Shown: piece after piece, positions 1 through 64,000 of the stretch | Layout: every line of letters starts with the position of its first letter | Numbering within the stretch: position 1 is the first letter of the stretch | Assembly: GCF_040784935.1 (NCBI RefSeq) | Contig: NZ_CP160680.1 | Coordinates: 2,409,501 to 2,473,500, forward strand | DNA length: 64,000 nucleotides | DNA from: Lewinella sp. LCG006 | Lineage (GTDB): Bacteria; Bacteroidota; Bacteroidia; Chitinophagales; Saprospiraceae | Direction: 5' to 3' | Notes under the pieces: model-generated | Told to the model about the DNA's origin: nothing | The model's database searches: none | Seen by the model: only the letters and a program-made list of their open reading frames with translations | Position numbers and translations under genes: made by a program

Positions 1-2
1 AA

Positions 3-812
3 GACAAGCGAGTCTTGGTCATTGGTTCAGGGAATTCCGGCTGTGATTGTGCGGTAGAGATCAGTAGGGTCGCCCAACACGCAGCCATCAGTATCCGTCG
101 GGCGCAGTACATCATTCCAAAGTTCTTTCTGGGGAAACCCACCGATACGTTCAACAAAGTCATCACCTACCCGCCCAAGCCACTGGGCAACCTCATGCGT
201 AGCCTTACCTTGAAGTTGATGGTGGGAGATTATCGAAGCTACGATCTGCCTAAACCCGATTTTCCAGTCACTGCCGCCCACCCTACCCTCAATTCAGAGT
301 TGTTGTACAAAATACGGCATGGCAAAGTGCATCCTCGTTCCGGGATCGCCAGCATCAAAGGGAAGGAAATTACCTTCAAGGATGGTCGGCAAGAGGAATA
401 TGATACCATCGTAGCTGCGACGGGCTACAAAATCACCCTGCCGTTTTTTAAGAAAGATTTTATCAATTACGAAGACGTTGATCGTATTCCACTCTACCTG
501 CGGATGTTCCACGAGCAATACCCGAGTTTGGTTTTTATTGGCCTTTTTCAGCCGCAAGGGGCCATCTGGCCACTTAGTGATCTACAGGCGAAGTTGGCGG
601 CCAGTTATGTAACAGGGCGTTGGCAAAGGCCAGCCAACCTGGGCGCTTTAGCGGAAAAAGACAGCGATTTTATCGCCAAAGAGTTTACCCGTAGCCAGCG
701 GCATACCATCGAAGTGCATTACCATCGTTTTCGCAATCAGCTTTTGCAACAGATTCCTAAGTCTGCACCCGACTGGAGCGGGCAAAAAAAAGCTGTGTTC
801 CATGACGCATGA
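3..812 (+). CDS. Flavin-containing monooxygenase-like NAD(P)-binding protein (5' truncated)
   Basis: This is the C-terminal part of a flavin monooxygenase/Baeyer-Villiger type oxidoreductase. The frame is open from the window edge, so the first 150-200 residues (FAD Rossmann fold) lie outside; 269 residues are visible. Near the edge is a second dinucleotide-binding motif GSGNSG (fragment residues 8-13), the NADPH site of FMO proteins. An ATGY motif sits at about residues 139-142, the usual C-terminal FMO signature. Such enzymes use NADPH and O2 to oxygenate soft nucleophiles or ketones; the substrate cannot be inferred. The class is clear from the two motifs and their spacing. The next gene is on the opposite strand. 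Confidence 0.8.
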   Translation, partial: DKRVLVIGSGNSGCDCAVEISRVAQHAAISIRRAQYIIPKFFLGKPTDTFNKVITYPPKPLGNLMRSLTLKLMVGDYRSYDLPKPDFPVTAAHPTLNSELLYKIRHGKVHPRSGIASIKGKEITFKDGRQEEYDTIVAATGYKITLPFFKKDFINYEDVDRIPLYLRMFHEQYPSLVFIGLFQPQGAIWPLSDLQAKLAASYVTGRWQRPANLGALAEKDSDFIAKEFTRSQRHTIEVHYHRFRNQLLQQIPKSAPDWSGQKKAVFHDA

Positions 813-933
813 ACACAGCAAAAAGGGCTACAGTATAGGATAAAAGCTTAAAATTGAATACAGCAAGAAAACAATGATTGACATCGCAAAGGTGCGATTA
901 GAAGATGAAGCCAGCCTTAAGTGGGTATTAACT
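813..933. other. Intergenic gap between convergent genes
   Basis: A gap of 121 bases between the monooxygenase and the convergent muramidase gene. It holds a weak 6-bp hairpin (883-888 with 893-898, loop AAGG) with no T tract, so I do not call a terminator. I see nothing else. Confidence 0.4.
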
Positions 934-1638
934 TTAGTTTAAGCTTAGTACGGTGTGTTGACCAAAAGAGAGCTGGTCCAATTCCAGCCAGTCACCAGCA
1001 AAAACATTGAAATCAACATAACCATCAATTCCGGCAATCTTTCCTCGGTTGCCGTATTGCCAGAATTGCCAATCGCGGCCACAAGCCAGCACTGGTTCCT
1101 CGTCATTGTAACGAGCGATCCATAATGGATACTCGTCGAAATGACCAGCGAGATGTTTGTTGTAAAATTTGAGATTGGTGTACAAGATAGGGCGTACGCC
1201 ATAATATTCATAGATCGCGTCCAGCCAGATTTTTAAAGAAACGATGAGCAGGGCCGGATGGCTGTTGTCTAGCACTTCAATATCTAAAACAGGAGGGAGG
1301 TCGCCGTCAAGAAGTTCTACTTGATCAATAAAGTGTTGAGCTTGAGCCAGAGGGTCGGTTGTTGGTCGAAAAAAGTGATAAGCCCCACGACGTAAGCCTG
1401 CGTCGCGAATGGCAGACCAGTTTTCCTGAAAAAGCGTATCTAAATGCGTAGCTCCTTCGGTGGCTTTTACAAAGGCAAAGTGGATATCTTGTTGTGCTAC
1501 CTGCTCCCAGTCGATAGCCAGTTGATAGCGGGACACATCAATCCCTTGAATAGCAAAATCCACCCTGCGAACAGTATCCCCCTGGCAGGAAGCCAAAAGT
1601 AGAAGAACAGCAGTAATGGGAAGCAGTGACCTCAACAC
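934..1638 (-). CDS. GH25 family muramidase (lysozyme), lipoprotein
   Basis: A 234-residue glycoside hydrolase family 25 protein, predicted to cleave the beta-1,4 bond between MurNAc and GlcNAc in peptidoglycan. The N-terminus is a lipoprotein signal with lipobox LLASC (Cys18), so it should be membrane anchored in the envelope. The catalytic domain starts at about residue 30 with GIDVSRYQ (Asp34), and the active-site Asp-x-Glu is DIE at 119-121. Length is usual for a single-domain GH25 enzyme. The start is a GTG directly before a TTG; the next in-frame choice would cut into the signal peptide. It is divergent from the aminotransferase gene. GH25 members also occur in prophages and secretion loci, but nothing here suggests either. 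Confidence 0.85.
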   Translation of the reverse strand: MLRSLLPITAVLLLLASCQGDTVRRVDFAIQGIDVSRYQLAIDWEQVAQQDIHFAFVKATEGATHLDTLFQENWSAIRDAGLRRGAYHFFRPTTDPLAQAQHFIDQVELLDGDLPPVLDIEVLDNSHPALLIVSLKIWLDAIYEYYGVRPILYTNLKFYNKHLAGHFDEYPLWIARYNDEEPVLACGRDWQFWQYGNRGKIAGIDGYVDFNVFAGDWLELDQLSFGQHTVLSLN

Positions 1639-1793
1639 TAGTAGATAATTGAAGAATGGTTATTGGGGGTATTCGCCCTTTTTTATTGCAATAACGTTCA
1701 ATTTGCTCGAAAAGATGCGTTAAGTTAAGTTCTTTTTGCCACTTAAAATTTGGTGAGAATAAAAAGTTGGAACCCTGTATACTGGCCGACTTA

Positions 1794-1826
1794 TTGAACA
1801 ATACCCAACAAGCAGTTGTACCTTTG
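1794..1826 (+). promoter_or_regulatory. Bacteroidota-type promoter of the aminotransferase gene
   Basis: The -7 box TACCTTTG (1819-1826) matches the TAnnTTTG consensus exactly. A TTG (1794-1796) lies 22 bp upstream, slightly longer than the usual 19-21 bp. Transcription would start near 1831, about 30 bases before the ATG at 1861. Confidence 0.6.
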
Positions 1827-1860
1827 CACTGTCATCCTAAAATATAGACAGAACCGTATT

Positions 1861-3048
1861 ATGCCCAATTTACGCCAACTTTTCCTTGCTCATGTTGCTC
1901 AAACCAGTGATTTCCCACTTGGACTGGAAATTGCTGCTAGCGAAGGCATGTATCTTTACGACCGGGAGGGGAAAGCTTACCTTGATCTCATTGCCGGCAT
2001 CGGGGTGAGCAGCCTCGGGCACCGCCATCCCAAAGTGGTAACGGCAGCTAAAGAACAACTGGACAAATACCTGCATACCATCGTGTACGGTGAGTTTGTA
2101 TTGGCCCCACAGGTGCAGCTGGCAAGCCTGATTGCCGCGCAACTCCCCGCTCCTTTGGATAGCGTCTATTTCACCAACAGCGGCACCGAAGCCACCGAGG
2201 GCGCCATGAAGTTGGCCAAACGATATACCGGGCGGCACGAGTTCCTCTCCGCTACCCGTTCCTACCACGGTAGCACGCAGGGAGCCGCCAGCCTGATGTG
2301 GCCCAAAGATTTTACCCAGGCATTTCATCCGCTACTGCCTGGCATTCGGCATCTGGATTTCAACTGTGATTTTTGCTTGTCTAAAATTACGACCAAAACA
2401 GCAGCTGTTATCCTGGAGACGGTGCAAGCCGAATGGGGTATCCGCAAACCGAATAAAGCTTGGCTGCAGGCTGTTAGAAAGCGCTGCGACGAGGTAGGCG
2501 CGCTCCTTATTCTCGATGAAATACAAGCGGGCTACGGCCGCACGGGTACCCTCTGGGCGTTTGAGCAATACGATGTTGTTCCCGACATTCTCTTGATTGC
2601 CAAGGGCATGGGTGGCGGTATGCCCATTGGTGCTTTTGTCGCTCCCCGAGCCATCATGCACACCCTGGCCAGTGATCCTATTTTGGGGCACATTACCACT
2701 TTTGGTGGCCATCCCGTCTCAACAGCGGCAGGACTGGCGACACTACAGACCATTCTCGATGAAAACCTGGTGGCTCAAGTACCCGCCAAAGAGCAGTTGT
2801 TTTTGCAGTTGTTGCAGCATCCCCGCATCCTGGATGTACGAAGTGCCGGCCTGTGGCTGGCGGTAGAGCTGGCCAGTTTTGAAGAGGTGCAAACGGTCAT
2901 CAAATACTGCCTGGAACAAGGGCTGATCACCGATTGGTTTCTCTTCAATGACCGTAGTCTGCGCATCGCCCCACCACTGATCATCACCGAAGAAGAAATT
3001 AGGAAAGCTTGTGCCATTGTGTTGGGAGGGCTGGATCAGTTGAATTGA
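1861..3048 (+). CDS. Class III pyridoxal-phosphate aminotransferase
   Basis: A 395-residue fold-type I aminotransferase of the acetylornithine/4-aminobutyrate (class III) group. The PLP-binding Asp219 lies in LILDEIQAGYGRTG and the Schiff-base Lys248 in IAKGMGGGMPIGAF, both hallmarks of the class. The SGTEATEGAMKLAKRYTGR segment is the phosphate/cofactor-binding region. The start is the ATG at 1861, because an upstream in-frame TTG at 1816 overlaps the -7 promoter box. Cytosolic. There is no arginine or GABA pathway gene beside it, so the amino donor cannot be assigned; in this phylum such stand-alone genes are usually annotated only as aspartate aminotransferase family. Family assignment is secure, substrate open. 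Confidence 0.88.
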   Translation: MPNLRQLFLAHVAQTSDFPLGLEIAASEGMYLYDREGKAYLDLIAGIGVSSLGHRHPKVVTAAKEQLDKYLHTIVYGEFVLAPQVQLASLIAAQLPAPLDSVYFTNSGTEATEGAMKLAKRYTGRHEFLSATRSYHGSTQGAASLMWPKDFTQAFHPLLPGIRHLDFNCDFCLSKITTKTAAVILETVQAEWGIRKPNKAWLQAVRKRCDEVGALLILDEIQAGYGRTGTLWAFEQYDVVPDILLIAKGMGGGMPIGAFVAPRAIMHTLASDPILGHITTFGGHPVSTAAGLATLQTILDENLVAQVPAKEQLFLQLLQHPRILDVRSAGLWLAVELASFEEVQTVIKYCLEQGLITDWFLFNDRSLRIAPPLIITEEEIRKACAIVLGGLDQLN

Positions 3049-3090
3049 TCATTTGGGGCTATACCGTCGTTCCTTGGTACCAGGCTGTTC

Positions 3091-3139
3091 GTTCTGCTCC
3101 ATAGCGTTGGGTTTCAAACCCGACGCTATGGAGCAGAAC
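3091..3139. repeat. REP-like palindromic repeat, copy A
   Basis: A 49-base near-perfect palindrome between the aminotransferase and aspS. The outer arms (3091-3107 and 3123-3139, 17 bp, core TGCTCCATAGC) enclose an inner palindrome GGGTTTCAAACCC. The core recurs at 22125-22236 and 23182-23286, so this is a dispersed family. No T tract follows, so it is not a plain terminator. Confidence 0.8.
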
Positions 3140-3209
3140 GGCTTCCATCCTTTATGTCCGGTACCACAAATAAACCCATAGACATGCCGTTATAGCCCGG
3201 AACTATTCT

Positions 3210-3217
3210 TACTTTTG
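3210..3217 (+). promoter_or_regulatory. -7 promoter box of aspS
   Basis: TACTTTTG matches TAnnTTTG and sits 61 bases before the aspS ATG. I see no TTG at the expected -33 distance. A 6-bp hairpin (3244-3249 with 3256-3261) lies in the short 5' leader; its loop does not contain an Asp anticodon. Confidence 0.45.
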
Positions 3218-3278
3218 CGGTCTTTAAGCTTTAAATCAACTGCTTGGCGCAAAACCGCCAACAGCAAAATTATAACTC

Positions 3279-5048
3279 ATGTATCGTACACACAATTGCG
3301 GCGAGCTCCGCATGTCTGATGTAGGACAAGAAGTAACCCTGAGTGGCTGGGTACAGGTAGGCCGCGATTTTGGAGCCCTTACTTTTGTGGATTTGCGAGA
3401 TCGTTACGGCATCACCCAGCTGGTTTTTGATAGTGAAGACAATGCTGCTTTGTGCGAGCAGGCCCGTAAACTCGGTCGTGAGTTTGTAATTACGGCCAGC
3501 GGTTTGGTGCGCGAGCGTACCAATAAAAATGCCAATCGTAGCACTGGAGACATCGAGATCGAAGTAAAGTCGTTGTCTATTTTAAATAGCTCCAAAGTTC
3601 CTCCTTTCACCATTGAGGAAGAAACGGATGGTGGTGACGACCTGCGGATGAAATACCGCTATCTCGATTTGCGACGCAGACCACTGCAAAGCAACATCAT
3701 CTTCCGCAGCAAACTGGCCCTGGAAACACGCAAGTTCCTCGATAGCCAAAACTTTGTGGAGGTAGAAACCCCCTTCCTGATCAAAAGTACCCCGGAAGGT
3801 GCTCGCGACTTTGTGGTGCCTAGCCGGATGAATCAGGGTGAGTTTTACGCCCTGCCTCAAAGCCCGCAAACCTTCAAGCAAATCTTGATGGTAGGTGGTT
3901 TTGATCGCTATTTCCAGATCGTGAAGTGTTTCCGCGACGAAGACTTGCGGGCGGATCGCCAACCGGAGTTTACCCAGATTGACTGCGAGATGGCTTTCGT
4001 TACCCAAGACGAGGTACTGGCTACCTTTGAAGGACTCACCAAGCACCTCTTCAAGCATACTTTAGGGATTGATTTGCCCGATTTTCCGCACATGACCTAC
4101 GACGAAGCTATGCGTCGCTATGGTATTGATAAACCCGATGTGCGCTTTGGGATGGAGCTTACCGACCTCAACGAAGTGGCGCAAAACAAAGGCTTCGCTA
4201 TTTTCGATAGCGCTGAATTGGTAGTGGGTATCTGCGCCAAAGGCCAGGCCGAATACACGCGCAAGCAGTTGGATGCGCTGACCGATTGGGTGAAGCGCCC
4301 GCAGATTGGTGCCAAAGGGCTGGTTTACGTCAAATGCAATGAAGACGGCACTTTCAAATCATCAGTAGATAAATTCTTCAATCAGGAAGACCTTAAAGCC
4401 TGGGCCGAAAAATTCGGTGCCGAACCCGGCGATCTACTGCTGGTACTTAGTGGAGAAGAAGAAAAGACCCGCAAGCAGATGGGAGAACTGCGCCTGGAAA
4501 TGGGCCGCCAGTTGAATCTGATGACACCGGGCGTTTTCAAGCCATTGTGGGTAGTGGATTTTCCGCTCCTGGAGTGGGACGAAGAGGCAGAGCGGTTCCA
4601 CGCTATGCACCACCCCTTCACCAGTCCGAAAAAAGCAGACATGGAGCGGATGCTCAATGGCGACCACGAAACCATGAAAGCCCTGCGGGCAGACGCTTAT
4701 GACCTCGTTATCAATGGCTCGGAAATTGGTGGGGGCTCAATTCGTATCCACGACCGTACGCTGCAGGAGAAAAACTTCAAACTGCTCGGGTTTACTCAGG
4801 AAGAAGCCGAAGAGCAGTTTGGCTTCCTGATGGGAGCCTTTGAGTATGGTGCTCCTCCGCACGGAGGCATCGCTTTCGGTTTCGACCGCTTGTGCGCCGT
4901 AATGAACGGACAAAGTTCTATCCGCGACTTTATCGCCTTCCCGAAAAACAACCAAGGCCGTGATATGATGATCGATGCCCCTTCCGGCGTAGCCAAGGAG
5001 CAACTGGATGAGCTGGGGCTGGCGTTGAACTTGAAAAAGAAAGCTTAG
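3279..5048 (+). CDS. aspS: Aspartate--tRNA ligase
   Basis: A 589-residue class IIb aminoacyl-tRNA synthetase that charges tRNA-Asp. The N-terminal OB-fold anticodon-binding domain covers about residues 1-110 ([22 protein letters not shown]). The catalytic core follows, with motif 2 [18 protein letters not shown] and motif 3 near the C-terminus ([13 protein letters not shown]). A GAD insertion domain lies at about 300-400. The length and the insertion identify the bacterial type. It is monocistronic: its own -7 box lies upstream and a bidirectional hairpin terminator directly follows. Whether it also charges tRNA-Asn depends on whether the genome carries asnS or gatCAB, which this window does not show. 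Confidence 0.97.
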
Positions 5049-5070
5049 AATCAGCTGCTTTCAGTTATTG

Positions 5071-5107
5071 AAAAAACGGTAGTAGAGTGATCTGCTACCG
5101 TTTTTTT
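5071..5107. terminator. Bidirectional terminator between aspS and the omega-amidase gene
   Basis: A-rich/T-rich hairpin: AAAAAACGGTAG (5071-5082) pairs with CTACCGTTTTTT (5095-5106), with U tracts in both directions. It lies between two convergent stop codons, so it can serve both genes. Confidence 0.85.
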
Positions 5108-5114
5108 ATGATGC

Positions 5115-5906
5115 TTAATCCCTCTGGATAGATCCATGAATGCTGAATTCATCCTGATCTGGCAAAAAAGCCAACTTCTTCCGAAAGGTAGCTTGTTCCT
5201 CCTTCTTGATCTCAAATTGCGCAACCATCTCTCTGGGAGGAAGATGCTGACTAATTTTTCCGTCATAATTCACCAGGCAGGAATCGCCTGCGTAATAGGC
5301 ACCATTGCCATCAGTGCCTACCCTGTTGAGGCCAATGGTATATGCCTGATTTTCTATCGCCCGCGCCTGTAAGAGGGTACGCCAGGCCATTCCCCGTTTG
5401 TCGGGAAAATTAGCCACGTAGAGCAGTAGATCGTAGTCGAATTGGTTGCGACTCCAAACCGGGAAGCGTAAGTCGTAGCAAATCAGGGGCATGATTTTCC
5501 AGCCTTTGTATTCCACCAACAACTGTTCTTTTCCTGGCGTGTATACCTTCTCCTCTCCGGCCAAAGTGAAGAGGTGACGCTTGTCGTAGCTGCGTATTGT
5601 TCCATTTGGAAATACCCAAAGTAAGCGATTATAGAAGTTGCGATTTTCTTCAATGATAACGCTACCTGTAATGGCGGTATTCATGGCGGCCGCCTGTTGT
5701 TGAAGCCAAGCGACCGTCTCTCCAGTCATCGTTTCTGCTAACTTCGCGGGTTCCATGCTGAAGCCTGTCGTAAACATCTCAGGCAAGACGATGAGGTCAG
5801 TGCCAGGAGCGATGGACTCAAACAAGCGGGTGAATTTGTGGCGATTGTCGGCAGCCTGTTCCCAGATGAGGTCAGCTTGGAATAATGCTATTTTTAAACG
5901 GTCCAT
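5115..5906 (-). CDS. Carbon-nitrogen hydrolase, omega-amidase (YafV/Nit2-like)
   Basis: A 263-residue nitrilase-superfamily enzyme with the full catalytic triad: Glu43 in LPEMFTTGF, Lys109 in SYDKRHLF and Cys143 in ICYDLRFP. The LPEMFTTGFSME and DKRHLFTLAGE segments are typical of the YafV/Nit2 branch. That branch hydrolyses alpha-ketoglutaramate and alpha-ketosuccinamate to the keto acid and ammonia (metabolite repair after glutamine transamination). Cytosolic, full length, with its own flanking terminators, so probably monocistronic. A transaminase partner such as methionine aminotransferase is often a neighbour of this family but is not visible here. The subfamily call is from motif similarity. 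Confidence 0.88.
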   Translation of the reverse strand: MDRLKIALFQADLIWEQAADNRHKFTRLFESIAPGTDLIVLPEMFTTGFSMEPAKLAETMTGETVAWLQQQAAAMNTAITGSVIIEENRNFYNRLLWVFPNGTIRSYDKRHLFTLAGEEKVYTPGKEQLLVEYKGWKIMPLICYDLRFPVWSRNQFDYDLLLYVANFPDKRGMAWRTLLQARAIENQAYTIGLNRVGTDGNGAYYAGDSCLVNYDGKISQHLPPREMVAQFEIKKEEQATFRKKLAFLPDQDEFSIHGSIQRD

Positions 5907-5956
5907 GTGCTTTGTTTTTTAGCTGGGTTTTCGACCAAAGTACAGTATACACAACA

Positions 5957-5998
5957 AAAAAAAGCGAGCATACCACCGAAGGGTATACTCGCTTTTTT
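5957..5998. terminator. Hairpin terminator after rplY
   Basis: The stem AGCGAG-ATACC (from 5963) pairs with GGTAT-CTCGCT (to 5992) around one bulge mismatch, with an A run on the left and a T run on the right. It lies 38 bases past the rplY stop codon on the minus strand. Confidence 0.8.
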
Positions 5999-6036
5999 AT
6001 ATTTCAATGCCTTGCAAATCGGCAAAGCAATGGTGC

Positions 6037-6630
6037 TTACTTTTTGCCAGCAGCTTTCTTCTCTGCAGTAGCAGCAGAACGAAGCGCACGAGGTACTTCG
6101 ATGATACCTACAGGAGCTCCAGAAGGGCTCATGATTTCTACTCCGTCAACTGGAGCAATATCACGAACACGAATAGACTGGCCCAATTCCAAAGAAGTGA
6201 TGTCAAGAGATAGCTCATTGACCATGTTCTCAGGAGTGGTTTTGATTTTGATCCGACGCATCAGGCGCAATAGCTTACCACCTGCGCGCATACCTGGAGC
6301 AGTACCATTGAAACGTACAGGTACTTCCACTTTTACAGGATGACCATCAATCAAATGGAGGAAATCCAAGTGAACGATATCATCGGTAACAGGATCAAAC
6401 TGAATGTCCTTTACAATGGCACGATAAGTATTACCATCTACATTTACCTCTGCTAACTTGAACTTAGGTGTATAGATGAGCGACTTAACTGCTTTTTGCG
6501 TAGTAGCAAAATGGATAGTCTTTTCCTTGCTGTACAAAACCGCAGGTACTTCGCCAGCGTTACGAATCGCTTTGGTAGCTTTCTTACCTACGTCCGTTCT
6601 TATTTGTCCTGAAACAGTTACTGCTTCCAT
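6037..6630 (-). CDS. rplY: 50S ribosomal protein L25/general stress protein Ctc
   Basis: A 197-residue L25 of the long Ctc type, which binds 5S rRNA in the large ribosomal subunit. Residues 1-95 are the RNA-binding L25 domain and about 96-185 the C-terminal beta domain (VKVEVPVRFNGTAPGMRAGG, TPENMVNELSLDIT). A basic Ala/Lys tail closes the protein. The start is the ATG at 6630. It follows prs on the same strand after 117 bases, the common prs-ctc order in bacteria. A good -7 box lies between them, so rplY can be transcribed on its own, and a terminator follows. Confidence 0.96.
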   Translation of the reverse strand: MEAVTVSGQIRTDVGKKATKAIRNAGEVPAVLYSKEKTIHFATTQKAVKSLIYTPKFKLAEVNVDGNTYRAIVKDIQFDPVTDDIVHLDFLHLIDGHPVKVEVPVRFNGTAPGMRAGGKLLRLMRRIKIKTTPENMVNELSLDITSLELGQSIRVRDIAPVDGVEIMSPSGAPVGIIEVPRALRSAATAEKKAAGKK

Positions 6631-6688
6631 GATAGTTATTCTTTATCTATTAACGACCCTTGTCTACCAAAGGCCCTAAAAAGGCACG

Positions 6689-6696
6689 CAAAGATA
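6689..6696 (-). promoter_or_regulatory. -7 promoter box of rplY
   Basis: TATCTTTG on the minus strand, a perfect TAnnTTTG match, 58 bases upstream of the rplY ATG and just past the prs stop. No clear -33 TTG is seen. Confidence 0.5.
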
Positions 6697-6747
6697 GGTA
6701 AATCCTAGAAAATGTGTTAGTTGGAGTCAATTTTTTTTAAAAATTCC

Positions 6748-7686
6748 TTACTGCTCTACAAATAAGGCCGAAATCGAACGGTGTTCATGGGTATTTCTGA
6801 TGGCTCGGGCAAAGAGTTTTGCCGTCGAAAGCACCTTGATACGGTCTGATGCTTGCTTTAAAGGAATGGTGTCACACACTAGCAATTCCTCCAATACAGA
6901 ATTCTCAACGTTCTCATAGGCTTTGCCGCTCAGTACAGGGTGCGTGCAAAGTGCCCGAACACTTTTTGCTCCCTTTTTCATAATGATATCTGCAGCGCGG
7001 CAAAGCGTTCCGGCGGTGTCTACCAAGTCATCTACCAAAACAACATCAGCGTCTTTCACTTCGCCAATGACCGTCATTTCGGCAATCTCATTGGCACGCT
7101 TGCGGTATTTATCACAAATAACCAGCGGGCGATTAAAGTGCTTGGCGTAGGTTCTGGCTCTCTTCACGCCACCTACATCAGGAGAAGCAAAAATCACGTT
7201 GCTCATATCCAGGTTTTCCTGAAGGTAGGGCAGGTAAATGGCCTCGCTTTTCAAGTGATCCACCGGAATGTCAAAAAATCCCTGAATTTGGTCAGCGTGT
7301 AAATCCATGGTCATGATCCTGTCCGCGCCAGCAGCTTGGAGTAAGTTGGCAATCAACTTAGCAGAAATAGGCACCCTGGGCTTGTCCTTCCGATCCTGGC
7401 GAGCATAACCGAAATAGGGGATCACCGCCGTAATGTAACCTGCTGAAGCTCGCTTTGCCGCATCAATCGCCAACAACAACTCGAAAAGATTTTCGTGAGG
7501 TTGGTAGGTAGAGGTAATGAAGAAAACAAATCCACCGCGCACTGATTCATTAATCACTGGCTGCATTTCGCCATCGCTGAAACGCTTGATGGTCAGGTCG
7601 CCCAGCGGCTGTCCATAATAATCAGCGATTTTTTCGCCAAGATAACGGGAGTTGGTCGTGGAAAGAATTTTTACGTCAACCATCAT
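6748..7686 (-). CDS. prs: Ribose-phosphate pyrophosphokinase
   Basis: PRPP synthase, about 312 residues, makes 5-phosphoribosyl 1-diphosphate from ribose 5-phosphate and ATP for nucleotide, His and Trp synthesis. Visible signatures are the ATP/flexible loop region FGYARQDRKDKPR, the MTMDLHADQIQGFF segment and the PRPP-binding loop VLVDDLVDTAGT. The start is uncertain. ATGs at 7686 and 7683 give a protein that begins just before VDVKILSTTNSRYL, where family members normally start; an ATG at 7728 would add 14 residues unlike the family. Cytosolic. Followed by rplY. Confidence 0.95.
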   Translation of the reverse strand: MMVDVKILSTTNSRYLGEKIADYYGQPLGDLTIKRFSDGEMQPVINESVRGGFVFFITSTYQPHENLFELLLAIDAAKRASAGYITAVIPYFGYARQDRKDKPRVPISAKLIANLLQAAGADRIMTMDLHADQIQGFFDIPVDHLKSEAIYLPYLQENLDMSNVIFASPDVGGVKRARTYAKHFNRPLVICDKYRKRANEIAEMTVIGEVKDADVVLVDDLVDTAGTLCRAADIIMKKGAKSVRALCTHPVLSGKAYENVENSVLEELLVCDTIPLKQASDRIKVLSTAKLFARAIRNTHEHRSISALFVEQ

Positions 7687-7865
7687 ATTAAATTGTGGCT
7701 CGTGATTTTTTGCTGAATTCAATTTCATAACTGTAGATATACTCAATCAACGAAATATCATACCAAGCACTTATCGTACTCATAAGTGTGGTTGTTCATG
7801 TTGTCGAGTCTGTATTCAGGGAACTACCAGCAAAGGTAGGAATAATAAAAAGCGTGCACGAGGAA

Positions 7866-8678
7866 TTACTTAACAAAATGCTTCAGCATCGTAATTTCCT
7901 GAGGGGTCAGGTAGCGGAAATAAGATCGGGGTAGGTCTTTTTTTGTTAATCCCGCCAAATAGGGGCGATCCAGCTTCACCACCTGATAGCCCAAGTGCTC
8001 GAAAATCCGGCGAACAATGCGGTTGCGGCCCAGGTGAATTTCCATACTCACTACCTCCTGCTGGTCGGGCTTCAGGTAATTAACCCAGTCTACACTCACC
8101 GGCCCGTCTTCCAAGGTCAACCCTGCGGTAATCTTCGCCAAATCTTCTGGTGTGACCGGTTTGTCCAAGGTTGCCTCGTATACTTTAGGGACCTCATGAC
8201 TGGGGTGCATGAGTTTTTTGGCCAGCTGGCCATCGTTGGTCAACAATAGTAGTCCGGTCGTATCCCTGTCTAGCCGCCCTACGGGATAAATTCGTTGCTT
8301 CACAGCACCCGCCAAAACATCCATCACCGTCTTACGACCATGTTCGTCAGACAAAGTGGTGATCACGCCACTGGGCTTGTTCAACAATATATATACGAGT
8401 TCTTCTTCCGGTTGCACTACGGTACCCCGGAAAGTGATCACATCGCCTTCCTGTACCTGATAGGCGGGGTTGATCTCCAGTACATCGTTGACTTTCACGA
8501 GGCCATCTTTCACGTACTCGCCTGCTTGTCGGCGGCTACAGATACCGCTGTGGGCAATGTACTTATTGAGGCGCATCCCGATGATCTCTGCCGGATCCCT
8601 TTGCACCTTGGGTGCAGGACCTGCATTGCGGGCACGACTTTGCCGAAAACGAGGATTATTACCAGGACCTTTACTCAT
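7866..8678 (-). CDS. RNA pseudouridine synthase, RsuA/RluB type
   Basis: A 270-residue rRNA pseudouridine synthase. A short basic N-terminal tail precedes an S4 RNA-binding domain (about residues 33-90, MRLNKYIAHSGICSRRQAGEYVKDG). The catalytic domain carries the active-site Asp in VGRLDRDTTGLLLLTNDG. By family it isomerises one uridine of 23S or 16S rRNA; RluB-type is most likely given the S4 domain and length. The start chosen is the ATG at 8678; an in-frame upstream codon at 8702 would add eight residues. The stop lies 119 bases upstream of the prs region with no terminator visible, so read-through into prs is possible. Confidence 0.9.
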   Translation of the reverse strand: MSKGPGNNPRFRQSRARNAGPAPKVQRDPAEIIGMRLNKYIAHSGICSRRQAGEYVKDGLVKVNDVLEINPAYQVQEGDVITFRGTVVQPEEELVYILLNKPSGVITTLSDEHGRKTVMDVLAGAVKQRIYPVGRLDRDTTGLLLLTNDGQLAKKLMHPSHEVPKVYEATLDKPVTPEDLAKITAGLTLEDGPVSVDWVNYLKPDQQEVVSMEIHLGRNRIVRRIFEHLGYQVVKLDRPYLAGLTKKDLPRSYFRYLTPQEITMLKHFVK

Positions 8679-8726
8679 GTTGCTTGTATATGCTTGCCGC
8701 AAAGATACGCTCTTGAGGGCAAAGTC

Positions 8727-8800
8727 GGAGGGCGGAAGTGGGAAGTCGGAAATTCTGCGTCTAATTACTTCCGACTTCCCATTTTCCGACTTCCGACTTC
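8727..8800. repeat. Palindromic GGAAGTC-type repeat
   Basis: A short element abutting the Nudix stop codon. A 12-bp stem (GGGAAGTCGGAA 8740-8751 with its complement 8769-8780) is followed by three more CCGACTTCC-like units. It has the look of a simple repeat that folds into hairpins and could end Nudix transcription, although there is no T tract. Confidence 0.6.
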
Positions 8801-9259
8801 CTAATCCATATCCCCCAAATAAACCGGCCGCTCCGAAGCATCCAGATCAAACAGCCATTGGATCATGTCCAAGGGATAAAATTTGGCCTGGGCCAGTTCT
8901 TCCAGTGGTACCCAGCTCACCCCAATTTGGTAATGATCGCGGCCAGTTCCCATCTTGGGCTCCGCACCCGGTAGCAGGTGACAGCGGAAGAAGAATTCCA
9001 CCTGATGTACGTGTTGAAGGCGTGCCTGCCCTGGATGGTTACGGCCGATATAATCCCTTACAAACAGTAATTCCCCTACTTCTACCTTTACACTGGCTTC
9101 CTCCCAGCACTCTCTCACGACCGCTTCGGCCAGACTCTCCTGGTATTCCTGTCCTCCGCCGGGCACGCAATGGAAAATACCGCGCTTGTCCTCGTTTTTG
9201 TTACAAAGGAGTTTCCCGTCTTGGATAATGATGGCTTTGACCGAGTTACGTATTGGCAT
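8801..9259 (-). CDS. Nudix hydrolase
   Basis: A 152-residue Nudix domain protein that hydrolyses a nucleoside diphosphate linked to another moiety. The Nudix box runs from GGGQEYQESLAEAVVRECWEEAS and keeps the REcWEEas core that binds divalent metal. The N-terminus IRNSVKAIIIQDGKLLCNKN is the usual first strand. The Nudix superfamily is too varied to give the substrate. It is the first gene of a minus-strand series with the pseudouridine synthase 122 bases downstream, separated by the GGAAGTC palindrome. The start is the ATG at 9259. Confidence 0.88.
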   Translation of the reverse strand: MPIRNSVKAIIIQDGKLLCNKNEDKRGIFHCVPGGGQEYQESLAEAVVRECWEEASVKVEVGELLFVRDYIGRNHPGQARLQHVHQVEFFFRCHLLPGAEPKMGTGRDHYQIGVSWVPLEELAQAKFYPLDMIQWLFDLDASERPVYLGDMD

Positions 9260-9371
9260 ATTTGGCGCTTTTACTAATAAACAATGAAAGGTAGGTGAAC
9301 AAGGTAGTGCTTAAAAAGATTCCAAAAGGGAGTGCGTAATGATGTTTTTCTGACTACCCTATTCGCATAAA

Positions 9372-9385
9372 ACTATGTGGTAAAA
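9372..9385. repeat. Short dispersed repeat ACTATGTGGTAAAA
   Basis: A 14-base word directly downstream of the TPR/vWA gene stop. The same word lies at 34202-34215, also just after a minus-strand stop, with a related copy at 34103-34117. Confidence 0.5.
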
Positions 9386-9392
9386 AAACGGC

Positions 9393-10790
9393 CTACTCTG
9401 GAAAAATCGCCCACAAATTCTCCGTAGCCGCCCCCCAGCAATTAACTCTCCGCAGTTCGGGCAAATCAAATCGACATGCTTTCACCAAGTCAAATCGGTA
9501 TTCTTCCAATCGGCAGCGGTTGCCATCCATGTAGAGGAGTCGCCCGAAAGTGTTTTCTGTAAGGCAGGTATATTCGGCAAAGGCATTGGTATTGTCCAGG
9601 CTGGCCCCCAGGAAGGTCATGATATTGATGGTGATTTGCTGACTGGCCAGGCTATTGGTCCATTCACAGATGTCTACGCCCGGCAAGCGGCACACGTTTT
9701 CGCCATCACTGATGAAAATGAGTGCTTTTGTGGTGTTGGGGTTATCGGTAAAAAGCGTGGGGGTTTCCTGCAAGATGGTGAGCAGCGGGGTCGTGCCATC
9801 CGGTACCAAAAACTTTAGGGCATACCCCAGGTCTTTACGACTCAGCTCGCCCGCTGGGTGCCAAAGACGCGGTACCGTACCACAGTCGCCACCGATGGTG
9901 CCAATCCCTACCTGGGTCGCTTCGGCGAAATTCGCGAGAAGCAACTGCGCAGTTTCTCGCATTACATCAAAGCGATCTTCTCCAATACAACTCACCTCCT
10001 CCATGACCATACTGCCCGAAATGTCTAATAAAAAGACGACTTCATCGTAATCAATAAACTCCAACAGCGGCTGCACGTTGGCGGGCAAGCTGGCGTATTG
10101 GTAGGTTTTTAGCTGGCGTTCGTCTCTGTTGAGTACGCTGTCTTCAACGATGATTTCAGATGCTAGCCCGAGCGTGTCCACCAGGAGCTGGTAGTTTTTT
10201 GCTGCCTGAATGTTTTGCACATCAGCGCGGTAAGCCGCAAGAAAGCTGGTGACTCCGCGCTCCAAATCCCGGCGATGTACGTGGTAGTGGGGGCCCAGAT
10301 TGTCGTGAGCGGCGGCACCTTTACCTTGGTTCATCACCTGAGCATAACCCAGTGCGTTGAGCATAATCGAGCGTTCCTCAGGGTAGGGCAACTCCGTTTG
10401 CAGTTCTATCGCTCGCTTCAATGGCGCAATGGCATTGCCGTACCTCAGTCCGTAGAGGTTAATCATCCCGTTGACGAAATTTTGCAAACTCGCAAGATGG
10501 GTATAATCAGGATGCCTTGTACTGAGCATGGTCTTGCCTCTGCCGAGGACTTCCAGCGCATCATCGGTTTTTTGCTGCTGCCCCAGGGAAAGGGCATAAG
10601 CCAGCGCGAAATTGTACTGGTTGGGATGCAATTGGTAAGCTCTTCGCAAATGATTTTCCGCCCGCCCGTAATCTCCTTCCGAAAAATAGTACGACCCGAG
10701 GAAGTAATTGCGGTAAGCTTCTTTGCCACCACCGGCCATCGCCGCATGGGTGAAAAGGAAAAATAAGAACAGGAATAACAGTCGTTTCAT
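9393..10790 (-). CDS. TPR and von Willebrand factor A domain protein, secreted
   Basis: A 465-residue exported protein. A signal peptide ends near AAMAGGG at about residue 20. TPR-like helical repeats follow (YFLGSYYFSEGDYGRAENHLRRAYQLHPNQ and later ones) to about residue 150. A von Willebrand A domain starts at about 255 with a MIDAS motif DISGSM. The C-terminal stretch holds several Cys residues. The role is probably a periplasmic or surface protein that binds a partner through metal-dependent adhesion. The ATG at 10790 is preferred because an in-frame upstream start at 10823 overlaps the ileS terminator and precedes the signal peptide. No partner gene is visible beside it. Confidence 0.8.
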   Translation of the reverse strand: MKRLLFLFLFFLFTHAAMAGGGKEAYRNYFLGSYYFSEGDYGRAENHLRRAYQLHPNQYNFALAYALSLGQQQKTDDALEVLGRGKTMLSTRHPDYTHLASLQNFVNGMINLYGLRYGNAIAPLKRAIELQTELPYPEERSIMLNALGYAQVMNQGKGAAAHDNLGPHYHVHRRDLERGVTSFLAAYRADVQNIQAAKNYQLLVDTLGLASEIIVEDSVLNRDERQLKTYQYASLPANVQPLLEFIDYDEVVFLLDISGSMVMEEVSCIGEDRFDVMRETAQLLLANFAEATQVGIGTIGGDCGTVPRLWHPAGELSRKDLGYALKFLVPDGTTPLLTILQETPTLFTDNPNTTKALIFISDGENVCRLPGVDICEWTNSLASQQITINIMTFLGASLDNTNAFAEYTCLTENTFGRLLYMDGNRCRLEEYRFDLVKACRFDLPELRRVNCWGAATENLWAIFPE

Positions 10791-10805
10791 GGGGATAATC
10801 CAATT

Positions 10806-10845
10806 AAAAAAGTGTTGCCGCACTTAAACGCAAGGCGGCAACACT
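10806..10845 (-). terminator. ileS terminator
   Basis: An 11-bp stem AGTGTTGCCGC (10811-10821) pairs with GCGGCAACACT (10835-10845) and is followed on the minus strand by six U. It lies 37 bases after the ileS stop codon. Confidence 0.85.
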
Positions 10846-10881
10846 TTATGGCGGTACTTGGAAAGAATAACGCGAAGGATG

Positions 10882-13800
10882 CTAAGAGCGCTTCTCCACT
10901 GCAATCATCGCTTCCAATTCTCCGGGCAATTCCACGGCTTCGCCTCCGCTGGCATCGCCAATCAGCAAGGCGTCCGCTAGAACCTCTCCTTTGATCAAGT
11001 CACCAAAGTTGTTCACGGCGCGCTCAATGGCAGGATCATCACTGATCACTACGGTGATGCGATCCGTCACCTCAAAGTCCTTGTCTTTGCGGATATTCTG
11101 GATACGATTGACCAACTCGCGGGCCATGCCTTCGTCTTCCAAAAGTTCGGTTAGCGTCAAGTCCAGTGCTACCGTGAGTTTGCCATCGGTGGCTACTTTC
11201 CAGCCGGGGATGTCTTCCGTCGTGATCTCGAAATCCTCCATCGTCAGCTCGAAGTTTTCGTCGCCTACGACCAAGGTGTAAGTACCCGATTTTTCGAGCG
11301 CCGCAATATCCTCCTGACCAAATTGGTTGATCGCCTGCGCGGCAGCCTTCATGTTTTTACCCAAGCGCTTACCGAGCGTCTTGAAGTTGGGCTTGATCCG
11401 CTTTTTCAGGAAGCCTTCTTCATCGTCGCGTAGATAGGCAATTTCCTTCACGTTTACTTCGGCCAGGATCAGATCCTTGACCTCCTCTACCTGGTGTTCA
11501 AAACCGGCATCAAGCACCGGAAGTAAGATTTTCTGCAACGGCTGCCGAACCCGGATCATGTCCTTCTTACGGATACTGAGCACCAGACTGGAGATACGCT
11601 GAGCATAATCCATCCGTTCCTCCAGGCCGAGGTCAATCAGGGCTTCGTCGGCAGGCTCCAGCAAACTCAAGTGTACGGAGTCGTACTGCAGGCGAGAGCC
11701 TTCTTTTTTGGCTGCCTCCTTCACGCCTTCCGTAAGGTTGCAGTACAGCCAATCACTAAAGAACGGTGCTACTGGCGACATCAACTGAGCCGTTGTCACC
11801 AGGCATTCGTACAAGGTCTCGTAGGCGGCTTGCTTATCGGCATTCATCTCTCCTTTCCAGAAACGACGACGGCACAGGCGCACGTACCAGTTACTCAAGT
11901 GTTCATCAACAAAGCGTTCAACGGCACGGCAAGCCTTGGTAGGCTCGTAGGCCGAAAGCTGCTCCTGCACCTCTTTGGTCAGGCTGTTGAGTTTAGAGAT
12001 GATCCAACGATCAATTTCGGGGCGCTCGGCTACGGGGATGCTCTGTCCTGTTAATGGCTGCCATTCATCGATGTTAGCGTAAAGTGTAAAGAAGCTATAG
12101 GTATTGAACAGGGTACCGAACAATTTGCGGCGCACTTCTTCTATGCCTTCCAGGTCAAATTTGAGGTTATCCCAAGGATCGCTGTTGGCCATCATGTACC
12201 AGCGGGTAGCGTCAGCACCGTACTCTTTCAGGGTGTCAAATGGATCAGCGGCATTGCCCAATCGCTTCGACATTTTCTGTCCGTTTTTGTCCAGCACCAG
12301 TCCGTTAGAAACTACATTTTTGAACGATACGGTATCGTAGGCCATCACGGCAATGGCGTGCAGGGTGTAAAACCAACCACGGGTTTGATCTACGCCTTCG
12401 GCAATGAAGTTAGCGGGAAAACTTTGCTCAAAAGGAGCCTTGAAAGGCTGCTCGTCGCCGGCGGCCAGTTTTTCGTAGTCAAGTCCCCACTGGGCGTAAG
12501 GCATAGCACCTGAATCGAACCACACGTCGATTAGGTCCAGCTCGCGCTTCATCGTTTGGCCATCCTCGCTTACGAGTACAATCTCGTCGATGTAGGGGCG
12601 GTGGAGGTCTTTGGGAACTTGCTGGCTCAGCCCCAGCACTTTATTGGCTTTCTCCACCTCGCGGGTAAGTTCGGGGATAGAACCGATACAGATTTCTTGC
12701 TTGCCATCTTCGGTGCGCCAGATCGGCAGCGGGATACCCCAAAAGCGGGAACGACTCAGGTTCCAGTCTTGCAGGTTCTCCAGCCATTTTCCGAAACGAC
12801 CTTCACCCGTACTGACGGGCTTCCAGTTGATGGTCTTGTTGAGTTCCGACATGCGCTCCTTGTAATCACTGGCCCGTACAAACCAGCTGTCGAGCGGGTA
12901 GTACAGCACCGGGCGATCCGTCCGCCAGCAGTGAGGGTACGAGTGCAGGTATTTCTCCGAATGGAAAAGTTTGTTCTCTTCCTTGAGTTTGATCACGATG
13001 TCTACATCTGTGGGGCGCTCTTCCTCCTGGCCGTAGTCTTTTACGTAGCGGCCCGCAAAATCTGTGACTTCTGCCACAAATTTACCCTGGCGATCTACCA
13101 GTGGCATCGGGTTGCCAAATTCGTCTTTTACCAACAAGGCAGGGATGTCGTTCTCCTTGGCTACGCGCATATCATCCGCACCAAAGGTCGGTGCAATGTG
13201 TACGATCCCTGTACCGTCTTCCGTACTCACAAAGTCACCAACGATCACACGGAAAGCATCACCTTCGGGTTGAACGTAAGGCATCAGCTGTTCGTAGCGG
13301 GTACCCGCCAGTTCTTCCCCCGTCATCTCGGCGACGATCTCGATGTAAGGGTAAGGCTTGTTGCCGGGCTGCGCATCTGCGGCCGTCATATCGGGCTTGG
13401 CTTCCGAAAAATAGGCATTCAGCCGATCTTTTGCCAAAGTCACCAACATCGGTTCCTGCGTGTAGCGGTTGAAGGTGCGAACCTTCACGTAAGGAATCTT
13501 TTTGCCAACCGCCAGCGCTGTATTGGAAGGAAGGGTCCAGGGAGTGGTTGTCCACGCCAGGATGTACTCGTTGTCGGTACCCTTTACTTTAAATTGAGCT
13601 ACTGCCGAGGTGTCGCGGATTTCTTTGTAAGCACCCGGCATGTTCAGCTCGTGCGAACTCAGTCCCGTACCCGCAGCCGGAGAAAATGGCTGGATGGTAT
13701 ATCCTTTGTACATCAAACCCTTGCGGTGCAGGCGCTGCAAAAGGAACCATACCGACTCGATATAGCTGTTCTCGTAAGTGATGTAAGGATTGTCCAGGTC

Positions 13801-14223
13801 TACCCAGTAGCCCATCTTGCGGGTCAGGTCGTCCCAGATGTCCTTGTAGCGCATCACGGTTTCGCGGCACTTCTGGTTGTATTCGTCTACCGAAATTTTC
13901 TTGCCAATATCGTCCTTGGTGATGCCCAGTTCTTTCTCTACACTCAGTTCGATGGGCAAACCGTGCGTATCCCAGCCACCTTTACGGTCGACGCGCTCGC
14001 CTTGGAGCGTATGGAAGCGGCAGAAGATATCTTTGATGGCACGGGCCATGACGTGGTGAATACCGGGCAGGCCATTGGCCGACGGAGGGCCTTCATAAAA
14101 AACGTAAGTCTTCTCTGGATCGCGTTCCTGGATAGAGCGATCGAAGATGTTTTCGGTCTCCCAAAACCGGAGGATTTCCTGGTCGATCTCGGGTAAGTTC
14201 AGCTGTTTATACGACTTGTACAT
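10882..14223 (-). CDS. ileS: Isoleucine--tRNA ligase
   Basis: A 1113-residue class Ia synthetase that charges tRNA-Ile and edits mischarged Val. The HIGH-type motif is GIHH in PSANGLPGIHHVMARAI, and the KMSKS motif is KMSKRLGN. Between them is the large CP1 editing domain (LAWTTTPWTLPSNTALAVG). The C-terminal third is the anticodon-binding domain and a long tail, as in the eukaryote-like IleRS group. The start is the ATG at 14223. The gene is preceded on the same strand by an isoleucine leader peptide and a terminator-like hairpin (14271-14307), which strongly suggests attenuation control by charged tRNA-Ile. A terminator follows the stop. Confidence 0.97.
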   Translation of the reverse strand: MYKSYKQLNLPEIDQEILRFWETENIFDRSIQERDPEKTYVFYEGPPSANGLPGIHHVMARAIKDIFCRFHTLQGERVDRKGGWDTHGLPIELSVEKELGITKDDIGKKISVDEYNQKCRETVMRYKDIWDDLTRKMGYWVDLDNPYITYENSYIESVWFLLQRLHRKGLMYKGYTIQPFSPAAGTGLSSHELNMPGAYKEIRDTSAVAQFKVKGTDNEYILAWTTTPWTLPSNTALAVGKKIPYVKVRTFNRYTQEPMLVTLAKDRLNAYFSEAKPDMTAADAQPGNKPYPYIEIVAEMTGEELAGTRYEQLMPYVQPEGDAFRVIVGDFVSTEDGTGIVHIAPTFGADDMRVAKENDIPALLVKDEFGNPMPLVDRQGKFVAEVTDFAGRYVKDYGQEEERPTDVDIVIKLKEENKLFHSEKYLHSYPHCWRTDRPVLYYPLDSWFVRASDYKERMSELNKTINWKPVSTGEGRFGKWLENLQDWNLSRSRFWGIPLPIWRTEDGKQEICIGSIPELTREVEKANKVLGLSQQVPKDLHRPYIDEIVLVSEDGQTMKRELDLIDVWFDSGAMPYAQWGLDYEKLAAGDEQPFKAPFEQSFPANFIAEGVDQTRGWFYTLHAIAVMAYDTVSFKNVVSNGLVLDKNGQKMSKRLGNAADPFDTLKEYGADATRWYMMANSDPWDNLKFDLEGIEEVRRKLFGTLFNTYSFFTLYANIDEWQPLTGQSIPVAERPEIDRWIISKLNSLTKEVQEQLSAYEPTKACRAVERFVDEHLSNWYVRLCRRRFWKGEMNADKQAAYETLYECLVTTAQLMSPVAPFFSDWLYCNLTEGVKEAAKKEGSRLQYDSVHLSLLEPADEALIDLGLEERMDYAQRISSLVLSIRKKDMIRVRQPLQKILLPVLDAGFEHQVEEVKDLILAEVNVKEIAYLRDDEEGFLKKRIKPNFKTLGKRLGKNMKAAAQAINQFGQEDIAALEKSGTYTLVVGDENFELTMEDFEITTEDIPGWKVATDGKLTVALDLTLTELLEDEGMARELVNRIQNIRKDKDFEVTDRITVVISDDPAIERAVNNFGDLIKGEVLADALLIGDASGGEAVELPGELEAMIAVEKRS

Positions 14224-14256
14224 CGGTAGCGTACGGTTAGTTTTTCAATGAATGTG

Positions 14257-14264
14257 CAAAAGTA
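14257..14264 (-). promoter_or_regulatory. Possible second ileS promoter (-7 box)
   Basis: TACTTTTG, an exact TAnnTTTG match, lies between the attenuator hairpin and the ileS ATG. No TTG is found 19-21 bp upstream. If used, it would give basal ileS transcription that escapes attenuation. Confidence 0.35.
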
Positions 14265-14270
14265 CAAAAC

Positions 14271-14307
14271 AAAAAGCTCCGACAGAGGCCATCTGTCGGA
14301 GCTTTTT
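14271..14307 (-). terminator. ileS attenuator hairpin
   Basis: A perfect 16-bp stem (14271-14286 with 14292-14307) with a 5-nt loop, followed on the minus strand by U5-G-U4. It lies between the isoleucine leader peptide and ileS. The 5' half (14291-14299, CCGACAGAT) can instead pair 8 of 9 bases with ATCTGTAGG (14326-14334), which contains the leader peptide stop codon. The two structures exclude each other, as a terminator and antiterminator should. Confidence 0.85.
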
Positions 14308-14326
14308 GAATAGCAAAAATTAGCAC

Positions 14327-14386
14327 CTACAGATCGCCGGGCGAACTGATAATAATAATGCTAATAATTATACTTTGCTGTTGCAT
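14327..14386 (-). CDS. Isoleucine leader peptide of ileS (19 residues)
   Basis: The minus strand reads MQQQSIIISIIIISSPGDL and stops with TAG. Seven of 19 codons are Ile, in runs of three (ATA ATT ATT) and four (ATT ATT ATT ATC), directly upstream of ileS. A stalled ribosome on the Ile run would leave 14326-14334 free to form the antiterminator. A ribosome reaching the stop codon would cover it and let the terminator form. A further pairing links codons of the peptide (14374-14379, 14359-14364) with the bases just after the stop (14312-14317, 14320-14325), as a segment 1:2 hairpin. The ATG is only four bases past a -7 box, so the transcript may be leaderless. No homology is claimed; the call rests on composition, position and RNA layout. 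Confidence 0.82.
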   Translation of the reverse strand: MQQQSIIISIIIISSPGDL

Positions 14387-14390
14387 GTGG

Positions 14391-14421
14391 CGAATATAGG
14401 TGTTTTTTGGAGATGGGGCAA
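14391..14421 (-). promoter_or_regulatory. Promoter of the ileS leader transcript
   Basis: On the minus strand a TTG (14419-14421) is followed after exactly 20 bases by TATATTCG (14391-14398), close to TAnnTTTG (one mismatch). Transcription would begin at or next to the leader peptide ATG. Confidence 0.55.
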
Positions 14422-14589
14422 GAAATAAGTCATCCTTCGTTTCAACGCACGTCCTAGTAGCTTGAGTAATATACTGTTCTTTTTAGCTACACTAATCGTC
14501 GCAGACTTCTTGGAGTTCTTAACGGCAAATACTCAATGCCTGTCGCTTAATGCTCAAATTTACCATCTAAAATGATCCTTATTATTAGA

Positions 14590-15639
14590 TCAATTTATTA
14601 CAATTCCTCTCTCATTCCAGCTAGTGAAACAAAACCTCTCATGATCTTTAGGTATATCCTTTACTGAAAAGGTTTGCTCTTTAATAATGCCTTCCACTAA
14701 TTCAGCTGCTTTATAAAGGACTGTTGAAGTACTTGGTTTATAAACAGATGTTTCTAGGTCTATGAGTTTACCATTGGAGGTTAAAGTCATAGTTGCACGA
14801 ATAACAACCCTCGTTCTAATACCTTCAGATAGGAGCGGATGGCTCTTAAATTCGTCAAATAAAAACGTTTCAAAACTTCTACCGTCCTTTAACGAAGGAA
14901 ATGTACCTCTAGGAGGATATTTATAGGGGACATATTTTTTTATTGCTTTTACGATTGACTTGTTCGCATAAATGCCTCCATAATACCAAGGAGCAACTCG
15001 GCTAATTTTTCCATCATTTAATGAAAGTTTCAGTAAGTAGTTGTCAACCATCAAAACATAAAGTTGGTCTCCATCAAGGAAAATGTATTCATTCGTTAAG
15101 CTTATTTTTTTTGGTAAATAGCGTTGAGTTATACGAGGAGAAATAAATCCCAAATCAATCTCATCTGTTCTAAAAAGAGCTTCCTTATACCAAAGTCTAT
15201 CATTGTGATACTTAGACCAATATCTATAAAGAGCGTACATGTTTTCATGCTCAATATTCATAGCATGAATGATTGAATCCAAAGGGTATTCTCTACGTTT
15301 TTCCCAAAACTCGTATTGTGTTATACTTGGGCTATTGGATTTATGAAGTCCAAAATTTATATCATAGAAAAATTTGCCATCATTACTTAGAACATTATAA
15401 TTCCTGAAATGCCTTTCCATGCTATACAAGAAAGAACCATTAATAAAAACTTCGGTTTTTCCTTCTTTGCCATCCCCATAAGGGTTATAACAAATCGATT
15501 TTATTTTAATTTTACCCTGCCTTTGGACGTATGGCACAGCCAAAGATTGTTCCATTGATGAACCTTCGACATCCGAAATGATTACAAATAGTAGAAAGAA
15601 AAAAGACAGATGTAATCTGTGTGTGTTTAATGTATTCAT
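14590..15639 (-). CDS. Hypothetical exported protein, AT-rich
   Basis: A 349-residue protein I do not recognise. A hydrophobic N-terminal segment (LSFFFLLFVIISDVEG, residues 11-26) looks like a signal peptide. The middle is rich in aromatic and charged residues without a clear motif. The last about 70 residues (TRVVIRATMTLTSNGKLIDLE, later AAELVEGIIKEQTF) weakly resemble the C-terminal domain of TonB-type energy transducers. The codon usage and composition are much more AT-rich than both neighbours (about 30-40 percent GC in lines I counted), suggesting later acquisition. It lies eight bases downstream of the glycosyltransferase stop, so the two may be co-transcribed. Confidence 0.6.
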   Translation of the reverse strand: MNTLNTHRLHLSFFFLLFVIISDVEGSSMEQSLAVPYVQRQGKIKIKSICYNPYGDGKEGKTEVFINGSFLYSMERHFRNYNVLSNDGKFFYDINFGLHKSNSPSITQYEFWEKRREYPLDSIIHAMNIEHENMYALYRYWSKYHNDRLWYKEALFRTDEIDLGFISPRITQRYLPKKISLTNEYIFLDGDQLYVLMVDNYLLKLSLNDGKISRVAPWYYGGIYANKSIVKAIKKYVPYKYPPRGTFPSLKDGRSFETFLFDEFKSHPLLSEGIRTRVVIRATMTLTSNGKLIDLETSVYKPSTSTVLYKAAELVEGIIKEQTFSVKDIPKDHERFCFTSWNERGIVIN

Positions 15640-15648
15640 TGTTAACTT

Positions 15649-17277
15649 TTAAAACCCCGGCCTTTCCCCCACCGTCAATCGCTCAATCTCCCTGGGATCA
15701 ACCGTGCGTAATTGACCTACGTAATAATTGGGGTACGAAGAATGACGAACCATAAAGGAGTCTACCTGGGTGCGAAACAAGGCCGGATCGTACTGCTGCG
15801 CATTGTAGATATAGTAAGTCGTGGTGTCAAATCCGCTGTAGACGCGGGGGACGATCCGATTCAGTGTTTTTTCGATGTGGTAAGAATTGGCGGGCTCCAT
15901 GTGGGTTTCGTTAAAGACTTTGAGCTCGCGATCCTGCCAGCGGTTGGCAAAATCGACGGAAGAAATTTCCAGGTTATGTCCTTTGCCACCCATCGCCCGG
16001 GGAGGGAGTGCCAATAAGTCGAAACCAACTCGGAAGACAATAAATGCGGCCGCGAGAATAAAGAATTGGGCAGCTGGTTTTTTCCAATAGTAATAAAGCA
16101 AGCCCGCTAAGGGCAGGAATGCACTGATGCCTTTTATATAAAGGTAGGGGATGGCTTGGGTTTCTTTTACAAACAAGGTGGCCAAGGCTCCGCCTGCGAG
16201 GGCCAAGATGAAAATCCCGCCAAGGATGTAAAACGTCTTGTCCCAGTTGTCGCGTTCAGCGCTTGGTGGCGGAATCATTTTTACCAGCAGAATAAAGCCC
16301 AAGGGCAAGAGCATCAAAATATAGCGAGGATAAAAATTAGGCGAAAGCCAATAGACGGACAGGTTGACAAAAAGGGCGTACAAGCAAAATCTTAGGAAAA
16401 AATAGCCCTGCAAGCGTTCTCGGTTTTTCTTTTTTACCAACAAATACAACAGCAAGGTCCAGGGCAGAAAGTGGTAAAACAACTCTACTGGGAAATTAAG
16501 GACGTGTTTGAGGGTATCTCCCCAGCTGTAAGCAACGGCCGTACGCTTGCCCGACTCGACGAAGAGTGCCTGGAAAACATTCTCCAGGCTGTTGTACTGA
16601 TTGTAGGCCAGGTAATAAACGGCCAGTATCATTACCGCCAAAAGCCCACTGCCGAGGTGTGCCCAAGAGAACAGTCGTTTCCATTCCTTTTTTAAAACAA
16701 GGTAGGTCAGCAAAGTAAGCCCCTGGAAAACAAAGGCAGGGAGCCCCTTTAGCATAAAGGCCACCACCATTAGCAGATAAGAAAACAGAAACATCCGGTT
16801 CCAGCGTTCCCGCTCGCCCTGGTGGTAGATGACCATGATGAGGCCAAAAGTTACCCAGGAAAAACAAATATCGATCAAGCCCAAGAGCGATTCCCAGAAA
16901 AGAATACGCCCGCAAGTGAGCAACATTAAGGCCACCAGGAAAGACCGTTCAAAACTCATGTATCGGCGACTGACCCGGTAGACCGTGCCGGCAAACCCCA
17001 GCAGACAGAGCACCATAGGCAGGCGCGCTGCCCACGCGCTAGCTCCTCCGTGGAGGTAAAACGACAAAGCCAGCATCCAGTTCCAGAGCGGAGGTTTGTT
17101 GTAGTAATAATCGCCGTGTATCGTGGGCGTGAGGTAGTTGCCACTCCAAAGCATCTCCAAGGCTACCACCGAGCGATTGCCTTCATCATCGATAAAGGGT
17201 TGCACGCCCAGGTTAAGCAGAAATGCTACGGGAATGAGTAACAGGATGGACCAGAATAGCCAGCGAGGTAGTTGCAC
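15649..17277 (-). CDS. Membrane glycosyltransferase, ArnT/GT39-like
   Basis: A 542-residue integral membrane protein with about 11-12 predicted helices. The first periplasmic loop carries FIDDEGNRSVVALEM and later GDYYYNKPPLWNWML, matching the acidic catalytic loop and KPP segment of ArnT/PMT-type (GT-C) enzymes. These move a sugar from a polyprenyl phosphate to lipid A, protein or another glycan on the outer face of the inner membrane. A soluble C-terminal tail of about 130 residues follows the helices. The GTG at 17277 begins the first helix and is the only start that keeps it whole. A -7 box TACTTTTG lies at 17303-17310. The acceptor is unknown. Confidence 0.85.
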   Translation of the reverse strand: MQLPRWLFWSILLLIPVAFLLNLGVQPFIDDEGNRSVVALEMLWSGNYLTPTIHGDYYYNKPPLWNWMLALSFYLHGGASAWAARLPMVLCLLGFAGTVYRVSRRYMSFERSFLVALMLLTCGRILFWESLLGLIDICFSWVTFGLIMVIYHQGERERWNRMFLFSYLLMVVAFMLKGLPAFVFQGLTLLTYLVLKKEWKRLFSWAHLGSGLLAVMILAVYYLAYNQYNSLENVFQALFVESGKRTAVAYSWGDTLKHVLNFPVELFYHFLPWTLLLYLLVKKKNRERLQGYFFLRFCLYALFVNLSVYWLSPNFYPRYILMLLPLGFILLVKMIPPPSAERDNWDKTFYILGGIFILALAGGALATLFVKETQAIPYLYIKGISAFLPLAGLLYYYWKKPAAQFFILAAAFIVFRVGFDLLALPPRAMGGKGHNLEISSVDFANRWQDRELKVFNETHMEPANSYHIEKTLNRIVPRVYSGFDTTTYYIYNAQQYDPALFRTQVDSFMVRHSSYPNYYVGQLRTVDPREIERLTVGERPGF

Positions 17278-17302
17278 TTCTTTCGTATCTTTGAATAAGT
17301 TA

Positions 17303-17310
17303 CAAAAGTA
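17303..17310 (-). promoter_or_regulatory. -7 promoter box of the glycosyltransferase gene
   Basis: TACTTTTG on the minus strand, an exact TAnnTTTG match, ends 25 bases before the GTG start. A TTG lies 16 bp upstream, shorter than ideal. Confidence 0.45.
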
Positions 17311-17410
17311 CGGATTCGCAGGGAATCAATTTGTAACCGTACCATACAACTAAGGCAAACGCATCAAATACGCAATTACCCATCAGCGACGACTATCTAC
17401 ATAGGATAGG

Positions 17411-17450
17411 CCACAGATTTAACGGATTAAACAGATAAACACGGATTTTT
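17411..17450. repeat. Intergenic CCACAGATTT-type sequence
   Basis: A 40-base stretch beginning CCACAGATTTAACGG and ending ACGGATTTTT. From memory, very similar words recur between genes in Bacteroidota genomes. Only one copy lies in this window, so the repeat nature is an inference. Confidence 0.35.
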
Positions 17451-17524
17451 CATCCCGTTCTGTCAAGTCCTATTTAATTTACGTTGACAAGCTGATGTCT
17501 CACCTAATTATAGCAGATAAATCA

Positions 17525-18286
17525 ATGGAGCAGCCATACCTGATTTTTTTAAAGAAAATATGCCGCACCTGGTGCCTGTTGGCCCTCGCCACGGGAGCTC
17601 TGACCATTGCTTGTGAGTCCGAGCATCCTCAAAACGAGGAATACGAGGCGAAAGCACCACTGGTAATGGAAGTAGCCCAATTGGATACTTTAACCCAGCC
17701 GCCGGCACCCACGCCACCCGATACCTTCGATTATGATACTACCCAATGGCTGGAACTTACTTACCTGGACAGCACCATACAACTGGATTTGCGCTACGCC
17801 ACCGAAAACAACTTCGTTGGCCAGGTGATGTACGATTGTCCCAGGTGTTTCTTGCGCCCGGCAGCAGCGCGGGCGATTATTGCTGCTCACCAAGAGCTAA
17901 AAGCGGAAGGATTGGGTTTGAAAATGTATGATTGTTACCGCCCGCGGGATGTACAGTGGAAGTTGTGGGAAATTTTTCCCCAGCCGGGCTACGTGGCCGA
18001 TCCTCGCCAGGGCTCCATCCATAATCGTGGTGGTGCGGTGGACCTTACGATTATAACGAAAGAAGGAGAAGAACTTGCGATGGGCACTGATTTCGACTTC
18101 TTCGGCCCCAAGGCCAATCATACCTATACCGACTTTCCGAAAGAGGTGCTCGATAATCGCTTGAAATTAAAGACTTTATTGGGTAAGCACGGATTCTCCC
18201 CCATCCGTAGCGAATGGTGGCATTACAACTATCGGGAGGAAAAATATGAGCTGGCTGATGCCGAATGGAATTGTCCGGTGGAATAA
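17525..18286 (+). CDS. D-alanyl-D-alanine dipeptidase (VanX/DdpX-like, M15D), lipoprotein
   Basis: A 253-residue zinc dipeptidase. The N-terminus is a lipoprotein signal with lipobox-like TIAC (Cys30). The M15D metal and catalytic motifs are present: SIHNRGGAVDLTI supplies the His and Asp ligands, and EWWHYNY supplies the catalytic Glu and third ligand His. The family cleaves D-Ala-D-Ala or related D-dipeptides released from peptidoglycan; here it would act in the periplasm. There are no vanA/vanH genes, so this is cell-wall recycling rather than glycopeptide resistance. The ATG at 17525 is preferred because it starts directly before the signal peptide; an upstream in-frame codon exists at 17495. 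Confidence 0.88.
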   Translation: MEQPYLIFLKKICRTWCLLALATGALTIACESEHPQNEEYEAKAPLVMEVAQLDTLTQPPAPTPPDTFDYDTTQWLELTYLDSTIQLDLRYATENNFVGQVMYDCPRCFLRPAAARAIIAAHQELKAEGLGLKMYDCYRPRDVQWKLWEIFPQPGYVADPRQGSIHNRGGAVDLTIITKEGEELAMGTDFDFFGPKANHTYTDFPKEVLDNRLKLKTLLGKHGFSPIRSEWWHYNYREEKYELADAEWNCPVE

Positions 18287-18457
18287 GTAAGAACAAATCA
18301 CGTTTGGTATTTTGAACCATTCCTAACGAGATACGTATACATTGCAGCCAAGCATTTGACTATCTTCAATAAATTTAGCAACTTGCGGCCTTGTTTATTC
18401 GAATCTAATCTTTCTCTAGCCCCAAACGACAGAGAATCAAAATAATGTATTAACCCC

Positions 18458-19423
18458 ATGGCGGAGTATAAATCAGATGTAGAAGCAGTAGACGCCCTCG
18501 CTCGCGCTTACCAGTCATTGAAAGCAGAAATTGGTAAAGTTATCGTAGGGCAAGACGAAGTGGTGAAAACCGTAATCATTTCCCTCTTTAGCAATGGCCA
18601 CAGTTTGTTGGTAGGTGTACCCGGGTTGGCGAAAACCCTGTTGGTGAGTACCATCGCAGAAGTACTTGACCTGGATTTCAAGCGTATCCAGTTTACCCCC
18701 GATTTGATGCCAAGTGATATTACGGGCTCAGAAATTCTCGACGAAGACCGCCATTTTAAGTTCAACAAAGGACCACTGTTTTCCAATATTGTCCTGGCAG
18801 ATGAAATCAACCGTACACCGCCCAAAACGCAGGCTGCTCTTTTGGAGGCCATGCAAGAACGTTCAGTGACGGTAGCAGGGGTACGCCACCCATTGCCCGC
18901 ACCGTTTTTCGTACTGGCAACGCAAAACCCTATTGAGCAAGAAGGTACTTACCCACTACCCGAAGCCCAGCTGGACCGCTTTATGTTCAATATCCCGCTT
19001 ACCTACCCTTCTTACGAAGAAGAAATAGCGGTGGTAAAAGCCACAACGGGTAAGCAGGTCACCGATTTGAAGCACATTTTGAGTGCTATGCAGATCATTG
19101 AGTTCCAGCAATTGGTACGTAAAATTCCGATCGCTGATAATGTGCTGGAATACGCCGTAAGCCTGGCATCAAAGACGCGTCCGGGTACTGATCGTGCTAC
19201 TGCTGAGGTCAATAACTACATCAGTTGGGGTGCTGGCCCACGGGCTTCACAATACCTGGTGTTAGGTGCCAAGTGCCATGCTGCGATCAATGGTAAATAT
19301 TCGCCAGACAAGTCAGATGTCCAGGCCATCGCCAACTACGTGTTGCGTCACCGTATCGTCCGTAATTACAAAGCAGAAGCAGAAGGGGTCACCGAAGAAG
19401 ATGTGATCACCCATTTGCTCTAG
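18458..19423 (+). CDS. MoxR family AAA+ ATPase
   Basis: A 321-residue MoxR ATPase. Walker A is GVPGLAKT (residues 53-60), Walker B is IVLADE (Asp115, Glu116), followed by sensor and arginine-finger segments (TQNPIEQEGTYPLPEAQLDRF). MoxR proteins act as chaperone-like ATPases that load metal cofactors or mature partner proteins, usually together with DUF58 and von Willebrand A (Bat) proteins. No DUF58 or Bat gene follows here; the next 425 bases are non-coding. A Rho-independent hairpin at 19650 lies well downstream. Full length and intact. Confidence 0.93.
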   Translation: MAEYKSDVEAVDALARAYQSLKAEIGKVIVGQDEVVKTVIISLFSNGHSLLVGVPGLAKTLLVSTIAEVLDLDFKRIQFTPDLMPSDITGSEILDEDRHFKFNKGPLFSNIVLADEINRTPPKTQAALLEAMQERSVTVAGVRHPLPAPFFVLATQNPIEQEGTYPLPEAQLDRFMFNIPLTYPSYEEEIAVVKATTGKQVTDLKHILSAMQIIEFQQLVRKIPIADNVLEYAVSLASKTRPGTDRATAEVNNYISWGAGPRASQYLVLGAKCHAAINGKYSPDKSDVQAIANYVLRHRIVRNYKAEAEGVTEEDVITHLL

Positions 19424-19478
19424 GCTAGCTTAGTCCAAATGGCAAAAGCAGTAAAGAGATGCGGGGCGATGGCATCAC

Positions 19479-19554
19479 GCCTTTGAGGTAGAGGGTACAG
19501 CGATGGGAATTAATGAATATTGTTTTTCATCCCTATACCCTCTACCTCAATGGC
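19479..19554. repeat. Large imperfect palindrome downstream of moxR
   Basis: A 20-bp arm with one mismatch: CGCC-TTGAGGTAGAGGGTA on the left (about 19478-19497) and TACCCTCTACCTCAA-GGCG on the right (19536-19555), around a 38-base loop. The core 15 bp (19483-19497 and 19536-19550) is perfect. It lies within a 425-base non-coding stretch (19424-19848). Confidence 0.7.
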
Positions 19555-19649
19555 GCGAAGCGACCCATATCCCTCTACTAACTTTAGGTAAACATACAAC
19601 TGATGAGGCTACTCATCTGGCTATTGATCAATAGATTGCATGCCAAGCT

Positions 19650-19673
19650 CCCGGCTACTTAGGCCGGGTTTTT
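19650..19673 (+). terminator. Hairpin terminator
   Basis: CCCGGC (19650-19655) pairs with GCCGGG (19663-19668), followed by a T5 run and more T-rich sequence. It fits the end of the moxR transcript. The rest of the gap up to 19848 shows nothing else I can name. Confidence 0.7.
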
Positions 19674-19848
19674 AATTTTAACCCTATCTTTAGGATAAGG
19701 AAGAAAACGATACGCCAAAAGCGGCCTCTTTTTCATCTAAGACTTAGCGATGAACGATCAATAACTGTCGCGAATCCATTTACGACTTTTGGGATTTTAT
19801 CGAAAATCAAACGAAGATTTGTTTTTCAAAAGAATAGTAAGCAATCAA

Positions 19849-20973
19849 ATGATCAACATGCAAATGATAAATAAGCTGAAAAGCGATCTTTCTTCAGGGC
19901 GTTTTTGGAGCTATTTTCTGCTCTTTAGTCTTCTGCTACTGAATGTTTTTTCTTGTGCAAATGAGGCTGTTCAGAAAAGCTTCGAAGCGGAAAAGAATGC
20001 TTTTGGTAAAATAAATCGCGTCAACGTCTTGTGCGATAAAGATGTCTGGGAGGGCCCATTAGGAGACAGTATACGCTTTTACTATGGTGCTGCCTACCCC
20101 ATTTTGCCGCAGCCTGAGCCAATTTTTGACCTTCGCCACATCACCTTGGAGGATCTACGTAAGGATCCTTTACGTAAGGAACTTCGGACTTATATAGTAG
20201 TGGGCAACCTTGCTGATCAGGACTCCGAAACAACGGCTCTCATCCTAAAGGATGTTGGCCTGGAGAAAATCCGGGCAGCAAGCGCTGATAATGGCTATGG
20301 CAATTCTGTAGCCCGGAACAAATGGGCAAAAGGACAGACCATCGTCTACCTCTATGCCGATTCGGAAGAAAAACTCATCGACAACATCACCAATAGCTTC
20401 TCCGCCGTAGCAAAACGCCTGCACCAGGCAGACGAGAAAATCATCGACGCTACGGCTTTTTTCAACGGCGAAAATGTAAGTTTAGCAAGTGAGATCAATG
20501 CGCTGATGGGGGTCAAGATGCGTATCCCCGAAGAATTTAAGCCCGCCATGAAAGAGGCTGGTATCGTATGGTTACGCCGGGAAACCTCCGAGGCCAGCAG
20601 CAATATCATTCTCCAAAAGATTCCCTACACCGATCAAGCGCAGCTTTCCCGAGAAGGGATCAAAGCCATTCGGAATGAGATGGGAAAAACCTATGTCTCT
20701 TCCACCTTGCCCGATACTTACATGCGCATCAATGACGTAGATCTTCCGCTCATCGTAGAAACGACCAGGGTCAATGGTGACTACGCACTGGAAGCACGTG
20801 GCATCTGGGATATCGTCAATGATTTTATGGGCGGGGCTTTCATCAGCTACCTTGTTTATGACCCCGGCAAGAAAGAACTCCTCTTTATGGACGCCTTTGT
20901 ACATGCACCCGGAAAAGAAAAGAGGGATTTGATGCAGCAGTTGGATTACATCCTCAATACGGCGCAGTATTAA
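19849..20973 (+). CDS. DUF4837 family lipoprotein
   Basis: A lipoprotein of about 374 residues belonging to DUF4837, a family of unknown function almost confined to Bacteroidota. The signal peptide ends in a lipobox NVFSC. The rest is a soluble domain with YVVGNLADQDSETT-like and GNSVARNKWAKGQ segments typical of the family. Three close ATGs (19849, 19858, 19864) can start the protein; the first is chosen. Its stop codon TAA shares the tetramer TTAA with the stop of the convergent fur gene, leaving no room for a terminator. Function unknown; envelope location expected. Confidence 0.85.
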   Translation: MINMQMINKLKSDLSSGRFWSYFLLFSLLLLNVFSCANEAVQKSFEAEKNAFGKINRVNVLCDKDVWEGPLGDSIRFYYGAAYPILPQPEPIFDLRHITLEDLRKDPLRKELRTYIVVGNLADQDSETTALILKDVGLEKIRAASADNGYGNSVARNKWAKGQTIVYLYADSEEKLIDNITNSFSAVAKRLHQADEKIIDATAFFNGENVSLASEINALMGVKMRIPEEFKPAMKEAGIVWLRRETSEASSNIILQKIPYTDQAQLSREGIKAIRNEMGKTYVSSTLPDTYMRINDVDLPLIVETTRVNGDYALEARGIWDIVNDFMGGAFISYLVYDPGKKELLFMDAFVHAPGKEKRDLMQQLDYILNTAQY

Positions 20974-21389
20974 GTATCACAATTATTACAAGTACCCTCC
21001 AGCACCAAGTGGGTTTGCTGAACTTTGAACCCTCTGGGGACCTGGATGGTACTTGTGGTGATACTATCCAGACAGATGGTCTTGCCACAATCATTGCAAT
21101 GAAAATGTGCATGCTCGTCGTGATGCTTATGCTCGGTGCAGGCGTCGTTGCAAAGCGCATATTTCGTAGCATTGCCACTATCTACCACTTGATGGATAAG
21201 CCCTTTGTCTTCAAAAGCCTTCAAGGTGCGATACAGCGTTATCCGATCAGCATCAGGTAGCCGCCGCTCCAGTTCCGGATGCGTAATGGCCTGTTTGCCC
21301 GCCTCCAGAAAAATCTTCAGTACTTCCCCCCGCATAGCTGTCTTGCGAAGTTCGTGTCGTTGCAGTAATTCAACAATGGTCTGATTCAT
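20970..21389 (-). CDS. Fur family metalloregulator, probably Zur
   Basis: A 139-residue Fur-superfamily repressor. The N-terminal winged helix covers about residues 1-80 (THPELERRLPDADRITLYRTLKAFEDKGL). The metal region has a His-rich stretch EHKHHDEHAHFHCNDCG and a closing CNNC, giving the structural CxxC pairs. The divergent neighbour is a MerC domain protein, and such Fur-MerC pairs in Bacteroidota usually concern zinc. A Zur reading is therefore favoured over Fur or Per, though it is an inference. The start ATG at 21389 lies only four bases after a -7 box, suggesting a leaderless mRNA. The stop overlaps the convergent DUF4837 gene. Confidence 0.9.
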   Translation of the reverse strand: MNQTIVELLQRHELRKTAMRGEVLKIFLEAGKQAITHPELERRLPDADRITLYRTLKAFEDKGLIHQVVDSGNATKYALCNDACTEHKHHDEHAHFHCNDCGKTICLDSITTSTIQVPRGFKVQQTHLVLEGTCNNCDT

Positions 21390-21393
21390 TTTA

Positions 21394-21425
21394 CAAAGAT
21401 AACCAAGTACTTAGTGACGGATCAA
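21394..21425 (-). promoter_or_regulatory. Promoter of the fur-family gene
   Basis: The -7 box TATCTTTG (21394-21401) is a perfect match. A TTG (21423-21425) lies 21 bp upstream, inside the left arm of the foldback repeat that begins at 21411. Four bases separate the -7 box from the ATG. Confidence 0.65.
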
Positions 21426-21549
21426 AAATAACTGATTCCATTTTTGATTCGCTAAAATTTTCTAAGCAAGCAACTAAAAGGAGCTTGCGTGAAAATATTC
21501 GAGAATCGTTAGAAAAAATGGAATTAGTTATTTCCGTCAAATTACTTAA
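21411..21549. repeat. MITE-like foldback element, copy 1
   Basis: Terminal inverted arms share ATAACTRATTCCATTTTT and the outer TGACGG word: left arm 21411-21445, right arm 21513-21549. About 65 unrelated bases separate them. A second copy with the same arms is at 26566-26650. It lies between the fur-family gene and merC and has no coding capacity. Confidence 0.75.
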
Positions 21550-21602
21550 AGCCGGAAAAATAAAACTTGTGCATCTCTTGCACCTTCATAAAACCTTTTA
21601 AG

Positions 21603-21632
21603 TTGCAATATTGTTGCATTTACCTATCTTTG
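21603..21632 (+). promoter_or_regulatory. merC promoter with overlapping Fur/Zur-type operator
   Basis: TTG (21603-21605), a 19-bp spacer, then TATCTTTG (21625-21632): a complete Bacteroidota promoter 28 bases before the merC ATG. A palindrome TGCAATATTGTTGCA (21604-21618; TGCAA-N5-TTGCA) covers the -33 region and spacer. The divergent Fur-family protein is the obvious candidate repressor. Confidence 0.65.
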
Positions 21633-21660
21633 TGACTAATCTTAATGATTTAGAGGTATT

Positions 21661-22068
21661 ATGCGACTAATTCGTTCTTATTTGGATGTTATGGGCTTTT
21701 CCGCTTCTTTTCTGTGTGCAATTCATTGTATGCTCATGCCTTTGATACTGTCCTTTGGTTTGGTGGGAAGCCTAACCTGGCTGGAAAGCCCACTCGTAGA
21801 GTGGATTTTCATTGTCAGCACACTGGTGCTAGCGAGTTGGTCTTTACTAGGGTCATTGCCTAGCCACAACAATAAGCGTCCATTGCTTATCGCAGCCATC
21901 GGGTTTGCCATTATTCTTGGTGTGCATTTATTAGAGCATGTTGTTGGCCACTTCGTTGCGGCTATTGGCGGCGTACTGATCGCCTATGCGCATTATCTCA
22001 ATTGGCGTCTGATGACCACTTGTAGCGAGGGTTCTTGTCGTTCTTCCTATAAATTAATTCGCGATTAA
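21661..22068 (+). CDS. MerC domain membrane protein
   Basis: A 135-residue integral membrane protein of the MerC family with four predicted helices. Two Cys in the first helix (FLCAIHCMLMP, Cys19 and Cys23) match the metal-thiol site of MerC mercury transporters. Further Cys lie at the C-terminal end (TTCSEGSCRSS). In this phylum MerC proteins usually sit beside a Fur/Zur gene rather than mercuric reductase, as here, so the cargo may be zinc or another soft metal. No merA is present. The promoter carries a Fur-type palindrome, suggesting repression by the divergent regulator. The protein is complete. Confidence 0.9.
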   Translation: MRLIRSYLDVMGFSASFLCAIHCMLMPLILSFGLVGSLTWLESPLVEWIFIVSTLVLASWSLLGSLPSHNNKRPLLIAAIGFAIILGVHLLEHVVGHFVAAIGGVLIAYAHYLNWRLMTTCSEGSCRSSYKLIRD

Positions 22069-22124
22069 TCAATAGCGTTGTTCTTGGTTGCTTTGGGGCG
22101 ATACTGGTAATGGGCTGTCCTTGC

Positions 22125-22236
22125 CCTGCTGCTCCGTAGGGGCGGATTTCAAGCCCGACCCTACGGAGCAGCAGGTACTAATTCTCCAGTGCAGGGTATA
22201 AAACCCTGCCCTATGGAGCAGCAGGTGCTAATTCTC
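22125..22236. repeat. REP-like palindromic repeats with a 50-bp tandem duplication, copies B and C
   Basis: Copy B is a 17-bp stem (22125-22141 with 22159-22175, core GCTCCGTAGGG) with loop GCGGATTTCAAGCCCGA. Copy C, in the other orientation, has a 7-bp stem GCAGGGT...ACCCTGC (22191-22209). A 26-base unit, CTACGGAGCAGCAGGTACTA plus ATTCTC, occurs at 22161-22186 and again with two changes at 22211-22236, exactly 50 bp apart. The second unit runs over the last codons of the SGNH gene. Confidence 0.75.
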
Positions 22237-22935
22237 TAACTCCTCTTTTATTGTCGTTAAAAACAAATTCACCCAACGGGCATACTGCGCGCCGGAAGGG
22301 TGAAGACCGTCATTGGCCACCAGCGAGGGCATGTTTAGGCCTTCTCTGGAGATCGGGGTAATATCGAAATACCGCACGCCGTAGGTTTCGGCAATCGCCT
22401 TGTTGGCTGCATTATAGGCGTCAATACCTTCGCTGATAGCAGGGTTGCCATTTCCAAAAGAGGTAAAGGCATAATCGGGTATCGATATTACGAACACCCT
22501 CGTCAAATCGCCCGCCGCAAACTCTATGGCTTGTTCTAGCAATGATCGAAACTCTTCTTCGTAAGGCTCAATAGGGCGATTCCTATATTGGTTATTTACC
22601 CCAATCAGCAGCGTGACCAAATCATACGTAGTTTGGAGGTCGTCACGTGCCGCAATACCATCAGCCAATTCATCGGTGGTCCAACCCGTGCGGGCGACAA
22701 TATCTACCGGAGACAGGTTGATACCGTGCTTCGCCAGACTGTCGGCTAGCTGGTTGGGGTAGCGTTCCCTTTCTGCGACCGATTCTCCAATCGTATAAGA
22801 GTCTCCCAGCGCCAGATAGCTGATTGGTGTATTTTCTCCCGGCAAGGGTGGGAAAGGCCCCTGCGGTTTGGCTACGTCATTGGTGTTGCAAGTTCCCAGC
22901 AGGACGGTGACGATAAGCAAAAATAAATATCGCAT
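22228..22935 (-). CDS. SGNH/GDSL hydrolase, lipoprotein
   Basis: A 235-residue SGNH-fold esterase or lipase. It starts with a lipoprotein signal (LLGTC, Cys16). Block I is LALGDSYTIGE with the nucleophile Ser, block III is the LIGVNNQ segment, and block V is NDGLHPSGAQY with the Asp-x-x-His pair. These complete the catalytic triad. It probably acts on an ester or acetyl group of a cell-surface glycan or lipid; the substrate is not inferable. The stop codon and last codons lie inside a duplicated repeat unit, so the natural C-terminus may have been altered. No operon partner is close. Confidence 0.88.
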   Translation of the reverse strand: MRYLFLLIVTVLLGTCNTNDVAKPQGPFPPLPGENTPISYLALGDSYTIGESVAERERYPNQLADSLAKHGINLSPVDIVARTGWTTDELADGIAARDDLQTTYDLVTLLIGVNNQYRNRPIEPYEEEFRSLLEQAIEFAAGDLTRVFVISIPDYAFTSFGNGNPAISEGIDAYNAANKAIAETYGVRYFDITPISREGLNMPSLVANDGLHPSGAQYARWVNLFLTTIKEELEN

Positions 22936-23377
22936 ACGGTGAAGTTTATGTTTTGACGAAAGTCAGGGGATGCACGGCGACCTTATCGTCGCTCAGGGTA
23001 TAAGGTAGCGGGATTTTGGATTTGCTAGTAGTGTCTGCCATGTTATTTTTTAAACATCGGCTAGTAAAAGCAGCTTTAAAAATTGACCAGGTGTTTGTGC
23101 GACGCTCTCCTTTACGTCACTCCTTCCTTGCGAGGAAGGAGCCTAAGTCTAATGCTGCGCAGGCCAGAAGAACAAATGACGGGAACTGCTCCGTAGGCAG
23201 GGTTTTATACCCTGCACGAAGGTGCAGCGGACAGGAACTGCTTCATAGGGCAGGATTTTATACCTTGCACGAAGGTGCAGTAGACAGCGAGTGCCGTAGG
23301 GGCTTTGCAATGCAACGCCCCTACCGGCATGATCCCCTGTTCGTCGTAGCTTGTAGCTACGTCGCTGATTACGTCAC
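22936..23377. other. Non-coding repeat-rich gap of 442 bases
   Basis: The gap lies upstream of the SGNH gene and downstream of the DUF5686 gene. It holds a perfect 9-bp hairpin CTCCTTCCT-TGCG-AGGAAGGAG (23129-23151), the tandem REP-like pair (23182-23286) and a further palindrome (about 23290-23331, arms GCCGTAGGGGC and GCCCCTACCGGC). A 121-codon open frame across it is made of these repeats and is not credible. Confidence 0.6.
23182..23286. repeat. REP-like repeat, two tandem units (copy D)
   Basis: Two units of 52 and 53 bases (23182-23233, 23234-23286) begin GGAACTGCT and contain a TAGG-CAGG-TTTTATACC core plus a GCACGAAGGTGC hairpin. They differ at about eight positions. The core is the reverse complement of copy C at 22186-22224, which ties them to one family. 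Confidence 0.75.
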
Positions 23378-26029
23378 TTAATCATTCGTCTCCACCTCCA
23401 CCGAGCCAAAGCTGCCAAAGATATTAGAGGCTACGCCAATCCGGATACCCCAATCATAATACTTACCATCCTGGAAGCCTACGATGGCTTCTACGCGGAG
23501 AAAGCGCAAGATATTGTCGATGCTGTACCCTACTTCGGTATAATGATCGCTTTCGGGGGTGTTGAGGTAATTGACGAAGAAGTTTTCTCGGGCACCCGTC
23601 ATTTGCACTTCCCAGATCTGTGTCAACAAAAAGCGGCGGAACTGGTAATGCGCGTGAGCGGCCAGCCAGCGGTCGCTGGTGCTGAACGTGTAGTAAGGCA
23701 ATAAGCGGAAGGCCCCCACGGGATCAGCCGTGGTAAAGATCATCTGATTGCCCGCAAAGTGCTGGTAATCGGCCAAGCCTACGTAGTCGTTGTTGAGGTA
23801 CATCCCCATATCGAGTTTTACATCAATCTTTCCGCGGGCACCGGGGCGGATAGTATGGCGGTAAACGAGCCCCAGACGCTGGTAGTCGGTAATGCTCTCG
23901 TTGAGGTCGGGGATGCCCTGCCGGTAGTTGAGGGTGAAGCGAGGGGAAGAACCTTCTACGGCCTCGCGGTTGCCGTTTCGGATGCGGTATTTCTGCCAGG
24001 GGTTGAGGGTGAAGGAGAGGTCTAGCGTCGCGGCTTTTTCGGTCTGAGGCACCAGAATGGGTGCTTCCAGGATCAAGGGTACATTGTCGGCGTAGACCCG
24101 GTTTTCGGCGTTGATCCAGGTTTGGCCAGTTGTGTTTTGGAGCGTACGACGGTCGGCCCACTCTACCATAGCGGTCGCCTTGGCGGTTTCGCGCCAGTTT
24201 TTTCGCCAGTTGGCTCCCACAAATTTTTTCTCGTAGATGTTCACGTAATTACGTTCCCCGAGGAGGGCGTAAAACGTATTGAACAGTTGGTTGACGGGGC
24301 GGGGCTCGTTGTACTGCGTCACCATGCGGCCACCACTCAGGCGGAGCAGGTTGCGACTGTGGTCGGGACCAAAGTGGTAATCAGCATCACTGTCCCAGGT
24401 GAGGCGGTCCCAGGAGAAACCATAGCGTGGGGTAAGGGCCAATTGAAAGCGGTTGCTCTCTCCTCGCTGGGTGTAGCGTAGCCGGGTTTCCAGCCAGTAA
24501 CCTTCTACAGGGTTAAATCCTGCATTGTGTAAGCCGTCATAATGGACAAGTTTGCCTTCTCCCAGCTTAGCATTGGTGCCACTGATAATATTGAAAATTG
24601 GGAATTTGTTTTTCTTCTTACCAGCGTTTTTAACACCGTCAGCGGCCTCTTCTTCGGCAACTTTTTCGGCTACAGCCATCGAATCTTGTACTTCATAACC
24701 ACGCACTTCTGCCTTCGTCAGAGGAATAGGACGAATAACGGCCCAGTAGCTAGAGTCGCGCTTGGTAGCCAGGGAGTCTATTTCTTGAGAATAGTTGGAG
24801 ACCACCTCAGGCTCATCTTGTTCCTGCTGCTCTTCTTTTTCATATTCTCTCATCATCCGTCGAAGGTCCTTTCTGGTCAATTCTTCGCCGCTATTGAGTT
24901 TTTCGTCAATACTCGCCAGATCTTGGCGGTCCTTTTGGCGAGCTTCGGCAGTGCGGGCCAACTCGCGATCAATTTTTTCATCAATGACTTTGAAGTCTAC
25001 ATCCAGATCCGGATTTATCCGGATTTTATAATCACTAACGGAGGCCAGGTAACGGTAATCGAAACCAAAGCCAAAAATCTTTCCGGTCACTAAAAATTTA
25101 TGGCTCACGGGTAGCCATACCTCTTCCTTCACCGGAGCGTAAACCTGGCGGATATCAAAACGGATACCTAGTTTGTAAACTTCAAGGTCCAAGCTGTGGA
25201 TGCTCCAGAGGTCCTCAATGATGTAGATGTAGCCAGAGAAAACATTATCACCACGACTACGTGGGGTAACCTTGATTTTGTTCACATTGAAACCACGGTC
25301 GTTGAAATAACCCGCCAGTTCAAACTTGTAGTAACCAAAAGCTTTGGTGGAAAGAGGAGATACGGCCTGGGCCACATCGGGTTCGTAAAAACTGCCGTAG
25401 ATGTAGCCGTTGGGGCTGGAACCATTGTCATCTCCCTGGGTATATACGGAGATCACTTTTTCCCGAAAGGTATTGGGGCGTTCGTACTCAATCTGCGAAA
25501 CGGACTCCGAGGTGAAGGCTGTCGTGGAATCGGCTTTGACCCCTTCTTTTTCCAGTGCTCGCCGGGCAATACCAGGGGTGTTGAGCAAGCGACCAGAACC
25601 CTTGATATAAACCTGGGCCTGGTAATAATCCACCTGCTGACGGTGGAAGTCGGCCTTGGCAATGGCTTTTCGCATCACCGTATAGGCGGGATCTTCCCCC
25701 CCATCGATGATTTCTACCGCATCCAACTCGAAGGTCTGAGCCGTCAGCTGGATGTTTAGTTCCTTCATATTGTCGCCGATACTCACTCTTTGGACCTGGG
25801 TTTCGTAGCCCAAATGCTGAAATACGACGCGATAATCACCGGGTAGCATCCGGAATTCGTAATATCCTTCGAGGTTGGTGACGGTACCGGAGCCAAGTTC
25901 GTCGATGTAAATGGTGGCAAATTCTAGCGGCTCACCAGCAGTATTGCGGATAAAGCCTTTGATGCCGCCGGCAGCATAAAGACCAGTAGCCATGAGGAGA
26001 AAGAAGAGGCAAGAAGTAAAGGTACGCAT
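23378..26029 (-). CDS. DUF5686 family outer-membrane protein with carboxypeptidase-like regulatory domain
   Basis: An 883-residue exported protein. After a signal peptide (to about residue 20) comes a CarboxypepD_reg-like beta-sandwich (about 22-110, GGIKGFIRNTAGEPLEFATIYIDE). The rest is the DUF5686 region, ending in alternating beta strands typical of an outer-membrane barrel. A charged, coiled-coil-like insert lies at about 345-410. The layout recalls the plug-preceding domain of SusC/TonB receptors, but there is no TonB box or plug domain. Its cell role is not established; some members are linked to biofilm or envelope stress. Complete and apparently monocistronic. Confidence 0.85.
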   Translation of the reverse strand: MRTFTSCLFFLLMATGLYAAGGIKGFIRNTAGEPLEFATIYIDELGSGTVTNLEGYYEFRMLPGDYRVVFQHLGYETQVQRVSIGDNMKELNIQLTAQTFELDAVEIIDGGEDPAYTVMRKAIAKADFHRQQVDYYQAQVYIKGSGRLLNTPGIARRALEKEGVKADSTTAFTSESVSQIEYERPNTFREKVISVYTQGDDNGSSPNGYIYGSFYEPDVAQAVSPLSTKAFGYYKFELAGYFNDRGFNVNKIKVTPRSRGDNVFSGYIYIIEDLWSIHSLDLEVYKLGIRFDIRQVYAPVKEEVWLPVSHKFLVTGKIFGFGFDYRYLASVSDYKIRINPDLDVDFKVIDEKIDRELARTAEARQKDRQDLASIDEKLNSGEELTRKDLRRMMREYEKEEQQEQDEPEVVSNYSQEIDSLATKRDSSYWAVIRPIPLTKAEVRGYEVQDSMAVAEKVAEEEAADGVKNAGKKKNKFPIFNIISGTNAKLGEGKLVHYDGLHNAGFNPVEGYWLETRLRYTQRGESNRFQLALTPRYGFSWDRLTWDSDADYHFGPDHSRNLLRLSGGRMVTQYNEPRPVNQLFNTFYALLGERNYVNIYEKKFVGANWRKNWRETAKATAMVEWADRRTLQNTTGQTWINAENRVYADNVPLILEAPILVPQTEKAATLDLSFTLNPWQKYRIRNGNREAVEGSSPRFTLNYRQGIPDLNESITDYQRLGLVYRHTIRPGARGKIDVKLDMGMYLNNDYVGLADYQHFAGNQMIFTTADPVGAFRLLPYYTFSTSDRWLAAHAHYQFRRFLLTQIWEVQMTGARENFFVNYLNTPESDHYTEVGYSIDNILRFLRVEAIVGFQDGKYYDWGIRIGVASNIFGSFGSVEVETND

Positions 26030-26255
26030 AGGTTATATCGTGTTTTTTTGATCACTGCGCACCAATATCGTACCTTTCTCTATTCAGAAACAAGAAATGC
26101 GGACGGGTTAAGGATTATTTAAGACAAAAGAACAGTAAACAACAACCTTTTTCTGACGTCCTTTCACAACTCCCGCCAAAACAGCACTGTTTACCATCTG
26201 GATTGAGAGTGGTTTTTTTATATTGGAGCTCTTGAGCGATAAAACACAAAGCATT

Positions 26256-26573
26256 ATGTTCGGCAAAAGACGCATGTTTAAGGTGCCACAGCACCAAAAA
26301 TTTGATTACAAACCGATGTACTACGATCCTCAAAAGGAGGAACTGGAAGAACGGATCAAAGGTTTGAAGGAACTACAAAAAGATGATGTAGAAGGTGCCA
26401 AAGCGCGTATCTCCAGCGGTATGCGTAGCAGCTATTTGGCCGATCAGCAGTACCGCAAGCGACAGGTGCTCCGCTCAAATCTTGTCTTGGCCGGCGTAGT
26501 AATTATGTTGATTGTCTTGGGCTACCTTCTTTTAGATGTATATTTGCCTGAATTGAGTAAGTTTATTAAGTGA
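26256..26573 (+). CDS. Small single-helix membrane protein upstream of mutL
   Basis: A 105-residue protein I cannot name. The first 70 residues are soluble and charged (FKVPQHQKFDYKPMYYDP, then EELEERIKGLKELQK, likely helical). A single transmembrane helix follows (NLVLAGVVIMLIVLGYLLLDVYL, about 77-99). Topology is probably cytoplasmic N-terminus with a C-terminal anchor. The ATG at 26256 (MFGKRRMFKV) is preferred to an in-frame codon at 26223. Its TGA stop lies inside the left arm of a foldback repeat, so the natural C-terminus may be shortened. Same strand as mutL, 100 bases upstream. Confidence 0.75.
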   Translation: MFGKRRMFKVPQHQKFDYKPMYYDPQKEELEERIKGLKELQKDDVEGAKARISSGMRSSYLADQQYRKRQVLRSNLVLAGVVIMLIVLGYLLLDVYLPELSKFIK

Positions 26574-26650
26574 CGGATCCAAAATAACTTATTCCATTCC
26601 TGCCTGCGGTACGCAGGCAGGAATGGAATAAGTTATTTCCGTCAAATTAC
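26566..26650. repeat. MITE-like foldback element, copy 2
   Basis: A compact copy whose arms match the element at 21411-21549. A perfect 27-bp stem (26582-26608 with 26612-26638) encloses a 3-base GTA loop; the core holds CCTGCCTGCG. The outer words TGACGG and CCGTCA are shared with copy 1. It separates the small membrane protein from mutL. Confidence 0.8.
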
Positions 26651-26673
26651 TAAATAAAGCCTTTTTAGATTCG

Positions 26674-28575
26674 ATGTCAGATATTATCCAGCTTCTACCC
26701 GATGCTATTGCCAGCCAGATTGCGGCTGGAGAGGTTATTCAACGCCCTGCTTCGGTCGTTAAGGAATTAATGGAAAACTCCATTGATGCGGGTGCTGATC
26801 ATATCCAGTTGATCATCAGGGAAAGCGGTAAAAATCTGATTCAGGTCATCGACAATGGCTGTGGGATGTCGGAAACCGACGCGCGAATGTGCTTTGAAAG
26901 ACACGCGACCAGTAAATTGCGCGTAGCTGATGACCTTACGCACATTCGTACCATGGGCTTCCGGGGCGAGGCCATGGCCACTATTGCTGCCATTGCCCAG
27001 GTGGAGCTAAAAACCCGCCGGTATTCGGATGAACTAGGGGTACGAATCATCATGGAAGGCTCTACGCTCAAATCGCAGGAGCCTTGCCAGACGGCTTCGG
27101 GAACTTCCATCTCGGTCAAGAACTTGTTTTTCAATGTGCCTGCCCGCCGCAATTTCCTTAAGTCGAATTCCGTGGAGATGCGGCATATCCTCGATGAATT
27201 TCAGCGGGTGGCTTTGGCGCATCCAGATATATTTTTCAGCCTGCATCACAACGATTCCGAAACCTATCATCTGCCAGTAGGCAACCTACGGCAGCGAATC
27301 GTGGGCATTTTCGGCAACAGCTACAACCAACGCCTGGTGCCCGTTGCTGAAGATACGGATATCCTCCAGCTGTCGGGCTTTGTGGGCAAGCCAGAGTTTG
27401 CGAAAAAATCACGTGGCGATCAATTTTTCTTTGTTAACCGGCGCTACATCAAAAGTGGCTATTTGCACCATGCTGTGATGTCGGCTTACGAGGAATTATT
27501 GCCTCAGGGGGTTCATCCTTTTTACGTATTGTTTCTCAATATGGATCCCGCACGTATTGATGTCAACGTGCATCCTACCAAGCAGGAGATCAAGTTTGAT
27601 GACGAAAAACTGGTTTACAATTATCTCAAGGTAGCGGTGCGCCACGCGCTGGGCCAGTACAGCGTCACGCCTACGCTCGACTTTGAGCAAGGAGGTAGTT
27701 TTTCTCCTGCCCGCATGAGTGCTCCGCCGAGAGTGGAGCATTATCCCACCATTGAGTCCAGTGCTACGGCCAAGCCTGATAGAGGCGTAAAGAGTGGTGG
27801 TGGTTCCTCCGGAGCTTCTGATAATAGTTTTCGTCGTGAACGTAACAACCTGGAAAATTGGCAAAAGCTTTACGAAAACCTGGGCAATGAGGAAGAGGCT
27901 GCTCCTTCTTTTCCAGAAACGGAAGGGAGTGGAGAGGGCATGATTACCATCGAAAGCAAGATGTCGCAAGACCTGCCCCTTGGGCCTGCTTCCGAACAAG
28001 GGTACCGAGAAGACAAGAACCCCTATCAGCTTCATCAGCGCTACATTGTCAATTCCATCAAATCAGGCTTTGTGCTGATCGACCAACAGGCTGCTCACGA
28101 GCGAATTCTGTACGAACAATACCTGCAAGCACTAGAGCAGCAACAAGCTGTAAGCCAGGGGCAGCTTTTTGCGCAAACCATCGAGCTCAGCCCTACGGAT
28201 GCTGTCCTGCTGAGCGAAATGCTTCCCGAACTCAGGCTCTTGGGCTTTGATATCGAAGAATTTGGGAAGAATGCCTTTGTGATCAATGGCCTGCCTACCG
28301 AAATCGCGGGTAAGCAAAACGAAGTGGCCATCATCGACCAATTGATCAGCCAGTACCGTGAGCAACTTGATCTGAAACTCGGCACCAAAGAAACCATCGC
28401 CCGCGCCATGGCTCGTAGTGCGGCGATCAAGCGGGGCAAACGCCTGGATGTGGCAGAGATGCAGCTGATCATCAACCAACTTTTTGCTTGTACCAATCCC
28501 ATGCGCAGTCCTACGGGACGTTCTTGTTACCTTACCTTTTCTTTAGACGAGTTGGAGCAGAAGTTCGCCGAATAA
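26674..28575 (+). CDS. mutL: DNA mismatch repair protein MutL
   Basis: A 633-residue MutL. The GHKL ATPase domain has motif I ELMENSIDAGAD, motif II DNGCGMS and GFRGEAM. A transducer domain follows to about residue 330, then a poorly conserved linker with acidic runs. The C-terminal dimer/endonuclease domain has DQQAAHERILYEQY, corresponding to the DQHAx2Ex4E metal motif with Gln in place of His, and a Cys-rich GRSC segment near the end. It couples MutS mismatch recognition to strand incision. MutH is not known in this phylum, so an intrinsic endonuclease is expected. It leads a same-strand series with two rhomboids and an EEP protein. Confidence 0.96.
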   Translation: MSDIIQLLPDAIASQIAAGEVIQRPASVVKELMENSIDAGADHIQLIIRESGKNLIQVIDNGCGMSETDARMCFERHATSKLRVADDLTHIRTMGFRGEAMATIAAIAQVELKTRRYSDELGVRIIMEGSTLKSQEPCQTASGTSISVKNLFFNVPARRNFLKSNSVEMRHILDEFQRVALAHPDIFFSLHHNDSETYHLPVGNLRQRIVGIFGNSYNQRLVPVAEDTDILQLSGFVGKPEFAKKSRGDQFFFVNRRYIKSGYLHHAVMSAYEELLPQGVHPFYVLFLNMDPARIDVNVHPTKQEIKFDDEKLVYNYLKVAVRHALGQYSVTPTLDFEQGGSFSPARMSAPPRVEHYPTIESSATAKPDRGVKSGGGSSGASDNSFRRERNNLENWQKLYENLGNEEEAAPSFPETEGSGEGMITIESKMSQDLPLGPASEQGYREDKNPYQLHQRYIVNSIKSGFVLIDQQAAHERILYEQYLQALEQQQAVSQGQLFAQTIELSPTDAVLLSEMLPELRLLGFDIEEFGKNAFVINGLPTEIAGKQNEVAIIDQLISQYREQLDLKLGTKETIARAMARSAAIKRGKRLDVAEMQLIINQLFACTNPMRSPTGRSCYLTFSLDELEQKFAE

Positions 28576-28701
28576 AACGCTACTTAACCAGGGCCGGAAA
28601 CTATTTTACAAAACAAAATCGGCCTTTGTAGGCTTATTAGTTAATCAAGGTTCACTACCTATGCTCACGCCCTTACTTAGTAAGTTTAGAAACAATCGAC
28701 T

Positions 28702-29484
28702 ATGCGTATAACCGATGTAGCCAAAAATCTACTCATTATTAATGTCCTGTTTTTTCTGGCAGGGCTTATTTTTGGCAATGAGCAGATGTTGAATCTAATG
28801 GCTTTGCACTATCCTGCCTCGCCATTGTTTAAGCCCTTGCAGATCGCTACGCACTTTTTTATGCACGGTGGCATGCTGCATTTGTTTTTCAACATGTTCG
28901 CCTTGGTGCTCTTTGGTTCCTCTTTAGAGGCCCTTTGGGGGCCACAAAGATTTCTCTTTTTCTACTTTGCCTGTGCCATTGGCGCGGCGGTCTTGCACAT
29001 GGGATTCACCTGGTGGGATATATCGAGTATAGAAGAAGCGATGGCCATCTTTAAGGAAGCTCCCAACTACACTAATTTTGCTAATTTTTTGGAAGCTAGC
29101 CGGGTAAATCCTGATTATCTCAACCAGGATGCCCTCAATCAAATGAGCCGTGGTATGACGCCACAAATGATCGGAGAGGCCAACAATGTGATCAATGAAA
29201 TATATAACGGTAAGCTAAATATCCCAATGGTGGGGGCTTCGGGAGCGATCTATGGTTTGTTGTTAGCTTTCGGTATGCTATTTCCAGAGCGGGAGCTGAT
29301 GCTGATTTTTTTACCAATTCCCATTAAAGCCAAATACTTCATCCCGGTACTAATGCTGATTGAATTGTATTTGGGGCTCAACCAGTTTTCTTGGGATAAT
29401 ATTGCTCACTTTGCCCACTTAGGGGGGGCAGTTACAGGATTCTTCTTAATTTTGTACTGGCGAAAGTTTGGCAGCCGCTGGTAG
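28702..29484 (+). CDS. Rhomboid family intramembrane serine protease (first of two)
   Basis: A 260-residue membrane protease of the six-helix rhomboid type. The catalytic Ser is in GASGAIYG and the catalytic His in AHFAHLGG. The early HGGMLHLFFNMFALVLFG segment is the loop-1/helix-2 hallmark (HxxxxHxxxN). A longer loop of about 70 residues between helices 2 and 3 distinguishes it from the next gene. Rhomboids cut transmembrane helices of other proteins; no substrate is evident. It follows mutL after 126 bases and precedes a second rhomboid, an order I recall from other Bacteroidota. Confidence 0.92.
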   Translation: MRITDVAKNLLIINVLFFLAGLIFGNEQMLNLMALHYPASPLFKPLQIATHFFMHGGMLHLFFNMFALVLFGSSLEALWGPQRFLFFYFACAIGAAVLHMGFTWWDISSIEEAMAIFKEAPNYTNFANFLEASRVNPDYLNQDALNQMSRGMTPQMIGEANNVINEIYNGKLNIPMVGASGAIYGLLLAFGMLFPERELMLIFLPIPIKAKYFIPVLMLIELYLGLNQFSWDNIAHFAHLGGAVTGFFLILYWRKFGSRW

Positions 29485-29621
29485 CGGAAGCTTTGGGAAA
29501 TAATGATCACAAAGTTTTTCGTTAAAACTTACTGATTGTTATTTCGTTATGATAGTAGACAGGCAAAGACGAGCCTTTTCAATATTTTCAACGTTCGTAT
29601 AACGAGTAGACCACATCCGAC

Positions 29622-30590
29622 ATGTTTAGGTCCATCTGGGAAGATATAAAGCGAGAATTCAGTTACGGCAATATGGTAACCCGCCTGGTTATCATCAATG
29701 CTGGTGTGTTTGTCGTTATTAATTTGATTTGGGTCGTGCTGCAAATCAGCAATGGTTATACGACCTCTCCACTCTACCGGGAAATACTTTCGTTTTTTTC
29801 CATGTCTTCCAACTGGCTGGATGTCCTTATCCATCCTTGGTCGATTATTACCAGCATGTTCCTCCACGAAGGATTTTTTCATATCCTTTTTAACATGCTC
29901 ATGCTCTACTGGTTTGGGCGCGTCATTGGGGATTTGATTGGCGACCATCGCTTGCTTCCCTTGTACTTGCTGGCCGGACTGGCGGGAAATCTGGCTTACT
30001 TTATTTACGCAAATCTGCTTAGCCCTACGCCCAGTATTGCCTACGGTGCCAGTGGTGCGGTAATGGGTATAGTGATAGCCGCGGCCGTGCTTGCGCCGGA
30101 AAAAGAGATGCGCTTGATTTTGTTCGGAGATGTGAAACTAAAGTATATCGCCGCTGCACTATTGTTGATTGATGTCATTGGCATCGGTGGTCTGGACAAT
30201 ACCGGGGGGCATTTTGCTCACTTGGGAGGTGCGCTTTTTGGTTGGATATTTATCCGTCGCTTGCAGCAAGGTGATGACCTTTCAGCACCCGTGAACAACT
30301 TTATTCACAAGGTGCGAGAATTTTTCCGTGGCTTGGGTCAAGACCGAGGTAAAAAGAAAGAACGGGGCGGTCCCAGGGTCGCCTATCGCAATCCCAATAA
30401 TAAAAAAGAGACAGCCAACCGCTCCAGTCGCTTCACCCGGAGAAACTCGGATAAAAAAGCAGAAGGAGCAGAACCAGGACTTTCTCACGAAGAAAAAGTA
30501 GATGCTATCTTAGAGAAAATCAAAGAAAGTGGCTACGAGAAATTAACGGAAGAAGAGAAAAAATACTTATTCAACGCCAGTAAGAAGTAG
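29622..30590 (+). CDS. Rhomboid family intramembrane serine protease with C-terminal DUF6576-like tail (second of two)
   Basis: A 322-residue rhomboid. The six-helix core covers about residues 20-215, with HEGFFHILFNMLMLYWFG, catalytic Ser in YGASGAVMG and His in GHFAHLGGALFG. A soluble, charged tail of about 100 residues follows; its last 35 residues (KVDAILEKIKESGYEKLTEE and on) match the small C-terminal domain (DUF6576) seen on some Bacteroidota rhomboids. The tail is probably cytoplasmic. Both catalytic residues are kept, so both tandem copies should be active. The next gene starts four bases after this stop codon, so they are likely co-translated. Confidence 0.92.
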   Translation: MFRSIWEDIKREFSYGNMVTRLVIINAGVFVVINLIWVVLQISNGYTTSPLYREILSFFSMSSNWLDVLIHPWSIITSMFLHEGFFHILFNMLMLYWFGRVIGDLIGDHRLLPLYLLAGLAGNLAYFIYANLLSPTPSIAYGASGAVMGIVIAAAVLAPEKEMRLILFGDVKLKYIAAALLLIDVIGIGGLDNTGGHFAHLGGALFGWIFIRRLQQGDDLSAPVNNFIHKVREFFRGLGQDRGKKKERGGPRVAYRNPNNKKETANRSSRFTRRNSDKKAEGAEPGLSHEEKVDAILEKIKESGYEKLTEEEKKYLFNASKK

Positions 30591-30593
30591 CTC

Positions 30594-31613
30594 TTGATTC
30601 GCTTATCCCACCTCATTTTAGTTGTTGTCACCCTGGCATCTTATTTGCCACCTTTCGTCAATCCAGCTACCTTCTGGCCAATGGCTACCATGGGGTTGCT
30701 GGCTCCCAGCTTGTGGGGGCTCATACTGCTTTTTGCCTTTTATTGGATGTGGAAGAGAGATAATGCGGTATGGCTCTCCGTCATCACCTTGTTGCTCGGA
30801 TGGGAGATGATGAGCAATGCTTTTGCAATCCCTGATGGGAATACAGCACCCCATACCACTAAAATCAGTGTTGCTTCTTTGAATGGGCATGGGTTTCGGC
30901 AACAGCCGGATAAAGATATTGTTGATTTTATCAAAGGACTTGATGTTGATGTCCTTCTCCTTCAGGAATTCAAAATTAGAGCACAAGGAGATGCCTTGGC
31001 GAAAACGATTAAGGGGCAGACAGATTTTCCTTATCTCTATCGCAAGACCGAAGCCCAGTTGGTGGTTTTTAGCCGCTTTCCGCTCAAAAATGGAGAAGTG
31101 CATTACTTTTCCAATCGGGTGAATGGCTACCTGATGGTCGATGTAGAACTCCCGGAAGGAACATTCAAATTGGTCAATGCTCATCTTCAGACCAACGGTA
31201 TTTCTAATCTCGCCAACGAAGTGACCCATGATGGGCGTTTTCAAGAAAAGAAAACCTGGCAGAAAGTGAAGACGATGTTTGGCCGCTATGGTCGTTCCAA
31301 TAAAGTGCGCACCCAGCAGTCCCTTGAAATACTTTCTGCGTGTGAGAAAACCAATCTCCCCATCTTATTGGCTGGCGATTTCAATGACGTCCCTACTTCT
31401 TATCTCTACCAACGTTTTAGCGCCAAATTTCAGGACGCACATCTGAGCCAGGCTTGGGGTTTGGGCACGACTTACCAAGGGCTACTTCCCGGCCTGCGGA
31501 TTGATTATCTTTTACCAGATGATCGTTTTATTATCCATGATTTTGACCGGATCCCTTGCGGTTTTTCTGACCACCAGGCGATTCGTGCAGAAATTAGCCT
31601 CCAAGGGGGCTAA
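30594..31613 (+). CDS. Endonuclease/exonuclease/phosphatase (EEP) family membrane protein
   Basis: A 339-residue protein with three N-terminal hydrophobic helices (about residues 5-25, 30-48 and 55-75) and an EEP catalytic domain from about residue 85. Active-site segments are VDVLLLQEFK (Glu), VNAHLQTNG (His), LLAGDFNDVPTS (Asp, Asn) and a closing FSDHQAIRAEI (Asp-His). EEP enzymes cut phosphodiester bonds in nucleic acids, phospholipids or inositol phosphates; the membrane anchor suggests the catalytic part faces the periplasm. The start is a TTG at 30594, needed to include the first helix. The stop of the rhomboid gene lies four bases before it. Confidence 0.85.
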   Translation: MIRLSHLILVVVTLASYLPPFVNPATFWPMATMGLLAPSLWGLILLFAFYWMWKRDNAVWLSVITLLLGWEMMSNAFAIPDGNTAPHTTKISVASLNGHGFRQQPDKDIVDFIKGLDVDVLLLQEFKIRAQGDALAKTIKGQTDFPYLYRKTEAQLVVFSRFPLKNGEVHYFSNRVNGYLMVDVELPEGTFKLVNAHLQTNGISNLANEVTHDGRFQEKKTWQKVKTMFGRYGRSNKVRTQQSLEILSACEKTNLPILLAGDFNDVPTSYLYQRFSAKFQDAHLSQAWGLGTTYQGLLPGLRIDYLLPDDRFIIHDFDRIPCGFSDHQAIRAEISLQGG

Positions 31614-31651
31614 TCCTTTATCAAAAAAGCGGATTGAGCCAATTCTGTTGT

Positions 31652-31659
31652 TATTTTTG
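31652..31659 (+). promoter_or_regulatory. -7 promoter box of cysS
   Basis: TATTTTTG, a perfect TAnnTTTG match, 80 bases upstream of the cysS ATG. A TTG lies 15 bp upstream, shorter than the normal spacing. Confidence 0.4.
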
Positions 31660-31739
31660 CAAAAAATATCGAGAGACGGGGATAGAATGACCAGGAAATA
31701 GGGTTAGTAATAAAATCTCCTTCTAAAAAAGCTGGATAC

Positions 31740-33242
31740 ATGAGTCAGGATTTAATTGTTCATAACAGCCTGAAACGGCAGAAAGAAGTCTTCACCCCTC
31801 TTCAGGAGGGATACGTGGGTATGTACGTTTGTGGACCAACGGTCTACAGTGATGTCCACTTGGGCAACTGCCGCACCTTTGTCAGCTTCGATGTGATTTA
31901 CCGTTATCTATTACACCTGGGGTACCGCGTGCGCTATGTGCGTAACGTTACGGATGTGGGCCACCTGACGGGTGATAGCGACGACGGCGAAGATAAGATG
32001 TCGAAAAGGGCCAAGCTAGAGCAATTGGAACCCATGGAGGTTGCTCAGAAGTATACCATTGGTTTTCACGACATGATGCGGATTTTTAACACCCTTTCTC
32101 CCAGTATCGAACCTCGCGCCACCGGACACATCCCCGAGCAGATCGAAATGGTGCAGGCTATTTTGGATAATGGTTTCGCTTACGAAAGCAATGGCTCTGT
32201 TTATTTCGATACCCTGAAATTTGCAGAGGAAAAAGGCATCTACGGCGAACTATCGGGTCGTAAAATTGATGAGTTGCTGGTAGAATCTCGTGATGATTTG
32301 AAAAATCAGGACGAAAAACGTCACCCCGCAGATTTTGCCATTTGGATGAAAGCGTCGCCGGAGCACCTCATGCGCTGGAACAGCCCCTGGAGTGTTGGTT
32401 TTCCCGGTTGGCACCTCGAGTGTTCTGCCATGAGTAGGAAATACCTGGGCGAACAGTTTGATATTCACGGTGGAGGCAGTGACCTCAAATTTCCGCACCA
32501 CGAAAACGAAGTGGCGCAAAATGTAGGGGCTTGTGATTGCACGGGGGCACGCGTTTGGTTGCATACGAATATGCTGCTGATGAACGGCCGCAAAATGAGC
32601 AAGAGCGACGGCAATACGATCACGCCAGATCAGTTGTTTACCGGCGACAGCCCGCATATTTCCAAAGGCTACAGCCCGATGGCGATCCGCTTCTTTATGT
32701 TGCAGAGTCACTACAGTTCGACCCTCGACCTGACTGACGAAGCACTGCAGGCCGCCGAAAAAGGCTACAAACGCTTGCTGGAAGGTTATGGCGTGCTCAA
32801 CAAACTGAGTGGAGCAAGCGGTAAGGATAGCGATGCATTGGATCAAGAAATCAACCAACTCATCGACGGTGCTTTTGCCGAGATGAACGACGATTTCAAC
32901 ACCCCTAAAGCACTGGCTCGACTTTTTGAATTGGTGAGCAAAATCAACAGTTTCAAAGGAGGACAACTTTCCTTAGCAGAGGTAAGTGCTGCGACGCTGG
33001 ACCGCCTTAAAGAAACTTTTCGCACCTTCATTTTTGACATCCTGGGCTTGGTCGACGAAGCATCAGCTGATGCCGGAAACGGTGACGCTCTGGAAAGCGC
33101 CATGCAGTTGATTCTGGATATTCGCCAAGACGCACGAACCAACAAAGACTGGGGTACTTCTGACAAAATCAGGGACGCACTAAAAGCTGCCGGAATCGTT
33201 GTGAAAGACGGCAAAGACGGTGCAGAGTGGAGTGTGGAATAA
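31740..33242 (+). CDS. cysS: Cysteine--tRNA ligase
   Basis: A 500-residue class Ia synthetase that charges tRNA-Cys. The HIGH motif is HLGN in CGPTVYSDVHLGNCRTF, preceded by the zinc-binding Cys in YVCGPTVY. The second Cys/His zinc ligands lie in HLECSAM and HHENEVAQ. KMSKS is KMSKSDGN. The C-terminal helical domain is complete. The start ATG at 31740 keeps the usual N-terminus. A -7 box TATTTTTG lies at 31652-31659, so it has its own promoter although the EEP gene is only 126 bases upstream. No Cys codon run or T-box is seen in the leader. Confidence 0.97.
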   Translation: MSQDLIVHNSLKRQKEVFTPLQEGYVGMYVCGPTVYSDVHLGNCRTFVSFDVIYRYLLHLGYRVRYVRNVTDVGHLTGDSDDGEDKMSKRAKLEQLEPMEVAQKYTIGFHDMMRIFNTLSPSIEPRATGHIPEQIEMVQAILDNGFAYESNGSVYFDTLKFAEEKGIYGELSGRKIDELLVESRDDLKNQDEKRHPADFAIWMKASPEHLMRWNSPWSVGFPGWHLECSAMSRKYLGEQFDIHGGGSDLKFPHHENEVAQNVGACDCTGARVWLHTNMLLMNGRKMSKSDGNTITPDQLFTGDSPHISKGYSPMAIRFFMLQSHYSSTLDLTDEALQAAEKGYKRLLEGYGVLNKLSGASGKDSDALDQEINQLIDGAFAEMNDDFNTPKALARLFELVSKINSFKGGQLSLAEVSAATLDRLKETFRTFIFDILGLVDEASADAGNGDALESAMQLILDIRQDARTNKDWGTSDKIRDALKAAGIVVKDGKDGAEWSVE

Positions 33243-33248
33243 TTTTTC

Positions 33249-33289
33249 GGTACTTGGTACCTTGTACTGAGTACTTTGTACCAAGTACC
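33249..33289. repeat. GTAC-rich palindrome between cysS and the TSUP gene
   Basis: A perfect 12-bp inverted repeat GGTACTTGGTAC (33249-33260) with GTACCAAGTACC (33278-33289). The loop repeats GTAC words. It fills nearly the whole 52-base gap between the two genes and has no T tract. Confidence 0.7.
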
Positions 33290-33294
33290 CTTAT

Positions 33295-34068
33295 ATGATC
33301 TATATTATTGCCGTAATAGGCGCCTTCGTTGCCGGTGCTATCAATACTTTGGCGGGCAATGGTTCTGCGATTACACTCACTATTCTTACCGAAATGCTGG
33401 GGCTACCGGGCAACGTTGCCAATGGTACCAACAGGGTAGGTATTTTTACCCAAAGTGCGGCCGGGAGCTGGGCTTTTTACCGTAAGGATCGTCTCAATAT
33501 CAGCAAAAGTGGCCTTTATATTGCCCTCACTACCGTCGGGGCACTCATAGGTATTTACGTAGCACTAATCGTCAGCAATGAGGCTTTTAAGGAGGTCTTT
33601 CGCTTCTTGTTGGTGCTAATGTTGTTCGTGATTTTAGTAAAACCAGCCCGGTGGTTGCGGGAAGAAACCGATGCCCGGGAGCTTCCTTTGTGGATCAGCA
33701 TCCCGGTATTTTTAGCGCTGGGTTTTTACGGTGGTTTTATCCAAATGGGAATGGGTGTCTTTTTTCTGGCTGCCATGGTACTGGTAGCTCGCTACAACCT
33801 GGTCGATAGCAATGCCGTGAAAGTAGCCGTAGTAGGTATCTATACTTTGGTAGCAGTGCTCATCTTCGCCTGGCAAGGCCTGATCGACTGGAAAATAGGC
33901 GGACTCATGGCGCTTGGACAAACCGCTGGTGGGTACCTCACCGCTCGTTTTGCTGCCACCGACCCACGTGCCGGAAAATGGGCTTATCGTATTTTAGTGG
34001 TCGTTGTAATTTGGGCTATCCTCCGCATGTTTGGGGTAACGGCCTGGGTATGGGAGTTGTTGACTTGA
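33295..34068 (+). CDS. TSUP family permease (TauE/SafE type)
   Basis: A 257-residue membrane protein with about eight predicted helices in two homologous halves. The first half has VAGAINTLAGNGSAITLTIL, the second GFYGGFIQMGMGVFFLAAMVL; both match the glycine-rich repeat of the TauE/SafE (TSUP, formerly DUF81) family. The family exports or imports sulfite, sulfonates or related organosulfur anions. It is adjacent to cysS, but a shared role in sulfur metabolism is only a guess. The cargo is not determined. The start ATG is six bases past the GTAC palindrome. Confidence 0.88.
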   Translation: MIYIIAVIGAFVAGAINTLAGNGSAITLTILTEMLGLPGNVANGTNRVGIFTQSAAGSWAFYRKDRLNISKSGLYIALTTVGALIGIYVALIVSNEAFKEVFRFLLVLMLFVILVKPARWLREETDARELPLWISIPVFLALGFYGGFIQMGMGVFFLAAMVLVARYNLVDSNAVKVAVVGIYTLVAVLIFAWQGLIDWKIGGLMALGQTAGGYLTARFAATDPRAGKWAYRILVVVVIWAILRMFGVTAWVWELLT

Positions 34069-34102
34069 TCACAAAGTATTCGATTATTGGTGGACCGCTA
34101 TC

Positions 34103-34215
34103 TATGTGACTATGTGGAAAAAAGAAATCATGACCAATTTTTTCAACACATAGACACAGAGAGTTATCAGCCTCATGAAAAGCTTACAATAAAATTATGT
34201 GACTATGTGGTAAAA
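34103..34215. repeat. Dispersed ACTATGTGG repeat pair
   Basis: TATGTGACTATGTGG occurs at 34103-34117 and 34196-34210 in the 152-base gap between the convergent TSUP and Fe-S genes. The second copy extends to ACTATGTGGTAAAA (34202-34215), identical to 9372-9385. A CACATAGACACAGAG word between them looks like an inverted relative. Confidence 0.55.
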
Positions 34216-34220
34216 CTACC

Positions 34221-36227
34221 TTACCCCAATAACGTCACCTCCGTCTCCGTAATATGAATCGCCCGCAAATCGCTAGCACGTTCATCAATATCAGCCGCCG
34301 CATTTTCCAGGCGCAGTACACCGCGCGGGCATACCGCCGAACAAACGCCACAACCTACACAGGAAGAGCGCACGATATCCTGTCCGCGTTGCGCGTAAGC
34401 ACGCACATCAATCCCCATTTCGCAATAGGTCGAACAATTGCCACAGGAGATACACTGCCCGCCGTTGGTCGTGATCCGGAAACGAGATTTGATCCGCTGA
34501 ACCAAGCCTAGATAGGCTGCGAGTGGACAACCAAAACGGCACCATACCCGATTGCCCATCAAGGGGTAAAACCCGGTACCCACTACGCCAGCAAAAATAG
34601 AACTGATGGCAAAACCATACACTGTGCGTACATCATAGTGGCTAAAGGAGGCAATCTCACTGCCCGAGTTACTGAATGCCAAAAGCTGCCAGCCCGCAAT
34701 AGCACCAAAAAATACCAGGGCAATGGTGATAACTTTTCGTGGCGGTTGTGCAGGGTTTTCCTTGCGGTGCAGTAGTACTAAGCTACCAATGACGACCCCG
34801 GCCAAGGCGATCATCACCCACCGATTGATCTTGATCGTTGCTTTGTAATTTTCGAGTATAAAGTGGTTGTAGTTCAGTAATACAATAACCCCAATTGCGG
34901 CTACCCACATCATGATCATCGCCCCTTTCGGGAAAATATCTACTTTCTGGTTGCGTGCAAAAACATAAGCTGGAAGCGCAATCAATAGCGCAGAAACAAA
35001 ATAGACAAAGTTGGTTTTATTCAGCCAGCCTTCAGCCTCGGTAGCCAAGGGTAGATAACTGTAGACGACAATGATCGTCATCACCACCGCAAAAACCAGC
35101 ACCGCGTGAATGGTCCACCGCTCAATCTGCCACGCCTGGGTCGACTTGTCGCTGAGTTGGCGGTAAGGATCGCCAAGCGTTTCAGCTAATCCACCACAAC
35201 CACATACCCAGGAACAATACCAGCGTTTTCCGTAAAAATAAGTGATGACTGGTACGCCTACTACGAATAGGATAATACCCCAAAACAACAAAAACAGGCC
35301 AAATCCTCCCGAACTGGTCAGCTCATTGAGGTGGTAATCGAAAAAGAAGGAGTAGTTGAGTGGCCACATGTTTTTCAAATCCATGCTTGGCTGGTTCAAG
35401 GCCGTCATGAGTTCTGGCAGCAAAAACGCAAAAGTTGTTTGGAAAAACATCACCGAACCTGTTCTGATCAGTTGGTATTTGTTGTGACGATATTTCATCA
35501 TCATCCGTACCCCCATAACCAGGATGGCAATGGTATACAGCAGTCCGTACAAAAACCAGTTGCTGGCCGGTCCACCATTCAGGGCCATACTGATGGGGTC
35601 CACCATTATGATCCAGTTGACCATATGCTCGGGGTAAAAGTAGAGCAGGATGTAAAAACCAATCAGGAATGTCCCCGCGGCAATACCCAGCCAACCACGA
35701 CTGTGCAAGCTGCTATGGTAGATATGGTTGTTTTTTATGCCCGCGTGTTCACGCCGTTTGGGCAGGATGTAGAGCAATGCACCGATGATTCCCAAGACGA
35801 TACTGAGGAAAAAAAAGAGCCAGGTGTTTCCCGGCAATAATCCCGTACTGGAAGCTTTGGTGACCGGAAAAATCAAGCCCTTTAACTGCCAGTCTTGTAG
35901 GAGAGAACTCCAATACGCACCGTCACTTTTGGTGAGCCTTTTTACCTCTTCTACATCCGTTTTGATGGCATTTTGCGCATCTGCCAGGACTTTCTCAAAG
36001 GCATCCAGAAAAGCGAAACTACTATTGTAGGACTTGCCGGTCATTTGCTGAGCGCTCTGCTCTACAAAACCATAGTGGTAATCATTGCTCAGACTGTCTT
36101 TAACAGCTGCTAAATTGAGCTCGTAATGGCTGAATGTCAACGAACCAATAAAGACAGCAAGTGCAAATACGAAAAGACCAATACCCAGGTATTGCAAAAT
36201 ATTTTTTTCGGTGGATTTACCGGACAT
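34221..36227 (-). CDS. Membrane 4Fe-4S protein, NosR/NapH/CcoG-like
   Basis: A 668-residue integral membrane protein with about ten helices and a C-terminal ferredoxin. A cytoplasmic or periplasmic loop has WYCSWVCGCGG and a later loop WCRFGCPLAAYLG, both CxxxCP-type motifs of the NapH/NosR group. The C-terminal domain has two 4Fe-4S motifs, CISCGNCSTYC and CVGCGVCSAVCPRG. Such proteins pass electrons from quinol to a periplasmic acceptor or help mature oxidases. The NosR FMN domain is absent, and no nos or cco genes adjoin, so the pathway is unknown. The ATG at 36227 (MSGKSTEKN) is preferred to an in-frame codon at 36266. Confidence 0.87.
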   Translation of the reverse strand: MSGKSTEKNILQYLGIGLFVFALAVFIGSLTFSHYELNLAAVKDSLSNDYHYGFVEQSAQQMTGKSYNSSFAFLDAFEKVLADAQNAIKTDVEEVKRLTKSDGAYWSSLLQDWQLKGLIFPVTKASSTGLLPGNTWLFFFLSIVLGIIGALLYILPKRREHAGIKNNHIYHSSLHSRGWLGIAAGTFLIGFYILLYFYPEHMVNWIIMVDPISMALNGGPASNWFLYGLLYTIAILVMGVRMMMKYRHNKYQLIRTGSVMFFQTTFAFLLPELMTALNQPSMDLKNMWPLNYSFFFDYHLNELTSSGGFGLFLLFWGIILFVVGVPVITYFYGKRWYCSWVCGCGGLAETLGDPYRQLSDKSTQAWQIERWTIHAVLVFAVVMTIIVVYSYLPLATEAEGWLNKTNFVYFVSALLIALPAYVFARNQKVDIFPKGAMIMMWVAAIGVIVLLNYNHFILENYKATIKINRWVMIALAGVVIGSLVLLHRKENPAQPPRKVITIALVFFGAIAGWQLLAFSNSGSEIASFSHYDVRTVYGFAISSIFAGVVGTGFYPLMGNRVWCRFGCPLAAYLGLVQRIKSRFRITTNGGQCISCGNCSTYCEMGIDVRAYAQRGQDIVRSSCVGCGVCSAVCPRGVLRLENAAADIDERASDLRAIHITETEVTLLG

Positions 36228-36413
36228 GGAAGGTGGTTTTAAGGTAACGGCATACAAGTTACACAAGCATCACTAGTAGTGGTAGTGCAAGGAGTGGATT
36301 TTTTGGTAGAAGTGTCCGCCTGGCTACCCTTGGAAAAGATACAGCTTGCTGGTCAAAATGAAAAATCAACTTTGGAATGAATGTCATTATTACCAGTAAA
36401 GGAACTAAACACT

Positions 36414-36421
36414 TATCTTTG
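36414..36421 (+). promoter_or_regulatory. -7 promoter box of glyS
   Basis: TATCTTTG, a perfect TAnnTTTG match, 61 bases before the glyS ATG at 36483. It lies inside an apparent upstream extension of the frame, which argues against starts before it. Confidence 0.5.
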
Positions 36422-36482
36422 CGCCTTCTATCAAGCAAGTCCTTTGCTGTGGGTACGGCCTGCAGCAATCAAGAACATAGCA

Positions 36483-38030
36483 ATGGCACAACAAAACGAC
36501 CAATTCAAAGCGCTGGTAGCGCACTGCAAAGAATACGGATTTATTTACCAGTCGAGTGAAATCTATGATGGCCTCAGTGCCGCATATGATTACGGCCCCT
36601 ACGGTTCGTTGCTCAAAAACAACATCAAAGAGTACTGGTGGAAATCGATGGTTCAGCTACACGATAACATTGTAGGTCTTGATGCTGCTATCTTCATGCA
36701 CCCTAAAACCTGGAAAGCTTCAGGCCACGTGGATGCCTTCAACGATCCCCTGATCGATAACAAGGATAGCAAAAAACGCTACCGTGCCGATGTCTTGGTA
36801 GAAGAGTACATGGACAAGATCGAAGCCAAGATCAACAAAGAAATAGAAAAAGCACGCAAGCGCTTTGATGATTTCGATGAGGCCATGTTTCGTTCTACCA
36901 ATGGTCGGATCGTAGAATACCAAGCGAAAATTGATGAAATTGCCAAGCGTCTGGCTACCGCCATGACTGCTGGTGATATGGAAGGTCTGAAAACCTTGAT
37001 CGAAGACCTCGAAATTGCAGATCCGGATACGGGTAGTCGCAATTGGACGGAAGTGCGCCAGTTCAACCTGATGTTCTCTACCCAGTTGGGAAATATCGCA
37101 GGTGAGGAAGGTAAGTTGTACCTCCGCCCTGAAACGGCACAAGGTATTTTTGTGAACTTCTTGAATGTACAGAAATCTACTCGCCAGAAGTTGCCTTTCG
37201 GTATCGCTCAGATTGGTAAAGCTTTTCGTAATGAGATTGTAGCCCGACAGTTTATCTTCCGCATGCGGGAGTTTGAGCAGATGGAGATGCAATTCTTCAT
37301 CCCGCCTGGTAGCCAAAAAGAGTGGTACGAGTACTGGAAAGAAACGCGTCTCAAGTGGCACTTGGCTTTGGGTATGCCGGCTTCGAAATACCGTTTCCAC
37401 GACCACGATAACCTGGCACACTACGCAGATGCTGCGGTAGATATCCAGTTTGAGTTTCCTTTTGGTTTCAAAGAACTGGAGGGGATCCACTCACGCACCG
37501 ATTTTGACCTAAGCAGCCACCAGGAATTGTCGGGCAAGAAACTGACGTACTTCGATCCTAATACCAACGAAAGCTACGTTCCTTACGTTTTGGAAACGTC
37601 TATCGGTTGTGACCGGATGTTTCTGGCCACCATGAGCAATGCGCTGATGGAGGAGCAAGTGCCTGGACAAGATGATCCTACCAACACCCGTACGGTACTT
37701 AAGCTACACCCTGCGTTAGCGCCCATCAAGGCCGCTATTCTACCGCTCAAGCGGACGGAAGACCAGATCGTAGGCAAAGCGAAAGAGCTATTTGATAAGC
37801 TAAAGATGGTCTGCAATTGCCAGTACGATGATACGGGATCTATCGGTAAGCTTTACCGTCGGCAGGATGCGATTGGTACACCCTTCTGTATTACCGTCGA
37901 TTTTGAAAGTCTCGAAGACAACACCGTTACGGTAAGAGATCGCGACACCTTGGTGCAGGAAAGAGTACCTATGGATAAAGTGCCAGAGCTGGTGCGCCAG
38001 CGGACGGATATGAGCCAGTTGTTTATGTAA
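36483..38030 (+). CDS. glyS: Glycine--tRNA ligase (alpha2 type)
   Basis: A 515-residue class II synthetase of the homodimeric (eukaryote-like) type, charging tRNA-Gly. Near the N-terminus is the motif 1 region GFIYQSSEIYDGLSAAYDYGPYG. Motif 2 lies in LPFGIAQIGKAFRNEIVARQFIFRMREFEQME. Motif 3 and the Gly-binding ETSIGCDRMFLA follow, and the C-terminal anticodon-binding domain ends in LVRQRTDMSQ. The ATG at 36483 is right because the -7 box at 36414 lies within any longer frame and the preceding residues are unlike the family. A bidirectional terminator follows. Confidence 0.96.
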   Translation: MAQQNDQFKALVAHCKEYGFIYQSSEIYDGLSAAYDYGPYGSLLKNNIKEYWWKSMVQLHDNIVGLDAAIFMHPKTWKASGHVDAFNDPLIDNKDSKKRYRADVLVEEYMDKIEAKINKEIEKARKRFDDFDEAMFRSTNGRIVEYQAKIDEIAKRLATAMTAGDMEGLKTLIEDLEIADPDTGSRNWTEVRQFNLMFSTQLGNIAGEEGKLYLRPETAQGIFVNFLNVQKSTRQKLPFGIAQIGKAFRNEIVARQFIFRMREFEQMEMQFFIPPGSQKEWYEYWKETRLKWHLALGMPASKYRFHDHDNLAHYADAAVDIQFEFPFGFKELEGIHSRTDFDLSSHQELSGKKLTYFDPNTNESYVPYVLETSIGCDRMFLATMSNALMEEQVPGQDDPTNTRTVLKLHPALAPIKAAILPLKRTEDQIVGKAKELFDKLKMVCNCQYDDTGSIGKLYRRQDAIGTPFCITVDFESLEDNTVTVRDRDTLVQERVPMDKVPELVRQRTDMSQLFM

Positions 38031-38042
38031 AGGGCTCTAATA

Positions 38043-38087
38043 AGCATAAAAAAGCCGGACTCGAAAAGGGTTCGGCTTTTTTTATGC
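38043..38087. terminator. Bidirectional terminator between glyS and the small Cys protein gene
   Basis: A long stem: AGCATAAAAAAGCCG (38043-38057) pairs with CGGC-T run-ATGCT (about 38072-38087), with a T run of seven. It lies between convergent stops and overlaps the last codons of the minus-strand gene. Confidence 0.85.
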
Positions 38088-38312
38088 TGGGGTATATACG
38101 ATAGGAGCTTTATCGAAGCCTTGCCAAAAGAGGTGTAATCTTTTGCACCTAGGGCAAAGAATAAATGATTTCATGTTTTGGTACAGCTGTTCGCTATCTA
38201 TTTTGCCACTATAATTATCGTAAGCTTGGTCAGCTATAAAGAGATATTCATTAGGGCAAGGAATTTCTCCTGTTGATATAATCTCGTTACAAACACATTG
38301 TACTTTAGGCAT
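38082..38312 (-). CDS. Small Cys-rich hypothetical protein
   Basis: A 76-residue protein without a name. Five Cys lie at 6, 8, 19, 53 and 56; the first pair (CVC) and the last (CPRC) could form a zinc ribbon. There is no signal peptide or membrane helix. The GC content is lower than that of neighbouring genes. The stop codon lies within the glyS terminator hairpin. It may be read from its own promoter. Real gene status is likely, from the complete frame with an ATG start and a hairpin at its end, but the function is unknown. Confidence 0.6.
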   Translation of the reverse strand: MPKVQCVCNEIISTGEIPCPNEYLFIADQAYDNYSGKIDSEQLYQNMKSFILCPRCKRLHLFWQGFDKAPIVYTPA

Positions 38313-38354
38313 AAGGCATTACGGCAAGTGTAGCTATGACAAAAATTAAGGTAG

Positions 38355-39851
38355 CTACAACCGCACCTTCACACCCATCCCGATACCAAAGTTATGAATT
38401 TTATCACGATAAGGACCGAGGCCATCGTTGAAAAGGGGCAGCGAGTGGTGGTAGGTTGGTTGTACAAACATACTCCAATTGGGGGCCATGTAGCGTTCCA
38501 GGCCAAGGCCAAAATCGGCATAGAGGGTAGCGTTTTCCCAGAAGGAACCTCCTTCGAGCCAGCCTTCCGTAAGGGATTTATTTTGCAGGGGCTCGGGCTT
38601 ATCCAGAGCAGAGGTCCCATTATTGGCGTTGGGGTTGCGGGCTATACCTGCAAATTCTGCTTGGTCGGTGAGAAAGTAATTAGCAGCAAGAATCAGGTTG
38701 ACGCTGGCTCCTCCTTGGGCATACAATCGCCACTTGTCGTGAACGAGGAAATTGTAGCGGAAATTAAGCGGGATATTGACTGTATTGAGTTCAAAATCAC
38801 GCAATCCAAGTCCGGTGTAGCCTTCTCTGATGGTTCCGGTCACGTAAACGGTCGGGATGGCTTGGTAGCGGCGAGCAGCGTATACGGCGCCCGTTTCTAT
38901 TTCCCATTTACCGTGCTCAACGCCGAGGGTAATGCCTCCGCTGTAGCCTAAAGAGTAGCGATCATAAGAAACGATAGTGCCATCTTCTAGTGCTTGCAGG
39001 GGAGTAATCACCCGGTTGTAATCAGGAGATCCGGTAAAACCAATGCGGATAAAAGTTTTTCGTTCTAATGGACGAATGTACTCCAACAACTCATCGGGGT
39101 CACCATAATCTAGTAATACCGGTTCGTTGTCCTTAAGTGCTGCGAGTGCTCCTGTTTTTTGGAAAGCATCACTTGGTGTACTGATGGTTTCTGTTTTTTC
39201 AGCAAAAAATTGCTTGAGTTGCTGTTGAGCATTGGTGCCATAAGGAATCTTTTCCAGGTCAGTAGTTGGTAATAAATCCGCACTGGCGATGGCAGAACGC
39301 TGGGCAGCTTCTTTGAGTTGATTAACTTCCTCAAAGTATTTTACTAAATCTTGGTCTGTTTTTTCGGCAGCAAGGTCATTGTTTGCAGATGTACCAGCGA
39401 GTTGCTGTTGGTCATCGGCCCCATTTGCTGCAAATATAGCATCGTTGTCTCCACCTTCAGGCCAGACAGAAGGAGAGGTGCTCGCGAATGGAATTCCAGG
39501 TGGTGGTGGTAGTGGTGGTGTAGCCGGAGCTGTAGGAAGATGTTGCCAAGCAGTAATGAACAGTAAAAGTAGGAGCGATAGCTCCATGACTTTGTAATGG
39601 GTAATGGTTTGTACACGGCGGCGCTCCAATTCCAGACGAGCGGCGAGGACAGCCCACGAATTTTGCTGATAAGGGACATACATCCGCTGGAGGCGTTCGC
39701 TTATGTCTTCGTCGAATGCATCAGCAGCCTCAACATCGTCGAGGCGAGAAGCTAGTTGATCCCAGCTTCCGGGCTTGAACGCAGGATGCACCTGGTCGAG
39801 CTTATGCCGGATGATCCGGTCCAAATTGTTATTTCCCTTTTCCACGTTCAT
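38355..39851 (-). CDS. Sigma-factor-linked membrane protein with C-terminal beta-barrel-like domain
   Basis: A 498-residue protein whose start overlaps the upstream ECF sigma gene by 23 bases. Residues 1-88 are cytoplasmic and hold two copies of one motif 36 residues apart: SWDQLASRLD (29-38) and SWAVLAARLE (65-74). One hydrophobic helix (about 89-105) follows, then a Pro-rich linker (TPPLPPPPG) and an acidic low-complexity region. From about 260 to the end the pattern is alternating strands (IRIGFTGSPDYN, GGITLGVEHGKWEIETGAVY) and a terminal VKVRL, as in porin-family (PorT-like) barrels. The coupling to a sigma factor suggests an anti-sigma role for the N-terminal part. No enzyme motif is seen. 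Confidence 0.72.
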   Translation of the reverse strand: MNVEKGNNNLDRIIRHKLDQVHPAFKPGSWDQLASRLDDVEAADAFDEDISERLQRMYVPYQQNSWAVLAARLELERRRVQTITHYKVMELSLLLLLFITAWQHLPTAPATPPLPPPPGIPFASTSPSVWPEGGDNDAIFAANGADDQQQLAGTSANNDLAAEKTDQDLVKYFEEVNQLKEAAQRSAIASADLLPTTDLEKIPYGTNAQQQLKQFFAEKTETISTPSDAFQKTGALAALKDNEPVLLDYGDPDELLEYIRPLERKTFIRIGFTGSPDYNRVITPLQALEDGTIVSYDRYSLGYSGGITLGVEHGKWEIETGAVYAARRYQAIPTVYVTGTIREGYTGLGLRDFELNTVNIPLNFRYNFLVHDKWRLYAQGGASVNLILAANYFLTDQAEFAGIARNPNANNGTSALDKPEPLQNKSLTEGWLEGGSFWENATLYADFGLGLERYMAPNWSMFVQPTYHHSLPLFNDGLGPYRDKIHNFGIGMGVKVRL

Positions 39852-40395
39852 GTTGTCCTTTCAGTAGGTCTTGCAGTTTAGATCTGGCTTTTACCAAATT
39901 TGACCGCGAGGTACTTTCCGTAATTTGCAATTGGTCGGCGATCTCTTTGTGCGAATAACCTTCAATGACGTAAAGGTTAAATACCGTTCGATATGCTGGC
40001 GTTAGCTTCTGCACCGCAGCAAGAATTTCTTGCTCACTGCACTGGCTAATGGCGTCAGCCTCTTCCGTACTCAAATCAAAAGCCTGATCAATATCTTCTG
40101 TTCGCCGACGTACTTTGCGTCGGTAGTAATCAATGGCCGTATTCACGGTGATTCGTCGCATCCAGGCCCCTAGCGAAGTACCTGGCTGATATTTATGAAT
40201 ACTGCGGAAAATTTTGATAAAACTCTCGTGCAGTAAATCCATCGCCTCGTCCTCATGGTGCGAATAACGCAAACAGATGGCCATCAGCGGACTGTAAAAT
40301 TCTTCATACAGTACCTGCTGAGCCCACCGCTCTTTGCGGACGCAAGCGCGAATCAAATCGCGCTCATTATAGTTGATGGACAAGGCGAATTCCAT
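39829..40395 (-). CDS. ECF-type RNA polymerase sigma factor
   Basis: A 188-residue sigma-70 family factor of the ECF group. Region 2 runs at about residues 25-95 (VLYEEFYSPLMAICLRYSHHEDEAMDLLHESFIKIF), with the -10 binding part GTSLGAWMRRITVNTAIDYYRR. Region 4 is at about 130-180 (LTPAYRTVFNLYVIEGYSHKEIADQLQITESTSRSNLVKARSKL), a clear helix-turn-helix. The ATG at 40395 is chosen because a -7 box at 40450-40457 overlaps a farther in-frame GTG at 40452, so the mRNA should begin after it. The 3' end overlaps the membrane protein gene, its probable regulator. Confidence 0.93.
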   Translation of the reverse strand: MEFALSINYNERDLIRACVRKERWAQQVLYEEFYSPLMAICLRYSHHEDEAMDLLHESFIKIFRSIHKYQPGTSLGAWMRRITVNTAIDYYRRKVRRRTEDIDQAFDLSTEEADAISQCSEQEILAAVQKLTPAYRTVFNLYVIEGYSHKEIADQLQITESTSRSNLVKARSKLQDLLKGQHERGKGK

Positions 40396-40449
40396 AAAAC
40401 CAAGTGCTTGGGCAGTATGCTGTTCAAGCAGATACTGCGAGGTCCTCAC

Positions 40450-40457
40450 CAAAGATA
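40450..40457 (-). promoter_or_regulatory. -7 promoter box of the ECF sigma operon
   Basis: TATCTTTG on the minus strand, a perfect match to the housekeeping consensus, 54 bases before the chosen ATG. It suggests that the sigma gene is read by the main RNA polymerase and not only by itself. Confidence 0.5.
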
Positions 40458-40495
40458 AACGAAAAATACCATTGGTACGCTGCTTGCACTGAGCT

Positions 40496-42958
40496 TTAAC
40501 GTCTTGTCAATGACGCGTAATCTAAAAAGTAGATCACTTTGATGGAGACGCTGTTGTCTTGTGGCGACTGGAAAAGGCCGTCCAGATTGCGAAAATAATC
40601 AGGAGCAATTTCCTGGCTTTCGCTAAAAAGGCTGTTTTTCCAAATTACGAAAATATCAGAACCAGGGGCAAAACGCCAGCGGTAGACCAAGTCGATATTG
40701 AAAGCATCAAAATCATTATTGTGCTCGCCCTGGTACTCCGTGTCGATCAGTTGTCCTTCATCATTGAGTTGATGAAAACGCAAATAGTCGACCGTCGACC
40801 AGTAATGGCGCATTCGCAAGCCAAGGGTCATGTTGGCACTAAAGGTGTAGTTGGCCCGAAAAGAAGTTTCAACCGTTTTACGATTGCGGCGTCCGAAGAA
40901 AATATCTTTCCGAAGGGTCGTTTGCCCGGAGCTAGGGTCGATAAGCGCTACCTCTTGTTCGTTGACGTAGCCAGCATCGTTTTTACTCAGATTTTGTTCT
41001 ACACCAAGATTGAAATTTAAGCGATCGCTTGCTCTGAAACGAAGATCCAGCGATCCTGATAAGTTGTTCCAATTGTTTTCTGTGGCTGCCCAGTAATCAC
41101 CATTAACGGAGACCCTCAATCGCTTGCGACGATCCGAGCCCATCCAGAAGCCAGCACTGCCCGAAGCGGGAAGATTCCAGACGCGGCCGTCTTCCCGAGC
41201 TTCGAAATAATCATATTCTCTGGAAGGAGATAAATTGAACCAAACGTTGTAATTCCAGAAGGATTTACTCTCGGCATAGGTCCAGATATTAAAACCCCAA
41301 CCCGTGTAGACACTTGGCTGGTAGAGTCGGTTGTAATTGGCAAAAAGCCCGATCCCGCCCCGGTTGAAGCGACCGAAGGCTTCAAACTGGTTGTATTCGA
41401 TGAAGCCGCTGAAATTGCGTTCATTGTTGTTGAAAAGAAAGCCCAGGTCGTTGGGATCGTAGGTGTCGCTTTCTTCGGAATAATTGAGTCCCGCCTGCAC
41501 CTTGCCACTCGTTTTGCGCAAACGCAAGGAGGTGGTATGCCCCAGGTCGGTTTGGCCAGGATAGTATTTTTGACTCACTGCGGCACGGCCACCAACGGAG
41601 TAAGTGTTGGCCTTGTTGCGCAATAAAAAATCCGTGCCGATAACATTGGCATCGTAAGCATCCCCTTCTCGTAAGACGGTGGTATTGATGAGGGTAGCAT
41701 AGGAATTGTGGGGAAGGTTTTGATCAAGCACAAGGACATTGTAATTGGTCAGCGGATCGGTAAGAACATTCATTTCTCCTAACTCGGTATCCCTCACCCT
41801 GGCGTAAGTACGCCCCGAGGTTGCATTGAAAAAACCGATACCCAAGCCTTTGGTGGTACGCCCCGATATTTTGGAGGCATTGTACAGTTGGGTTTGAGCG
41901 GGGTTGCTGATAATGTCTTCTTCGGCGTATTCATCCGTGATGGTGTAATAATTGATTGGCCTGCCACCAATGCGCCGGGAATAAAACAAACCGCCTTTGC
42001 TAAACAGCTCGGTGCCTTCCGTGAAAAAAGGGCGATTTTCATCAAAGCGCACCTCAAAAGGAGATAGGTTGAGGACTTGGTTGTCTGACTGTGCTTCGCC
42101 AAAATCGGGAATAAGGGTCATGTCAAGTGTGAAAGCATCGGATAGGCCCCATTTGATGTCCATACCGCCACTCAGGCTACGGCCGTAAGTGTTTACTGTT
42201 TCCGCAGAGGCGTCGTGGTGCTGTTGGCCATAAACGGCAATGAAAGGCGTAGCCTGCAAACGCACCGGAGAAGAAATGTTTTTCAACCCGGTAAGGTAGC
42301 CCGCCTGATTGAGAAAGCCATTGACCTGAGGGTTGACCTCACTCCAGAAGCTTTTTTCCTGCGTAAGGGCAACGGAACGTACCAGGTTCAAGTGCCATAT
42401 TTGTTCTTCTGTTTCAGGAAAGCGCAGGGCGGAATAAGGGATCATCATTTCCGCTACCCAGCCTTGATGATTGATGTTGACCTTGCTCTGCCAGACGGCA
42501 TCCCAGCCAGCATCTTCCCCAAAAGTGGAGTATTTTGTATCGAACTGTACATTGGAGGCAGAGACAATGAAGCCGAAACCATTGATACCATCTCGGTAAG
42601 CATCAATGATGACGCCAAACCAATCGGTATTGGCCAGGTTGTCTCTTTCTGATAATTCTTTTTGAATACGCGAGGGGTCATCATCATACATCATTGCGCC
42701 AATGTAGATGCCGGTATCATCGTAGAGGATACGCACTTCGGTTTTCGCATTGGCCGACTGGCCGGGGACGGGGCGGTTTTGGATAAAATCTCTAGCGGGG
42801 AGGGCGTTGAGCCAGGCTTCGTCGTCCAGTACACCGTCGATGACAGGGGCAAGGTTGACGGCAGTAGCCCGGATTTCTTTTTTGTTAGGGTCAATAACGT
42901 TGCTTGCTTGCCCCAGGAAAGGGAGCAATAAAAAAAGCAGCGAAAGGGGTGATTTCAT
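40496..42958 (-). CDS. DUF5916 outer-membrane protein with CBM9-like domain
   Basis: An 820-residue exported protein. After a signal peptide (to about residue 20) is a carbohydrate-binding family 9-like domain (about 25-230, VIDGVLDDEAWLNALPA, VRILYDDTGIYIGAMMYDDDP). The larger DUF5916 region follows, with many amphipathic strands (for example LRLRKTSGKVQAGLNYSEE), looking like an outer-membrane barrel. Length and order fit the family, which has no proven function; the CBM9-like part suggests sugar or glycan contact. It is the first gene of the minus-strand run and 44 bases from the sigma promoter region. Complete. Confidence 0.87.
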   Translation of the reverse strand: MKSPLSLLFLLLPFLGQASNVIDPNKKEIRATAVNLAPVIDGVLDDEAWLNALPARDFIQNRPVPGQSANAKTEVRILYDDTGIYIGAMMYDDDPSRIQKELSERDNLANTDWFGVIIDAYRDGINGFGFIVSASNVQFDTKYSTFGEDAGWDAVWQSKVNINHQGWVAEMMIPYSALRFPETEEQIWHLNLVRSVALTQEKSFWSEVNPQVNGFLNQAGYLTGLKNISSPVRLQATPFIAVYGQQHHDASAETVNTYGRSLSGGMDIKWGLSDAFTLDMTLIPDFGEAQSDNQVLNLSPFEVRFDENRPFFTEGTELFSKGGLFYSRRIGGRPINYYTITDEYAEEDIISNPAQTQLYNASKISGRTTKGLGIGFFNATSGRTYARVRDTELGEMNVLTDPLTNYNVLVLDQNLPHNSYATLINTTVLREGDAYDANVIGTDFLLRNKANTYSVGGRAAVSQKYYPGQTDLGHTTSLRLRKTSGKVQAGLNYSEESDTYDPNDLGFLFNNNERNFSGFIEYNQFEAFGRFNRGGIGLFANYNRLYQPSVYTGWGFNIWTYAESKSFWNYNVWFNLSPSREYDYFEAREDGRVWNLPASGSAGFWMGSDRRKRLRVSVNGDYWAATENNWNNLSGSLDLRFRASDRLNFNLGVEQNLSKNDAGYVNEQEVALIDPSSGQTTLRKDIFFGRRNRKTVETSFRANYTFSANMTLGLRMRHYWSTVDYLRFHQLNDEGQLIDTEYQGEHNNDFDAFNIDLVYRWRFAPGSDIFVIWKNSLFSESQEIAPDYFRNLDGLFQSPQDNSVSIKVIYFLDYASLTRR

Positions 42959-43454
42959 GAGAATCTTGGTTTTGGATCATACATGTAGTGGGTGATAATT
43001 AGACTTGTTCTGCTGGGATCATTTCGGGGGCAAATCGCGCCTTATCTTCCCACACTGTGCCTTTTTTAAGTCGCTTAGCTACGGCTAGGCTCCTAAAAAA
43101 AGGCTTCGCGTGGTCGATAATGCATCAATTTTCCCACCAACTCCGAGCCGAAGGCGATCACCGTAAGGTAAACTGACCCAGCAGAACAAGTCTATTCTTT
43201 CGGCTGGATAAGGCCATAACTGGACTTTCGTTGAAAGTCGTCCATATTGTTGCGAATTAAAAAAAATGTTGGCAAAGGTGCTGAGTATTCGATGATTAAA
43301 GATGCCAATGGCTGGTAGACTGGTGCAAAAACATGACTTTCTACAACGGGGAATACTTGGAGAACCATAAAATCAGTTTACTAAAGAGCCTGAGAAACAG
43401 GATTTCGCCAGTTGCTAAGCAGTGGCGATTTCCCAAAACTTTGTAATTTGCCCA
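42959..43454. other. Non-coding gap of about 500 bases with foldback element
   Basis: This region separates the divergent DUF5916 and cyclase genes. It is filled by the inverted-repeat element at 43000-43194. Outside the element I see no clear TAnnTTTG box; a near match TAATTTG lies at 43444-43450, just before the cyclase ATG. Confidence 0.5.
43000..43194. repeat. 195-bp element with 18-bp perfect terminal inverted repeats
   Basis: TAGACTTGTTCTGCTGGG (43000-43017) and its exact complement (43177-43194) bound a 159-base interior. The interior has a smaller hairpin with arms GCCTTTTTT and AAAAAAGGC. There is no open frame. It has the form of a MITE or foldback element; I see no clear target-site duplication. 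Confidence 0.7.
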
Positions 43455-46400
43455 ATGATTGCCCAAGGTGATCAAACACAGTCGAGACGAAGAGATACCT
43501 TAATAGCTACGGTGAAGCATCTTATTCCATACTTTATTCAAGAACGCCTGCTGGCGAACGAGCAACAAGGTAGCTTGCGTGCGTTTACGCTATTTATTGA
43601 TCTAAAAGGTTTTACCCCACTCACCGAGGGGCTGATGAGAGAGGGCAACGCTGGAGCGGAACGACTCTCTATTGTTCTTAATGAAATCTTTGACCCGCTC
43701 ATACGCATGGTCTATGCGCGGGGAGGGTTTATTCCTTACTTCGCCGGCGATGCTTTCACCGCTATCTTTCCCGCAGACGACGAACGGCAAAGTGCCGAAG
43801 CACTGGTACAAACGGCTGCAATGGCCCGCGCTTTATTTGAGCGCCGCAAAAACCGATTCGGAAATTTCACTATTGGTCTTAAGTTTGGACTTAGTTTTGG
43901 GGATGTAGAATGGGGAATTGTCGGCTCTCACCCCAAGAGTTTTTACTTTCGGGGGCATCCTATTGATAGTTGTGCCTACTGCCAGACACTAGCGGAGAAC
44001 CAAGATATTGTGATCGATGGATCACTGCTCCACCGCTTGCCCGATCATGCGCTTGAGTTGGAGCCCGTAGGAGAGGATGCCTATCGAGTAACGAGTACCA
44101 TCAGTATTACGGGCTTTCCTCCCCCGCTGGAGTGCGATGAGCTGGATCGTGAGACGGCCCTGGTGTTTTTGCCTGAGGCGGTGGTAGATTATAAACAGGA
44201 GGGAGAGTTTCGGCCAGTCGTCTCGATTTTTCTGTCTTTTGACGGGGTTAGTGGTCACCAGGAGCTCAATGAGTTTTCAGAAATCATCTTACGGCAAACA
44301 GCAACGTTTTCGGGCTACTTCAAGGAAATAGATTTCGGCGATAAAGGAGGGGTCATTACGATCTTTTTTGGTGCGCCCGTAGCTTTTGAAAACAATGTAG
44401 ACCGGGCCTTGGAGTTTTTACTCAGCTTGAGGGAAATGCTCCGTCCTGTACAGGATAAATACAGCTGGACGATTCGGGCAGGCATGACGGTAGGAAATGC
44501 TTACACTGGTATTGTAGGAGGTTACGAGCGTTGCCAATATGCCTGTGTTGGCAACCGCGTCAATCTGGCCGCCCGCCTGATGACCAATGCGGAATGGGGC
44601 GAGTTTTTTGTTGATGAAGAAATTCAAAAAGCCAGTAATTTCCGCTTTCTGCATACGGGCAACATCAAGTACAAGGGCATCAAAGGCAATGTGCCTACCT
44701 ATAAATTGCTAGGGCGGAATTTCAATGCAAAACCCACCTACACGGGGATGCTGATCGCTCGGGAAACCGAACTCAAAGAGGTGATCAGTTTTGCGGAACC
44801 GCTATTTGCACACAAAAACGCCGGAGTAGCATACATTTTTGGGGAAGCAGGGATAGGTAAAAGCAGGTTTACCTTTGAGCTACGCAACCTCCTCTTAGAA
44901 GACAATCGCATCCAGTGGTTCGTCTGTCAGGCAGATCAAATTCTGCATAAGCCCTTCAACCCGTTTTTGTATTTTTTGCAAAATTATTTTGAGCAGTCTC
45001 CCGAGGAAAACGACTTTACCAACCGGCTCAATTTTAACAACCGGTTCCGCTTGCTGCGAGAGCAGTTGATGGAGCTGAATACAGAGGCGGTAGAGATGAC
45101 GCTCCGGGAGTTGGAACGTACGCGGCCCATCCTGATAGCCTTGCTAGGTCTTTCTTCCGAAAATTCTCTATGGGAGCAGTTGGATGCGAAGGGAAGGTAT
45201 CAAAACACCATCTGGTCGATCATCAACTTGTTGATTGCCGAAAGTCAGTTGAAGCCCCTGGTCGTAGAATTGGAAGACAGTCATTGGTTGGATGATAGCA
45301 CTGCTGAGTTGCTCCAGGAGCTTACCCGGCAAATGCCTCACTATCCTTTGCTGTTGTTGATTACCTCCCGTTATAATGATGAAGGTTCTAAGCCCTATCC
45401 CCTGACGCCAGCGACAGTTACACGTTTGGATTTACCCTACCTGGAAGTAGAACTAAAAAACCTTTCGGAAGAAAGTGTGCGAAAATTTGCCGAAGCCGTA
45501 TTGGACGGGCCAATCTCCGAGGCTTTTCATGCCATGCTTATTCGTACAACTAACAACAACCCCTTTTATCTGGAGCAAATTCTGGAGTATTTTACGGAAA
45601 GCGGTTTGTTGACGCAGGAAAAGAAAAAGTGGACCATCAAAGACGAAAATGTTAAGCTGTCGAATTCCATCAATGCTATCCTGACCGCCCGTATCGATCG
45701 CTTATCGGAGCAGGTGAGGGAAACAGTGAAGGCTGCGGCAGTAATCGGACGAGAGTTTGATATCCCCGTCTTGTCGGAAGTGATGCGTGCCCAGGGTTTG
45801 TTTGCCGATCGGTATTTAGACAGTGCAGCCTTGCTTAGAGAAGAGATAAAATCAGCAGAACAAGTTCAGGTCTGGATGGCCATGAATGAGTTGAGGTATA
45901 TTTTTCGACATAGCCTATTGCGCGAAGCGGTTTATAGCATGCAATTGCGTACCCGCCTCAAGCAGTTGCACCGGCTGATTGCGGAAGCGATAGAAAGAAT
46001 TTATCCCTGGCAGTTGGAGAGTCGTTATGTAGATCTGGCCTTTCATTACGAGCAGGCGGGCGTATTCAACAAAACCTGTGAGTACCTACGCAAAGCAGCA
46101 GATCATGCTCGCAATAACTACCAGAACCAGCTGGCCCTGGAATATTACGAGAAACTGCTGAGCTATTTAGGCGCGAAAGCGGATAGTGCCGATGAAATAC
46201 AAACCCACCTCAAGCGTGGGAAATTACTGCAACTCATCGGGAATTGGCAGGAGAGTGAAGAAGCTTTCCGGCGCTCGCTGGAGTTGGCTAAAAGTTCCCG
46301 CGATGTGGTCATGATTGGCGAAGCCAATAACCACCTGGGGCATCTTCTCTTATTGAGGGGCGAATACGATAAAGCGGCCTCTTTCCTCCACATGGCGGCG

Positions 46401-47546
46401 GGGATGTTTGAGTCGATTGATGATAAAATTGGTTTTGCTAAAGTCAATGGTCATCTAGGGAACCTTCACCTGCGTTTAGGCGAATACCCCGAAGCACAAG
46501 AATGTTTTGAACGCAGCTTGGCATCGGGCTACGCTTCAGGGGCCTCCACGGGCAGTGCACAAGTGGTCGCCAACCTGGCCCTGACACACATGAACCAGGG
46601 GCAACTTGAAGAAGGCATCGCGGTGGTAAAAAAGCAACTCCCCCTCCATCGTGATCGCAACGACAAACAGGGCTTGGCGGTCTTACTCGTCAATCTGGGC
46701 ATCGTTCAATACGAAAAAGCCGATTACACAGAAGCAGGAAAAAGCTACGAAGAAGGACTGAAACTGGCTGAAGAACTTGGGAATAAACAGCTGGTTTCCA
46801 TTGCGATGGGGTCTTTGGGCTTGGTGATTCAACAGCAAGGAGATTACGAACGAGCGATGACCCTCTTTCGGCGTGACCTCGAACTGACGGAAGAACTTGG
46901 TGACAAACAAGGCATTGCCATTGCGCTCGGGCTGATTGGTGATTTACTCAAGCTGATCGGTGATTTTTACCCCGCAGTGGAGTACATGCAGAAAAACCTG
47001 ATGCTTTGTGAAGAACTTGGGTACCAAAAAGGCATCGCTAAGGCCGTGAACACCCTGGGAGATATCTTCTTCTTTACGGGAGAATACGAGCGTAGTCTGC
47101 ACTTTTATGATCGAGCGATAGAGGTAACCAGAAAGATCAATCACAAAATCGTGCTCTGTTCCAGCCTCATTGAGAAAGGACTCGTTTTGATCAAGATGAA
47201 AAAAGTGGTGGAGTTATTGAAGGTAGAAGAAGAAGCGCTGGCTTTGGCCCAAGAGTTAGGTAATCCAGACTTGCTTTTTGCTGCTCGTGCCCTGGAAATT
47301 CGCGCATTGCACCTAAATGGTCGCACCAACGAAGCTTTGGTTTTACTCAATCAATTACAGGAGCATCCACTAAGTATCGAGCAGCAGGCCGAGGCTGCTT
47401 ACATTCGTTTCCGACTCCTACCTGTTGATACAGCAGCTTGTGATTTAGCAACCCGTTTGTTCAAAAAACTTTACGCAGAAACGCCTCAGTACCTCTACAA
47501 AATAAGGCTGGATAAACTCAAAAAGGAACGTGATGCCAAAGGGTAG
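43455..47546 (+). CDS. Class III nucleotidyl cyclase with tandem cyclase domains, NTPase and TPR repeats
   Basis: A 1363-residue cytosolic protein. Cyclase domain 1 (about 40-200) has the two metal Asp, D49 in FIDLKGFT and D99 in YFAGDAF, but lacks the Asn-x3-Arg pair. Cyclase domain 2 (about 255-410) has a degenerate first Asp (IFLSFDG) but keeps Asn370 and Arg374 in NRVNLAARL. Together they could form one active site. A P-loop NTPase follows (Walker A GEAGIGKSRF, about 462-471; Walker B-like VVELEDSHWLDD). The C-terminal about 500 residues are TPR repeats with motifs such as EELGDKQGIAIALGLIG. The domain order matches soluble adenylyl cyclase. The ATG at 43455 is chosen over a GTG at 43422. 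Likely makes cAMP in response to a bound signal. Confidence 0.88.
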   Translation: MIAQGDQTQSRRRDTLIATVKHLIPYFIQERLLANEQQGSLRAFTLFIDLKGFTPLTEGLMREGNAGAERLSIVLNEIFDPLIRMVYARGGFIPYFAGDAFTAIFPADDERQSAEALVQTAAMARALFERRKNRFGNFTIGLKFGLSFGDVEWGIVGSHPKSFYFRGHPIDSCAYCQTLAENQDIVIDGSLLHRLPDHALELEPVGEDAYRVTSTISITGFPPPLECDELDRETALVFLPEAVVDYKQEGEFRPVVSIFLSFDGVSGHQELNEFSEIILRQTATFSGYFKEIDFGDKGGVITIFFGAPVAFENNVDRALEFLLSLREMLRPVQDKYSWTIRAGMTVGNAYTGIVGGYERCQYACVGNRVNLAARLMTNAEWGEFFVDEEIQKASNFRFLHTGNIKYKGIKGNVPTYKLLGRNFNAKPTYTGMLIARETELKEVISFAEPLFAHKNAGVAYIFGEAGIGKSRFTFELRNLLLEDNRIQWFVCQADQILHKPFNPFLYFLQNYFEQSPEENDFTNRLNFNNRFRLLREQLMELNTEAVEMTLRELERTRPILIALLGLSSENSLWEQLDAKGRYQNTIWSIINLLIAESQLKPLVVELEDSHWLDDSTAELLQELTRQMPHYPLLLLITSRYNDEGSKPYPLTPATVTRLDLPYLEVELKNLSEESVRKFAEAVLDGPISEAFHAMLIRTTNNNPFYLEQILEYFTESGLLTQEKKKWTIKDENVKLSNSINAILTARIDRLSEQVRETVKAAAVIGREFDIPVLSEVMRAQGLFADRYLDSAALLREEIKSAEQVQVWMAMNELRYIFRHSLLREAVYSMQLRTRLKQLHRLIAEAIERIYPWQLESRYVDLAFHYEQAGVFNKTCEYLRKAADHARNNYQNQLALEYYEKLLSYLGAKADSADEIQTHLKRGKLLQLIGNWQESEEAFRRSLELAKSSRDVVMIGEANNHLGHLLLLRGEYDKAASFLHMAAGMFESIDDKIGFAKVNGHLGNLHLRLGEYPEAQECFERSLASGYASGASTGSAQVVANLALTHMNQGQLEEGIAVVKKQLPLHRDRNDKQGLAVLLVNLGIVQYEKADYTEAGKSYEEGLKLAEELGNKQLVSIAMGSLGLVIQQQGDYERAMTLFRRDLELTEELGDKQGIAIALGLIGDLLKLIGDFYPAVEYMQKNLMLCEELGYQKGIAKAVNTLGDIFFFTGEYERSLHFYDRAIEVTRKINHKIVLCSSLIEKGLVLIKMKKVVELLKVEEEALALAQELGNPDLLFAARALEIRALHLNGRTNEALVLLNQLQEHPLSIEQQAEAAYIRFRLLPVDTAACDLATRLFKKLYAETPQYLYKIRLDKLKKERDAKG

Positions 47547-47606
47547 CCTCCAATAGGCTTTTAAAAGCAGAAAAATGCAGACCTTTGTATTTCATATATC
47601 TGCCTT

Positions 47607-48542
47607 ATGTCAATAAAGTTATCGGTAATAGTTACGGTCTTCAACGAAGAAGAAAATGTAGTGCCTTTGATCCAGAAAATCAAGACGGCACTAAAAGACA
47701 TTGAGTATGAATTGATCTACGTTGATGATGGATCAACGGATCGTACGTTGAAGACTTTGCGCCAGGAATTGTACAAACGCCTGGTGATCGTTGAATTTCG
47801 GCGCAACTATGGCCAAAGTGCAGCCCTGATGGCAGGTATTGATGTCGCACAAGGAGAATTTATTGCCACCATGGATGGTGATCTGCAAAACGATCCCGAT
47901 GACTTGCCCAAAATGTTGGCTTTGGCAGAGGCAGACGAATTGGATATGGTAGCTGGCGAACGAGCTAATCGTCAAGATGGGATGTTTCTACGGAAAATTC
48001 CCAGCTGGATTGCTAATTACATTATCCGTACTTCTTCGGGCGTCCATTTACGTGATTATGGTTGTGCGATTAGGGTTATGCGCGGAGAAGTGGCCAAGGA
48101 TTTGGGTTTATACGGAGAGTTGCACCGCTTTATTCCCGTGCTGGTCAGTCTGGAAACATCGCGCATTCAGCAAATTCCCGTCAAGCATCACGCACGTCAG
48201 TTTGGGCAGAGTAAATATGGTTTAGGGCGTACCTTCAAGGTCGTCAGCGACCTCCTGTTGATGCTTTTCTTTAAGCGCTACCTGGCCCGCCCCATGCACC
48301 TGTTTGGCAACTCCGGAATCATCATGTTCCTGGTCGGTGTTTTGATCAACCTCTACCTCTTGGGGCTCAAAGTTATGGGCCAGGATATTTGGGGGAAACC
48401 CCTGATGATCCTCGGAATGCTGCTTATTCTGGGAGGCATTCAATTCATCACCATCGGTATTGTGGTAGAAATTCAGGTACGAACGTATTACGAGTCGCAG
48501 GGGAAACGGCCGTACAGTATTAGGCATATTTTTCGGGCTTGA
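47607..48542 (+). CDS. GT2 family glycosyltransferase (DPM1/GtrB-like)
   Basis: A 311-residue family 2 glycosyltransferase. The GT-A domain has VDDGSTDRT (nucleotide-sugar site) and MDGDLQNDPDDLP (DxD-like metal motif). Two C-terminal transmembrane helices follow (about 230-255 and 265-290), as in GtrB and the bacterial polyprenyl-phosphate sugar synthases. It probably transfers glucose or mannose from a nucleotide sugar to undecaprenyl phosphate at the inner membrane. It lies 60 bases after the cyclase gene on the same strand, and could share its transcript. A hairpin terminator follows. Confidence 0.92.
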   Translation: MSIKLSVIVTVFNEEENVVPLIQKIKTALKDIEYELIYVDDGSTDRTLKTLRQELYKRLVIVEFRRNYGQSAALMAGIDVAQGEFIATMDGDLQNDPDDLPKMLALAEADELDMVAGERANRQDGMFLRKIPSWIANYIIRTSSGVHLRDYGCAIRVMRGEVAKDLGLYGELHRFIPVLVSLETSRIQQIPVKHHARQFGQSKYGLGRTFKVVSDLLLMLFFKRYLARPMHLFGNSGIIMFLVGVLINLYLLGLKVMGQDIWGKPLMILGMLLILGGIQFITIGIVVEIQVRTYYESQGKRPYSIRHIFRA

Positions 48543-48546
48543 TAAA

Positions 48547-48583
48547 ACAGCGTGGTTGCACACTTTATGCAACCACACTGTCT
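48547..48583. terminator. Bidirectional hairpin between convergent genes
   Basis: ACAG-GTGGTTGCA (48547-48560) pairs with TGCAACCAC-CTGT (48568-48581) with one mismatch, a 13-bp stem and a 7-base loop. It lies between the GT2 and T9SS cargo stop codons. The T tract is weak on both sides. Confidence 0.65.
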
Positions 48584-48596
48584 TTGATATTTAAGC

Positions 48597-49655
48597 TTAG
48601 TGCTTGATAAACGATTTGGTGAAACGTTCACCCTGCTCGGAAGTTAAGAGCAGATGATACATACCTGCAGGCAGATCAGCCATACTAAATTGCAAAGTAG
48701 GATTGGCTACACTTTGGTTGTACTCCTTAAGTAACTGCCCTGCTGAATTAGTAATCTTAATATTAGCTTGCTGGTCTGGGGCTAAATTGTGAGTAATAAG
48801 CAGTACTTCGGTCACCGGATTGGGAGAAAGGCCAATAGATTGCCCGAAAAGACCCTGGTCAATTTGATCAGAGGAAGGAACACTACCTTGCAAGCATTCT
48901 TTACAACCTGTTATTGATACCCATTCTGTGTCGGAACTTTCACAAATTTCGCCAGCATCGTTGGTGTAAATTCCAGTGATAGTCACCTGGTACAAGCCAT
49001 TACAATCGTAAGTATGGCGAGCAGATACCCATGTATCAACTCCCGTAGATACCTGAGAATCTCCCCAGTTGTATTCAATCTCCTGGAGTGTCCAGCAGCC
49101 ATCTTGGGGTTCACTGGAGCCACTAACGTATACACTACAGCCGTTGACGTTAATGTTGCCGATGTTGATACCTAGATCTTCGGGGATACATACACACTCT
49201 TCCTCGCCACAATCAGTGATGGTCAGGGTGGTGCAGTCAGAAATTTCACAGGCTTCAGGTAGCCCTGTAGCCGGGTTGGTAACGACGACTTGCCTACGGG
49301 CACAGATGGTATAGACGCCGTCTGTAAAACATTGTCTCAGTGCTTCGTTAGGGCCTGTTGAGGTACCCATATTTATGCCAGGCCCGGAGATATTCCAATT
49401 TACAATATCGGATTGGGAAACAAGGCATTCGTTAAGTCCTGGAAACTGTCCATCGGGAGGTACAACAGTAACGGTATTGAATACAAAAGCATAGCAGCAT
49501 TGGTCAAAAGGACTTTGAAAGGTGACGATAGGGTTGTAGACCAATTCACAGGAACAAGTTTGGCTCATTTGAGCATTCGCATTCCAGCTGGTGAGGATGA
49601 ATAGGAAAATGGCCAGCATACGAGGAGCACTCGTTTTGATAAAAGAATTTTTCAT
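48597..49655 (-). CDS. Secreted protein with T9SS C-terminal sorting domain
   Basis: A 352-residue cell-surface or secreted protein. A signal peptide ends near NANAQ (about residue 28). The middle is Cys-rich with a PKD-like repeat (YNWGDSQVSTGVDTWVSARHTY). The last about 80 residues are a type A sorting domain (GLSPNPVTEVLLITHN, then LQFSMADLPAGMYHLLLTSEQGERFTKSF), recognised by type IX secretion. The ATG at 49655 is chosen because it starts directly before the signal peptide; an earlier in-frame codon at 49796 adds 47 residues with no signal. The binding target is unknown. A second T9SS cargo gene is next on the same strand. Confidence 0.88.
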   Translation of the reverse strand: MKNSFIKTSAPRMLAIFLFILTSWNANAQMSQTCSCELVYNPIVTFQSPFDQCCYAFVFNTVTVVPPDGQFPGLNECLVSQSDIVNWNISGPGINMGTSTGPNEALRQCFTDGVYTICARRQVVVTNPATGLPEACEISDCTTLTITDCGEEECVCIPEDLGINIGNINVNGCSVYVSGSSEPQDGCWTLQEIEYNWGDSQVSTGVDTWVSARHTYDCNGLYQVTITGIYTNDAGEICESSDTEWVSITGCKECLQGSVPSSDQIDQGLFGQSIGLSPNPVTEVLLITHNLAPDQQANIKITNSAGQLLKEYNQSVANPTLQFSMADLPAGMYHLLLTSEQGERFTKSFIKH

Positions 49656-49784
49656 AATGTAATCGGTTTTGGTAATTTTCAAGTTCAGATCATACTGATC
49701 GTGACTTTGAAAAAGCATGAAAAGATGCTTAAATCTCCGGGCTTTTATGGAGAACCAAAACTTCATAACAATCGTGTTTTCCGT

Positions 49785-49814
49785 AAAAAAACGCACTGAA
49801 AAATTCAGTGCGTT
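49785..49814 (-). terminator. Terminator of the fibronectin-like T9SS protein gene
   Basis: ACGCACTGAA (49791-49800) and TTCAGTGCGT (49804-49813) form a perfect 10-bp stem with a short loop. On the minus strand it is followed by a T6 run. It lies 18 bases after the stop at 49832. Confidence 0.85.
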
Positions 49815-49831
49815 CTGTAATAGCGCGTCCT

Positions 49832-50878
49832 TTATAGCTTTAAAAAATATTTAAAATAGGGGGGCAAATCAGGTTGATGCCACTGCATGATATAGATTCC
49901 CGCAGGCCAATGGCTAACGTCTATTTCCAGTTGGTGTTGATCACCATTAGGGGCAAGGTTGAGCCAATTTCGACCAGAGATATCCCATATTTGCAGGAGG
50001 CCTTCCTGTGGTCTTTGGAGTAAAAGGAGGCTGTTGACAGGGTTGGGGCTTATTTTGAGATCAGTAGCGGATACTTGTTCGGTGAGCACTCGAATTTCGT
50101 CGTGTCCATCATAAATGAATTCACAACCATTGCACGCGGTGACGGTAATTGTAGCGTCGAGCAACCATTCAAATTCTACCTTTAGGTTTTGCTGGCTATT
50201 CTTTACTAAAGTCAGTAAAAACAGAGGAGTTCTTCCGTTTTGTTCTGTACCATAAAAACTACCTATGACTGGTCCTAACCCATTCAATTGAAATCCCAAA
50301 GGATTATAAGAAGGATTGCCCAGCGTAAGCTGACCTCCTGGAAGTTGTTTCAAAGCCAGGTCTATATTGACAATTTCTTCTCCAATGATGGTTTCAATAT
50401 TTACGGCATAGCAGCCAATGGTAAACTGATCAAAATCAAGCTCTAGTACATCACCTGCCAGGACAGGGTAACTGGAGGTATTACCTTCGTTACTGCATTC
50501 CATTTGAAGGATAATGTCAACAATGACAATATCTGTTTTTACAGACAATGAAAGAGGACCACCATAAGGCCCGTCAGGGCAGTAGGATGCCCTAATCTCA
50601 ATCGTGTAATCTACGCCAGGGAAAAGCCCCTGTTGGTCATAATTGTTGGTGGTCGTGATTGTCTGATTGATGAGGTTTCCCGTCGTGGCTTCGAATGTCC
50701 TTATCTGGTAGCTCGCTGCTCCGGGAACATTGTCCCAGTGGACGATTGCAAAATCACTGCCCTGACTAATGACGGTGCCCGAAGATGGGACAGGTGCAAT
50801 GCATAGGCTTTGCGCAAATAGCAGCGGAGAACTCAAAAGCAACAACAGAAGATGAAAAAAATGGTGGCGAATTTTCAT
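49832..50878 (-). CDS. Secreted fibronectin type III-like protein with T9SS sorting domain
   Basis: A 348-residue exported protein. The signal peptide ends at LLFAQ (about residue 23). Residues 25-115 resemble a fibronectin type III domain (VPSSGTVISQGSDFAIVHWDNVPGAASYQIRTFE). A middle domain with DLALKQLPGGQLTLGN is unassigned. The C-terminal type A sorting domain has LKISPNPVNSLLLLQRPQEG and WPAGIYIMQWHQ, for type IX secretion and surface attachment. The two T9SS cargo genes here are separated by a terminator, so they are separate units. Binding partner unknown. Confidence 0.88.
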   Translation of the reverse strand: MKIRHHFFHLLLLLLSSPLLFAQSLCIAPVPSSGTVISQGSDFAIVHWDNVPGAASYQIRTFEATTGNLINQTITTTNNYDQQGLFPGVDYTIEIRASYCPDGPYGGPLSLSVKTDIVIVDIILQMECSNEGNTSSYPVLAGDVLELDFDQFTIGCYAVNIETIIGEEIVNIDLALKQLPGGQLTLGNPSYNPLGFQLNGLGPVIGSFYGTEQNGRTPLFLLTLVKNSQQNLKVEFEWLLDATITVTACNGCEFIYDGHDEIRVLTEQVSATDLKISPNPVNSLLLLQRPQEGLLQIWDISGRNWLNLAPNGDQHQLEIDVSHWPAGIYIMQWHQPDLPPYFKYFLKL

Positions 50879-51043
50879 AGGGAATTTGATCTAATTTTCC
50901 GCGTTATCTCTCAAAAGCTGTTAAATTTAGCGGTAATTGCCTAGTTCTCTATGTTCACTTTTTTACGATTTTCCGTAGCAAGGCTCTCTTTGTAAAACAA
51001 AATAATATCAGGATGATGATTAAAAAATGAGTAACTAAGGTCC

Positions 51044-52507
51044 ATGCCTAATCAGAAATTATTGGAGGTCGTCGAACACTTATCTTTTTCCCAGCGCAAG
51101 GAATTGCGCCTGTTTGTTGGTTCTAATTATCACAATAGGAAGTACAATAGAGGGAAAGTGTTACAACTGCTGGAGTTTATTCTAGATACACCAGCAGGCC
51201 AGGAGGAGGAGTTGAACGATAAGGAAAAACTAAACACATACTTTTTTCCTGAAAAACCCTTCGAGGAAAATGATAAAAACCCTATCGACTCTCTGGCTTC
51301 CGATCTTTTTAGCCTGGTAAGGGAGTTTTTGCTTCAGGAGGAGCAATCCAGCCAATGGACAAAAATTAGTGAATCTTTAGCGATGGCTAAGTTCTATCGA
51401 TTAAATAACTTAGAACAGCGGTTTTGGCAGACGATCAAAAGAATTCGCAAGGAACTGAAGAAACAACAAATAAAAGACGAAAACTATTTTAAAGCTCAAC
51501 TGCAGACGGAAGATGAAGTGGCTAGTTTCCAGAGTACCTTTAATACCTATACCGATGATTCCAATTTGGTGAAGGCTAATATTGCCCTTGATAGTTATTT
51601 TACTATATCGAAATTAGAAAAGGCAAGTGGGCTTCTTTTTCAACAACACATGGGGCAAGTTCAGACGGCTGAGTCGTTGTTATTCAGTGAGGCGATCATG
51701 GACCAGTTTATGGCTTATCAGGACATTCAAACGCCACTTGCACAATTGTACTATCTGGTGATAAAGTTGTTGCAAAATCCAATTGGTACCAATGATTTAC
51801 AAGATTTTCTGGCTAAAGCAGAGAAGTACGAAAAGGAGATACCGCCAGCAAAGTTTCGCAATCTGATGGCCTTCTACCGTTATTTTGTTGGTCGAAAATA
51901 TCAACTCACGGTCAGTGGGCAAGAGCTGCTGAATAAGCTTTTTGTGCTTTACCAAAAACATTTGGACAAAGGCTATTTTCACTTGGGTAACCAAGCTTGC
52001 TTACTTCCTGGTTCTCTAAAGTTGATGATTAATATAGCCATCAAAGTGAATGCTATCGACTGGGCGTCAAATTTGTTAGAGCGTTATCCCCCTAATCAAA
52101 TTATCGGTACGCGGTATCCATTGGAAGCCCATAGCCTTTGTACAGCAGAAGTGTTGTTTGCTGAGAAAAAATTTTCTGAAGCGGAGCAACACATTGTTTA
52201 TCGCAACTACGAAAATGTCAATTACAGCATTCTAGCAGATATTCTATTGATTAAGATTTACTACGAGACTGAAAACGACTTATTGGAAAGCAGAACTTCT
52301 GCCTTGAGCCAAAAAGTAAGGCGCTCAAAGCTTACTAAAGATGATAAACAGCGGTATTTGAATTTTCTAAGCCTGGTTAATCAATTGCTTAAATACCGAT
52401 TGATTAAGCCAAAGAAAGCCTTGAAAAAACTCAAAAGCCAGGTACAGGAGCTTGTCCCAATTATAGAGAGGGAATGGTTACAACATAAATTACAGCAACT
52501 CCATTGA
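51044..52507 (+). CDS. Helical-repeat hypothetical protein
   Basis: A 487-residue cytosolic protein that I do not recognise. It is rich in Leu, Lys, Gln and Glu and almost wholly helical, with TPR-like helix pairs but no strict TPR motif. There is no signal peptide or membrane segment. The N-terminus SFSQRKELRLFVGSNYHNRKYNRGKVLQLLEFILD looks like an HTH-like or adaptor domain. The gene is clearly more AT-rich than IcmF next to it. The two genes converge with only six bases between stop codons. From memory, paralogous proteins of this type are numerous in Lewinella-like genomes, but I cannot confirm this. Confidence 0.6.
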   Translation: MPNQKLLEVVEHLSFSQRKELRLFVGSNYHNRKYNRGKVLQLLEFILDTPAGQEEELNDKEKLNTYFFPEKPFEENDKNPIDSLASDLFSLVREFLLQEEQSSQWTKISESLAMAKFYRLNNLEQRFWQTIKRIRKELKKQQIKDENYFKAQLQTEDEVASFQSTFNTYTDDSNLVKANIALDSYFTISKLEKASGLLFQQHMGQVQTAESLLFSEAIMDQFMAYQDIQTPLAQLYYLVIKLLQNPIGTNDLQDFLAKAEKYEKEIPPAKFRNLMAFYRYFVGRKYQLTVSGQELLNKLFVLYQKHLDKGYFHLGNQACLLPGSLKLMINIAIKVNAIDWASNLLERYPPNQIIGTRYPLEAHSLCTAEVLFAEKKFSEAEQHIVYRNYENVNYSILADILLIKIYYETENDLLESRTSALSQKVRRSKLTKDDKQRYLNFLSLVNQLLKYRLIKPKKALKKLKSQVQELVPIIEREWLQHKLQQLH

Positions 52508-52513
52508 CAGCAC

Positions 52514-55500
52514 TTACATATTCCTCCGATACTGCCCCCCTACCTGATAAAGGGCGTGGGTGATTTGCCCCAAGGAGCAGTATTTGGTAGCTTCCAGCAA
52601 CTCGTCGAAAAGGTTTTCGTTGGCAATGGCTGCGTCTTGAAGGCGTTTCAAGGCTGCGGTGCCCTCTTGTTGATTAGCACGCTTCAAGCGCTCCAAGGTT
52701 GCAATCTGTTGCTCCTTCTCTTCTGTTGTTGCTCGGATGACTTCGCCAGGGGTAATGGTGGGTGAACCCTCTTTGCTGAGGAAAGTATTGACACCAATGA
52801 TGGGCAATTCACCGGTATGCTTCAACATTTCGTAGTGCATACTTTCTTCCTGGATTTTATTCCGTTGGTACATGGTTTCCATGGCGCCCAGTACGCCACC
52901 TCGTTCGGTGATGCGGTCAAACTCCAGCAATACGGCCTCTTCCACCAAGTCGGTCAATTCCTCAATAATGAAACTGCCTTGGAGCGGATTCTCATTTTTG
53001 GCCATCCCCAACTCATGATTGATGATCATCTGGATGGCCACCGCCCGGCGCACACTGTTTTCCGTAGGCGTAGTGATGGCCTCATCGTAGGCATTGGTGT
53101 GGAGGCTGTTGCAGTTATCGTAAATAGCGTAAAGTGCTTGCAGCGTCGTGCGGATATCGTTGAAGTCGATTTCCTGTGCGTGGAGGCTGCGCCCGCTGGT
53201 CTGAATATGGTATTTCAGCTTCTGACTCCGATCGTTAGCATTGTATTTCTGCTTCATGGCTTTCGCCCAAATGCGGCGGGCTACTCGGCCGATAACCGCG
53301 TATTCTGCATCCACCCCATTGCTAAAGAAGAAAGATAGGTTCGGCGCAAAATCGTCGATATTCATCCCGCGTGAGAGGTAGTATTCCACGAAAGTGAAGC
53401 CATTGGAAAGCGTGAAGGCCAGTTGAGAAATAGGGTTGGCTCCTGCTTCTGCGATATGATAACCGGAGATGGAAACCGAGTAAAAATTGCGCACGCCATG
53501 CTCAATAAAGGAGGCCTGCACGTCGCCCATCAGTTTGAGTGAAAACTCGGTGCTGAAAATGCAAGTGTTCTGGGCCTGGTCCTCTTTAAGAATATCAGCC
53601 TGAACGGTGCCACGTACCGAGCGGAGTGCTTTCGCGCGTAACTCAGCATAGATTTTAGGATCGAGTACCTGGTCGCCGGTAAGGCCCAGGAGCATCAAGC
53701 CCAAGCCGTTGTTTCCTTCCGGTAAATCACCGTAATAGGTGGGGCGGTCTAGCCCTTTGTCATCGTAAAGTTCTTTGAACTTGGCTTCGACTTGTTTTTC
53801 AAGGCCATGCTCTTTGATGTACAATTCACACTGCTGATCTACGGCTGCATTCATAAAGAAGGCACAAATGGTAGCGGCCGGCCCGTTGATGGTCATCGAC
53901 ACCGAAGTGCGCGGATCGCAAAGGTCGAAACCAGAGTAGAGTTTTTTGGCATCATCAAGGCAGCATACGCTTACACCCGAGTTGCCCACTTTGCCATAAA
54001 TGTCAGGCCGATAATCGGGGTCTTCACCGTAAAGAGTCACCGAATCAAAAGCAGTAGACAAGCGCGCGGCGGGCATTCCTGCAGAGAGGTAATGGAAGCG
54101 CTTGTTGGTACGTTCGGGGCCACCTTCACCAGCAAACATACGGGTAGGGTCTTCGCCTTGCCGCTTAAATGGAAATACGCCCGCAGCATAGGGAAACTCA
54201 CCGGGCACGTTTTCCTGAAGGCTCCATTGTAGGATGTCTCCCCATGAGCGGTATTTGGGTAAGCTTACCCGAGGAACTTTGGTATTGGAAAGCGTTTTGG
54301 TAAAGGTGGGTACTTTGATATCGCGACCCCGTACCTGGTAGATGTATTCGTCGGCGGTGTAACGTTGCACTTTGGACTCCCACTCTTCAAGCAGGTGCCA
54401 GTTGTGGCCATCGAGGTCGCGCTTGATTTCTTCCTGTAGGTTTTCCAAATCTTCTGTGCGCTTCGGATCGTCTTTGGCTACTGCCCGAAGGGTGTCAATG
54501 GTTTGCTGGATGCTGTAAAGGCGATCCGCAATATCTGCCTGATCTTGCGCCCATTGGTTGTAAGACCTGATGCTTTCTGAAATTTCCGAAAGATAACGAA
54601 CGCGGGCGGGCGGAATGATGAAGATTTTCGCACTTTCTTCCAACGCACTCCCGCTGCTGGCAGCGGCCAGGCTGGTTCCACAGCGTTCATCAACCTTGGC
54701 GAGTAAAGATTGGTACAAGGCATTGACTCCGGGATCATTAAACTGGCTGGCAATGGCACCGTAAACGGGCATCTCTTCCAAGGGCTGATCCCAAAGCTGG
54801 TGGTTGCGTTGGTACTGTTTTTTGACGGAACGTAGGGCGTCCAGTGCACCTCTTTTGTCAAATTTGTTTACGGCAATGATGTCAGCAAAGTCCAGCATGT
54901 CAATTTTTTCCAGCTGGGTAGCGGCTCCAAATTCGGGCGTCATCACATAAAGGGAAACATCGGAGTGGTCGATGATTTCGGTATCGGATTGGCCAATACC
55001 GGAGGTTTCTAGAATGACGAGGTCGTAGCCTGCCACTTTCAAGATGTCAACGGCTGACTGTACGTGGGCCGAAAGTGCCAGATTGCTTTGGCGGGTAGCC
55101 AGGGAGCGCATGTAGACACGGTCGCCCGCGATGGCGGGGCTCACGGCGTTCATCCGGATACGGTCACCCAGGAGGGCACCGCCGGTACGCCGCTTGGATG
55201 GGTCGACGGAGATGATGCCTAGGGTCTTTTCCGGAAAATCGCGTAGGAAACGGCGGATGAGTTCATCCACCAGGCTGGATTTTCCAGCTCCACCCGTGCC
55301 GGTAATACCCAGTACAGGCGTTTTGATGGCGGCTGCTTTTTCTTGTAAGTCCTTGAGCCAGGTGGTGTTTTCTTCAGGGTAGTTTTCCGCAGCAGTAATC
55401 AGGCGGGCCACCGCGGTAGCTTTGCGGGAGGTAAATTCCTTTATTTCGCCGTTGATGTGCTCGCCGAGGGGGTAGTCTGCTTTATTCAATACATCATTGA

Positions 55501-55906
55501 TCATCCCTTGCAAACCAAGCGTACGACCATCGTCGGGAGAATAGATACGGTCGATGCCGTAGGCGTGGAGTTCTTCGATCTCGGAAGGAAGAATGGTACC
55601 GCCACCGCCACCAACAATCTTGATATGACCAGCACCACGTTCTTCCAGCAAGTCGTGCATGTACTTGAAAAACTCGGTATGCCCACCTTGGTAAGAAGTT
55701 ATCGCAATGGCCTGTGCATCTTCCTGAATGGCTGTCTCCACAATGTCTTGCACGGAGCGGTTGTGCCCCAGGTGGATGATCTCGGCACCGCTGGATTGCA
55801 TGATGCGGCGCATGATATTAATGGCGGCATCGTGGCCATCAAAAAGGCTGGCGGCGGTGACAATGCGAATTTTGTGTTGCGGTTGGTAGGGAGCTACTTG
55901 CTGCAT
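52514..55906 (-). CDS. icmF: Fused isobutyryl-CoA mutase (IcmF), B12-dependent
   Basis: An 1130-residue acyl-CoA mutase fusion. Residues 12-150 are the B12-binding domain with the axial His25 in [12 protein letters not shown] MeaI-type GTPase follows (about 190-420, Walker [12 protein letters not shown]) that delivers and protects the cofactor. The catalytic TIM barrel spans about 540-1110, with [20 protein letters not shown], a segment typical of IcmF (methylmalonyl-CoA mutase has a different one). It interconverts isobutyryl- and n-butyryl-CoA using adenosylcobalamin. The domain order (B12, GTPase, mutase) and length identify IcmF rather than separate MutA/MutB. A -7 box lies at 55983-55990. 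Complete. Confidence 0.95.
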
Positions 55907-55937
55907 CAGTTGCGGTATTGGTTAGGACAGTCTAATA

Positions 55938-55964
55938 CTTGCTTCAACAAATGGTTGGAGCAAG
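55938..55964 (-). promoter_or_regulatory. Hairpin in the icmF 5' leader
   Basis: CTTGCT (55938-55943) pairs with AGCAAG (55959-55964), and an inner CAAC/GTTG stem extends it past one mismatch. It lies about 32 bases upstream of the icmF ATG. It may affect translation; there is no B12-box, so I do not call a cobalamin riboswitch. Confidence 0.4.
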
Positions 55965-55982
55965 GGTTTTAATTTGGTGGCG

Positions 55983-55990
55983 CAAAGATA
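55983..55990 (-). promoter_or_regulatory. -7 promoter box of icmF
   Basis: TATCTTTG on the minus strand, a perfect match, about 76 bases before the ATG. No TTG at the expected distance. Confidence 0.45.
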
Positions 55991-56452
55991 GCTAATTGCA
56001 TATATACCGGGAAATATTGGCTACAATAGCCCCTCATTTGGTTAGCAAAAAAAGCGCACAGCATAAAATCTAAAAAATTAATTATTACTGCTACCAGACC
56101 TACGGGTAATCTAATGCTTACGTGCCCACTATTTTTTCCGAAAAACAAAGTTTAATAATTGGTGAAAGAGGTTTCCTGATCAACTATTCACTTTGCAGTG
56201 AAAGTATTAGTAGTAGCCAATACTAAGGTGTTTTATTTAAGGAAAAAGGTATCTCTACTGTAAAGAATGTCTCCCCTCAAGGTAAATCTTCTCCATATAC
56301 CTTACCCGATGATCCACCAGGCTCCATCCCTAGAATAGGGTTAATGTTTCAGTTTCGTATTTTGGGACTTAATTTTCCGAAATTCATCCTGTTTACCAAT
56401 AACATAAAACGGGGTCAATCCCGGTAAACATAGCTCATTTAAGACTAAAAAA
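55991..56452. other. Intergenic gap of about 460 bases between icmF and the RHS-like gene
   Basis: I see two small hairpins (TTCACT-TTGC-AGTGAA at 56187-56202 and AGTATT/AATACT at 56203-56224) and one weak CCCTA-GAA-TAGGG hairpin near 56330. A 27-codon frame at 56345 is probably chance. No promoter for the downstream gene is convincing. Confidence 0.4.
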
Positions 56453-57325
56453 ATGTTCAAAAACTTCTCGCTCTACGGTCTTTTATTCTTAATATTTTCA
56501 TGTGAAACGGCCAATTCTCAGCAAACTACAAACACTGAAGTAAGCAAGATTGTGGTTATAGAAATCTACAAAGCTATTTCAACAGGTAATGACGTCACTC
56601 GTGGTGATACCGTTAGTATAAGAATAGAACATTTTAATACCTCCGGAAAACTGATCTATGAGTACAACGAAATTCCCCCCATTAATCACAGTCTGGCGGT
56701 AAACTATATTTACGATTCTTTGCAGCAATTGACTAAAAGTCGTTATACGACAACAAACAGAGGAAAAGAAAGAGGCTTTGAGGTTGTTTATACCCACAAC
56801 GCTTCTGGGCAAGTAGAGAAGGAAGAATTTTTTAAGTTTAATCAACCGGATAATCCCTATGAATGGGGTCATCATCGTTTTGATGATTCTGGAAAAAAGC
56901 GGGAAACGCTGGAAGCCAGTAACTACAACATAGAACCGGATACAAGGCATGAATACCATTATTATCCTGATGGAAAAATGGAATTAGAAATGTTATACGA
57001 CCAATTCAATAACTTAGGCAGCTATATAGAGTACGGTTATGATGACAAAGGGAATGTGGCCAAAAAATGTACTTTTGATTCGCGTGGGGAGCTGGAAAAA
57101 TGTGATTATCGTACTTATGATAATTATAACAGACTGCTTACTCAAGGCGAAACACACAGGCAGCTTAAAGCAGGTGAATTACCGATCAGACACAACTACT
57201 ACAGCTATACCGATATCGACGACAGTGGCGACTGGGGAATTAAGATAAAATACCTCGCCAATAGTGCGGGAGACAAAAGGCCATTAGAGATTTGGTTTCG
57301 AACGGAGACAGATAAATTAGACTGA
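56453..57325 (+). CDS. Lipoprotein with YD/RHS-like repeats
   Basis: A 290-residue lipoprotein (signal with LIFSC, Cys17). After about residue 60 it has repeated Tyr-Asp-x-x-Gly type units, such as YIYDSLQQLTKS, YTHNASGQVEKEE, HYYPDGKMELEM and YGYDDKGNVAKK. These resemble single RHS/YD beta repeats. Such short repeat lipoproteins occur in Bacteroidota with no known role; adhesion or surface display is possible. It is not a polymorphic toxin: there is no large RHS cage and no C-terminal toxin domain. GC is lower than in the flanking genes. Confidence 0.72.
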   Translation: MFKNFSLYGLLFLIFSCETANSQQTTNTEVSKIVVIEIYKAISTGNDVTRGDTVSIRIEHFNTSGKLIYEYNEIPPINHSLAVNYIYDSLQQLTKSRYTTTNRGKERGFEVVYTHNASGQVEKEEFFKFNQPDNPYEWGHHRFDDSGKKRETLEASNYNIEPDTRHEYHYYPDGKMELEMLYDQFNNLGSYIEYGYDDKGNVAKKCTFDSRGELEKCDYRTYDNYNRLLTQGETHRQLKAGELPIRHNYYSYTDIDDSGDWGIKIKYLANSAGDKRPLEIWFRTETDKLD

Positions 57326-57375
57326 ACTATAAGAGCATGCCGTGATCGGAGTGAACGAAACTTATTCTTTTGGCC

Positions 57376-58068
57376 TTATAACTTATAATACAAAGTAATA
57401 CCCATACCCCAAGTACTGTAATTGAAGGAATAATCATCTGCTTTGTAAAGCAGGGTTCCTGCGATAGCGAGTTTAGGCGATAAATCTTTGGCAATACCTA
57501 CACTCAAGCGAGGGGCGTATTTGGACCAAGTAAAGAAGGACCGATCTTGCTCTTCGGTGACCACAGCGGTCTGAAGATCGGTTAACTTCGTTTTCCGGTT
57601 GTGGCTCATGTGGTAACCCACGCCAGCTTCTACAAAAATGGACAAGTTTTCCTTCTGTACCAAGTCGTACTGGACGAGTAAAGGGATCTCCAGAAAAGAA
57701 ATCGTGGCTTCACTTTTAAATTGACATTCGTAATTGGGATTGTTGATGATGATATTGTAAGCACTCTGAGGCGGATATTCGGGGTCAGGAAAATGGACAC
57801 AGTCATAATTTTCTTTACGGTTGTAAGCATCTAGCGCGATCCCGATACTTAGTCGCTTGTTTAGTCTAGCCATCGCCCTTATCCCGTAGCGAAACTGGAA
57901 TTGATTTCCGTAGCCAAGACTATTGTATTTAGGGGCTTCAGCAGTTGTTACGTAATCCACGGCCGTGGAAATACCCAGCGAAAATCTACTTTGAGCGGTA
58001 GCAGCGTATTGCGCAAAAAACAGGAAAAGGAGGAAGAACGCACTTACTTTCAGAGAAGTGTTTTTCAT
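57376..58068 (-). CDS. Outer-membrane beta-barrel protein, PorT-like
   Basis: A 230-residue exported protein. A signal peptide ends near AATAQ (about residue 25). The rest is alternating strands (RFSLGISTAVDYVTTAE, FQFRYGIRAMARLNKRLSIGIAL, NLSIFVEAGVGYHM) that end in MGITLYYKL. That matches the 8-stranded porin-family (PorT/Omp_b-brl_2) fold. Two Cys are internal. The protein most likely sits in the outer membrane; the function is unknown. It converges with the RHS-like lipoprotein gene and diverges from thrS. No terminator is evident. Confidence 0.82.
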   Translation of the reverse strand: MKNTSLKVSAFFLLFLFFAQYAATAQSRFSLGISTAVDYVTTAEAPKYNSLGYGNQFQFRYGIRAMARLNKRLSIGIALDAYNRKENYDCVHFPDPEYPPQSAYNIIINNPNYECQFKSEATISFLEIPLLVQYDLVQKENLSIFVEAGVGYHMSHNRKTKLTDLQTAVVTEEQDRSFFTWSKYAPRLSVGIAKDLSPKLAIAGTLLYKADDYSFNYSTWGMGITLYYKL

Positions 58069-58208
58069 GTCAACGTAGCTTGTTTATGAAAAATAAACAG
58101 TAAGTGATGGTAATTATTAGAGGAGACACAATTTTAACGAATGAGGATTTACTTCGAGCTTTCGCTAAATTATTCTTTTCAATCTACCATATACCCCGCC
58201 ACACTTGC

Positions 58209-58216
58209 TAACTTTG
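58209..58216 (+). promoter_or_regulatory. -7 promoter box of thrS
   Basis: TAACTTTG, an exact TAnnTTTG match, 177 bases upstream of the thrS ATG. This predicts a long 5' leader of about 170 bases, which holds the structured element at 58310-58380. Confidence 0.5.
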
Positions 58217-58309
58217 CGGCCAGTTTTTAGACGAGGGGAACTTTATTGGTGGATAGGAAGCTTATTTACCTTAAATATTTCCATCTTCTGAGATCTACTA
58301 TCTATCACA

Positions 58310-58380
58310 AGCCACCGGGAACGGCTGGGCGGGAGCTAGTGTTGTCGTAGAACACTTACCCGTCTGAGCAATCGGCGGCT
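58310..58380 (+). promoter_or_regulatory. Putative thrS translational operator with tRNA-Thr anticodon-arm mimic
   Basis: A hairpin at 58327-58365: lower stem of 7 pairs (58327-58333 with 58359-58365, two G-U), internal loop AGCT/TA, upper stem AGTGTT/AACACT (58338-58343 with 58351-58356) and a 7-nt loop GTCGTAG. The loop has U at the position-33 equivalent, CGU at 34-36 (a Thr anticodon) and A at 37. Outer pairing AGCC-CCG (58310-58317) with CGG-GGCT (58373-58380) closes a domain. It ends 13 bases before the ATG. In E. coli, ThrRS binds a similar CGU-loop hairpin just upstream of thrS and blocks its own translation. Confidence 0.6.
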
Positions 58381-58393
58381 ATAACTATTGACA

Positions 58394-60313
58394 ATGATCA
58401 ATATTACTTTACCAGATGGTTCGGTGCGCCAAGTAGAGAGCGGCTCATCGGCTATGGACGTGGCTAAATCCATTAGTGAGGGTTTAGCACGTAATGTGCT
58501 CTCGGCCAAAGTAAACGGAGAAGTATGGGACGCCGACCGCCCCATCACCACCGATGCTACTTTGCAATTGTTTACCTGGAATGACAAGGACGGCAAAGCG
58601 ACCTTCTGGCATTCTTCTGCCCACTTGATGGCCGAAGCACTGGAGGCCCTTTATCCAGGTATCAAACTAGGTATTGGCCCTGCTATCGACACGGGCTTTT
58701 ACTACGATGTGGATGCTGGCGACCGCGTCATCAGTACCAACGACCTGCCTGCCATTGAAAATAAAATGCAGGAGCTGGCCCGCGAAAAGAACGACTACGT
58801 TCGCAAAGACGTCAGCAAGGCCGATGCCATTGCCCACTTCAAAGAAAAAGGCGACCAGTACAAACTGGAACTGCTGGAAGGCCTGGAAGATGGTCAGATC
58901 ACCTTCTACACCCAGGGCGGGTTCACCGATTTGTGCCGTGGGCCACACATCCCAAATACCGGAGCCATCAAGGCGGTAAAGCTGATGAACGTAGCTGGAG
59001 CTTACTGGCGCGGCGACGAGAAAAACCAGCAGATGACCCGTATCTATGGCGTTTCTTTTCCTAAACAGAAAGAACTGACCGAGTACCTGGAGTTGCTGGA
59101 AGAAGCCAAAAAACGCGACCACCGCAAGTTGGGCCAGGAACTGGACCTGTTCATGTTCAGTGACCGGGTAGGGGCTGGCTTGCCGATCTGGCTCCCTAAG
59201 GGCAACGCCTTGCGCGAACGCCTGATGAACTTCCTGCGCGAAGAACAGGAAAAGCGCGGCTACAAGATGGTAACAACGCCGCACATTGGTAAAAAAGAAT
59301 TGTACGTGACTTCTGGTCACTACGAAAAATACGGGGAAGACAGCTTCCAGCCGATCAAAACCCCTCGGATTGATGAGGAGTTCTTGCTGAAGCCAATGAA
59401 CTGTCCGCACCACTGTGAAATTTTTGCGCACCGGCCACACTCTTACCGCGATCTGCCTTTGCGTATTGCGGAGTTTGGCACCGTTTACCGCTACGAGCAG
59501 AGTGGCGAGCTACACGGCCTGAGCCGTGTACGGGGCTTTACCCAGGATGATGCCCACATCTTTTGTACCCCCGACCAGTTGAAGGAAGAATTCCTGAACG
59601 TGCTGGACCTTACGGAAACCGTACTGAAGAAGATGGGCTTTGATGAATTCACCGCCCAGATCAGCTTGCGCGACCCAGAGAACCCTAGCAAGTACATCGG
59701 TTCGAAAGAAAATTGGGAAGCTGCGGAAAGTGCCATTATCAATGCCACCAAGGAAGTGAACCTGTCTACGACCACGGAGTTGGGAGAAGCGGCCTTCTAC
59801 GGTCCCAAGCTCGACTTTATGATCAAGGATGCGCTGGGACGTTCCTGGCAGTTGGGGACGATCCAGGTGGATTACAACCTACCGGAGCGTTTTGGTCTGG
59901 AGTACATCGGTGCGGATAACAAAGCCCACCGTCCGGTGATGATCCACCGGGCACCATTTGGTTCAATGGAGCGCTTTATCAGTATCCTGATTGAGAACAC
60001 TGCCGGTAAATTTCCGCTGTGGCTCACGCCCGAGCAGTATGCGATCTTACCGATCAGCGATAAGTTCAACGACTATTGCGAGGAGGTGCAGCAGAAGCTG
60101 GCCACCCACGATATCCGTGGCTTCATTGATGACCGTAACGAGACCATTGGTCGTAAGATCCGTGATACAGAATTGAAAAAAATTCCGATCATGCTGATCG
60201 TTGGCGAGAAAGAAGCGGAAGGCAATGCCGTTTCTGTCCGTATCCAGGGCGAAGGCGACAAAGGCGCGATGACCATTGAGGAGTTCGTAACTTACTTCAA
60301 AGAGTTGTTGTAG
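58394..60313 (+). CDS. thrS: Threonine--tRNA ligase
   Basis: A 639-residue class II synthetase. An N-terminal TGS domain covers about residues 1-65 ([26 protein letters not shown]). The editing domain at about 70-240 has [11 protein letters not shown] and the catalytic-site Cys in TDLCRGPHI. The core carries the zinc ligands MNCPHHCE and class II motifs 2 and 3. The C-terminal anticodon-binding domain begins at about 540. The ATG at 58394 keeps the usual N-terminus; a TTG six bases upstream is in frame. The 5' leader folds into a probable tRNA mimic for feedback control. infC, the usual downstream gene, is absent. Confidence 0.97.
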
Positions 60314-60679
60314 CGGAGAGCAGCCCACTCGCGCCGCTCGTTGTGTTTAAGTAGTAGCGGGATGAGTGATTAGGTTGCGTATACTCAACAATTCAGTGAC
60401 AAGATCATTAGGGCGGAACAGATCATGTTTCGCCCTACTTATACTAAAGAGTAGGTATCTTTCGGCCTCATATATTTGCGTAAGAAAACGGGAATAGCCA
60501 CTAAAGCTCCAACCTGCCTGCAAGGCCGTGCCTCAGGGGCAGGCAGGAACACCAAAATGCACAAAAAAATATTCCGTGCTATTTTGTGCTTTAGTGCCTT
60601 CGTGGCTAAAAAAAACTCCGTTTCTCCGCGCCCCCGCGGCTAAAAAAATAAAAGAGAGGTTACTATTAAAAACAAAACA
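60314..60679. other. Repeat-bearing gap between thrS and the DUF4265 gene
   Basis: A 366-base non-coding gap. CCTGCCTG (60513-60520) and CAGGCAGG (60540-60547) form a hairpin like the core of the foldback copy at 26598-26622. CACTAAAGC (60499-60507) pairs with GCTTTAGTG (60588-60596), and GCACAAAA (60559-60566) with TTTTGTGC (60582-60589). GTGGCTAAAAAAA and GCGGCTAAAAAAA words follow. It looks like decayed dispersed repeats; no promoter is certain. Confidence 0.5.
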
Positions 60680-61165
60680 ATGAGCGTCGAAAAAAAACAG
60701 GTAGAAGTATTGTTCAAATACGATAGCCCCATCCTGGAGGAAGAGATCATTGAAGTATTGTTGGCGGAAGTAGTCAATGAAGAAAAGGGGATTTATCAGC
60801 TCAAGAACATTCCTTTTTACGGAGCTTCCATTGCCACCGATGATGAGTTTCACGCCACCTACGACAAAGAAGAATCTGGCCTGTTGTATCGCCAAACCAC
60901 CAAGAGCTCGGGCAATTCAGTAGCCGTGGTAGCAATCATCAACGAGGAATATGACCCGGAGGATATGATGGAGGCTTTTGAAAAACTAGGCTGCACGATA
61001 GAGGAACTCAACGACCGCTACTTTGCGATGGAGATTCCTACAAATGTTTTTTATGCTGAGGTAAAAGCCATTTTCAACGAACACGAAGAAGACAACCTGG
61101 AGTACGCCGAGACGTATTTGTCGGCCAAGCACCAGGGCGATTTGCGCAGAGGGGGGAAGAAGTAA
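60680..61165 (+). CDS. DUF4265 domain protein
   Basis: A 161-residue cytosolic protein matching DUF4265 (VEVLFKYDSPILEEEIIEVLLAEVVNEEKGIYQLKNIPFYGASIATDDEF). The family is small, of unknown function, and widely scattered; some members occur near polymorphic toxin or immunity loci. No toxin gene is adjacent here, so an orphan immunity role is only a guess. It is acidic, with no signal peptide or membrane helix. The gap upstream is repeat-rich, which fits a mobile history. The start is the ATG at 60680. Confidence 0.8.
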   Translation: MSVEKKQVEVLFKYDSPILEEEIIEVLLAEVVNEEKGIYQLKNIPFYGASIATDDEFHATYDKEESGLLYRQTTKSSGNSVAVVAIINEEYDPEDMMEAFEKLGCTIEELNDRYFAMEIPTNVFYAEVKAIFNEHEEDNLEYAETYLSAKHQGDLRRGGKK

Positions 61166-61268
61166 GGGGTGGTTTCCTTTACCAAACTCGGCTGCCCTGA
61201 AAATGCAGCTCCGTACGGGTTGTAGAATCGGGGTAGGCAACTCTCTGCCATCTAGCAGAACAACGTTG

Positions 61269-63326
61269 CTATTCAATCAACACCTTTGCGCGGTGGAGCA
61301 CTTGTTGGTGGTCACGGATTTCCAAAAAATAGATGCCTGCTTGTTGAGGCGGGATGGTGGTAGAGAAGGTGCTGTTTTTCTGAAACGAACAGTCTGCTTG
61401 CTGATGCACTACTTGACCGAGGTTATTGTAAAGTACCAGATCGGCGCTGGTGGTGAAGGGGCTTTGCAGGAATAGGGCTTGCTGTACGGGGTTGGGAAAG
61501 AGGGTCCATTGGCCTGCGGGTGCACAAGGATTGATGCTGATGGTTGAATAATGCGTGCTTTCGTCCAACTCCTTGATCTTTAGTCGGTAAGCGAAGTAGT
61601 CGAGAGGTGCGCGAAAGGCATACTGCTCACGGGAGGGCTGCATCTCGATTCCACCAATGGGTGCCCACTCACCTTTTTCTTCGCGCAGTCCTTCCACAGT
61701 TATATGGCCGGGTTCATCGGTTTTGAGGTACCACGCTACCAGGGTATAGCTTGTTTCACAAGAAAGGGAAAGGGCACTGAGTTCTTCGATGGCCAGAACG
61801 GTGGCGGGCAAGCCGAGGGCGGTGCCGAAGCAGGGTTCCATGTTGGCAACACTGACGACGCCATTGTCGAAAAACCCAAAGCCATCGCTAATGTCAATTG
61901 CGCCCCAGTAGAACCAGGGCAGGCCATTGCTATCAAAAAGCTGGGCCATGAGCTCGATCCAGTTGCAGCGATCGCTGGCGGCGGCTTCGCTGGTAACGCC
62001 AAATTCTCCAACCACCACGGGGGCATCATAAAAAGCCGACCATTCGCCGACGGCATTGACCAGGGCGGTGATGTCGGCCACTTCATTGTTGAGTGGAAAA
62101 GCGCGGGCGGGCAAATAGGGCGTGCTCGTCCACGACATTTGCTGGTGCGTAAAGAAGTAGGGCTCGTAGAGGTGAAAAGTGTAAATGATGTCGGGATCAT
62201 CCAAAGGCGTGAAACTTAAAAGATTAGACGCACTGTTGTAGCCGCTGGCTCCCACGATGACCGAATGGGTAGACCCCGCCGCGCGCAGCACATCGACGAG
62301 GGCTTGCGCAACGGTGCGAAAATTTTCGTTGCTGATGAGGTGGGGTTCGTTGTACACCTCGAAGAGGTAGCGATCGGGGTCCAGGTCGCCGTAGAGGTCG
62401 ATAATTTGGGCCCAGATGGCTTCGAGGCGAGGCAGTTGAGTGAGGTAGTTGGCGTCCGTCAAATCGGTGGTGCCGTGGTGCATGTCAATGATGAGCTTCA
62501 TGTTGTTGTTGGCGGCCCACTCAATGGCATCGTCGATAAGGCCGAAGGCGGGGTTGCCAAGATCAAGTGCATAAGGCGGGCTGCTGGCTGCGAGGTGCTC
62601 GAAAGTGACGGGTAAGCGGATGGCATCGATGCCCAGATTGCGGAAGTCGGCGGTATTGGTGGCGTTGAATTTATTGGTTTCGGGATAAGCATTGAAGGGA
62701 ATGAGCCAGTAAGCTTCCAGCCAATTGCTGTAGTTGACGCCCCGGTGCATAGCGTTGGCCCGTTGCCAGGTAGCGGCGGAGGTGGTGGTGCCCGTGCTGG
62801 TGTTTACCAACTGGATATCATCGAAATAGAGGGTGCCGCTGCCGTTGGCGAGGTCACTGGCGATGCTCAGATTTAGTTCGGTGATATTACTCAGATCAAG
62901 GCTGGTGCCCGCTGCGAGGGCAAACAGCGGAATATCAACAAGCTCGTAAGTACTGCTGCTGTTGCCAATGCTGAGGCTGTTTCCGTTGACATTGTTGTCG
63001 CTACGGAGTGTCAGGGTAAGCCGATGGTCGCCCGTCAGGCCACGGTAAGCGATCCGTAGGTGAGAATAGGCGGAGAAGTCGTAGCCGTTGGTGCCCCAAT
63101 TTGCCAGATTGAGGCCCAGCCCCGCCCAGTAGCCGGTGAAGCTGTAGGTGAACTGGTAGTGATTTACGCCTTCGTAGGGTGCATTCTGCCCCGTTTCTGT
63201 CAAGGTGCCATTGCCCACCCAGTTGCCGGTAATCAGTGAGGTGGCGTCATTATAGACAATGGGTTGAGAAGACAAGGAAAGGGATGTTGCGAGGCAAGCG
63301 CAGCAAAAGAGTAAAGTTTTCCACAT
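61269..63326 (-). CDS. Secreted GH5 glycanase with T9SS sorting domain
   Basis: A 685-residue secreted glycoside hydrolase. A signal peptide (to about 20) is followed by a CBM-like beta-sandwich (about 22-175, ending SGTLYFDDIQLV, as in CBM11/CIA30-type folds). The GH5 barrel spans about 190-500: acid/base Glu327 in FEVYNEPHL and nucleophile Glu441 in VVGEFGV. The last about 70 residues are a type A sorting domain (QWTLFPNPVQQALFLQ, then QQAGIYFLEIRD). It cleaves beta-1,4-glucan, mannan or xylan outside the cell; the exact substrate is open. The following T9SS gene on the same strand is not a known partner. Confidence 0.93.
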   Translation of the reverse strand: MWKTLLFCCACLATSLSLSSQPIVYNDATSLITGNWVGNGTLTETGQNAPYEGVNHYQFTYSFTGYWAGLGLNLANWGTNGYDFSAYSHLRIAYRGLTGDHRLTLTLRSDNNVNGNSLSIGNSSSTYELVDIPLFALAAGTSLDLSNITELNLSIASDLANGSGTLYFDDIQLVNTSTGTTTSAATWQRANAMHRGVNYSNWLEAYWLIPFNAYPETNKFNATNTADFRNLGIDAIRLPVTFEHLAASSPPYALDLGNPAFGLIDDAIEWAANNNMKLIIDMHHGTTDLTDANYLTQLPRLEAIWAQIIDLYGDLDPDRYLFEVYNEPHLISNENFRTVAQALVDVLRAAGSTHSVIVGASGYNSASNLLSFTPLDDPDIIYTFHLYEPYFFTHQQMSWTSTPYLPARAFPLNNEVADITALVNAVGEWSAFYDAPVVVGEFGVTSEAAASDRCNWIELMAQLFDSNGLPWFYWGAIDISDGFGFFDNGVVSVANMEPCFGTALGLPATVLAIEELSALSLSCETSYTLVAWYLKTDEPGHITVEGLREEKGEWAPIGGIEMQPSREQYAFRAPLDYFAYRLKIKELDESTHYSTISINPCAPAGQWTLFPNPVQQALFLQSPFTTSADLVLYNNLGQVVHQQADCSFQKNSTFSTTIPPQQAGIYFLEIRDHQQVLHRAKVLIE

Positions 63327-63350
63327 GATTAAGGAATTTTTAGTTGAGGC

Positions 63351-64000
63351 TTAGAGCTTGCTGATTTTCTGAGTAATGACACCGTTGTTCGTAATCACTT
63401 TTAGCCAATAAATACCTGCTGGTAAGGTACCCAAAGCTAACTCTTCTCGCTCACTAAAGGAGAGTTTTTGCTGAAGCATCACGCGCCCCGTTTGGTCGTA
63501 AACAGCCAACGACTGCATTTGTGCGCCGGATAAGGAAAGCGTAAGCTGGTCGTTGGTGGGGTTGGGGAAGACCTGAAGTTCATAGGCTATCGGAAGTTGC
63601 TCTTCCGTATCTACGACTACGAAAGTTTCGCAAAAATGATCGTTGCTGGTGTCTTCGTCGAGTTCGCTGTTAGGGGCGGCGGTGTATAGGCAGAGCTCCA
63701 GGTTGAAGGTGAAGTCGCCTTCTTCATCGAGATTTACCCAATGATAACTACGATAGGTGAAGGGAACGGTGATGTTGGAGTTGGCTGGTACCGTGATGTC
63801 CTCTTCTGAAAAAAAACGGCCTTCGGCACAATTGAAATTGCCTTGGATAGGGCCGCCAATAACAAAATGATCCACAGGTGTATCACCATAATTAGTAACC
63901 TGTATTTCTCCTGACCAGTCTGCGTTGACTTGATAAGAGACGTCTGAAATATAAAGAATAAAACTATCGATCATCATGTTGATACCCGTTATGCCAATGT
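63351..64000 (-). CDS. Secreted T9SS cargo protein, N-terminal part outside the window
   Basis: The C-terminal part of a larger protein. The frame remains open past a Met at 63977 to the window edge, so the 5' end is missing; about 216 residues are visible. The visible region has an Ig-like or CARDB-like beta domain (GEIQVTNYGDTPVDHFVIGG, then NSNITVPFTYRSYHWV) and a type A sorting domain (YELQVFPNPTNDQLTLSLSG, TLPAGIYWLKVITNNGVITQK). It should be exported by the type IX system. The domain repeats are typical of large adhesins or of proteins that bind extracellular polymers. Confidence 0.85.
   Translation of the reverse strand, partial: IGITGINMMIDSFILYISDVSYQVNADWSGEIQVTNYGDTPVDHFVIGGPIQGNFNCAEGRFFSEEDITVPANSNITVPFTYRSYHWVNLDEEGDFTFNLELCLYTAAPNSELDEDTSNDHFCETFVVVDTEEQLPIAYELQVFPNPTNDQLTLSLSGAQMQSLAVYDQTGRVMLQQKLSFSEREELALGTLPAGIYWLKVITNNGVITQKISKL

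Follow-up and report, generated by a model that had tools for sequence, protein, structure and literature searches.

A probable isoleucine leader-peptide attenuator upstream of the isoleucyl-tRNA synthetase gene in Saprospiraceae

Introduction

The isoleucyl-tRNA synthetase gene (ileS) of Lewinella sp. LCG006 is preceded by a short reading frame rich in isoleucine codons and by a perfect hairpin with a U-rich 3' side. The question raised by this locus is whether, and by what route, these elements would couple the transcription of ileS to the supply of charged tRNA-Ile. The whole stretch of DNA analysed (64,000 nucleotides, positions 2,409,501 to 2,473,500 of contig NZ_CP160680.1) is referred to as the window.

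Leader-peptide attenuators are known from amino-acid operons of the trp, his, leu, thr and ilv types, and pheST of E. coli is a case of a synthetase gene with such an attenuator. T-box riboswitches bind tRNA directly and have no leader ORF. A first-pass annotation of the window had read the locus as a leader-peptide attenuator, in which uncharged tRNA-Ile stalls the ribosome on isoleucine codons, an antiterminator forms and ileS is read.

Results

Organization of the locus

The features of the locus, all on the minus strand, are as follows.

14391..14421, minus strand: predicted promoter P1, with TTG at 14421-14419, a spacer of 20 nt and the -7 box TATATTCG at 14398-14391
14327..14386, minus strand: leader ORF MQQQSIIISIIIISSPGDL, ATG at 14386-14384, 19 codons, TAG at 14329-14327
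14357..14365, minus strand: segment 1, ATTAGCATT, leader codons 8-10, partner of segment 1'
14326..14334, minus strand: segment 2, ATCTGTAGG, 5' strand of the antiterminator core, across the leader stop codon
14319..14327, minus strand: segment 1', GGTGCTAAT, partner of segment 1, a pairing whose loop holds the core of segment 2
14291..14299, minus strand: segment 3, CCGACAGAT, 3' strand of the antiterminator core, lying within the terminator 5' arm except for its last base
14271..14307, minus strand: intrinsic terminator, 16 perfect base pairs, loop TGGCC, U-rich 3' side
14257..14264, minus strand: candidate promoter P2, -7 box TACTTTTG, 3' of the terminator
10882..14223, minus strand: ileS, isoleucyl-tRNA synthetase, 1113 aa, TIGR00392

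The leader ORF carries seven isoleucine codons (ATA ATT ATT, then AGC, then ATT ATT ATT ATC in the minus-strand reading). The terminator comprises a 5' arm (14307-14292), a loop (14291-14287) and a 3' arm (14286-14271), with 47 bases between its end and the start of ileS, whose identity is given by TIGR00392 at 964 bits against a cut-off of 621. Part of segment 1' also lies within the extended form of the antiterminator described below.

The first-pass annotation had located a promoter-like TTG-N20-TATATTCG and a 19-codon frame with seven isoleucine codons that stops at 14327, and both are correct to the base. Its 16-bp hairpin with a U-rich tail, followed by ileS, is borne out by the coordinates 14307-14271 and 14223-10882, and the alternative pairing that it placed over the peptide stop, ATCTGTAGG with CCGACAGAT, has eight of nine possible pairs, with one A-G mismatch. 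Three elements are added here: a third helix (ATTAGCATT:GGTGCTAAT), a second -7 box (TACTTTTG) and a predicted P1 start site at the leader AUG.

Occurrence of the frame and terminator before ileS

The regions upstream of ileS were screened for an ATG-initiated ORF of 8-45 codons with at least four isoleucines in 12 codons, followed by a hairpin and a T-run. In this unselected comparison, two of 159 unique upstream regions were too short, leaving 157, and 15 loci without an ileS start were left out. The combination was present before 36 of the 157 ileS genes and in none of the sequences of five dinucleotide-shuffled sets. When the same screen was run for other residues, the next best was serine (4 of 157). 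Among 382 other ORFs of the same loci, four were preceded by an isoleucine-rich ORF and terminator; three of these, two from L056 and one from L115, are attenuator copies before genes inserted near ileS, and the fourth is spurious. Judged by these counts, the occurrence of an isoleucine-rich ORF and terminator before ileS is far beyond chance. The predicted folding of the 118-nt leader of the window is likewise unusual: its energy of -46.4 kcal/mol (z -6.9) was not attained by any of 200 dinucleotide shuffles, which gave -24 +/- 3.25.

Competing helices

A curated set of 49 attenuators was obtained from 57 isoleucine-dense ORFs by removing eight by eye (L079, L115, L119, L138, L162, L171, L173 and L178) and was then aligned; the first two bases of the ATG are missing from the row of the window. 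In L115 the real attenuator lies farther upstream, behind an inserted gene. Across the alignment, 93.8% of the cells of the terminator were paired and 80 were double-changed, while in the antiterminator core the corresponding values were 87.1% and 28; in both helices, none of 500 shuffles matched either value. Two measures were weaker, namely the number of pairs with a double change, matched by 5 and 7 of the 500 shuffles, and the number of further pair types in the antiterminator, matched by 1 of 500.

Since kinship inflates shuffle results of this kind, an alignment-free permutation test was added. Pairing of segment 2 with segment 3 was better within sequences than in all 5000 permutations across sequences, and so was pairing of segment 1 with segment 1', both among 43 representatives and in all 49. 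Compensatory examples include AACTTGT/ACAAGTT in L106 and GTCCGT/ACGGAC in L065 and L142. By alignment or permutation, the terminator, the antiterminator and the 1:1' helix all covary. The upstream comparison proposed in the first-pass annotation was thus carried out, and the competing stems are kept, with covariation, in most of the 49 attenuators. When the best helix was picked automatically, 43 of 49 sequences had segment 2 within the loop closed by segments 1 and 1'. A variant was seen in L100, L149 and L187, where the partner of the antiterminator (CAGATTACA or CAGATTGCAA) is located not in the arm of the terminator but in its loop.

In the window, the antiterminator takes in segment 1' and reaches as far as the A-run in the arm of the terminator, and this extended structure is predicted at -22.5 kcal/mol when a ribosome is masked on codon 6, 8 or 10. 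The folding of RNAs cut before the 3' arm was also predicted for the whole set. The 2:3 helix formed in 49 of 49 sequences when a ribosome was placed in the middle of the isoleucine run, and in 17 of 49 when it was placed at the stop codon. These results are consistent with attenuation by stalling, in part by geometry, since a ribosome at the stop codon hides segment 2. Without a ribosome, 30 of the 49 cut RNAs, that of the window included, formed the antiterminator, so that the protecting 1:1' helix is not clearly the stronger of the two.

Proposed mechanism

The anatomy of the element, its conservation, the covariation of the three helices and the position directly before ileS of most strong matches with a visible downstream gene are matters of observation. 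From these sequence features we infer ribosome stalling, termination, promoter activity and a response to isoleucine. The element most probably acts as a ribosome-mediated transcription attenuator that would raise ileS expression when charged tRNA-Ile falls, a reading to which we assign a probability of about 0.87.

Transcription would begin at P1, predicted to lie at the leader AUG, with the ribosome close behind RNA polymerase. When Ile-tRNA is plentiful, the ribosome would proceed to the stop codon and cover segment 2, leaving segment 3 to pair with the 3' arm, and transcription would stop before ileS. When Ile-tRNA is scarce, the ribosome would stall in the isoleucine run and cover segment 1; segment 2 and part of segment 1' could then pair with segment 3, the terminator would not form and ileS would be transcribed. 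A basal supply of ileS would probably come from the second promoter just past the terminator.

This reading, which the first-pass annotation had put forward for the single locus, gains support from the isoleucine frame and terminator found in 49 relatives, with compensatory changes in the stems. The accompanying proposal that ileS is read through formation of the antiterminator is supported by the comparison, with the refinement that ileS probably also has a promoter of its own behind the terminator.

Predicted promoters on both sides of the terminator

The Bacteroidota -7 box TAnnTTTG spans -12 to -5 in F. psychrophilum (PMC9723704, in the part of the text available). In the window, the P1 box ends 4 nt 5' of the leader ATG, and this gap, combined with the -12 to -5 placing, makes the A of the leader AUG (14386) the predicted P1 start (+1). 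Of the 49 attenuators, 34 have an exact TAnnTTTG in the 60 nt that precede the leader ATG, against a shuffle mean of 2.5 and maximum of 6. A relaxed box was found in 45 of 49, with TTG exactly 20 nt upstream in 29 of these 45. The gap between box and ATG among the 45 was 4-8 nt in 18 cases and at least 16 nt in 27. In the genus of the window the gaps are 4-5 nt, and the leader ORF is predicted to begin at about the 5' end of the transcript, within a base or so.

The predicted start of P2 is at 14252, 29 nt before the ileS ATG. TAnnTTTG boxes follow the terminator at a distance of up to 70 nt in 35 of the 49 attenuators, against a shuffle mean of 3.5 and maximum of 10, and 13 of these 35 have TTG 19-20 nt upstream. 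Given such boxes behind the terminator, attenuation is unlikely to be the sole source of ileS transcripts. P2 would probably provide the basal supply of ileS, to which P1 and the attenuator would add a regulated share.

P2 counts against the main reading in that it would let ileS bypass the attenuator. Taken further, P2 might drive ileS almost wholly, with P1 giving rise to a short, terminated leader RNA of little consequence for ileS. Besides the frequency of boxes past the terminator and the TTG upstream of some, two relatives inspected that lack the attenuator (L016 and L048) retain a TAnnTTTG-type box before ileS, as would be expected on that account. Against it, a useless read-through would not keep both competing helices together with the isoleucine frame. 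Moreover, TTG at the usual spacing upstream of P2 is absent in all four genomes of the window's genus, and in 14 of the 49 attenuators an exact P2 box is missing from the 70 nt that follow the terminator. We regard such dominance of P2 as improbable.

Codon content of the leader

The leaders of the 49 relatives average 5.9 isoleucines per 18.9 codons, a content that is high by construction, since the set was chosen for at least four isoleucines in 12 codons. The isoleucine codons vary synonymously (ATT 194, ATA 56, ATC 41), and counts by frame in the 49 attenuators were 291 in the leader frame versus 92 and 30 in the other two. ATA is the first isoleucine codon in 29 of 49 leaders, yet it accounts for only 1 of the 63 isoleucine codons of the window's ileS, so that the minor tRNA-Ile may be sensed as well. 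Over all loci, ATA makes up 19% of the leader isoleucine codons and 13% in the available stretches of ileS. Sensing of serine was ruled out, since relatives differ at the middle of the run, where S, N, R, G or D may stand.

That the frame is kept as codons also bears on the idea that isoleucine is sensed without translation of the frame, by a T-box or by some other leader that binds tRNA or a ligand. T-boxes of ileS do exist in other phyla, translational ones being described in Actinobacteria (PMC1262725, available portion), but Rfam lends no support here: no match over the window reached its gathering score, and the 12 weak matches obtained when E was relaxed to 5 include no T-box. A leader of this type is accordingly very improbable. 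The best of the weak matches was Thr_leader (RF00506), which is likewise an attenuator with a leader peptide, at 27.7 bits against a curated threshold of 55; this assignment fails because the score is below the threshold, the gene is ileS and the codons are those of isoleucine.

The remaining alternative, an ordinary terminator of the upstream gene combined with a chance AT-rich frame, has in its favour an ORF upstream of the leader on the same strand as ileS (15639-14590), but it is contradicted by the comparative data and can be practically dismissed in view of the shuffles and control regions, the covariation of the antiterminator, and the finding that, by mechanical ORF calls of which a few are doubtful, 19 of 36 attenuator loci have their nearest upstream ORF on the opposite strand.

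Distribution in the family, order and phylum

When 91 ileS proteins were placed on a FastTree tree, the 41 rows that bear an attenuator (38 curated, together with L056, L074 and L115 recovered by covariance model) were all members of one clade of 65 rows. The distribution requires 14 changes on the tree, at least 12 of them forced by well-supported branches, versus 30 in shuffles. The conservation in close relatives that the first-pass annotation had called for holds in the window's own genus, where all four genomes examined (L009-L012) keep the frame, the terminator and the antiterminator strand; it does not extend to the clade as a whole, in which the attenuator is absent, by the criteria used, from 24 of the 65 rows. 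Among the relatives, Lewinella cohaerens DSM 23179 (L039) has an intact element. A single attenuator-bearing clade with gaps is most simply read as one origin followed by many losses, as far as the ileS tree indicates.

Of 398 family genomes, 134 had a match to the covariance model at E up to 1e-5 and 194 at E up to 0.01, the latter tally including chance matches, since the weak matches that were fetched often lack ileS. Weak matches were often plain terminators. Among 20 match places fetched, four were before ileS with an isoleucine-containing leader (three with at least four isoleucines in 12 codons, one with three) and 16 were without ileS. Eight of the 20 were the best match of a family genome, and these were divided equally between four such leaders and four without. 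Most of the strong matches with a visible downstream gene are located directly before ileS; the remainder precede ilvD, genes adjoining ileS or genes near contig ends. In the genome of the window, the ileS copy was the sole strong match, and the next (E 0.026) had no isoleucine leader.

In the search of the order, 65 of 396 genomes gave matches at E up to 0.001, 59 from the family and six from other families. None of the latter six, which belong to the 16 places without ileS, was before that gene, and one (L362) showed an ORF with four isoleucines in 12 codons before unrelated genes. The search of the phylum gave matches in 36 of 395 genomes at E up to 0.01, and in 18 inspected loci from outside the family the downstream genes were named from their translations. 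Isoleucine- or isoleucine/valine-rich leaders were found in L319-L322 and L331, where the gene that follows resembles a branched-chain aminotransferase and is succeeded by an ilvD-like gene (an ilvE-ilvD-like arrangement), and a leader of this kind lies before an ORF read as the acetolactate synthase small subunit in L328. Histidine leaders preceded a hisG-like gene in L324 and L325, and an isoleucine/threonine leader preceded an aspartokinase-like gene in L332. Half (9 of 18) of the extra-family loci inspected had no recognisable leader.

Two further family loci, L250 and L252, carry isoleucine/valine-rich leaders (MKRNINIIINIIVVIIQCTT and MNQLVNIIIVSIIIRTIYSL, respectively) and terminators before ilvD (Pfam). 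In the window's genome, a candidate histidine leader (MNLTFVHHHHSGFAFAANGDLMRA, with HHHH), followed by a hairpin and T-run, was observed before hisG (L338), close behind a tRNA-Phe gene. No leader peptide was found in that genome before valS, ilvD, pheS, thrS or leuS.

Copies of the unit and inserted genes

An attenuator was in view for 97 ileS genes; it lay within 300 nt of the gene in 80 of them and farther away in 17, a proportion (17/97) that is biased because the loci come from stronger matches and multi-copy genomes were chosen on purpose. The ORFs that intervene, or that follow an attenuator at a contig end, include some of toxin-antitoxin or restriction type; they were assigned by Pfam to Uma2, VapB, PIN, Fic, DUF433/DUF5615, SIR2, Abi_C, HepT-like with nucleotidyltransferase, DUF5131, Endonuclease V and IS200 transposase, and several were without a match. 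ORFs between the nearest attenuator and ileS were seen in fifteen loci (L244, L257, L263, L265, L269, L276, L278, L279, L290, L292, L295, L300, L307, L315 and L318), with Pfam matches to VapB/PIN, Fic, SIR2, Abi_C, Uma2, Endonuclease V and IS200 transposase, and several with none.

Several loci carry more than one copy of the promoter-attenuator unit: five in L239, two each in L240, L241 and L242, and two in L056, one of them degraded. Uma2, Fic, PIN, UPF0175 or other genes lie between the copies in these five loci, and in L242 the ORF between the copies is on the opposite strand. The copies are 97.4% identical over 227 bp in L241, 96.2% over 156 bp in L242, 83.6% over 165 bp in L240, 80.6% over 175 bp in L056, and 78.8% to 93.5% over 137-170 bp in L239. 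Two copies in L239 continue to match through the adjoining Uma2 genes (73% over 883 bp), and the repeat of L241 begins in the P1 region and ends near the start codon. The isoleucine frame is not intact in every copy.

A tentative and rather unlikely extension is that in this family the promoter-attenuator-5'UTR unit forms a portable regulatory module, in which copies of about 155-227 bp, as many as five in succession, directly before Uma2 nuclease, Fic and other genes near ileS would switch on toxin-antitoxin or restriction-like genes when charged Ile-tRNA is depleted. If this were true, the depletion serving as trigger might arise, for example, from starvation or from tRNA-cutting enzymes.

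Discussion

The element resembles the attenuators of amino-acid operons in its short ORF rich in the regulating codon, with the stop over segment 2, and in its mutually exclusive antiterminator and terminator, the latter with a U-run. It differs in its target, a tRNA synthetase rather than a biosynthetic operon, in the location of segment 2 in the 1:1' loop (by automatic pick, in the 43 of 49 cases given above), and in the leader ORF, which in the window's genus is predicted to begin at about the 5' end of the transcript. The cognate-codon leader peptide before a tRNA-synthetase gene is shared with pheST and with trpS and leuS, although here the synthetase and the phylum are different and one ancestral-looking element extends across a Bacteroidota family. 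The attenuators of trpS and leuS are predicted for Streptomyces, in the Actinobacteria (PMC1262725, available portion). The ileS T-boxes regulate ileS by the charging of tRNA-Ile, as is proposed here for the present element, in which the Rfam search revealed no T-box.

Closer in phylogeny, clues of leader-peptide attenuation before amino-acid operons have been given for F. psychrophilum (PMC9723704), and the Bacteroid-trp RNA is described from Bacteroidota (PMC2864571). Both are from the same phylum, and the first appears to propose the same mechanism; the available parts of the two papers concern amino-acid biosynthesis and do not name ileS. The branched-chain operon of S. aureus has a leucine-rich attenuator peptide (PMC5794164, available portion), and branched-chain codons are thus common to both cases; there, the target is a biosynthetic operon in a Firmicute. 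The main text of a survey of premature terminators (PMC2965389) contains no word beginning with ileS or Bacteroid.

The first-pass annotation knew of no described case for ileS in Bacteroidota, and no leader-peptide attenuator of ileS was present among the literature matches listed, most subscription papers being beyond reach. Lopatovskaya et al. (2010), cited in PMC4833913, reportedly treated attenuation of amino-acid and aminoacyl-tRNA operons, and their work may bear on ileS. Leaders for amino-acid genes occur in several parts of Bacteroidota, and it is ileS that would be the new target; the best reading of the sequence comparisons is that of a known mechanism with ileS as its apparently new target.

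Isoleucyl-tRNA synthetase would in this way join the genes apparently under translated-leader control, in a phylum, Bacteroidota, with unusual signals for transcription and translation. One ancestral-looking element with many losses would render the evolution of an attenuator traceable. In Saprospiraceae, the leader would constitute a natural reporter of the charging of Ile-tRNA, and hence of inhibitors of IleRS.
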